DNA of 36,754 nucleotides from an uncultured Acidobacteriota bacterium (lineage in GTDB: Bacteria; Acidobacteriota; UBA6911; CAINFC01): the NCBI GenBank assembly GCA_903847975.1, contig CAINFC010000090.1, positions 1 through 36,754 of the forward strand, read 5' to 3'. Both the position numbers and the translations under genes were made by a program. The notes under the pieces were generated by a model. The model made no database searches. It worked only from the letters and a program-made list of their open reading frames with translations, and was not told the DNA's origin. This document shows, in pieces, positions 1-36,754 of the stretch (positions are counted from its first letter, which is position 1; every line of letters begins with the position of its first letter).

Positions 1-89
1 TCCCCAACGGAAATTCGAAGATGTGGGACTTTATTGCCGGGTTATCAGGGAATGACAGATTCGCAAAAAAGGAACCCCAAAGGGGTTCC
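1..89. repeat. F3-type composite repeat, left window edge
   Basis: The first 70 bases closely resemble 13922-13991: both read CCCAACGGAA, then GGACTTT(T/A)TTGCCGGG, then a CGCAAAAA segment. The inverted arms around GGACTTT and GCAAAAA can pair. At 71-89 follows a GGAACCCC-AAA-GGGGTTCC palindrome, also found in variant form at 13778, 14097 and 36709. The window therefore begins inside an interspersed repeat. No gene is seen before 236. Confidence 0.7.
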
Positions 90-105
90 ATACTTTTTGC
101 CGGGC

Positions 106-198
106 CTTCTTCTTTCTTCCTTCCTGATCTTCTCCTCTTCCTGTGAAATGATTGAGCGCACAGGAAGCAGGGAAGACCGGGAAGGACAGCGAAAGGCT
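106..198 (+). repeat. F1 palindromic repeat, copy 1
   Basis: A pyrimidine-rich arm (CTTCTTTCTTCC, then TTCCTGATCTTCTCCTCTTC) is followed by a short loop and a purine-rich arm (CACAGGAAGCAGGGAAGACC), so the element folds into a long imperfect hairpin. It lies just past the stop of the minus-strand beta-helix gene, so it could help end that transcript. Related copies are at 4382, 18373, 22830 (inverted) and 28609. Confidence 0.75.
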
Positions 199-235
199 CC
201 GGCGCCAGGAGATCGTGACTCCTGGCCGGTTCCCC

Positions 236-3200
236 TTATCGCAGGACCACCGGGAGCATGACGCGCAGGCTGAAAGGAGCATAACTCGGCACCGGCACCT
301 TGAATTCGACGCCGCCGATCAGCTTGGTTCCCACAAATCCTTCGACGGAAGCGCGGGCCACGGTTCCCTGCGGCACCGGGCCGGAGGGGGCGATCAGTAC
401 TTTGACCTCGCGCTCCTCGCCGTGCTTCATGTTGGACAATGTCTGGGGGGTCAACGTGACCGACCAGTTATCCGGCAGGCCCGTGCGCCGCACACGGAGC
501 ACTACATTGGATCCGTCCGCTTCCGTGTTGCCGACGCGGATGGCGCTTTCCACCGCCCCGGCCAGGGCCAGGTTCGCCGAGGAGGCAGCCTGCGAGCGGA
601 TTCCCCCGCCGCTGATCTGCTGGGAAAAGGACGGCTCGGGATTGGCCAGCAGATTGCCGAGATCCCGGCAGTTGACCACCGAATCGGTGAATTCGGCGCG
701 GGTACCAATGGCCTTGCTGGCCGGATCGGCGTTGATCATCTCCTGTTTGATCCAGGCAATGTCCGCATCTGTGGCTCCGATCGCCCGGTATCGGGCTTCC
801 TGGTCCGCACTGAATCCGGTCGATTTTAAAGCGTTCTGGACCTCCACCACGTCGGCAACCGTGGGCAGCACCTGATAGGGATAAACTGCCAGCCAGGTGT
901 CCAAAGCCGCGGCGTAGCGCTGAAGAGCTTTTCCCAGCTCTTTCTGGTAGTGAAGGTAGGCGGCGTTCTGCTGTGCCATCCAGATGGTGTCCTCTGCCTG
1001 CGCTGCTCCGGCATAGCGATCGTCCGAAAGCAGCAGGGCCCGGGTGATGGCCAGCCGGTCCGCCATGGCATCCATCAGGGTATTGAAGGCTGCGGCCTGT
1101 TCGGCGGTAAATTCGTCATCGCCCGCCTTGAATACGGTTACGGCGGGCTTTACCGGAACGGCAATCACCGTGTAATCCGCGCGCGGCGGATCTTTTTTCA
1201 TGGAATTTTCCTGGGAGTGAGTCACGTCCAGCATGTCCCGGTAATCCCGCCACGACTTTTTGCTCTGCTCCTTTTTGTTGTCGCTGGACGTCTGGGTTCC
1301 GTACTGCCGGACATTGACTTTCTTCTTTTCCTTGTTCAGATTTTCATCCACCCGTGGCTTGTTGTTAATCGGGGTCATCGGGGAAGGGTTGGTATTGGTA
1401 TTGGCCTGCTGGGCGGCCTGTCCGGCCGGAGCAGCGGTGGCAGAGGACCGGCCCCCGGCGATGCCGGCCGTCCAGCTGTATTCGAAGCGGAAGCAGAAGT
1501 GCCCCTCGAAGCCGGGGGTGTAGTCGGCAACCAGGGTCACGGAGCTGTTGGCGGCGATGGACTGCTTTTCCCATTGCGCGATATAGGGCCCCGTAGTCAG
1601 GCCGATGCCGGACTGGGCGACAAACAGCAGGCCGTTAATCTGCACCGGCTGGTTCGACGGATTGCGCACCGTGACCCTTACCTTGGCAGCCACGTTGCGC
1701 AGGAGCGGCTTCGGGCTCCAGTCGATATCGGCGGAAGTATAGGGGGAGGAGCTGTTCAGTCCGGGATCGCCGGACGCGGAATAGGGAGTGAAGGTGATGA
1801 TGGTGGAGGCTTCGCGGACCTGTTCGCAGGGATCCGTGGTCGGAGCCACACCGGCCCGGACGGTGGTCTCGCCGGCCGTGGTGGACCGGACGGCGATCAT
1901 GGCCTTGCCAAGCAGATCGGTGTAGGCGCCGGAAGTCACCGTCGCATTGGCGGCGTCCGCCAGGATCTGCCGTCCGGCCACCGGCCTGCCAGAGCCATCC
2001 AGCAGCGTGGCGGTGATGGCGGAGGTAACCACGCCGTCGGCCGGGACGTACCACCGGTCGGGCTGCAGGGTGAGGGTCAGTACGGAGCCCGGCGTCAGCA
2101 CCCCCGGGGTGCCGGAACTGTTGGAAAAGGGCTGAAACTCGACTCCCTCGGAAACCCAGCTGCCCGTGCCTTGAGAGTTGCAGGAGGTGGTGGGCCCGCT
2201 GGCCGAGCCCCACCAGTTGTTCGGGGCGGAAACCAGGTAGCCGGTCGGATAACGGTTGAGAATTCCGTACCGCGAGTTGAGGACGATCTGGCTGGATCGG
2301 ACCGAAACCATGTCGCCTCCCATGCTGGTAACGATGCCATTGGACCCGCTCTCCCGGATGGTGCTCCGGGAGATGTTTGCCTGCCCCCAGAAAGCGGTGA
2401 TGCTTCCGGCGTTTTCATTCCCCTTGCCGCCGTACTCCACGACGACATTGTCCAGGACAGAGCCCAGGCTGGGCTCCGCTTCGAATCCCTCGAAGTTGAT
2501 GGCGCCCCAGTAGCCGCGGGTCCTGGTATACCGCTCCGCGCTGGTGAAGAGGATCGGCAAGGCTGTGACTCCGGTGGAAGCGGGCCTGCCTGCAGCCAGC
2601 AGCCGGCCGTGCACCTGCAATCCACACCCCTGGCCGAACCGGATTTCCGTACCCGGATCGATGGTCAGGGTAGCTCCGTACTGGATCTCCACATCCCCGA
2701 GCAGCACATAAGGCAAGCCGCTGTATGTCCAGGTGGCATCGGTGCTGATGGCGCCCATGTCGAAGGCCACGGCATTGTAATCGAAGTCGGTCTGCGAACC
2801 GCCGTTGCCCGAGGCGGTCAGCCCGACCAGGGTAGGATTCCCGTTGGCAAAGCGGAAGTGGTAGGCCCAGCTGCCATTGTTGTTCGAATGGCAGTCTGAA
2901 AGACTCGCCCCGGAATTGTGCCAGGCATAAAAGCCGGCGCCGGCGCAGTTGGCTATGGTCACATGGCGCAGTGTCGGGCTGGCCCACTCCGCGTAAATGC
3001 CGTTGTTGGCATAGTAGATGTTGGCGTATTCGATGATCGACCCGGTCAGCATCCGGTCCAGGGTCCCGCTGAAGCGGATGTGGCTCCAGGCATAGGCCGG
3101 CGGGACAGGGATGTCCAGGGCGGTGAAGGTGATCGGCTGCAGGGATGTTCCGATGGCCAGCAGAATCCCTCCGTCCTCGACGGCGAGTTCACTTCCGGTG

Positions 3201-4030
3201 AATTTGACCGTGACGCCCGGATCGATGGAAAGCGTCCCGCCGTTGCCCACCACCAGCCCGGCCAGGATATAGTAAGGAACGCCGCTGCCCGGCACTTCCC
3301 ATCGTACGGCGTTCCGGATGGTGCCGCCGCCGACACCGATCGCATTGTTCCGGCCTCCGTAGTGGCCGGTCATGGACAGGTTGGAAAAGGAGGAGTCCAC
3401 GGAGGGCTCTCCGAGGTATATGGGGTAATCGTAGTCCGCCACTCCGTTGTCGATGAACGAGGTAGCGGAAACCGCGACCGATCCGCCGGTGTCGACGTAA
3501 ATACCCTGGGCCATACTTTTCTGAATGATGGAATTGCTGATGGTCACGCTGGCGTACTTGACCCGTATATTGGAGTTGTTGTTGGGATAGCCGCCGTATT
3601 CCACCGTGACATAGTCTAGGATTGATCCGGTGCTGATTGCCGTGTCCGAGCCGTAAAAATAAAGGGACAGCCAGTTTCCCTTGCTCTTGGTTTCCGCATT
3701 GCTGGTGAAGGTGATCCGGGAGGCGCTCGTACCCTGAGCCAGCAGCCTTCCCTGGACGACAAGTTCGCTGGCCGTGCCGTCGAACTGAACCACCACCCCG
3801 GGCTGAATAGTCAGGGTAACGCCCGCTCCCACCGTAACCGTGCCGGAAAGGACGTAGGGATTCCCGCCCGTGGTCCAGAGCTGATTGCTGGAAATGGTCC
3901 CGGTTACGCCGGTGGCCATCGCCGAGGATATGCAGAAAAGTCCCCACAGAAGCAGGAATATGGCGGACATGATCCTACAATGTGTGGTAAGTTCCAAACG
4001 CCGCGGCTGGGGTCGGATATCGATTATCAT
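236..4030 (-). CDS. Secreted right-handed beta-helix protein with bacterial Ig-like domain (surface protein)
   Basis: 1264 residues. I chose the ATG at 4030 because GGAAGGAGAG lies just upstream; an in-frame ATG at 4060 lacks such a site. A hydrophobic segment (MSAIFLLLWGLFCI, about residues 21-40) ends in an AMA-like signal-peptidase site. Residues about 40-630 hold repeating turns of the type 'V..G..LTI.PGV.V.F' and 'S.I.Y..V.YGG', typical of pectate-lyase-like parallel beta-helices, closing with the family's NNWWG...SGP element. Residues about 650-750 resemble a Big_1/invasin-type Ig domain (YVPADGVVTS...DGSGRPV). A second beta domain follows, then a lysine-rich linker (about 880-960), a helical region and a final beta domain ending LPVVLR. 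I infer an exported structural or adhesive protein; no catalytic residues are apparent, so enzymatic activity is unproven. It is a single gene with its own promoter at 4207-4236. Confidence 0.85.
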   Translation of the reverse strand: MIIDIRPQPRRLELTTHCRIMSAIFLLLWGLFCISSAMATGVTGTISSNQLWTTGGNPYVLSGTVTVGAGVTLTIQPGVVVQFDGTASELVVQGRLLAQGTSASRITFTSNAETKSKGNWLSLYFYGSDTAISTGSILDYVTVEYGGYPNNNSNIRVKYASVTISNSIIQKSMAQGIYVDTGGSVAVSATSFIDNGVADYDYPIYLGEPSVDSSFSNLSMTGHYGGRNNAIGVGGGTIRNAVRWEVPGSGVPYYILAGLVVGNGGTLSIDPGVTVKFTGSELAVEDGGILLAIGTSLQPITFTALDIPVPPAYAWSHIRFSGTLDRMLTGSIIEYANIYYANNGIYAEWASPTLRHVTIANCAGAGFYAWHNSGASLSDCHSNNNGSWAYHFRFANGNPTLVGLTASGNGGSQTDFDYNAVAFDMGAISTDATWTYSGLPYVLLGDVEIQYGATLTIDPGTEIRFGQGCGLQVHGRLLAAGRPASTGVTALPILFTSAERYTRTRGYWGAINFEGFEAEPSLGSVLDNVVVEYGGKGNENAGSITAFWGQANISRSTIRESGSNGIVTSMGGDMVSVRSSQIVLNSRYGILNRYPTGYLVSAPNNWWGSASGPTTSCNSQGTGSWVSEGVEFQPFSNSSGTPGVLTPGSVLTLTLQPDRWYVPADGVVTSAITATLLDGSGRPVAGRQILADAANATVTSGAYTDLLGKAMIAVRSTTAGETTVRAGVAPTTDPCEQVREASTIITFTPYSASGDPGLNSSSPYTSADIDWSPKPLLRNVAAKVRVTVRNPSNQPVQINGLLFVAQSGIGLTTGPYIAQWEKQSIAANSSVTLVADYTPGFEGHFCFRFEYSWTAGIAGGRSSATAAPAGQAAQQANTNTNPSPMTPINNKPRVDENLNKEKKKVNVRQYGTQTSSDNKKEQSKKSWRDYRDMLDVTHSQENSMKKDPPRADYTVIAVPVKPAVTVFKAGDDEFTAEQAAAFNTLMDAMADRLAITRALLLSDDRYAGAAQAEDTIWMAQQNAAYLHYQKELGKALQRYAAALDTWLAVYPYQVLPTVADVVEVQNALKSTGFSADQEARYRAIGATDADIAWIKQEMINADPASKAIGTRAEFTDSVVNCRDLGNLLANPEPSFSQQISGGGIRSQAASSANLALAGAVESAIRVGNTEADGSNVVLRVRRTGLPDNWSVTLTPQTLSNMKHGEEREVKVLIAPSGPVPQGTVARASVEGFVGTKLIGGVEFKVPVPSYAPFSLRVMLPVVLR

Positions 4031-4206
4031 TGCTTTCTCTCCTTCCTTGCCAACATACATGCTGGTGGCATCGGTTCACGCCAAAACAGAGAATCCTTAA
4101 GCGGGGACCGGCATGCCGGCTCGGATCGGCAATCCCGGAGGATTGCTGCCGGCGAAATCTTTTTATGCTTTCTCCAGTAAAATCTCCCACTTACGGAATG
4201 GGCAAA
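4031..4206 (-). other. Long 5' leader of the beta-helix gene
   Basis: About 170 nt separate the predicted transcription start (near 4200) from the ATG at 4030. Read on the minus strand it holds a 7-bp hairpin (GCAATCC-TCCG-GGATTGC) and a perfect 12-base palindrome (CCGGCATGCCGG). I looked for the conserved cores of cyclic-di-GMP riboswitches because a diguanylate cyclase is encoded nearby and did not find them. No ORF is convincing here. A regulatory leader is possible but not shown. Confidence 0.3.
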
Positions 4207-4236
4207 ATTGTAAATGCTTTGCCGAAGGAATGTCAA
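4207..4236 (-). promoter_or_regulatory. Sigma-70-like promoter of the beta-helix gene
   Basis: On the minus strand TTGACA (4231-4236) is followed after 18 bp by TACAAT (4207-4212). The -35 is a perfect match and the -10 differs at one base. It points at the 236-4030 gene, with an expected start near 4200. Confidence 0.7.
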
Positions 4237-4381
4237 TAGGGGTCCACACGGAAGAACGATCTCATTGGTGTTTGGGCAGGTCGCCGCAAAGCGCAGGCGG
4301 TGCACAGCACAACGACACCGCTATTTGCCGCCGGGCATCCCGCCCCGGAAGTTGTTGCATACTATCCGCGGTGACAAGCTC

Positions 4382-4516
4382 GTAAAAAGTCCCTCTTCTC
4401 TTCCGAAATACACGGATAGTTTCTTTCTTTCTTTCTTCCTTCCTGAGCTTCCCGTCTTGCTGTGAAAAGATTAGGGCTCACAGGATGAAAGGAAGAGCGG
4501 GAAGAAATGCGGGGAG
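4382..4516 (+). repeat. F1 palindromic repeat, copy 2
   Basis: A long copy starting GTAAAAAGTCCCTCTTC, with the pyrimidine arm TTTCTTTCTTCCTTCCTGAG, the loop GTGAAAAGATTAGGGCT, and the purine arm CACAGGATGAAAGGAAGAGC. It lies between the 3' end of ycaQ (minus strand, ending 4555) and the beta-helix gene's promoter. Nothing else is recognised in 4237-4554. Confidence 0.75.
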
Positions 4517-4554
4517 TCTGTCACCCCGGGAAACGGGGACTTTGGGCGAGATTA

Positions 4555-5778
4555 TCAGCGGCGACCGGCTTCCGGTGCCGCAGAAAGGCGCAGGGCGGTT
4601 CCATAACGGGAAAGGGCATGCCCGACCGCAGCGCGATCCTCCCTCCGGACTGCTTTTCCCATCGGGTCCTCGAAGTGCAAGGCCAGGGTGCGGAGGATCC
4701 CCTGCTTTCGCTCCGCTTTCAGATCCACGCGGGCCACCAGCCGCTCACCGGCCAGGACCGGCATGCAGTAGTAGCCGTAGCGGCGCCGGGCGGCAGGTTT
4801 GAAAATTTCCAGCACCTGGTCAAATCCGAACAGTTCGGCCACCCGCCCGCGATCCCAAAGCAGGGGGTCGAAGGGAGAAAGCAGCGTGCCCTGTTCCCTT
4901 CGGGGGCGCACGCGCCGCAGGCGCTCGGCCAGTTTCAGGTGGTGCGGCAGGATCCAGCCCGGCGTCCGTTTCCCTCCGCCAACCGCCAGAGCGCAGGGGG
5001 CGATGAGCCCTTTTTCCTCCATGTCCCGGAGCAGGGCATTCCTTTCCGCCGGCCCCAGCGACAGCCTCCAGGTGCGGGCCAGGGTGCCCGCGGTTGCCCA
5101 TCCGTGGCCCTGAAGCGCCAGCTGCAGGAGCCTTTCCAGTGCCTCCCTTTTCGGTACCGGACGACTTCTCCAGGCTTCATCGATGACCCGCTCGGTCAGG
5201 TCATACGTGCGCTGAAACCGCCGCCTCTCGCGGATGGCCAGCTTCCCGGAGGACCAGAGTGCCGTAGCCACACGCTTGGCCAGCTTCAGGTCCCACCAGC
5301 CACGGCTGCCGCGGCCTTCCATGTCGACCGACCGGAGCGGTCCGTCATCGCGGATGCGCCGGAGCAGATCGGCCGCCACCCTGGGATGCTCGCCGACCAG
5401 GTCGCCCCACCAGGGGTGGTGCCGGAACTCCTTGCGGCGGAAATCGAAAAGGGGATACATCTCCAGCGGGATCCAGCAGACCTCATGGCCCCAGTATTCG
5501 AAAAGCGGCTGGCCCGGCTGAAGCAGCTCTTCGGCCAGCATGGGGTCAAAGTCCGGGCCCAGGCGGGAAAGGAGTACGATAGCGTGGCTGCGGGCTCCGG
5601 CAATGGAAACGGTATCCAGCTGCAGATAGCCGAACCGGCCGATTACCGCATGGGCGGCCTGTCGTGCGGCAACCTCCGATGTGGCGTCGGGTCGCGGAAA
5701 GCCGGCCCAATCCGGCTTGAGCAGCCCGGCGCAGCAGAGTGCCAGGCGTCGGGCGGCAGGAATGTCGATCGTTTCCAT
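4555..5778 (-). CDS. ycaQ: YcaQ/AlkX-type winged-helix DNA glycosylase
   Basis: 407 residues, matching the usual length (about 400) of the HTH_42 (AlkZ/YcaQ) family. Members remove alkylated bases and unhook nitrogen-mustard-type interstrand crosslinks. The family's catalytic motif near the N-terminus reads Q53-L54-D55 in YLQLDTVS, followed by ARSHAIVLLSRLG. The Q-x-D form is that of YcaQ/AlkX proteins, whereas AlkZ proteins carry Q-x-Q. Other family-like stretches are FEYWGHEVCWIP, HPWWGD and SPFDPLLWDR. I chose the ATG at 5778 (METIDIP) because homology-like sequence begins there; the frame stays open upstream only because it overlaps the tgt fusion. The ribosome site is weak (GAGA). It starts 22 bp after the stop of the tgt fusion, so the two are probably co-transcribed. 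Confidence 0.85.
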   Translation of the reverse strand: METIDIPAARRLALCCAGLLKPDWAGFPRPDATSEVAARQAAHAVIGRFGYLQLDTVSIAGARSHAIVLLSRLGPDFDPMLAEELLQPGQPLFEYWGHEVCWIPLEMYPLFDFRRKEFRHHPWWGDLVGEHPRVAADLLRRIRDDGPLRSVDMEGRGSRGWWDLKLAKRVATALWSSGKLAIRERRRFQRTYDLTERVIDEAWRSRPVPKREALERLLQLALQGHGWATAGTLARTWRLSLGPAERNALLRDMEEKGLIAPCALAVGGGKRTPGWILPHHLKLAERLRRVRPRREQGTLLSPFDPLLWDRGRVAELFGFDQVLEIFKPAARRRYGYYCMPVLAGERLVARVDLKAERKQGILRTLALHFEDPMGKAVRREDRAAVGHALSRYGTALRLSAAPEAGRR

Positions 5779-5800
5779 GGCGATGTCTCGAAAAAAGAGA

Positions 5801-7873
5801 TTAGGGGTGAGAGGCAGGGGCGATCGCCGGACCGTCCGGGCCGCAGGCGGTCCGAAGCGGTTGGAATTGGGCGTGGCCTCGAACCCGGCGGACGATTTCT
5901 TCTGCCTCTTCCGGAGATCTTCCCAGTGCGGAGCGGGTATGACTTCGTTCGAAGCGGGCCAGCCAGTCGCGCCCCAGCAGAGCCAGGGGCCGGCCGGGTG
6001 TTCCGGGGGAGCAGGCGGCGATGGTGGTTTCGCTCTTCGGCCCGGTCGGGCAGCCCGCGGCGACAAAAAAGCCGGCAGCCAGCAGGACGCTCCGGACCCG
6101 TGTGGCCGCGGAATAGGTGAAGAGGCACGTATCGGGCCCCCGGGCGCGGCGGAATACCTGTTCCAGGACCGGCAGGCTCCAGAGAGCCGGGTCGGTCTGG
6201 AAGGAAAAGGGATCATAGAAAATACAGTCCGGCGGATCGGCGGTCTCCATTTCGCACTGAAAATCGCCCTGGCGAAGGACCCACTCGCAGCCGAGGGCGG
6301 AGGAAAGCCAGCACCCCTCGCGGAGCACGGCCGCCGGCGCCCCATGGCGCAGATGGGGGAAGAGCGAATTGTGGCGCAGAGACAAGCGGAGGGAGTCCAG
6401 GTCTTTTTCGAAGCTGATCAGTTTCAGCCGGACGCCGGGGGCTGCCCCGCCCCGGACTTCCTTCCATTTCATCAGGGTAGCCATGGCGTTGGTGGCCGCA
6501 CCCAGCCCGACGTCCCAGATCACCAGATCGGTCCTCCCGGGCTCAGCCGAGCGCATCCCCAGGTCGGCCTGTTCGGCATAAAGCGCCCGGGCTTCCACCT
6601 GGGGGTCGTTGACCGAGTGCATCCACTCGCCGGAAGGCTTGTGGCGGATGCGGTGGCTGCCGTCGCGGGCCTGCACGATTTCATACTCCCCCAGCTCCAT
6701 GGCCTGCCGGCGCAATCGGGGCATGGGGGGGCGCGGAGGATTCTCCTCGTCGGTCCGTTTCAGCTCCTCCTGCTGGCGGCGGTGGAAGGAGGTAAAGCCC
6801 CCCAGCAGAATCTGTTCCCTCATACGGCGCATCAGGTCGTAATAGAAAGTCAGATTGTGAAACCCTACCAGGCTGGCTCCCAGAAACTCGCCGGACTTGA
6901 TCAGGTGGTGAAGGTAGGCCCGGGAGTAATGGCGGCAGGTAGGGCAGCTGCAGGCTTCGTCCAGGGGCAGTCCGGACATCCGGTATACCGACCGCCGGAG
7001 ATGAAGGCGGCCACGGGAGGTAAATGCGGTTCCCTGCTGGCCCAGGGCGCCCGGGATGATGCAGTCAAACATGTCCATGCCGCGGTGCACCGCTTCGAGG
7101 AGGTCCAGCGGCGTTCCCACCCCCATGAGGTAACGGGGGCAGTCTTCCGGCAGAAGTCCGGCCGTCAATGCCGTGATATCCTTTCTTTGCTCTTCGGACT
7201 CACCGACCGCCAGCCCGCCAATGGCGTATCCGTCGAATGGCAGGCTGGTGATCTGGGCGGCGCTGGTTTTCCTCAGCCGGGGGCTGCATCCGCCCTGGAC
7301 AATTCCCATCAGGGCCTGGTCCGAATCTCCTCGCGCTGCCAGGCTGCGTTCCGCCCAGCGGGCGGTTCTTTCCACCGCCTGCCCGCAGAGCGATTCCTCG
7401 GTTCGGGCGGAAACGCAGTGGTCCAGAGCCATCATGATATCGCTGCCGATCGCTTTTTGGGTGGCGATGCTGGTTTCCGGGCTAAGGCGGATTTCCCGTC
7501 CGTCTATATAGCTTTGGAAGCGGGCTTCCTCCGTGCCGATTCTGCATTTTTCCGCCAGGGAAAAGAGCTGAAACCCTCCGGAATCGGTGAGCACGGACCG
7601 GCTCCAGTGCATGAAGCGGTGTATGCCGCCGATGGCCTGGAACACCTCCGGGCCCGGCCGGAGCAGCAGGTGGTAGGTGTTGGCCAGCAGTACCGGAAAG
7701 CCGACCTGCTCCACGTTCCGGGTCAGCTGATTCCGCAGGGCGGCGAAGGTGGCCACGGGCATGAAAACCGGGGTTTCCACCCGGTCGCGCCGGGTGGCGA
7801 ATGTGCCGGCGCGAGCCGACCCGCCCGGGTCTCTGGCCTCCAGGACGAAAGGAAGACGGCGGTCCGTGGTCAT
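5801..7873 (-). CDS. tgt: Fusion of tRNA-guanine(34) transglycosylase with MnmC-like (mnm5U34) methyltransferase
   Basis: 690 residues; stand-alone bacterial Tgt is about 375. Residues 1 to about 380 are Tgt, which exchanges G34 for the queuosine precursor. The general-base Asp97 lies in LTDSGGFQ, the nucleophile Asp270 in MDMFDC, and the zinc ligands are Cys308, Cys310, Cys313 and His339. The usual PTRxxRNG after the nucleophile reads PGALGQQG here. From about residue 440 a SAM-binding fold begins (IWDVGLGAATNA, about 451-462), followed by CIFYDPFSFQTDPALW (about 549-565) and FTYSAATRVRSVLLAAGF. These match the methyltransferase half of MnmC (PF05430-type), which makes mnm5s2U34; the FAD oxidase half of MnmC is absent. 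A 50-residue proline/charged linker joins the halves. There is no frameshift, so the fusion looks real. The start at 7873 has GAGGA upstream. Confidence 0.88.
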   Translation of the reverse strand: MTTDRRLPFVLEARDPGGSARAGTFATRRDRVETPVFMPVATFAALRNQLTRNVEQVGFPVLLANTYHLLLRPGPEVFQAIGGIHRFMHWSRSVLTDSGGFQLFSLAEKCRIGTEEARFQSYIDGREIRLSPETSIATQKAIGSDIMMALDHCVSARTEESLCGQAVERTARWAERSLAARGDSDQALMGIVQGGCSPRLRKTSAAQITSLPFDGYAIGGLAVGESEEQRKDITALTAGLLPEDCPRYLMGVGTPLDLLEAVHRGMDMFDCIIPGALGQQGTAFTSRGRLHLRRSVYRMSGLPLDEACSCPTCRHYSRAYLHHLIKSGEFLGASLVGFHNLTFYYDLMRRMREQILLGGFTSFHRRQQEELKRTDEENPPRPPMPRLRRQAMELGEYEIVQARDGSHRIRHKPSGEWMHSVNDPQVEARALYAEQADLGMRSAEPGRTDLVIWDVGLGAATNAMATLMKWKEVRGGAAPGVRLKLISFEKDLDSLRLSLRHNSLFPHLRHGAPAAVLREGCWLSSALGCEWVLRQGDFQCEMETADPPDCIFYDPFSFQTDPALWSLPVLEQVFRRARGPDTCLFTYSAATRVRSVLLAAGFFVAAGCPTGPKSETTIAACSPGTPGRPLALLGRDWLARFERSHTRSALGRSPEEAEEIVRRVRGHAQFQPLRTACGPDGPAIAPASHP

Positions 7874-7901
7874 GGGGAATCGATTCCTCTAAAAGCCGGA
7901 A

Positions 7902-7907
7902 ATCATA
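7902..7907 (-). promoter_or_regulatory. Possible -10 element for tgt-ycaQ
   Basis: TATGAT on the minus strand, about 30 nt upstream of the tgt start codon. I see no convincing -35 at 16-18 bp, so this is a weak call. Confidence 0.25.
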
Positions 7908-7954
7908 CCCCAAGAAAGGCCGTTTTCGCCATTCGAAACAGCGGATTAGAGGGG

Positions 7955-7983
7955 TTGTTGCCCGGGTTCCGCTGTGCTATTCT
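7955..7983 (+). promoter_or_regulatory. Sigma-70-like promoter of the histidine kinase operon
   Basis: TTGTTG (7955-7960), a 17-bp spacer, then TATTCT (7978-7983) on the plus strand in the divergent tgt/kinase region. The predicted leader is about 135 nt. No other gene fits in 7874-8126. Confidence 0.5.
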
Positions 7984-8126
7984 TATGAAATGATGTGCAG
8001 AGCACGCGCTCAGTTATTATGGAGAGATTTCTGCCGGAGAAATGACGGAGCCGCCGAACCCGTTCCTGGACCTGACTTGTCTGCCGACAGCCCTCCAAGC
8101 CGTTACCGCAAGAGTCGGAGTACGGC

Positions 8127-12716
<4,590 letters not shown>

Positions 12717-12776
12717 CGGCGGTAACAAAATTAGACGGCATGATTTTCTAGGATTGGTTTTTCACAGAGGGGGTTT

Positions 12777-13700
12777 ATGCGTATCCTGATTGCCGAAGAT
12801 GATACGACTTCGCGCAGTATTCTGGCCGCGGTACTGCGAAAAAGCGGCCATGAGGTGTTGGAAACCGTAAACGGCCAGGCTGCATGGGAAGCTCTGCAGC
12901 GGGCGGATGCTCCTCCGCTGGCCATTCTCGACTGGATGATGCCTGAAATGGACGGGCCGGAAATTGTCCGCCGCCTGCGCCTGCTGCCAACGGAACGTCC
13001 GCCCTATATCATCATGTTGACGGCGAAGGGAGACAAGGCGGACATAATCGCCGGACTGGATGCCGGGGCCAATGATTACCTGTCCAAGCCCTTCGACCCC
13101 GGCGAGCTGCGCGCCCGCGTGGAGGTGGGCCGGAGGCTGATCGAGATCCAGGATGCGCTGATCGAAAGCCGCGAACTGATGGCCCAGCAGGCCACCCATG
13201 ATTCTCTGACCGGCCTCCTGAACCGGCGGGCCATCCTCGACCGCCTGCAGCAGGAGCTGGCGCGCACCGCGCGGACCGGAGGTCTGCTCACCGTCGGGGT
13301 TTGCGACATCGATCATTTTAAGCAGGTGAACGACACTTACGGGCACCAGGCCGGGGACGACGTCCTCTGCGAGTTCAGCCGGATTCTGAGCGAAAGCCTT
13401 CGCGACTACGACTGTGTGGGACGAATGGGCGGAGAGGAATTCCTGGTGGTGGCCCCCATGAAAGCCAAGGAGGACTGCCCTTCCCTGTATGGCCGGCTTT
13501 GCCTGCAGGTGGCCGACCGAAAAATCGCCACCCGTGCCGGAACCCTCTCCATCACCACCAGCATCGGTGTGGCCTGGGCGGCGGTGGGGACTTCCGTGGA
13601 CGAAATCCTGGCGGTGGCCGATGCCGCACTCTATCGTGCCAAGGCATCCGGCCGCAACCGGGTGGTTTACGCCGAGAGCGGCATCGAGGAAAAGAGCTAG
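12777..13700 (+). CDS. Response regulator diguanylate cyclase (REC-GGDEF)
   Basis: 307 residues; ATG 12777 follows a GAGGGGG ribosome site. The receiver domain (1-120) has the acidic pair in IAEDD, phospho-acceptor Asp52 in LDWMMPEMDG and the Lys in LSKPFDPGEL. The C-terminal half is GGDEF: HDSLTGLLNRR, CDIDHFKQVNDTYGH, and the active loop GGEEF at 218-222. An inhibitory RxxD site (RDYD, 209-212) stands the canonical five residues before the loop, so product inhibition by c-di-GMP is expected. There is no EAL domain. It resembles PleD/WspR-like cyclases controlled by phosphorylation, and its place right after the hybrid kinase suggests that kinase's HPt as donor. Expected outputs are adhesion, exopolysaccharide or motility; targets are not visible. 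Confidence 0.93.
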   Translation: MRILIAEDDTTSRSILAAVLRKSGHEVLETVNGQAAWEALQRADAPPLAILDWMMPEMDGPEIVRRLRLLPTERPPYIIMLTAKGDKADIIAGLDAGANDYLSKPFDPGELRARVEVGRRLIEIQDALIESRELMAQQATHDSLTGLLNRRAILDRLQQELARTARTGGLLTVGVCDIDHFKQVNDTYGHQAGDDVLCEFSRILSESLRDYDCVGRMGGEEFLVVAPMKAKEDCPSLYGRLCLQVADRKIATRAGTLSITTSIGVAWAAVGTSVDEILAVADAALYRAKASGRNRVVYAESGIEEKS

Positions 13701-13777
13701 CGGGAATCCGCTGCCCAAAGCTGCGGGATCACGCAACCGTTGTCCGATCCTTCGCACGTTGGAGGAAGGTGCCCCAA

Positions 13778-13836
13778 GGAACCCCAACGGGGTTTCGGAA
13801 CACAGCCCGGGGTTGCGCCGCAGGCGCTACCCCGGG
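13778..13836. repeat. F3 composite repeat (palindrome plus nested GC hairpin)
   Basis: GGAACCCC-AAC-GGGGTTTCGG is followed by a nested hairpin with outer arms CCCGGGGT (13806-13813) / ACCCCGGG (13829-13836) and inner arms GCGCC (13815) / GGCGC (13823). The same string begins again at 36709 and is cut by the right window edge. It lies after the diguanylate cyclase gene. The 429-bp gap 13701-14129 contains only repeats. Confidence 0.75.
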
Positions 13837-13856
13837 TATGCGGATTTGTTTGAAAA

Positions 13857-13991
13857 TCAGCCCTGTAAGGGCTGTGCAAACACCTGGTATGGCTGGATTT
13901 TGCGCAACCCTTTCAGGGCTTCCCCCAACGGAAGTCCACAGCTGTAGGACTTTTTGCCGGGCCATCCCGTTTGACAATCTCGCAAAAAGTC
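13857..13991. repeat. F3 extension: hairpin and long-spaced inverted repeat
   Basis: CAGCCC-TGTAA-GGGCTG forms a perfect 6-bp hairpin at 13859-13875. Further on, GGACTTTTTGC (from 13947) and GCAAAAAGTCC (ending 13991) are perfect 11-bp inverted arms. The second part, 13922-13991, repeats the first bases of this window. Confidence 0.65.
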
Positions 13992-14030
13992 CTAAAAACA
14001 CCCGAAAACAAACTTACAAGCGAAAACCGT

Positions 14031-14091
14031 TTGGAGTACAGCCTTCAGGCTGCGTGATGCAAGCAGGTTTCCGCTTGTGCCAGGCAAGTGT
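14031..14091 (+). repeat. F4 interspersed repeat, copy 1
   Basis: The segment GTACAGCCTTCAGGCTGCG (a CAGCCT/AGGCTG hairpin) is followed by AAGCAGGTTTCCGCTTGTGC and CAGGCAAG. The reverse complement of 28811-28878 matches most of this string, so it is a dispersed element and not chance. Confidence 0.6.
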
Positions 14092-14096
14092 AAAAA

Positions 14097-14115
14097 GGAA
14101 CCTCACAGGGGTTCC
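14097..14115. repeat. F3 GGAACC palindrome, degenerate copy
   Basis: GGAACCTCACAGGGGTTCC, the same palindrome as at 71, 13778 and 36709, with one mismatch in the arms. It sits 15 bp before the stop of the minus-strand Gfo/Idh gene. Confidence 0.55.
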
Positions 14116-14129
14116 GGATCGAAGCCCGG

Positions 14130-15455
14130 TCAGGCCTTTTTCGGCGGACGGGCGGTTACCTTCTCGGCCTTGGCGTCGAAGTAGAGCAGCTGTCCGCTGC
14201 GATAGGATTCTACCGACATGGCGATGGCCACCATGGCCTTATAGGCGGTAAGGCCGTCAAGCACCGGCTTTTCCCGGGTGCGCAGGCATTGCAGGAAGTT
14301 TTCATAGTGGGAGGGGCGGGGTTCGATCGGGATGCGCACCTCGGCGGATCCGTACTTTTTGGTGAAAGCTTCCGCAGCGTGCCGCTCCGGGGTCACGGTG
14401 ATGTATTCCGTTTTTCCTTCGAACATCCCGTGCTCCACCATCATGATGGTTCCGTCATACCCGCGGATCAGCCCGGGTATGTGGTGGCTGTTGGCCATCG
14501 AGGAGGAGAGCACTACGCTGTGGCCGCTGGGGTAGTCGGCGGTCAGCATGAAGGTGTCCGGCACTTCGCGCCCGTCCTTGAAAACGTAAATGCCGCCGGT
14601 GCCCGCCACGCGGTAGGGGAATTCACCTCCGCCCCAAACCAGGTTCAGGGGGGCCATCACGTGATAAAAAAGATCGGTGGCGATTCCGCCGGAATAATCC
14701 CAGTACTTGCGGAAGCGAAAAAAGCGCTCTGCCGACCAGTCGCGTTTCGGGGCGGCGCCCAGCCACATTTTCCAGTCGACGTAATTGTCGCCCTTGCCCT
14801 GCGGGCCGGCATGGGGGTCGATCACGTAATTCCATTCTCCCGGGGGGTTGGTCTTGCCGTTCCAGTTGCGGTGGTAGGAGCCCTGGCTCATGATCATTTT
14901 GCCGATCATGCCGTCCTGGATAGCTTTGCGTGCTTTCCACCACTGGTCCGCCGAGGTGGTCTGGGAACCGATCTGCAGCACCTTTTTAGTCTTGACCGAG
15001 GTCTGGTAGACCAGCCTGGCTTCTTCCGCCGTGCGGGTCATCGGCTTTTCCAGGTAGACATCCTTGCCGGCGTTCATCGCCTGGATGGCGATCGGGGCGT
15101 GCCAGTGGTCGGGAGTGGCGATAATCACCGCATCGACCGCCGGGTCGGCAATGACTTCGCGATAGTCCAGCGTCCCTTTGCACTGGTGCTGCTCCGCGGC
15201 AAGCCTCTTACGCTTTTCATAAACGTCGCAGACCGTGACGATCTGGGCGTTCTGTTTATCTTTCAGGGCGGCGAAGGACCGGGCCAGGGAATTGCCGCGT
15301 CCGCCGACGCCGATGACCGCCAGGCTGATGCGGTCGTTGGCCCCAAGGACGCGGGCCTGGGCGGGGCGGGGCTGTCCCAGCAATCCCAGGGTGGTTCCGG
15401 CTCCGACCGCGGTTTTGACGATCTCCCGGCGATTCAGGACTGGTGTTTGACTCAT
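14130..15455 (-). CDS. Tat-exported Gfo/Idh/MocA-family oxidoreductase
   Basis: 441 residues; ATG 15455 has GGGAG five bases upstream. A twin-arginine signal ([13 protein letters not shown], then AQA near residue 34) predicts export. The Rossmann core begins [15 protein letters not shown], with [15 protein letters not shown] and the catalytic EKP motif in DVYLEKPMT; a C-terminal GFO_IDH_MocA beta-sheet domain follows. Family members oxidise sugars or inositols with a tightly bound nicotinamide cofactor, and Tat export of such proteins (GFOR-like) is known. Neighbouring secreted DUF1080 and creatininase-like proteins suggest a role in oxidised-sugar breakdown. The substrate cannot be read from sequence. 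It lies 43 bp downstream of the membrane-protein gene and is probably the last gene of that operon. Confidence 0.9.
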
Positions 15456-15498
15456 GATAACTCCCAAAAAAAAGTGGATACGGTTTAGGTCATTGCGC

Positions 15499-16083
15499 TC
15501 ATTGAAAAGGCAGGTTCCATCGGATCCGGCGGTCCTCCAGAAGGGATCGCCAGTCCAGAAAAGTAAACAGCAGCAGGATGAAAAGGGCCGCCAGGGCGGT
15601 GACGGCTCCTTCCCACGAAAATCCCTCCAGGGCAAAGTCCGAGACTTTATGCGCCAGGGCTTCGGCGGAGAGGCTCAGGATGGTGTAGCTGATCAGCCGC
15701 CCGCAAAAGAAGCCGGCCAGCACCACCTGGATATGAATCCTGGCGATCCCCACGGCGATAAACAGGGCCGAGGTGGACAGCGGGGTCAGGGAATACAGGA
15801 AAACAAACAGGAAGTTCAGCATCCGGCTTTTCCCCAGGCGGCCGGTCAGGTAGCGGATGCTTTCGGTTTGCCTATCCGTCAGTATCCGCCGGGAAATGGC
15901 GTGAATATATAAAGAAAGAAAATAGCGCCCCAGTGTGGCTGCGGTAACCCCGGCCAGGACCACACCGGGAAGCCAGAGATCGTGGCGTACCAGAAAATAG
16001 ACCAGCACGGCCCAGGTCGGCGGGGCAAAGGCCGGAATGACGTTCACCAGGAGAACGGTGAGGATGAGCTGGATCCAGGCCAT
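15499..16083 (-). CDS. Small polytopic membrane protein, VTT/DedA-like
   Basis: 194 residues; ATG 16083 has GGGGAGAG upstream. I count five or six hydrophobic segments, starting [19 protein letters not shown] and ending [15 protein letters not shown]. The pattern of an early [10 protein letters not shown], then [15 protein letters not shown], then a basic loop (GRLGKSRM) before further helices recalls SNARE-associated (VTT/DedA) proteins, which are linked to lipid scrambling or flippase-like functions. The match is by pattern only. It lies 21 bp after the creatininase-like gene. Confidence 0.6.
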
Positions 16084-16104
16084 GGCCGTCTCTCCCCACG
16101 CCGC

Positions 16105-16953
16105 TCAGCGAGCGGCAGCCGGAGCCGGAGATTGCAGGGCTTCTTCCACCAGGCGGGCCAGCCGGCGGACGATTTCCTGTACCAGCTTTTCGCCGGTTTC
16201 CCGGGAAGCGGCCGTACGGGGATCCTGCCCGTGAATGGCATACAGGGGATGGCGCGGATCGTAGGGCGTTCCCTCCTTCCGAGGCGTTTCCGGCAGGGTG
16301 ATCCCGTCCGGGTCCCGGCCTTCCACCAGCTTGTCCAGGCGCACCCAATCGGGATGCAGGGCCAGGGCGATGCTGGTTTCGTATTTGGCGGCATGGTCGC
16401 CCGAGGATTTGTCGCCCGGCAGGGGGGTGGTAATTTCAGGTTCGGCCAAGCCCAGGAATTTCACCTGCGGATGTCTCTGCCCGGCCTCCTGCACCAGCCG
16501 CTTTACCATGCGGGTCTGTTCCCCCGGATAGTGGCCGGTGAGCAGTACGATGACCCGGAAACCCTGCCGGGCCAGAAAATCGAGGGTGCCGGAGAGAAGG
16601 GGAACGATCTGCTCCTCGGCAACGATGTTGGTCCATTTGTAACCGATATGGCCGCCTCCGGTCCCGTAAAAGAAAGTGGGCAGCACCGCGCCGCCGGTCT
16701 TTTCCGAAACCTTGATGCAGAGGGCGTGCGCTTTGATCCCGTCAAAGCAGACCGGAAGATGAAATCCGTGATGTTCGAAGGTCCCGAGCGGCACAAAGGC
16801 CGCGGGAGCCCGTTTCAGGACCTCCTCCAGGTCGTCGGGGCGCATCTGCTCCATCCGGCCGTGGGGCTTTGCGGGGATGCCTTGCGCTTCGGCACTCCCG
16901 TCCCAGGAGGCCCAGGCAAGAAATGGCAGGCTGAGAATGAGAAGGAGTCGCAT
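16105..16953 (-). CDS. Secreted creatininase-family protein
   Basis: 282 residues; ATG 16953 has GGAGG five bases upstream. A signal peptide (MRLLLILSLPFLAWASW, then AEA near residue 23) predicts export. The family's first metal motif is intact: FEHHGFHLPVCFD, matching Glu34, His36 and Asp45 of Pseudomonas creatininase in spacing. The second motif reads GHYPGEQ where creatininase has GHYEN, so the His is kept but the Glu that follows is lost. The third motif reads HAAKYETS in place of HAGExETS. The family includes creatininase, FAPy deformylase and MftE-type enzymes, all metal-dependent amidohydrolase-like. Creatinine need not be the substrate. The gene is in a minus-strand run with the VTT-like and Gfo/Idh genes. 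Confidence 0.85.
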   Translation of the reverse strand: MRLLLILSLPFLAWASWDGSAEAQGIPAKPHGRMEQMRPDDLEEVLKRAPAAFVPLGTFEHHGFHLPVCFDGIKAHALCIKVSEKTGGAVLPTFFYGTGGGHIGYKWTNIVAEEQIVPLLSGTLDFLARQGFRVIVLLTGHYPGEQTRMVKRLVQEAGQRHPQVKFLGLAEPEITTPLPGDKSSGDHAAKYETSIALALHPDWVRLDKLVEGRDPDGITLPETPRKEGTPYDPRHPLYAIHGQDPRTAASRETGEKLVQEIVRRLARLVEEALQSPAPAAAR

Positions 16954-16965
16954 GGGAACCTCCGG

Positions 16966-17015
16966 AATAAAGCCTGCGGGAACCGCACGTCGGTGCGGCG
17001 CGCAGCTCCCGCAGG
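16966..17015 (-). terminator. Hairpin terminator after the Dabb gene
   Basis: Perfect 9-bp arms CCTGCGGGA (16973-16981) and TCCCGCAGG (17007-17015) enclose a second CCGCAC-GTCG-GTGCGG hairpin. On the minus strand the stem is followed by CTTTATT, a short U-rich tail. It lies 12 bp past the Dabb stop and just before the creatininase gene, so it may end or attenuate transcription there. Confidence 0.5.
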
Positions 17016-17026
17016 GTGTCCTGGAA

Positions 17027-17413
17027 TCAGTTGGTGGTCACGCTGTTGTAGCTGGTCTCGCGAATGCTGTAGTAAAAGTCATTCCAGGCCTTCTTTTTCG
17101 GGTGCGCGGCGTAGGCTTTCAGCGCCGCATCGTTTTCGAATTCGATCACGAAAGTCTGCGAGTAATCCTGCGGCTGCACCTTGGTCGACTTGGCCCAGAA
17201 ATTCCTGACCCCCTGGACTTCGGAGAGAATGGCTTTGAGGTCGCTGATCACCTTGGCTTTATCGGCGTCCGTACAGCCTGCTTTCCACTTCAGAGTGACA
17301 TGGTGGATGATGGTTTTAGGCATGTTCACTTCTGCGGAAACCAGCGGCATCAGGCCGCCCAGAATCAGGCACGCCGCCAGAACCCAGATGAAAACGTTCG
17401 ATTTGTTTTTCAT
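17027..17413 (-). CDS. Secreted Dabb (stress-responsive A/B barrel) domain protein
   Basis: 128 residues from ATG 17413, preceded by GGGAG. A signal peptide (MKNKSNVFIWVLAACLILGG...VSA, about 24 residues) precedes one Dabb domain: IIHHVTLKWKAGC, LKAILSEVQGV, FVIEFENDAALKAYAAHP. Dabb domains are ferredoxin-like dimeric barrels; a few are enzymes (olivetolic acid cyclase type) and most have unknown roles. Secreted single-Dabb proteins often sit near sugar-breakdown genes in Acidobacteriota and Planctomycetes-like genomes, as here. Longer in-frame starts up to 17536 lack ribosome sites. Confidence 0.85.
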   Translation of the reverse strand: MKNKSNVFIWVLAACLILGGLMPLVSAEVNMPKTIIHHVTLKWKAGCTDADKAKVISDLKAILSEVQGVRNFWAKSTKVQPQDYSQTFVIEFENDAALKAYAAHPKKKAWNDFYYSIRETSYNSVTTN

Positions 17414-17506
17414 GATGGAAACTCCCTGAAAAAAGGTTGATTCGTTTGCTGAGCCCGCCGTGCTCCCGGCCGGGCGGACCTGGAACAATACCTCCAGGAA
17501 AATTAG

Positions 17507-17536
17507 GTTATACCTCAGGGGAGGCAGGGGGCGCAA
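17507..17536 (-). promoter_or_regulatory. Possible promoter of the Dabb gene
   Basis: On the minus strand TTGCGC (17531-17536), an 18-bp spacer, then TATAAC (17507-17512). The -10 is strong and the -35 weak. The leader would be about 85 nt. Confidence 0.4.
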
Positions 17537-17590
17537 CCCGCCCGGAAAAGGAGTGGCGGAAAGCGCGCCCGCGCCCTTTCCGTGCCATTC

Positions 17591-17619
17591 TTGACGGTCG
17601 GTGCAAAGGCCGGTAAGAT
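17591..17619 (+). promoter_or_regulatory. Sigma-70-like promoter of the DUF1080 gene
   Basis: TTGACG (17591-17596), exactly 17 bp, then TAAGAT (17614-17619). The same TTGACG hexamer is used at 22800-22805. The predicted start is near 17626. Confidence 0.6.
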
Positions 17620-17682
17620 CAAAGCCGGTCGGAACGAGAAACGGAGAGTTTGAGTGTGAACCGGATAGAAAGGTGCGCTTCC

Positions 17683-18369
17683 ATGAGAAAAAAATCGTTG
17701 TTGGTTTTGTCGGTCCTGCTTTTGAATTCGTGGCTCCTGTCCGCTGCCGGCTGGGAGCGGCTTTTTGACGGAAAAACGCTGAGCGGCTGGGAGCGGCACA
17801 GCGGCACGGCGGACTATAAGGCGGAAAACGGGATGATCGTCGGTACCGCGGTGCTCGGCAGTCCGAATTCCTTTCTTTGCACGCAAAAGGAATACGGGGA
17901 TTTCGTCCTGGAATTCGAGGTGAAGGTCGATCCCGGCCTCAACTCGGGCGTGCAGTTTCGCAGCCGGATCGCCGACGGGAACGTCAGCTTCAAGCGCAGC
18001 CGCAACGGCGCGGAGGTGGGCGAGAAACTGCCCGTCGACCGTGTCTACGGCTACCAGGTGGAGATTGCCGATGCCAGCAGCAAGGCTTCCGGCAATGTGT
18101 ACGACGAGGCCCGGCTGGGCCGCTTCCTGGACGATTTTTCCAAGCGGCCCAAGGCGCAGAACGCTTTCCGGGACGGGCAATGGAACAAATACCGGATTGA
18201 ATGCCGGGGAGATTCCATCAAAACCTGGGTGAACGGAATTGCCTGCGCCGACTTCCGCGATTCGATGACCGTTCGCGGGATCATCGGCCTGCAGGTCCAC
18301 GCCATCGGCAAGGACCGCTTCAAGCCCCTCCAGGTCCGCTGGCGCAACCTCCGGATCCGCGAGTTTTAG
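17683..18369 (+). CDS. Secreted DUF1080 protein (3-keto-disaccharide hydrolase family)
   Basis: 228 residues from ATG 17683. A TTG at 17650 in the same frame would add 11 residues but has its purine tract too close. The signal peptide is MRKKSLLVLSVLLLNSWLLSAA. The mature part opens with the family hallmark WERLFDGKTLSGWE, followed by FVLEFEVKVDPGLNSGVQFR, GYQVEIAD, GNVYDE and IGLQVHAIG, a concanavalin-like beta-sandwich of normal length. DUF1080 members cleave 3-keto-glycosides made by Gfo/Idh-type dehydrogenases. The Tat-exported Gfo/Idh gene at 14130-15455 is a plausible partner although it is transcribed from the opposite strand. Confidence 0.88.
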   Translation: MRKKSLLVLSVLLLNSWLLSAAGWERLFDGKTLSGWERHSGTADYKAENGMIVGTAVLGSPNSFLCTQKEYGDFVLEFEVKVDPGLNSGVQFRSRIADGNVSFKRSRNGAEVGEKLPVDRVYGYQVEIADASSKASGNVYDEARLGRFLDDFSKRPKAQNAFRDGQWNKYRIECRGDSIKTWVNGIACADFRDSMTVRGIIGLQVHAIGKDRFKPLQVRWRNLRIREF

Positions 18370-18372
18370 TAC

Positions 18373-18450
18373 TTTCCTGATCTTCTCCTCTTCCTGTGGG
18401 GAATCGGGCTTACAGGAAGAAAGGAGGAGCGGGAAGAGAAGCGGAAAGGC
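18373..18450 (+). repeat. F1 palindromic repeat, copy 3
   Basis: CTTTCCTGATCTTCTCCTCT (pyrimidine arm), loop GTGGGGAATCGGGCT, then TACAGGAAGAAAGGAGGAGC (purine arm). It begins 3 bp after the DUF1080 stop, between two convergent genes, where a two-way terminator would be useful. Confidence 0.75.
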
Positions 18451-18457
18451 TTGTCGA

Positions 18458-18550
18458 ACAAGGCCATGACGGAGCACAGCGGTACGCTGTCCGCTATTTC
18501 GCCCCGCGCGGCGCACACCCAAGTCCCGTCAGGGACGGCAGAACATAACA
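18458..18550 (-). repeat. F2 element, half copy
   Basis: Read on the minus strand it starts GTTCTGCCGTCCCTGACGGG and continues through the conserved core GCGAAATAGCGG and CGTACCG, matching the left half of the 28238-28385 element. The right terminal repeat is absent. The rest of 18551-18617 shows nothing recognisable. Confidence 0.7.
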
Positions 18551-18617
18551 AGGCAGACCTGTTGCCGCTTCATCCCGGGATGATGGATTCGGCGGATCGG
18601 TCGATGTATCAATCCGT

Positions 18618-20192
18618 CTACTGCGGTTTGTGGGCACCCTGGCCGGCGGCGACCTCGCGCTCCGCCGGGCTCAAAGTGCGGTTGAACGTCGCCCCGAACC
18701 CGACGGTCTGCCGGTAAGGGTAAGCCTGCCAGGGATCTTTCCCCTCGATCCGGGGATCTCCGGTCTGCTGCAGGTAGGCCTTCAGCTCCTGCCAGAGCTT
18801 TTTCTTCACGGCGGCATAGCGCGGATCGGTGGCCAGGTTCTTCCTTTCGTCCGGATCGGCGCGGACGTCATAAAGCTCTTCCAGGGGCCGCTTGCCGTAG
18901 CAGAGCTCGAACTCCTGCGGGAATCTGAGCCGGCAGGAAGGGTCCTCCATGAAATCCTTGGTGGCCCCGCCGTCGACATCCCCATGGAATGTTTTATTGG
19001 AGGAAATGAAATCCGGTCCGCCCGTAGGCCAGCGGTCCGGCTCGAAGTTGCGCAGGTAGAGGAAATCGTAGGTGCGCAGGGAGCGGATCGGATAGGTGGC
19101 CCCGTCCGGGCGGCACCAGGTGTGGCGCTCCAGCGCGGCATAAGCGCGATCCCGCTGCGGCTCCACCCTTCCGGAGCGGCCCGAGGTCAGCATCGGCAGA
19201 AGGCTGCGGCCCGAAAACCGCCCGGAAATAGATATGCCGGCCGCCTCGAGGAAGGTCGGAGCGAAGTCGGTGTGCCATACAAAATCGTCGATCCCCCGGC
19301 CGCCCTTCACCCTCTGCGGCCAGCGGATAGCCAGGGGCATGCGCACCCCGGGGTCGTAGAGGCTGACCTTGGAGCGCGGCCACGGCATGCCGTTGTCGCT
19401 GGTCACCACGACGATTGTGTTGGCCGCTTCCCCGGCAGCTTCCAGCCGGGTCAGAAACCCGGCCAGCTGGGCATCATACCACTCGATTTCCAGGGCGTAG
19501 TCCAGCAGATCGCTGCGGATTTCTTCCGTGTCGGGCCAGCAGGGAGGCACCTTGACATCCTGGAGCCGCTTGCCGGCGCGCACCCCGGAACCCTTGTCGT
19601 AGGCCCGGTGCGGCTCGGTGGCTCCGAACCAGAAAAAGAAGGGGGTGCCCGACGGCCGGTCCCGCAGGAAATCTTCGAAGTTGGCGACGTAGTCGCGCGC
19701 ATCCAGGGCCGCGGAAACCGGCGGCGTCCGGAGCCGCCGGTTGTATTCCCTTCCGATGGGATGGCGGGCCAGCCCGCCCGGCTCCCACTCGCCCGGCCCC
19801 CAGCCCTTTCCGGTCCAGCCGACGAAATAGCCGGCATCCTCGAGGGCATGCGTAAACGGCGGAAATTCCCTGGGGAAAGTACCGTACAGAACACCGCCTT
19901 CCCCGGTCTGCCAGAGGTGACGCCCGGTCAGGATGGAGCTGCGCGACGGGGTGCAGGAGGGGCTGGCGGAAAAAGAGTGGGTGAAGAGCACCCCCTCGCG
20001 GGCCACACGGTCGAACGCCGGGGTGTGTACCAGGGAGCTCCCGCTGATGCCGGTGTCGCGCCAGGACTGGTCATCCGAAACGACAAAGAGGATGTTCGGG
20101 CGCAGCGGGCTTTCGGCCGCGCCTGCCGCCGGAGCATTCCAAAGCAGGCAGAAAAGGACCACCAACAGCGTGACGGCGGTAGTTCCTTTCAT
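18618..20192 (-). CDS. Secreted type I (formylglycine) sulfatase, N-sulfoglucosamine sulfohydrolase-like
   Basis: 524 residues. ATG 20192 overlaps the previous stop as ATGA, so translation is coupled. A signal peptide (TTAVTLLVVLFCLLW, ending AGAA) leads to the sulfatase core: RPNILFVVSDDQSW with calcium-site Asp40/Asp41, then the catalytic Cys80 in SPSCTPSRSSILTGRH, the CxPxR signature converted to formylglycine. Further metal/substrate motifs are PHRAYD and VVVTSDNGMPW. The C-terminal region (LYDVRADPDERKNLA) is typical. Overall it resembles heparan N-sulfatase-type enzymes (S1_8-like). Substrate is a guess: a sulfated glycan. A maturase (FGE or anSME) is needed and is not in this window. 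Its coupling to a respiratory membrane protein is unexpected. Confidence 0.92.
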   Translation of the reverse strand: MKGTTAVTLLVVLFCLLWNAPAAGAAESPLRPNILFVVSDDQSWRDTGISGSSLVHTPAFDRVAREGVLFTHSFSASPSCTPSRSSILTGRHLWQTGEGGVLYGTFPREFPPFTHALEDAGYFVGWTGKGWGPGEWEPGGLARHPIGREYNRRLRTPPVSAALDARDYVANFEDFLRDRPSGTPFFFWFGATEPHRAYDKGSGVRAGKRLQDVKVPPCWPDTEEIRSDLLDYALEIEWYDAQLAGFLTRLEAAGEAANTIVVVTSDNGMPWPRSKVSLYDPGVRMPLAIRWPQRVKGGRGIDDFVWHTDFAPTFLEAAGISISGRFSGRSLLPMLTSGRSGRVEPQRDRAYAALERHTWCRPDGATYPIRSLRTYDFLYLRNFEPDRWPTGGPDFISSNKTFHGDVDGGATKDFMEDPSCRLRFPQEFELCYGKRPLEELYDVRADPDERKNLATDPRYAAVKKKLWQELKAYLQQTGDPRIEGKDPWQAYPYRQTVGFGATFNRTLSPAEREVAAGQGAHKPQ

Positions 20193-21217
20193 TTGGAGGT
20201 GGCTTTCGTTGCCCGGAAAAACAGGGCGGTCATGTAATACAGCGTGCCGAGAGCCAGCACGAAGCACACCAGGAACAGGCCGAAGACGACCCATTGCGGG
20301 GAAACCGGGACCGAGTCGGGCCGGAAGTGCTTTTCCAGCAGTGCCAGCCGGACGAAGTGGCGCGTGGCCACCATTCCCAGCATGGATAGAAAGAGGAAAA
20401 GCCCGGCCCAAAGCGGGCTGCGGTTTCGGGAAAGGTGCATGGCGGCCAAAGCCAGAAGAACGGCCAGGGTGAGCGTCCATAGCGCCGGTCCGCCGCGGAC
20501 TGCCTGGAAAACGCCGGCGGGGACCAGCAAATAGGCGCATCCGAATACGATGGCCAGGATCATCCCGCCGAGGAAAAACCTGCGCCCGGCTTCCGAAGCT
20601 TTGGGATCCTTCTGCCCGGCCAGGCGGATGAAGAACCCTCCGATGGCGAGAATTCCCGAGATCATATGCATCCAGCGCAGCAGCCAGTGGGCATGGTCGG
20701 CGTGAAAGGCCAGCCCGGCCTGGTTCGCGGCGTACAGGGCCTTGGTGGTATCCGGCCTTTCCGCCAGCGAAAAGACCGAGCTGTACACCAGGGAAACATA
20801 GACCATTCCCAGCAGGGCGACGGCCAGGTATTTCCCGCACGGCGCCGCGGATTTGGAAAAGCCCGCGGCATAGAGGCAATAGTACGCCACGATAAGAGCG
20901 GCTATGATCAGCAGCCAGAACCAGCCGCTGACGATGGAGGCGGAGTAGATCGGCTGCGGGAAAACCAGCTGGACGAAAAGCAGCGGAGCGATGCCCAGGG
21001 TGATGGTGGCCGCCATGAGGGTGGGGAATGATTTTCGGATGAGAGGAACCACGGCCGAGTCCCAGCGGTCGGCGGCCCGGCCGAAAAAGAAAACCATCAC
21101 GCCGCCGAACAGCAGGCCCATGGCCGCCAGGTGCAGCGTCAGGGTGAGAATGTGCAGCGTGTCGATGAGCCACAGGGGCGCAGGAAGAAACTGGTAACTG
21201 GGCAGCACGGGATTCAT
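20189..21217 (-). CDS. Polytopic membrane protein, putative partner subunit of the bd-like cytochrome
   Basis: 342 residues; ATG 21217 has GGAGG seven bases upstream and overlaps the upstream gene's stop by 4 bp (ATGA). I count about eight hydrophobic helices. Histidines lie in the first helix (LHILTLTLHLAAM) and in HADHAHWLLRWMHMISG, placed where haem ligands would be possible. I do not recognise a named family. By position and size it may be the second subunit (CydB-like role) of the complex with the downstream-coded haem c fusion. No cytochrome c motif is present. Confidence is high that it is a real gene, moderate for the role. Confidence 0.7.
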   Translation of the reverse strand: MNPVLPSYQFLPAPLWLIDTLHILTLTLHLAAMGLLFGGVMVFFFGRAADRWDSAVVPLIRKSFPTLMAATITLGIAPLLFVQLVFPQPIYSASIVSGWFWLLIIAALIVAYYCLYAAGFSKSAAPCGKYLAVALLGMVYVSLVYSSVFSLAERPDTTKALYAANQAGLAFHADHAHWLLRWMHMISGILAIGGFFIRLAGQKDPKASEAGRRFFLGGMILAIVFGCAYLLVPAGVFQAVRGGPALWTLTLAVLLALAAMHLSRNRSPLWAGLFLFLSMLGMVATRHFVRLALLEKHFRPDSVPVSPQWVVFGLFLVCFVLALGTLYYMTALFFRATKATSK

Positions 21218-22722
21218 TTTGCACCTCCGGGTTTCTGGGAAAGCAGATACTGGATGAGAGCCTCTTTTTCGGCCGGGCTGCCGGAGAAGGCGGGCATCTC
21301 CTCGGCGATTTCACCACTGTTTTTCAGCAGGTCGTCATAGTCCTTTTCGGTAAGGCCGAGAATGCTTTCGGCCTTGTCGTTGAAGCCTCCGAATTCATGG
21401 CAGCGGCCGCAGCGGACTTCGTATACCTTGCGGCCCAGGGCGGTGCCTTCCAGGCGGTATATTTCCGCCAGGGGCCGCCGGTCGGTCCGGCGGTGAAGGA
21501 AATCGGCCAGGGCCCCGGCTTCGGCTGCCGTCCCGGGGAATGGCGGCATGTTCCCCTTGAGTTTGTGTATGCCGCGGATGGTTCCGGCAATGAAGGCCGG
21601 ATCGGTCCCGTCGAGAGCGGCAAGGAGCGGCCGGTAGCCCCGAAGGGTGTGGCAGCTGCGGCAGGTGTGGCGGAACAGGTCGGCGCCGTCGTCCCCCGTG
21701 CGGAAAGTCGTGTGGGCCAGAAGCCCGTCTTTCCGGTAGGCATCCATGCGGGAAACCTCCAGGCCGTTGGCGTACAGGTAGCCGGTGATGGCGAAGGGCT
21801 TGCGCACCGACTCCCGGAACCATTCGAAGGAAGCGAACCAGCCCAGGGCCGAAAGCATGATCAGCAGGGCAACCGACAGGTGCATCCGGCGCGGCAGCAG
21901 GCATCCGAAAACCAGCACCAGAAAGGCAAGAGCGGCCGCGAACAGCAGGGACCCGTGCACGCTCCACAGCGGATAAACCATAAAGGTGGCCGCCTGCAGG
22001 TTGGCTGCGGGAATGATGCGGAAGTACCAGAAAAAGCTGGGCAGGGTCACCAGCAATCCGCCGAGCGCCCAGAGCGCGTTGTAGCGCACCACGGAGGTTT
22101 TGAAACGGTCCGCCGGGAGGCGGGAGGCGACCAGCAGGGCATAGGTTCCGGCCAGCAGTACGCACACGCCGGTGCGCAATACCAGCGATGCCCAGTAGGT
22201 GGGGTTGAGGAAGCCGTCCCAGAAATCGCCGCTGGCCAGCCAATTCCCGGGAGTCAGCATGAAGGTCAGGATGCCGTTGATTACTGCCAGGGAAAGCCAG
22301 GCGGCGGCAAAGTAGATCCAGCCGATGCGCAGGTGGTCCCTTGCGGAAAGCCTCTCCCAGCCGTAAAAATAAACGATGGCGGCGGCGATTTCCACCAGGA
22401 AGAAGGTCCACTCAATGGCCCACCCCCAGACGAAATTGTGGATCAGGGCTTCGGTGGCCGTCGGGTTGAGCAATCCGATGATGAACCAGATGGCCACTCC
22501 GGTCAAAGCCCCGAAAACCACGGTGGTGAGCAGGAAGAATTTGGAAAGAGTCCGGAGGAAGGCCAGCCGTGCCTGGTCTTCGGCGCGCCGGGCAGCGGTC
22601 TCGGCGATTACCAGGTACAGGCCTCCTCCAATGGCGAAATGGGAGACAAAAACGTGGACGACGGCAATCAACCCCATCAGGGGGCCATACGGCAGCTGCG
22701 TGTCCCAGAATGGATAATTCAT
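21214..22722 (-). CDS. Cytochrome bd-like subunit I fused to two C-terminal haem c sites
   Basis: 502 residues from ATG 22722 (GGAG upstream). The first 330 or so residues are about nine membrane helices. His23 and His28 lie in helix 1 (AVVHVFVSHFAIG). WAIEWTFFLVE...YGWERL resembles the E. coli CydA segment holding Glu99 and Glu107; here the two are Glu104 and Glu111, spaced 7 instead of 8. FRESVRKPFAITG stands where CydA has GRQPW. The quinol-binding Q-loop is missing, and FVHTVSAG (His186 in CydA) appears as LVLRTGV. The C-terminal part has two c-type haem sites: C354-R-S-C357-H and C438-G-R-C441-H. Members of the bd superfamily with haem c domains have been described (OR-C group), thought to take electrons from c-type carriers. 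I infer an oxygen reductase-like or related enzyme. Confidence 0.82.
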   Translation of the reverse strand: MNYPFWDTQLPYGPLMGLIAVVHVFVSHFAIGGGLYLVIAETAARRAEDQARLAFLRTLSKFFLLTTVVFGALTGVAIWFIIGLLNPTATEALIHNFVWGWAIEWTFFLVEIAAAIVYFYGWERLSARDHLRIGWIYFAAAWLSLAVINGILTFMLTPGNWLASGDFWDGFLNPTYWASLVLRTGVCVLLAGTYALLVASRLPADRFKTSVVRYNALWALGGLLVTLPSFFWYFRIIPAANLQAATFMVYPLWSVHGSLLFAAALAFLVLVFGCLLPRRMHLSVALLIMLSALGWFASFEWFRESVRKPFAITGYLYANGLEVSRMDAYRKDGLLAHTTFRTGDDGADLFRHTCRSCHTLRGYRPLLAALDGTDPAFIAGTIRGIHKLKGNMPPFPGTAAEAGALADFLHRRTDRRPLAEIYRLEGTALGRKVYEVRCGRCHEFGGFNDKAESILGLTEKDYDDLLKNSGEIAEEMPAFSGSPAEKEALIQYLLSQKPGGAK

Positions 22723-22776
22723 TTCATAAACTCCATAAAAGCTTCCATGAATCAATGCGAAGGATAAGTCAGTAAG

Positions 22777-22805
22777 AGTATAAATTGCCCCCTGCCGACC
22801 GTCAA
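22777..22805 (-). promoter_or_regulatory. Sigma-70-like promoter of the bd-like cytochrome operon
   Basis: On the minus strand TTGACG (22800-22805), 17 bp, TATACT (22777-22782). It is among the best promoters in the window and directs 21214-22722 and the two coupled genes. The predicted start is near 22770. Confidence 0.7.
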
Positions 22806-22829
22806 TATTGATAGAACCGCATGACAAGT

Positions 22830-22958
22830 GCTTCCGCTTTTCTTCCCGCTCCTCCTTTCTTCCTGTCAGCCCGATTTTTTCACAGGAAGACCGGAAGATA
22901 AGGAAGGAAGGAAGAAACAATCACCCCAATTCGGATGGGGAGAGAGACTTTTTTTTTA
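22830..22958 (-). repeat. F1 palindromic repeat, copy 4 (inverted)
   Basis: On the minus strand: AAAAGTCTCTCTCCCCATCC, TTTCTTCCTTCCTTCC, loop GTGAAAAAATCGGGCTG, then ACAGGAAGAAAGGAGGAGC. It lies upstream of the cytochrome promoter and 68 bp past the stop of the spermidine-synthase-like gene. Nothing else is seen in 22806-23026. Confidence 0.75.
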
Positions 22959-23026
22959 CGGGTCCTGCTTCCTGGTGTCGCGGCATACCGTCCGAATGCC
23001 CGGACTTGGGGATACCCTCCGGATCT

Positions 23027-25186
23027 TCAAATTCGGATCAACAGCGCGGCAAGCAGCGCCAGGGGCGCCATCCAGAGGCAGGTCTCCACCAGCCCGGCGG
23101 AGGGAATCAGCAACAGGGTGGCCGCCAGCGAGCCCAGGCAGCCGCCCGCCAGGTCGGAGGCGTAAAGTGCGGCAGCCGCCGAGCCGGGCCGTTTCTCCCG
23201 TGCTGCTGCGCTGGCATGGGACAGCGCAGCCGAGACCAGGTAGCCTGTCAGCCCGAGCAGGACCACCACCGGAGCCAGCCCCTGAACGGTCCCTTCATTC
23301 ATGACTAGGGCCAGCAGCAGGCTCAGGGCGGCGAAACACAGGCACAGAAGCAGGCCGTACCATCCGGACAAAAGAAACGATCGGCGCCCGTCCTGCGGCA
23401 TTCTGCGCAAGGCGCCGAGGCATAATCCGGCCAGAAAGCCGGTCAGCAGAAGGCCGATATCCTGATACAGAATGCCGGCTTTGACCTGGTAATACAGAAC
23501 CAGCGCGCTTTCCAGCACCATGCCCATAAAGGCGGCCGATCCCGCCAGCAGGCAACGCGGCAGCCGCCGGAACCGGCGGGCTGTCAGGAAAGCAGTTCCC
23601 AGAACGGCGGCTGCTATCCACATCCGCCAGTCGCCTTGTCCGCCGGAGGGCGGGAAGGAGGGGAAGTCCGCGGTGGAAACTTCAGGGAAAAACCGGGACA
23701 GCCAGAGGAGCATGGTGTATCGGTAGCAGGCCGGCCGGATGTCGGTGTTGACCGGCGCCGGCCGGGCTTCGAGCCGCTGCCGGATTTCCCGGTAACGGTC
23801 ATTTTCATAAAGGTAGCGAAGAAAAGGCGGAGAGACCAGGCGGGTCTGTATGGCCCGGCTCTCCAGCCGGGAGGCGAGAAGAGCGGGGTCCCGGGGGAGC
23901 GGAGCGCCGGAAGCAGCAAACAGGTTCGCGGCACCGGGCAGGACTTGAACTTCGGGCAGTACTTCCCGCAGCGCACGGAAAATGCCGGCCGCCCGCAGGG
24001 TTTCCGGGTCGGTCCAGTAGTTTTCCGCGGTCCGCAACCGAAAGGCCAGAATGCCCGCGGGGCGCAGGCGGTCGGCGCAAAGCTGAAAAAAATCCCGGGT
24101 GTAAAAGCGGTTGGCCTGGCCGGAGGAGGGCTCCGGCATGCCGATCAGGATCAGGTCAAAGCGGTCCGCCAGGCGCAGAAACCGGCGGGGATCCCCGATA
24201 TGGGTGCGGACCGTTTCGTCCCGGAGTGCCTGCTGTTTTTCGGCCGGCAGCCAGAGGGCCGCCGCGTCCAGCAGATCCCGGTTCAGCTCGACGTAATCCA
24301 CGCGGGCCGGGGAATGCTTGCGCATTTCCTCCACCAGTCCGGCCCAGCCTCCTCCGAGGATCAGGACCCGCTCCGGGTGCGGATGCAGCAGCGCCGCCGG
24401 GTGCACAAATTCCTCCGCTTCGGTGCCCTCGGTCTCATGGCAGAGCTGATCGTTTTCGAACAGGGCCACCTGACCTCCGCGCCGGGTCAGGGTGATTCGG
24501 CTGTAAGGCGTGTCCATGCTGGCCAGCAGATCGGGATGATTGAAGCGGGTCAGGAAAAGGTCGAGCCGGCCCGAATAGAGCACGCCCGGAAGAAGCGGGA
24601 CGGCCGTCAACAGAGCGGCAATGCGGAACCGGCGGCTCCCGCCCTCACGGCCGGCCCAGGCGGCGCCCAGGGCGGCCAGGGAGCAGAGCAACAGGATGCT
24701 CAGGTTCCGCAGTCCGAACTGAAGAAAGAGAGTGGCGGCAATACCGCCGATCAGGCCCCCCAGGCTCTCCCAGGCGTAGGCCCGGGGAAAGGACCCGCCC
24801 CGGCGGATCCAAAGCCCGCAGGCCTCGCGAAACAGGGAGCCGGACAGGATTCCGACCGGCAGCAGGGACAGGGACAGGAGGCTTACCTGATGGCCGAAAG
24901 GCAGGAAAGCGCCGCGCGCCTCGGTAAAAAGAGTGCGTATCAGGCGGATGAAGACCGCATCCAGCGGCAGGAAGAAGGCGAAGAGGAGAAACAGGAGCCG
25001 GATGCGGGATCGGTTCGCCGCGGTCTCTTTGGGTCCAAGGAGCACGCCGGCCGCGGTCCAGACGAGCCAGACGCCTAGCCCCAGGATATAAATGAGCTCG
25101 GTTCCGTAAAAAGCGACATTCAGCTCGCGCAGCAGGACCGCCTGCCCAAGAAGGGTAACCAGGCCGACCGCCAGCAGGTCCGTCAT
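23027..25186 (-). CDS. Polytopic membrane protein with spermidine-synthase-like domain
   Basis: 719 residues; ATG 25186 overlaps the upstream stop as ATGA. About eight N-terminal helices (1-245), a soluble Rossmann domain (about 255-520) and five or six C-terminal helices (about 545-719). The central domain has VLILGGGWAG (near 275), VDYVELNRDLL and HIGDPRRFL, the order seen in aminopropyltransferases. The catalytic DSxDP of true spermidine synthases appears as GMPEPSSGQANRFYT, so the catalytic Asp is not obvious. Proteins annotated 'fused MFS/spermidine synthase' have this layout; their reaction is unknown. Coupling to the AmmeMemoRadiSam lipoprotein suggests a shared function. A SAM or decarboxylated-SAM ligand is an inference from the fold. 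Confidence 0.85.
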   Translation of the reverse strand: MTDLLAVGLVTLLGQAVLLRELNVAFYGTELIYILGLGVWLVWTAAGVLLGPKETAANRSRIRLLFLLFAFFLPLDAVFIRLIRTLFTEARGAFLPFGHQVSLLSLSLLPVGILSGSLFREACGLWIRRGGSFPRAYAWESLGGLIGGIAATLFLQFGLRNLSILLLCSLAALGAAWAGREGGSRRFRIAALLTAVPLLPGVLYSGRLDLFLTRFNHPDLLASMDTPYSRITLTRRGGQVALFENDQLCHETEGTEAEEFVHPAALLHPHPERVLILGGGWAGLVEEMRKHSPARVDYVELNRDLLDAAALWLPAEKQQALRDETVRTHIGDPRRFLRLADRFDLILIGMPEPSSGQANRFYTRDFFQLCADRLRPAGILAFRLRTAENYWTDPETLRAAGIFRALREVLPEVQVLPGAANLFAASGAPLPRDPALLASRLESRAIQTRLVSPPFLRYLYENDRYREIRQRLEARPAPVNTDIRPACYRYTMLLWLSRFFPEVSTADFPSFPPSGGQGDWRMWIAAAVLGTAFLTARRFRRLPRCLLAGSAAFMGMVLESALVLYYQVKAGILYQDIGLLLTGFLAGLCLGALRRMPQDGRRSFLLSGWYGLLLCLCFAALSLLLALVMNEGTVQGLAPVVVLLGLTGYLVSAALSHASAAAREKRPGSAAAALYASDLAGGCLGSLAATLLLIPSAGLVETCLWMAPLALLAALLIRI

Positions 25187-26739
25187 GGCTTGCGGCCGGA
25201 ACGGGCTTCGCCGAAAACCTCCGCCTGGAACACCTGGAACCGGGCGCCGCTCCTCCAGGCATCGCGCGGCAGGCCGGCTTTGAGGGACAGGTTGTCGAGC
25301 AGCTCGGTCAGGCCCCATCCCTGTTCCGTGGCCACCTGGGGAAGGAAAACGGCGGAGCGCCCGGCCTTGCGGAGCACCACACCGTCTTTTCCGACCACAA
25401 TTTCGGAGGCGCGCGCGATCGGCTGCATGGGGGTCATCGCGGAAATTTCGATTTCCAGGCTGTCCAGCTCCTGCAGGGTGACCGGTGCAAACCGGCTGTC
25501 GGCGGTTCCGGCCTGCACGGCCATCCAGCTGACAGCCAGGGCCAGGGGAAAGTCTCCTCCCAGCCGGCCGATGCAGCCGCGCAGCCTCCCCTTCTGGTGA
25601 AGGGTCACGAAGGCTCCCTGGGGAACCTTCAGCCGGTCGCTCAGGTCGCGTGCCAGCGGAACCGTGTCCGTGGAAAGGAAGCGTTGCAGGCTTTTGCGCG
25701 CCAGCCTAAGAAGCGCTTCCTTGTCGCCTGCGGTCAGAGGCCCCGGAGCGCCCGAAACTTTCCGCGCCTGCCGGAGGCCGTTGCCGGCCGGGGTCCCGCC
25801 GCGCAGAAATACGGCGGAGCCGTAGCCGACCACCCGGGATCGGTCTTCCGCCACAATATCTCCGCTGTTGGCGTAGCTGACCGCGGCGGCCCGTTCGGCT
25901 CCCATGGCCCGGGCGGCTGCCATAGCGGCCAGGATGGGCCCCTCGCCGCAGGTGCAGGTGTCGATGCCGGGCGTGCCGCGGGACATCCGCGAGCGGATCT
26001 GCAGGAGGAAGCGGTCGGGGCTCAGCGGAACGATGGAATCCAGCAGGTCCAAATCGGCCGCTGCGGCGTCCTCATATCTTGGAAAATGGGAGAGGTCGGC
26101 GCTGGCTACCAGCAGGACGCTCCTGCCACGCGAAATCCTGGCGATGGCTTTTCCCAGGCGCTCGCACAGGGCGGGATCCGGCCGTCCGATCATCAGCGGC
26201 AGAATCCGGGCCTGCGGAAAGAGCACCTGGATGAAGGGGACCTGGACCTCGATGGAGTGCTCCGCGGCCTGGGCTTCAGGCTGGGAAGAGCAGTCGGAAT
26301 CGGCTGCCATCAGTTCCCTGGCCAGCGCGGCATCGACCGGGGCCTCGCCGAGAGGCGTCCGGTAGGCGCCGCCGGCATACACCGAAACGCCCGTCAATCG
26401 GGCGCCGGCCATGTTCCGCCCGTGATTGGTGCCCAGGATCATCACCGTGTCCACCGCCTGGCTCTTTACCTGGCTGTAGGCGTCGGCAATGAGCGGTCCG
26501 GCGTAGAGGTAGCCGGCGTGGGGCGCCAGAATAGCCACCGGCTGGCCGCCCAGGGCAGGGCGCGCTTCTTCCATGAATTTCTCAATCGCCAGGCGGAGGC
26601 GCGCCGGATCGGAGGGATAGAACTGTCCGGCGAAGGCCGCCTGGCGCACTCCCGAGCCGGGCGGCTCCCCCCATTTTCCGGTGAAGCTGCAGGAAAGCAG
26701 GAGCGGCAGCCAAAGCAATGGGAACGAATGAAATTTCAT
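25183..26739 (-). CDS. Lipoprotein Memo-AMMECR1 fusion (AmmeMemoRadiSam system)
   Basis: 518 residues; ATG 26739 has GGAGAG upstream. The N-terminus is a lipoprotein signal (PLLWLPLLLSC, lipobox Cys17), so the protein should be exported and membrane anchored. Memo domain (about 30-310): APHAGYLYAGP, GTNHGRN, EHSIEVQVPF, ASADLSHF and TCTCGEGP, which contain the conserved His and Cys positions of Memo proteins. AMMECR1 domain (about 335-510): GAFVTLHQKGRLRGCIG, DSRFAPVTLQELDSLEIEIS. The two families and a radical SAM enzyme recur together in many prokaryotes (AmmeMemoRadiSam) with no agreed function. Here the radical SAM gene lies 58 bp upstream and the spermidine-synthase-like gene overlaps downstream. 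What is unusual is the lipobox. Confidence 0.9.
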   Translation of the reverse strand: MKFHSFPLLWLPLLLSCSFTGKWGEPPGSGVRQAAFAGQFYPSDPARLRLAIEKFMEEARPALGGQPVAILAPHAGYLYAGPLIADAYSQVKSQAVDTVMILGTNHGRNMAGARLTGVSVYAGGAYRTPLGEAPVDAALARELMAADSDCSSQPEAQAAEHSIEVQVPFIQVLFPQARILPLMIGRPDPALCERLGKAIARISRGRSVLLVASADLSHFPRYEDAAAADLDLLDSIVPLSPDRFLLQIRSRMSRGTPGIDTCTCGEGPILAAMAAARAMGAERAAAVSYANSGDIVAEDRSRVVGYGSAVFLRGGTPAGNGLRQARKVSGAPGPLTAGDKEALLRLARKSLQRFLSTDTVPLARDLSDRLKVPQGAFVTLHQKGRLRGCIGRLGGDFPLALAVSWMAVQAGTADSRFAPVTLQELDSLEIEISAMTPMQPIARASEIVVGKDGVVLRKAGRSAVFLPQVATEQGWGLTELLDNLSLKAGLPRDAWRSGARFQVFQAEVFGEARSGRKP

Positions 26740-26797
26740 GAGAATCTCTCCAGGCGGCAGTCTGCGATAAAAATCGGCGGCGGCATCGTCTCCTTCC

Positions 26798-28030
26798 TCA
26801 GGACCACACGCCGGCGATTTTCCGGCGGCAGAAGGGGCAGCTGCCGTCCCGGATATTCCTTTCCAGGAGGAAGAAGCCTTTGCGCCGGATCAGCGCTTTG
26901 CCGCAGCCGGGGCAGTAGGTGTCGTCGCCGGGATGCCCGGGAACGTTTCCGACGTAAGGATAGCGGATTCCTTTGCGCAGCGCCAGTTCCCGGGCTCGCT
27001 CCAGGGTCTGGACGGGAGTGGGGGGCAGGTTCAGCAGCTGGTAGTCCGGGTGGAAGGCGGTGAAGTGAACGGGGACATCCGGGCCCAGATCCCCGGCCAC
27101 CCAGTCGACCAGCGACCGAAGCATGCGGTCGGAATCGTTCAGCGTGGGGACCACCAGGTTGACCAGTTCCAGATGAATGCCGCTCCGGGCCACCTGGCGT
27201 ATGCTGCGCAGCACCGGGGCCAGCTCGGCGCTGCATACGCTGCGGTAGAAAGACTCGTCGAATCCCTTAAGGTCGATCTTGATGGCGTCCAGCACGGAGC
27301 ACATCTCCGCCAGGGGCTCGGGATTCATGAATCCGCAGCTGATCATGACGCAGCGCCTTTTCTGCAGCCGGGCGGCCCGGGCGATGTCGGTCAGGTATTC
27401 GGTGAAAACCGTGGGCTCGTTGTAGGTGAAGGCGATCACCGGGACCGAGCGGCTGCAGACCGTTTCCACGATTTCCGCCGGGGGAATGCGGCGGGTGGAG
27501 TAGTCTTCCGGGCGGGCCTGGGACAACTGCCAGTTCTGGCAGAATTTGCAGCGCAAGGGGCACCCCGAGGTGGACATGCTGAAAGCTTCCGACCCGGGCA
27601 GAAAATGGTAGAACGGTTTCTTTTCGATCGGATCGACATGGGTCGCCATGGGGCGGCCGTATACCAGGCTGCGCAGCTCCCCGCCGACGTTCAGGCGCGC
27701 CCGGCACCGCCCGCGTTCGCCGCCGGGGATCAGGCAGTTTTGGGCGCAAAGCAGGCAGCGCACAGCCTGCTTGCCTTTTTTGTCATGGTGGCGGAGGTCG
27801 GCAAGATTGTCCCTGGACGTGTGGCAGGCCAGGCAGTCGGTCCCTGGAGAAGTGCTGGAGATCCAGTAGCGGGCTTTGGGCGACAGGCGGATCAGTTCCT
27901 CGGTTGAATCCGCTGCGGCGCCGCTGCCGAAATTGGGAAGCAGCCCGAAGGGCGCGGCTTCACTCCGGCCGGCGGAGCAAACAGGCACCAACCCGGCAGC
28001 GGCGGAAAGCCATCGGCGGCGGGAAATCAT
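26798..28030 (-). CDS. Tat-signal radical SAM protein (AmmeMemoRadiSam system)
   Basis: 410 residues; ATG 28030 follows GGGAGGG. The start reads MISRRRWLSAAAGLVP, a Tat-like signal, ending near SEAAP. Then comes an extension holding C66-L-A-C69-H70, a haem c-type CxxCH. The conserved part starts with Cys92, Cys95, Cys99 and Cys109 (CLLCAQNC, GERGRCRAR), then HVDPIEKKPFYHFLPG, then the radical SAM cluster Cys157, Cys161 and Cys164 (SGCPLRCKFC). Family-typical FTYNEPTVFTEY, KIDLKGF and a C-terminal CPGC...CPFC zinc-ribbon-like pair follow. It is the PflA-like member of AmmeMemoRadiSam. If exported by Tat, the enzyme would be folded with its cluster before transport. The source of SAM and electrons outside the cytoplasm is not evident. 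Confidence 0.9.
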   Translation of the reverse strand: MISRRRWLSAAAGLVPVCSAGRSEAAPFGLLPNFGSGAAADSTEELIRLSPKARYWISSTSPGTDCLACHTSRDNLADLRHHDKKGKQAVRCLLCAQNCLIPGGERGRCRARLNVGGELRSLVYGRPMATHVDPIEKKPFYHFLPGSEAFSMSTSGCPLRCKFCQNWQLSQARPEDYSTRRIPPAEIVETVCSRSVPVIAFTYNEPTVFTEYLTDIARAARLQKRRCVMISCGFMNPEPLAEMCSVLDAIKIDLKGFDESFYRSVCSAELAPVLRSIRQVARSGIHLELVNLVVPTLNDSDRMLRSLVDWVAGDLGPDVPVHFTAFHPDYQLLNLPPTPVQTLERARELALRKGIRYPYVGNVPGHPGDDTYCPGCGKALIRRKGFFLLERNIRDGSCPFCRRKIAGVWS

Positions 28031-28172
28031 GACTTCATCCCTCCCATCGGGCAGACAACCGACCGGTCCACGTCCGCCCGCCCGCTCTTTTCACCTGCCA
28101 TGGGAGGGAAGTGCCGGGAGCCAGGCCAGTAGCTGCAACCAGCGGAAACAGCCATAAATTTCTCATAACTCC

Positions 28173-28201
28173 AGTGTACACAAAAAAGCAGCGTCCGACA
28201 A
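28173..28201 (-). promoter_or_regulatory. Promoter candidate of the AmmeMemoRadiSam operon
   Basis: On the minus strand TTGTCG (28196-28201), 17 bp, TACACT (28173-28178). The leader would be about 135 nt to the radical SAM start. The gap 28031-28172 shows no other feature. Confidence 0.45.
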
Positions 28202-28237
28202 ACCGGATGGAGGTGTAAAAGTATGTTCTGTTATGTT

Positions 28238-28385
28238 TTGCCGTCCCTTACGGGACTTGCGTGTGTACCGCACGGAGCGAAATAGCGGAGATCGTACCGT
28301 TATACTCCAGCCACGCCTTGTCAGGACCTGCGTTTGCCGGCACACGACTGTTATTCCGGGGCATAAGTCCCGTAAGGGGCGGCAA
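28238..28385. repeat. F2 element, full copy with 21-bp terminal inverted repeats
   Basis: TTGCCGTCCCTTACGGG... (28238-28258) and its inverse AAGTCCCGTAAGGGGCGGC... (28365-28385) are 21-bp ends with one mismatch, bounding a 148-bp element. The interior core GCGAAATAGCGG and ATCGTACCGTT recurs at 36548-36679 and in the half copy at 18458-18550. No ORF lies inside, so it is MITE-like or a large REP/BIME-type palindrome; no target-site duplication is obvious. Confidence 0.75.
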
Positions 28386-28394
28386 GATTATAGG

Positions 28395-28430
28395 GGTAGG
28401 GAGGGCCGATTGGATTCGGCTCCCCCTACC
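28395..28430. repeat. Imperfect inverted repeat
   Basis: GGTAGGGAGGGCCG (28395-28408) can pair with CGGCTCCCCCTACC (28417-28430) across an 8-nt loop, with few mismatches. It lies 9 bp beyond the F2 element. Confidence 0.45.
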
Positions 28431-28536
28431 TCCGAACCGGACTGGAGCCTTCCGGAAGAGGCCTTTCTGCCTACGGGGGAGAACGTGTGGGTCGTTAAGG
28501 ATTTGTATTCAGCAAGGCGGGTGGAAGGCCCGCTGG

Positions 28537-28581
28537 CATAATAGCCTGGGGCTGCGCTTCGCTCCACCCCAGGCTATTATG
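28537..28581. repeat. Perfect 15-bp inverted repeat with inner GCG/CGC hairpin
   Basis: CATAATAGCCTGGGG (28537-28551) and CCCCAGGCTATTATG (28567-28581) are exact inverses. Inside them GCG (28554-28556) can pair with CGC (28560-28562). The design (outer arm, then an inner GCG/CGC stem) resembles the F3 nested hairpin at 13806-13836. No U tract follows on either side, so it is unlikely to be an ordinary terminator. Confidence 0.6.
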
Positions 28582-28608
28582 TGCCGGGTCATCTTTTCTG
28601 ATAATCCG

Positions 28609-28740
28609 GTAAAAAGTATCTCTTCCCATCCGCAATGCCCTGATTGCTTATTTCTTTCTTCCTGATCTTCCCCTCTTCCTGTGAAAAGAAAAGGCTTACG
28701 GGAAGCAAGGAAGAGCGGGAAGAAAGGCGGAAGGGCAAAC
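28609..28740 (+). repeat. F1 palindromic repeat, copy 5
   Basis: GGTAAAAAGTATCTCTTCCC and TTTCTTTCTTCCTGATCTTC, loop GTGAAAAGAAAAGGCTT, then ACGGGAAGCAAGGAAGAGC. It matches copy 4 in its first 45 bases as well, including the CCCATCCG segment. It lies in the 1.07-kb gene-free stretch 28031-29104, which is a cluster of F2, F1 and F4 elements. Confidence 0.75.
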
Positions 28741-28810
28741 CGGATAGCTTCGCAAAAAGTCTCACATCCACATTCATAACCATTTCCAAAACGAAATCCT
28801 TATTATAGTG

Positions 28811-28878
28811 CAAGCGATAAGCTTGCGTGGCCCAAGCGGAAACCTGCTCGCGGCGCGCCACCTGAAGGTGGAACACCA
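28811..28878 (-). repeat. F4 interspersed repeat, copy 2 (inverted)
   Basis: Reverse complement of the 14031-14091 element: on the minus strand it reads GTTCCACCTTCAGGTGGCGC, then GCGAGCAGGTTTCCGCTTGG, then CACGCAAGC. The CACCT/AGGTG hairpin replaces CAGCCT/AGGCTG, a compensated change on both arms that preserves pairing. Confidence 0.6.
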
Positions 28879-28985
28879 TACGGATTTCTTTTACCAATCG
28901 AATCCGGATCGATTCGTGAGAATTCCCCGGAACCTATCGCTTTTTGTGCCTTCCTCAAACAGGGCTGGCCATTGTGTTGGCGCCA

Positions 28986-29014
28986 TTGACATTGTCGTTC
29001 GGACTATATAGAAT
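28986..29014 (+). promoter_or_regulatory. Sigma-70-like promoter of the surface-polysaccharide operon
   Basis: TTGACA (28986-28991), exactly 17 bp, TAGAAT (29009-29014). The -35 is a perfect match and the -10 has one mismatch. Start expected near 29021, with an 84-nt leader before ATG 29105. Confidence 0.7.
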
Positions 29015-29104
29015 TGGCTTTTAGGCGCATAATATCAAATTCCGATGGAATCGACTCTTCCGATGGATGGCTTTTGCTGAGTCTGTTCCGCCGAGGAGCT
29101 GACG

Positions 29105-31186
29105 ATGATTCGGTCTGTTCTTTATGCTCTGACTGCTGCCTGCCTGGTCCAGTTTTTCCTGGCGATGATCGCTCCGCCGCCGGCCGCCGCCGTTCCCAGC
29201 CGTGGGCTCACTCCATCCGGGCAGACGCTCCCGATTACCATGCCTGTTTTTTCCATTCAGCCTTATAGTCTCGATTCGAGCGTCCTGCTGAGCAACCTGA
29301 GCAAATTTAACCAACTGTATATCACTTCGATGGCTTCGGTGATCACGGTGACGACGCCCGGCGGGGTGACCAGCCTGGCTTCCACAAACAGCTATTCCGG
29401 GAACCTGGCGCAGCAGTTTGCCGGCACAGGCGGACTTTTTGTTCTCAATCTCCCTCAGGCTTTCAATGAAACTCCTTCCGCATTTATCACCATTACGGCC
29501 TCCGGGGTGTGCAATTTCCTGAAGTCGCGCAATCTCTTCCCCAGCGAAGTTCCCTACCCGTACCAATCCTGCAGCAGCCCCACTCTGGCATATAATACAC
29601 GTTCCATTTACAAAGCCAGCAGCCTCACGCAGGGAAAGACGGAAATCGGTAAGCTGATCCAGATTCCCATGCAGATTCCTGTGCACAACTTCGCCCAAGG
29701 GATTACCGCTACAATCTCGGTCCCGCTGGGCGGGCCGGGCGGCCATCTGTCGCTGCTGTTGTCCGGGAGCTCCGGATCCCTGGATTCCAGCCTGCCGGGC
29801 CTGCAGGCCTTCGCCTCTCCCTGGTTCGGACGGCAGCTCAACAGCACACCGATCGGCTATTATACGGTGGTCCCGCAGGGCACGGCCATGGAGCGGTTCA
29901 TGATGCAGTTCCCGCAGGAATGGCAGGTGAGTCCCGGGACGCCGGAGCTTACCTATTACGCGGGATTTCCGGACAGCCCGCAAAGCGTCCTGGTTCCTTA
30001 TTGGATGTTTCCGGATGCCACCGCGTTCGTGTCCGGTACCACTGTAACCTTGCGGTCCTCGTTTCTTCCAGCCGTGGAAAATTTTGTCCCGTCCGTCCAG
30101 ATTGCCTCCCCGGCGCAAGGACTGGTGCCCTGGCCCGGCCAGTCCGTCCCCGTTTCGTTTACCATTACCGGGGCGCATGGCCCCTTCTCCTATAACGTTT
30201 ATCTCGACGATTCCGTGGTTATTACCGGGACGACGTCAAGCGGGTCTCCTGCCGGGGGAAGCTTCCCGATGCCGCCTTCCGGTGAGCGGCCGGAAGGGCG
30301 GGTCTTGCGGGTGGAAGCCAGAAACAGCTACGGCCAAGCCGGCAGCGGCGTGGTGTACCTGGGCGCACCGCAGGCCCTCTACCTGCCGATGGTGACAAAA
30401 GGGGGGACCGCCGCCGCCCGGGAGGCTTCGGAGTTCTTGCCCGCTCCAAGTCAAGCCCGGACTCCTTCGGGGACTTATACGCGGGTCGGAGTGGAATGGG
30501 TATCCAATTACCACGGCACGGCGCCCAACCTGGCCATGACCGGGCCCGATGCGGAAGGGCTTTACCACTGGCTGGGTTCTTCCGGCATCGGCTGGACCAA
30601 GGCGTTCAACTACGGCAACGATTCGGCGTGGGAAAAGGACTGGCGGGACTGCACCCTGGGCGGAATCGACTGCGGCATGGGCGTGGACCGGGCGGAGCTG
30701 GTCTATTTCGCGGGTCATGGCTCCCCGTCGCGCTGGTATTTCGGGGTGAGCCGGAACGCCCGGGCGGCTTCGGCTGCCCATGCCCGCTTTCAGAACATCC
30801 GCTGGTCGGGTTTTGCCTCCTGCCAGACGCTGCGCGGAGGGCCGTTCGTAGGGGTCGGGAATCCTCCCTTGACCGAGTGGTTCAACTCCTTCCAGGGTTC
30901 CAACATGGTCCTCGGGTTCCACAGCGGCATGATGGACGTGGCCTTCGGGCCGATCCTGGGATTCTACCTGCGCAATTCCATTTATGACTTTGCTCCGGCC
31001 CTGCAGCCTTCGATCCGGAGCGCCTGGCTGATCACCGCATTTTTCATGAACGCCGGAAGGCCCTCTTACCTTTACGCCATAGGCAACCGCAACCCGATGG
31101 ACGACAAGCTGCCGGCATCCACTTCCGCTCCTTTGGCGGCACTCACCGGGATTACGGAATACCGCTGGGTCTGGTGGGAAGAGTGA
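29105..31186 (+). CDS. Secreted protein with C-terminal caspase-like His/Cys domain (DUF6345-like)
   Basis: 693 residues; ATG 29105 follows GAGGAG. A signal peptide (SVLYALTAACLVQFFLAMIA, ending AAA near residue 29) leads to an unrecognised beta-rich region (30-320), then an Ig-like segment (about 335-420: VQIASPAQG...VSFTITGAHGPFSYNVYLDD) ending in ALYLPMVTKGG. The C-terminal domain (about 455-693) begins VGVEWVSNYHG and holds LVYFAGHGSP with His538 and SGFASCQTLRGG with Cys573. A His-Gly followed by a hydrophobic strand ending Ser-Cys is the arrangement of clan CD (caspase/gingipain) peptidases. I recall DUF6345 proteins as having these motifs. Peptidase activity is an inference. It heads a run with a Wzy-like protein 39 bp downstream. 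Confidence 0.75.
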   Translation: MIRSVLYALTAACLVQFFLAMIAPPPAAAVPSRGLTPSGQTLPITMPVFSIQPYSLDSSVLLSNLSKFNQLYITSMASVITVTTPGGVTSLASTNSYSGNLAQQFAGTGGLFVLNLPQAFNETPSAFITITASGVCNFLKSRNLFPSEVPYPYQSCSSPTLAYNTRSIYKASSLTQGKTEIGKLIQIPMQIPVHNFAQGITATISVPLGGPGGHLSLLLSGSSGSLDSSLPGLQAFASPWFGRQLNSTPIGYYTVVPQGTAMERFMMQFPQEWQVSPGTPELTYYAGFPDSPQSVLVPYWMFPDATAFVSGTTVTLRSSFLPAVENFVPSVQIASPAQGLVPWPGQSVPVSFTITGAHGPFSYNVYLDDSVVITGTTSSGSPAGGSFPMPPSGERPEGRVLRVEARNSYGQAGSGVVYLGAPQALYLPMVTKGGTAAAREASEFLPAPSQARTPSGTYTRVGVEWVSNYHGTAPNLAMTGPDAEGLYHWLGSSGIGWTKAFNYGNDSAWEKDWRDCTLGGIDCGMGVDRAELVYFAGHGSPSRWYFGVSRNARAASAAHARFQNIRWSGFASCQTLRGGPFVGVGNPPLTEWFNSFQGSNMVLGFHSGMMDVAFGPILGFYLRNSIYDFAPALQPSIRSAWLITAFFMNAGRPSYLYAIGNRNPMDDKLPASTSAPLAALTGITEYRWVWWEE

Positions 31187-31225
31187 CCTTCAACGGCGGC
31201 GCGGCCTTCGACTGACGGGTGCCCA

Positions 31226-34087
31226 TTGTATTCCTTCGCCGGATCTTTGTTCCGCTATGCGGCCGGAGTGCGGGAGGCCTGCTGGCTGACCGCACTGGCC
31301 GCCATACCGATTTTTTTTAACGTCTATTCCAACCGCGTGTTTGAGCCGGATAAGATCGCCCTGATCCGCACCCTGGCGATCGTCTCGGCGGCGGCCTGGC
31401 TGTTCGGATTTTTCGCCTGCCCTCCGGAGAGATTCCGTGCCGGGGGCATGATCGGCAGGACCGCGGCCCGCCTGCGGGAATCTCCGCTCGAGGCCGCACT
31501 CCTGCTGTTTCTCGGTGTGCAGTTGCTGTCCACGGTCCTTTCGCTTCAGCCTGCGCTCAGCTTTTTCGGATCCTACTACCGGTCGCAGGGCACTCTAACG
31601 CTGCTTTGCTTCCTGCTGCTCGGTGCCGCACCCGCATTCGGTTTGCGGTCTTCCTCCGGGTTCAGCCGGCTGTTTGATGCCGTGGCCTTGGGCAGCGTGC
31701 CGGTCAGCCTGTACGGCATCATGCAGCACTACCGGCTGGAGCCCATGCAGTGGGCGGTGGGGACCGCGGCCCGCGTCAAGGGGAACATGGGGAATGAGAT
31801 CTTTCTGGCCGCCTACCTGATTCTGGCTTCCATCGTGCTCCTGGGGCAGGCCCTGCGCTTCACCTGCGGCGGTCGGACCCTGTGGGTCTCCCAGAGGAAG
31901 GACCGCGGCCGCCTGGCGGTTTATTTTTTTGTCCTGGTGCTGAACCTGACCGCGCTCTGGTATACCCAGAGCCGCGGTCCGCAGCTGGCGTTCGCATGCG
32001 GTCTTTACTTTCTCCTGCTGCTTTCGGCGGCCTGCTTCCGGTGGCGGCGTCTCGCCTGGGGCCTCCTGGCCGCCGGGCTGCTGGTTCTGACGCTCGGCTG
32101 GCTGCACCGCCTTCCGGACGGGCCGCAATCCCCATGGATGAAGGCCCTGGGCCTGGAACGCCTTTCCCGGCTTGCCGAGGAATTACGAACGACGCAAGGG
32201 ACGGCGGGCGTACGGTGGTGGATCTGGGACGGGACCGTCCGATTGATCCAGCCTCATGCGCCCATCCGCAACCCGGAGAGCGGAGAGGACCGGCTGAATT
32301 TCCTTCGCCCGCTGCTGGGCTACGGGCCGGAAACTCTTTCCCTGGTATTCCCGCGATTTTACCCGCCGCCGCTCGGCCGGCTGGAAAAGGTTGAGGCGAT
32401 CGCCGACCGCGCCCACTCCGAGCTCCTGGACATCGCGGCCGGATCCGGAGTTCTGGGCGGCCTGGCTTATCTTTGGATCTGGGCGGCTCTGGTTCGCGGC
32501 TGCCTGGGCGGACTGGGCCTGATCGGCACCACCGGTGAAAAACGCATTTTCTGGTATGTTTCCGGCATGAGCAGCCTGCTGGTCACGACTCTTTTTGTCC
32601 GTTGGGGCGGTTGGGCCTTATCCGCCCTGGGCCTGGTAATCGGGCTTCTGGCCGGCTGGGCGGCTTTCCTGTTCTGGTGCGCCCTTCGGAACCGCAGCCG
32701 GTACCCGGAACCGACCGTTCACCTGCCGGCCTGGCAATCCTGGGCGCTGATCGGATTTCTGGCCGCGCTGCTTGCGCATCTGGCCGAGAGCAACCTGAGC
32801 CTGACCGTGGCTGCCACGCAGATCAACGCCTGGATCTTCATGGGGTGCTGTCTGGCTCTGCTGCATCGCTCCCGGGATTCAGTGCCGTCCAGGACCGGGG
32901 CCCGGGAGAATCCGGAAACCTCCACCGGCTGGATGGTGGCCCTGGTGCTCCTGGCGCTGAGCTATTCTTTCGGAGCCATGGATTTTCAAACATTGCTCGG
33001 CTCGGAAAGCGGGTCCGCGGAACAGGGACTGTCTCCGGCGGCCAAGGGGCTCTTTTTGCTGTTCCTGGTCACATGGGGTGCCGGTGCCCGGCTGATCTGG
33101 GCCGATAAGGCCGCAGCCGCCAAGTCCTGTCCATGGCGGAAAGCGGCCGCGCCGCTCCTGCTCCCGCTTCTCCCTGGCATGCTGATCGCCCTGCTGGCCG
33201 TCCGATACCGGGATGCCCTGGCCGGCCGGATCCAAGTTCCGTATGAAAGGATGGTCGAATCGGTGGATTCCTTTACCGGCATTTTCTCCCTGGTACTGGC
33301 GCTCCTGATGGTTCTGCTTTTCGGATGGTCGTGGTTCCTGCGCCCCAGGGACAACCTGCTTTTTCCGGCTTTCCCTGTCCGCCGCTGGAGGAAAGCCGCG
33401 GCCGCAGCGTTCGGCGGCCTGATCCTCTGGTTCTCCTGGGAGTCGTTGCAGGCCTGGGCCGTGCAGCCCGTCCGGGCGGATATGGTTTACCGCCAGGGGC
33501 TGCAGGCCGAAGCGGATAGCCGGCTGCCGTCGGCTGCCGCGCTCTATGAGCGCAGCCTCGGGATGCAGCCCCGTCAGGATTATTACTACCTTTCCGTGGC
33601 GCGGCTCCGGCTGCGAGCGGCGCTCTTTTCTTCCGATGCCCGCGAGGCGGAGCGGCTGCGGGCCGAAGCGGAGAGGCATATCCGCGAAGCCCGGCGGCTC
33701 AATCCCTACCATCCCGATCCGACCTGGGCCCTGGCCCGGCTTTTTCACGCCTGGGCCATACGCACCACCGGCAGCGAGGAGAGACGCCGTCTGGCCGAAG
33801 AAGCCGAGAGGCAGTACGGGGAAGCGGAGCAGCTCAGCCCGGCACAGGTCATCCTGCTGTGCGAAAGGGCCGGGCTGCGGCTGCAGCTCCTGGATGATCC
33901 GACGGGAGCGGTCGAGCTGGCGCGCCGGGCGCTCGATTTGAATCCCCAATATAAAGCCGGCTTGGAGGTAATGGCTGTGGCCTGTGATGAGCTGAGCCGG
34001 CGGGCGGATGCTCCCGCCGAATCCCAAAGGTGGAAAACGCTGGCGGAGGAAGCCCGCCGGCAGGCCCTGCCGCCGGCGAACCAGTGA
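31226..34087 (+). CDS. O-antigen ligase/polymerase-like membrane protein with C-terminal TPRs
   Basis: 953 residues from a TTG at 31226 (weak ribosome site; the start is uncertain, a few residues either way). About a dozen helices span 1-550 and 590-740. The Wzy_C/WaaL pattern is visible: GNMGNEIFLAAYLILAS, TQSRGPQLAFACGLYFLLLL, and AHSELLDIAAGSGVLGGLAYL. These proteins join or polymerise lipid-linked glycans on the outer face of the inner membrane. After the last helix (about 755) a TPR-like region starts at VYRQGLQAEADSRLPSAAALYE, continues through AERHIREARRLNPYHPDP and ends near ALDLNPQYKAGLEVMA. The TPRs may recruit partners. The next gene starts 1 nt after the stop. Confidence 0.85.
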   Translation: MYSFAGSLFRYAAGVREACWLTALAAIPIFFNVYSNRVFEPDKIALIRTLAIVSAAAWLFGFFACPPERFRAGGMIGRTAARLRESPLEAALLLFLGVQLLSTVLSLQPALSFFGSYYRSQGTLTLLCFLLLGAAPAFGLRSSSGFSRLFDAVALGSVPVSLYGIMQHYRLEPMQWAVGTAARVKGNMGNEIFLAAYLILASIVLLGQALRFTCGGRTLWVSQRKDRGRLAVYFFVLVLNLTALWYTQSRGPQLAFACGLYFLLLLSAACFRWRRLAWGLLAAGLLVLTLGWLHRLPDGPQSPWMKALGLERLSRLAEELRTTQGTAGVRWWIWDGTVRLIQPHAPIRNPESGEDRLNFLRPLLGYGPETLSLVFPRFYPPPLGRLEKVEAIADRAHSELLDIAAGSGVLGGLAYLWIWAALVRGCLGGLGLIGTTGEKRIFWYVSGMSSLLVTTLFVRWGGWALSALGLVIGLLAGWAAFLFWCALRNRSRYPEPTVHLPAWQSWALIGFLAALLAHLAESNLSLTVAATQINAWIFMGCCLALLHRSRDSVPSRTGARENPETSTGWMVALVLLALSYSFGAMDFQTLLGSESGSAEQGLSPAAKGLFLLFLVTWGAGARLIWADKAAAAKSCPWRKAAAPLLLPLLPGMLIALLAVRYRDALAGRIQVPYERMVESVDSFTGIFSLVLALLMVLLFGWSWFLRPRDNLLFPAFPVRRWRKAAAAAFGGLILWFSWESLQAWAVQPVRADMVYRQGLQAEADSRLPSAAALYERSLGMQPRQDYYYLSVARLRLRAALFSSDAREAERLRAEAERHIREARRLNPYHPDPTWALARLFHAWAIRTTGSEERRRLAEEAERQYGEAEQLSPAQVILLCERAGLRLQLLDDPTGAVELARRALDLNPQYKAGLEVMAVACDELSRRADAPAESQRWKTLAEEARRQALPPANQ

Positions 34088-34088
34088 A

Positions 34089-35279
34089 ATGCGGAACCCC
34101 CCTGGGCAGACCCTGCCGCTGCGGATTGCATTTGTCGACCACTGCCCGGTCCGCGGCGGAGCGCAAATCGCTTTGTTGCGCATCCTGAGCCGGATCGACC
34201 GGCATATCGTGGATCCGGTTTTTTTCCTTCCATCGCAGGCTTCGATCCGGCAGGACCTCCAGCGGCTGGGAATCCGCTGCGTCCCCATCGCTCTCCCGCC
34301 GATTCGAAAAGGCTTTCCCGGCAGTTTGAGTGCCCTGCTGGCGGCCGCCGGGCAGCTGCGCCGCTCGCTCCGGAGGGAGGGGATCGACGGGGTGCATGCC
34401 AACACGGTTCGAGCCCAGATGCTGTCTGCCCTCGGATCTCCGGTGCCGGCCTTCTGGTGGCTGCATGACGACACGTTTCCCCGAACCCTGTTTCGCTTCC
34501 TTCGTCGCCGGTCCGCCTGGATTGCTGCCAATTCCAGGTTCATTGCGGATCGCTACGGGCTTCTGCGGCTGCCCGGCACCTCGGTGCTGCCGAACGGCCT
34601 GGAGGAGGATCCGGCGGCAGGAGACCGGCAATCGTTCCGAAGGGCATTCGGCATTCCGGAGGATGCCCTGGTGGTGGCCGCCGCGGGGAGGCTGGTGCGC
34701 ATGAAGGGGCAGGACCTTTTTCTGGAAGCGGCGGCGCGCGTGGCCGACCGGATGCCCGGGATTTATTTCCTGGTCATCGGGGAGGCTTCCGCAGAAGACG
34801 AAGGGCCGGGGCCCCACTCCGGCGGGACCGCCTATCGCCGCCATCTGGAATGCCTCTCCGTTGGGATTGCGGGCAAGGGCCGGGTGATTTTTTGCGGCCA
34901 TCTGCACCCTATGGCCGATGCCTATGCCGGCATGGATCTCCTGGTGCACTATCCGTCGCGGCCCGAAGCGTTCGGGCTGGTGCTGATCGAAGCCATGAGG
35001 GCCGGTGTCCCGGTGATCGCCGCGCAGGAAGGCGGCCCGCTGGAAATCGTGGAGCCGGAATCGAGCGGGCGGCTGGTGCCCCCGCGTGACCCGGCTCGCC
35101 TGGCCGAGGAGATCCGGTCTCTTCTAAACGACCCGGCGCGCCGGGCGGAGTTCGCCCGGAAGGGCCCCCGGGTCGTCCGCCGGAAGTTTCGCCTTGAAGA
35201 TCAGGTTCGCCGGCTGGAAGAAATCTATCTCCGGGTGTTTGGGTCCGGCCGTCCCGGGTCGGCGGCGGACCGGGCATAA
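34089..35279 (+). CDS. Family 4 (GT-B) glycosyltransferase
   Basis: 396 residues. ATG 34089 begins one base after the stop of the ligase gene, with no clear ribosome site, so re-initiation is likely. The N-terminal half is LPLRIAFVDHCPVRGGAQIAL, the opening expected of GT4 enzymes with a glycine-rich loop. The C-terminal nucleotide-sugar domain has AAAGRLVRMKGQDLFLEAA, then the E-x7-E motif RPEAFGLVLIEAMRAGVPVIAAQEGGPLEIV. It presumably adds a sugar to a lipid-linked glycan for the adjacent ligase. Donor and acceptor cannot be inferred. Confidence 0.9.
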   Translation: MRNPPGQTLPLRIAFVDHCPVRGGAQIALLRILSRIDRHIVDPVFFLPSQASIRQDLQRLGIRCVPIALPPIRKGFPGSLSALLAAAGQLRRSLRREGIDGVHANTVRAQMLSALGSPVPAFWWLHDDTFPRTLFRFLRRRSAWIAANSRFIADRYGLLRLPGTSVLPNGLEEDPAAGDRQSFRRAFGIPEDALVVAAAGRLVRMKGQDLFLEAAARVADRMPGIYFLVIGEASAEDEGPGPHSGGTAYRRHLECLSVGIAGKGRVIFCGHLHPMADAYAGMDLLVHYPSRPEAFGLVLIEAMRAGVPVIAAQEGGPLEIVEPESSGRLVPPRDPARLAEEIRSLLNDPARRAEFARKGPRVVRRKFRLEDQVRRLEEIYLRVFGSGRPGSAADRA

Positions 35280-35289
35280 AGCGGAGCAC

Positions 35290-36459
35290 ATGGTGAAGAA
35301 GATTCGCGTCATTCTCGACGGGCGGGTCATCACCGATCACTTTCCGGGCATCGGCAACTACGCCCGGAATCTGGCCCTGGCCCTGGCTGAAGAGGAGGAT
35401 CTGGAGCTGCTGGTGGTGCAATCGGCCGGCGGCCGGGGGGATGCCGGACACCTGCCATCTCTTTCCTCCCACCCGCGGATTCGGATGATTTCCTGCCCGG
35501 CAGGCCCCGTGAGCCTGGCCCAGCACTATTGCCTGGACCGGCTTGCCGGAAAATACGGCGCGGACCTCTGGCATTCGACCTGGTACATGGCGCCCTGGCT
35601 GAAAATGTCCTGCCCGACGGTGTTCACCTTTTACGATACGATCCCGCTGCTCCTGCCGCAGTACTGGCCGGCGGTTCACCGGATCCTTTTCCGGCTGGCC
35701 CACCGGCTGGCATTCCGGTCCATGAGCGGGGGCATCGTGCTGTCGCAGTCCGCGAAAAAAGATCTGGAGCGGCTGGCCGGGGCCCGGGGCGGCTCCCTGG
35801 TTCCCATTCCGCCGGGGGTACCGTCGCACTATGCACCTGCCGCTCCGGAAGCGGTCCGGCAGGTGCGGAACCGCTACCGCCTGGACCGCGACTACATGTT
35901 TTTTGTGGGAATCAACAAGCCTTCCAAAAATCTGACCGGACTTCTGGCGGCCTACCGGCAGCATCGGCGGAGCATGTCCGAGGCCCAGCCCCTGCTGGTG
36001 GTGGCCGGTCCCTGGGATTCGCGATACCCGGAAGCACGCGCTATGGCGATGGCCGATGACCTGCGGGACTCGGTCCGCTTCCTGGGATTTGTTCCGGCAG
36101 AGGAAATGCCGGCTCTTTATACCGGATCGCTTTTCTATGTCTGCCCTTCGCTGCAGGAGGGGTTTGGATTTCCCCTGGCGGAGGCCATGGCCTGCGGAAC
36201 GGCGGTGGCCTGCAGCCGTGCCGGAAGCCTGCCGGAGGTGGCCGGAGAGGCCGCCTGCTATTTTGACCCGGAAAATGCCGCCGAACTGGCCGATGTTCTG
36301 ACGAAGGCGGCGACGGATGCCGTATGGCGAAAAGCATCGTCGGCATTGGGCCGGGAGCGGGCGGCCCGCTTCTCCTGGAAAAATACCGCCCGTCGGACCC
36401 TGGAGATCTACCGCGAGGTTCTGGACCGCGAATCAGCCCCTGCCCGCCGGCGGCGTTAG
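35290..36459 (+). CDS. Family 4 (GT-B) glycosyltransferase
   Basis: 389 residues from ATG 35290; GTG 35293 is an alternative start that would sit at a better distance (six bases) from the GGAG at 35283. The N-terminus (IRVILDGRVITDHFPGIGNYARNLALAL) is characteristic of mannosyltransferase-like GT4 enzymes. FVGINKPSKNL and the E-x7-E motif LQEGFGFPLAEAMACGTAVACS follow. It lies 10 bp after the previous glycosyltransferase and ends the run of same-strand genes. The last 295 bp of the window hold repeats only. Confidence 0.9.
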   Translation: MVKKIRVILDGRVITDHFPGIGNYARNLALALAEEEDLELLVVQSAGGRGDAGHLPSLSSHPRIRMISCPAGPVSLAQHYCLDRLAGKYGADLWHSTWYMAPWLKMSCPTVFTFYDTIPLLLPQYWPAVHRILFRLAHRLAFRSMSGGIVLSQSAKKDLERLAGARGGSLVPIPPGVPSHYAPAAPEAVRQVRNRYRLDRDYMFFVGINKPSKNLTGLLAAYRQHRRSMSEAQPLLVVAGPWDSRYPEARAMAMADDLRDSVRFLGFVPAEEMPALYTGSLFYVCPSLQEGFGFPLAEAMACGTAVACSRAGSLPEVAGEAACYFDPENAAELADVLTKAATDAVWRKASSALGRERAARFSWKNTARRTLEIYREVLDRESAPARRRR

Positions 36460-36547
36460 GCATACGGTTCGCCGGAAATCCGCCACCCTCCCGGAAAACA
36501 AAAGTCGCAGGGAGGGCGGTGTCCGCTTTGCAGGAATACAACCGAAA

Positions 36548-36679
36548 TGCAGATGTCCCTTAGGGGATTTGCGTGTTTGCCACAATGGGCGAAATAGCGG
36601 AAATCGTACCGTTGTGAAACCCTGTATATGCCGAACGAGATCGTTCTTGCGGGACTCAAAGTCCTGTAAGGGACGGCAG
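36548..36679. repeat. F2 element, degenerate full copy
   Basis: GTCCCTTAGGGGATTTGCGT at the left and AAGTCCTGTAAGGGACGGC (36659-36677) at the right are the degenerate ends. The core GCGAAATAGCGG and ATCGTACCGTTGTG is well kept. The length is about 132 bp against 148 for the copy at 28238. Confidence 0.65.
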
Positions 36680-36708
36680 AACAATCCGGATGGAGCTGCA
36701 TTAAGTTT

Positions 36709-36754
36709 GGAACCCCGAAAGGGGTTCCGGATCACAGCCCGGGGTTGCGCCGCA
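36709..36754. repeat. F3 composite repeat, right window edge (truncated)
   Basis: GGAACCCC-GAAA-GGGGTTCC (36709-36728) is followed by ACAGCCCGGGGTTGCGCCGC, where the window stops. The same order of palindrome and hairpin is at 13778-13836. Confidence 0.75.

Follow-up and report, generated by a model that had tools for sequence, protein, structure and literature searches.

We favor the interpretation that three neighbouring genes in the window (the whole 36,754-nucleotide stretch of DNA analysed here, from an uncultured Acidobacteriota bacterium) form an extracytoplasmic AmmeMemoRadiSam system. In such a system a Tat-exported radical SAM enzyme (rSAM) would receive electrons through a heme c, and a membrane protein would handle SAM or its products. 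AmmeMemoRadiSam systems are widespread, and to our knowledge their function is unexplained. Family relatives include human MEMO1 and AMMECR1. As in known systems of this type (TIGR04337 rSAM, TIGR04336 Memo, and TIGR04335 AMMECR1), all three families score above cut-off in the window and their core motifs are intact. The window set differs in its predicted export, in the fusion of Memo and AMMECR1, in an extra CxxCH motif before the rSAM core, and in a near-constant partner with 14 transmembrane segments (14-TM). From sequence, the exported system appears to be a variant of AmmeMemoRadiSam, with a subgroup that adds a putative heme c site and in which the third partner is almost obligate.

Since SAM and low-potential electrons are found inside the cell, radical SAM enzymes are taken to work there and, according to current understanding, only there. 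If our interpretation is correct, their chemistry can also proceed in the cell envelope. The exported branch would point to SAM-dependent reactions in the envelope, and hence to SAM export, or else to an enzyme that leaves the cytoplasm to do something that needs no SAM. In both cases the AmmeMemoRadiSam families gain a testable setting, with two parallel versions in one genome, one inside and one outside. Besides the exported set, the window's genome has a cytosolic set with an rSAM (C252:88650), a separate Memo protein (C252:210306), and a separate AMMECR1 protein (C257:11514), which we count in favor of an extracytoplasmic module.

The rSAM is 410 aa long (26798..28030; this and all following coordinates are on the reverse strand). 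It scored 352 bits against TIGR04337 in an NCBIfam profile search (curated cut-off 220). The model match starts no earlier than residue 81, which leaves residues 1-80 outside the family core. The CxxxCxxC motif and SAM-binding positions of the radical SAM superfamily are intact. Cysteines C157, C161, and C164 (27539..27562) are invariant in 96 of 96 family members, as are D253 and K255, which align with the Asp/Lys positions of pyruvate formate-lyase activating enzyme (PFL-AE); this invariance indicates that the exported enzymes are not degenerate. Two further four-cysteine sites show complete or almost complete conservation, one N-terminal (C92, C95, C99, and C109; 27704..27757; 96/96 members) and one C-terminal (C373, C376, C398, and C401; 26828..26914; 95-96 of 96). 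The N-terminal site possibly binds an auxiliary cluster or zinc. An AF2 model of residues 41-410 has a pLDDT of 95, and its closest solved structure is PFL-AE (PDB 3cb8, 3c8f), which is also closest in sequence and has the CxxxCxxC motif and DxK position in common with the rSAM. Unlike PFL-AE, the rSAM has the two extra four-cysteine sites, a signal peptide, and a heme motif. Identity as a glycyl radical enzyme activase was rejected; no glycyl radical enzyme is found among conserved neighbours, and NCBIfam activase models score far below cut-off.

The rSAM N-terminus (MISRRRWLSAAAGLVPVCSAG) carries a twin-arginine signal (residues 1-25, RR at 4-5; 27956..28030), in which the arginines precede an uncharged hydrophobic stretch, the rule-based pattern of Tat substrates. 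Downstream are CLACH at residues 66-70 (27821..27835), a CxxCH heme c attachment motif beyond the reach of the TIGR04337 model, and His81-His82 (27785..27790), which may provide the distal heme ligand. Public genomes and 396 genomes of the window's phylum, largely metagenome-assembled, yielded 18 further homologues with this arrangement. All 19 heme-type rSAMs, including that of the window, have the twin arginine, a CxxCH between signal and core, and a His 9-14 residues after the CxxCH. In an alignment of eight heme-type sequences, only R4, R5, P51, A53, R54, C66, C69, and H70 are invariant upstream of the core, and the segment between signal and core is 36-54% identical to those of the four nearest relatives, compared with 69-80% for the core. 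CxxCH was absent from the non-heme-type family members that were read, and none of the 26 tree rows judged cytosolic by reading has an N-terminus of this kind. Together, the N-terminal invariants in heme-type rSAMs and their absence from the cytosolic rows argue that the signal does not arise by chance. Signals were called by a rule-based caller and by manual reading. Reading overrode the caller for L107 (false positive) and for L029, L036, L048, L051, L136, L146, and the L150 partner (false negatives). The sequence-only reading had proposed a Tat-like signal on the rSAM and did not mention the CxxCH, the feature that points most directly to the external electron carrier suggested there.

Export of both core proteins, also proposed in that reading, is supported by conservation across phyla, and we regard it as well supported at the level of prediction. 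Among close relatives, no extension-less homologues with a conserved internal start were found; the extension and its invariant CxxCH are present in every heme-type rSAM. The N-terminal extensions could instead be membrane anchors or mis-called starts on cytoplasmic enzymes, since a Tat-like signal can stay uncleaved and serve as an anchor. However, the RR and CxxCH that precede the core show conservation at the protein level, the partner also appears to be exported, and the positive-inside rule places the membrane-protein domain outside, so we consider anchors or mis-called starts very unlikely.

Like Tat-exported cofactor proteins and c-type cytochromes, the rSAM combines an RR signal, a folded cofactor protein, and CxxCH. 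A CxxCH in a predicted-exported protein from an organism that makes heme c is the sequence pattern of c-type cytochromes, and heme on the rSAM is probable. TatC (PF00902) and cytochrome c assembly protein (PF01578) were each present in 17/17 heme-type genomes; both are common, so their presence is a consistency check only. Against heme, CxxCH plus His could bind zinc, and the pLDDT of the heme segment is moderate (about 70). A structural zinc or iron-sulfur site in an exported enzyme that carries no heme would agree with the fit of CxxC-H...H to a Cys2His2 zinc site and with a single CxxCH in a short, moderately ordered insert of about 25 residues. Such a site is nevertheless rather unlikely, given that all 19 proteins have a His immediately behind the CxxC but differ in the distance to the next His, that the protein is predicted to be exported, and that these genomes make c-type cytochromes.

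The partner gene encodes a Memo-AMMECR1 fusion of 518 aa (25183..26739), which scores 232.3 bits against TIGR04336 (cut-off 26) and 158.9 bits against TIGR04335 (cut-off 99). Its Memo domain (25810..26640) matches PF01875 with 190 bits, and its AMMECR1 domain (25213..25710) matches PF01871 with 164 bits. The N-terminus (MKFHSFPLLWLPLLLSC) resembles a lipoprotein signal peptide (residues 1-16; 26692..26739), with an LLSC lipobox and Cys17 at position +1. A lipobox start on the fusion had been noted before, and hydrophobic signal-like N-termini were read on 18/18 heme-type partners. A clear lipobox was found in only some of them (LLSC in the window, LLAC in L146 and L147, LPGC in L152, and ISSC/AGGC in L150), and many partners carry SPI-like signals, which does not support a lipoprotein partner in every case, a point raised as a question in the earlier reading. 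Thus export appears to be conserved, but lipidation is not. In all 47 fusions compared, Cys389 of the AMMECR1 domain (the RGCIG cysteine) is conserved, as are H74, H106, and C264, which we take to be the equivalents of H49, H81, and C244 in human MEMO1. These three MEMO1 residues are iron/copper ligands (PMC11081632). Structures of human MEMO1 (3BCZ, 7KQ8) and the AMMECR1 family (1VAJ, 1ZQ7, 1WSC) represent the same domains, from which the window protein differs in being fused and, by prediction, exported.

The third gene encodes a 14-TM membrane protein of 719 aa (23027..25186). It starts at 25186, where a 4-nt ATGA overlap includes the fusion stop codon, and its end at 23027 lies just outside the coordinates given with the sequence-only observation. 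The domain match is spermidine synthase (PF01564). In the AF2 model (pLDDT 89.6), seven transmembrane segments, a spermidine-synthase-fold domain (residues 220-475; 23762..24529), and seven more transmembrane segments follow one another, and Foldseek gave 1UIR as the best PDB match of the central domain. Positive-inside analysis of K+R in loops predicted a periplasmic location of the domain in 34/34 homologues. Adenosyl-binding acids are retained (E300 in 32/34 homologues, D332 in 33/34), as in spermidine synthase/polyamine aminopropyltransferases (1UIR, 3ANX). In contrast to those enzymes, the window domain is embedded in a 14-TM protein, is predicted to face the periplasm, and has no catalytic Asp pair; DxTDP (DLTDP) is GMPEP in the window, and the first Asp is replaced in homologues. 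Spermidine synthase activity is therefore unlikely, although the fold is that of the family.

That a SAM-fold membrane protein supports the system was an earlier suggestion, and gene order and co-occurrence both speak for it. The membrane protein adjoins the rSAM and fusion in 16/17 heme-type loci on contigs of sufficient length, and in the exception (L157) a copy is found elsewhere in the genome (G079:C43). No fourth conserved neighbour gene was found at heme-type loci. A cytochrome bd-like/cytochrome c gene comes next in the window, but it is not conserved beside the cassette and was rejected as a fixed electron-donor part. Where the contig continues for 2.5 kb or more to each side, the membrane protein gene lies next to 28 of 45 rSAMs of the exported branch, with differing orientation, and next to 0 of 18 cytosolic ones. 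When mapped onto the tree, these locus data for export and the membrane protein leave one to three independent contrasts, not significant by sign test; the locus test alone is therefore weak, and the independent pairs are too few for a claim of independent evolutionary replication. The full-length membrane protein (at least 264 bits; the next scores, after a clear gap, are at 177 and below) was present in 88 of the 93 genomes that have an exported-type rSAM and in 12 of the remaining 303, counts uncorrected for shared ancestry. Exported-type genomes were set by a profile score of at least 395 bits, with a manual check of the 30 highest only.

It is almost an even prospect that the 14-TM protein is unrelated to SAM supply, and instead transports something else or modifies an envelope compound on which the rSAM/fusion pair also acts. 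Full-type homologues adjoin signal-less rSAMs at L023, L061, and L040, and weaker relatives (up to 177 bits), which match over the N-terminal half and SpeE domain only, occur in many genomes that have no exported rSAM. On the other hand, the full-length 14-TM type closely tracks exported-type rSAM, and it has kept the adenosyl-binding acids while losing those for aminopropyl transfer.

A tree of 96 rSAM cores was obtained by a quick IQ-TREE search. Its 18 heme-type rows form one clade (SH-aLRT 100), nested in a 71-row branch (support 92), nearly all of whose members have Tat or Sec signals. This exported branch includes Planctomycetota, Omnitrophota, Elusimicrobiota, KSB1, Calditrichota, Zixibacteria, Krumholzibacteriota, Aminicenantes, and others, and plain cytosolic members fall outside it, with the exception of one Woesearchaeota row. 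Loci from genomes of the window's phylum resemble the Aminicenantes loci. Nitrospirota and two Myxococcota members have a signal-less rSAM, starting at the first cysteine motif, beside an exported fusion, which counts against an extracytoplasmic module and suggests that the rSAM there acts inside. Strict coupling of rSAM and partner export, which the earlier reading had raised, is not supported by the Nitrospirota pairs.

We propose that the rSAM would fold in the cytoplasm, acquire its iron-sulfur cluster(s) there, and then leave by Tat; export of the folded holoenzyme is very probable from its sequence. Outside, the cytochrome c maturation machinery would attach heme to the CxxCH, and the His 9-14 residues later would probably serve as second ligand. 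Such covalent attachment seems likely. Lying directly before the N-terminal four-cysteine site, the heme would pass electrons from periplasmic c-type carriers to the radical SAM cluster, a role as electron inlet to the cluster(s) to which we give an even chance. The Memo-AMMECR1 protein would leave by Sec, stay in the envelope in anchored or free form, and act as substrate or co-catalyst; it is the obvious candidate for the rSAM substrate. With its predicted periplasm-facing adenosyl-binding domain of spermidine-synthase type, the membrane protein might supply SAM or remove spent products, which we offer as a tentative hypothesis. Full radical SAM chemistry outside the membrane, combining a Tat-exported enzyme, a covalent heme c inlet, and a dedicated membrane protein for SAM supply, is conceivable but doubtful as a complete scheme.

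We know of no SAM in any periplasm, which counts against an extracytoplasmic module and would suit a different order of events, in which both proteins are exported after the radical SAM reaction has been completed in the cytoplasm, once, on the partner or on the rSAM itself, leaving a mature complex that is SAM-free outside. PFL-AE-like enzymes can act once per target, and the signal-less Nitrospirota rSAMs with exported partners also fit. We consider completion before export unlikely; by rule-based calls the rSAM follows the Tat route and the partner mostly the Sec route, which would keep them from meeting in folded form in the cytoplasm. A heme c site would be useful only outside, and exported-type genomes retain a periplasm-facing protein of adenosyl-binding type.

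The most relevant prior survey is reportedly that of the PCAD-Memo superfamily by Burroughs et al. in JBC in 2019. PMC7159879 cites a 2019 survey of Memo-AMMECR1-rSAM systems. Our literature search found no dedicated AmmeMemoRadiSam study by title or abstract, no exported/periplasmic or heme c radical SAM enzyme of this kind, and nothing relevant on membrane spermidine synthases. Within the exported branch as a whole, adjacent Memo and AMMECR1 are almost always fused, mostly with a signal of their own.

Radical SAM proteins of the AmmeMemoRadiSam system that lack a signal adjoin an exported Memo-AMMECR1 fusion at six Nitrospirota loci (L060, L061, L063, L044, L053, and L023) and two Myxococcota loci (L056 and L066), and these signal-less proteins begin right at the first Cys motif. 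Such loci offer a natural contrast on the site of the reaction. A high-scoring 14-TM protein is encoded in genome G025 (contig C388:252-2387), and no exported-type radical SAM protein was found in that genome. The gene lies close to the contig start, so the remainder beyond that point may be absent from the assembly.

In the window, the three-gene cassette is bracketed on both sides by inverted copies of a 123-nt repeat (22831-22953 and 28611-28733; 81% identical). A search of the same genome located at least 40 copies (80-91% identity); the repeat is therefore a dispersed element. Downstream lies a cytochrome bd subunit I-like membrane protein gene with C-terminal cytochrome c (CBB3) domains (21214-22920, minus strand), whose adjacency to the cassette is not kept among the compared homologue loci. 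Upstream, on the opposite strand, is a gene for a DUF6345 protein with a signal-like N-terminal stretch (29105-31186, plus strand).

The window's genome (G000) has a third Memo gene (contig C252:271624-272508; loci L003 and L164), which lies within a reading frame of 474 aa whose N-terminal extension is long. At locus L045, a single continuous frame (4564-6868) with a signal at its N-terminus spans Memo, AMMECR1, and radical SAM regions, and from its sequence is possibly a natural three-part fusion.
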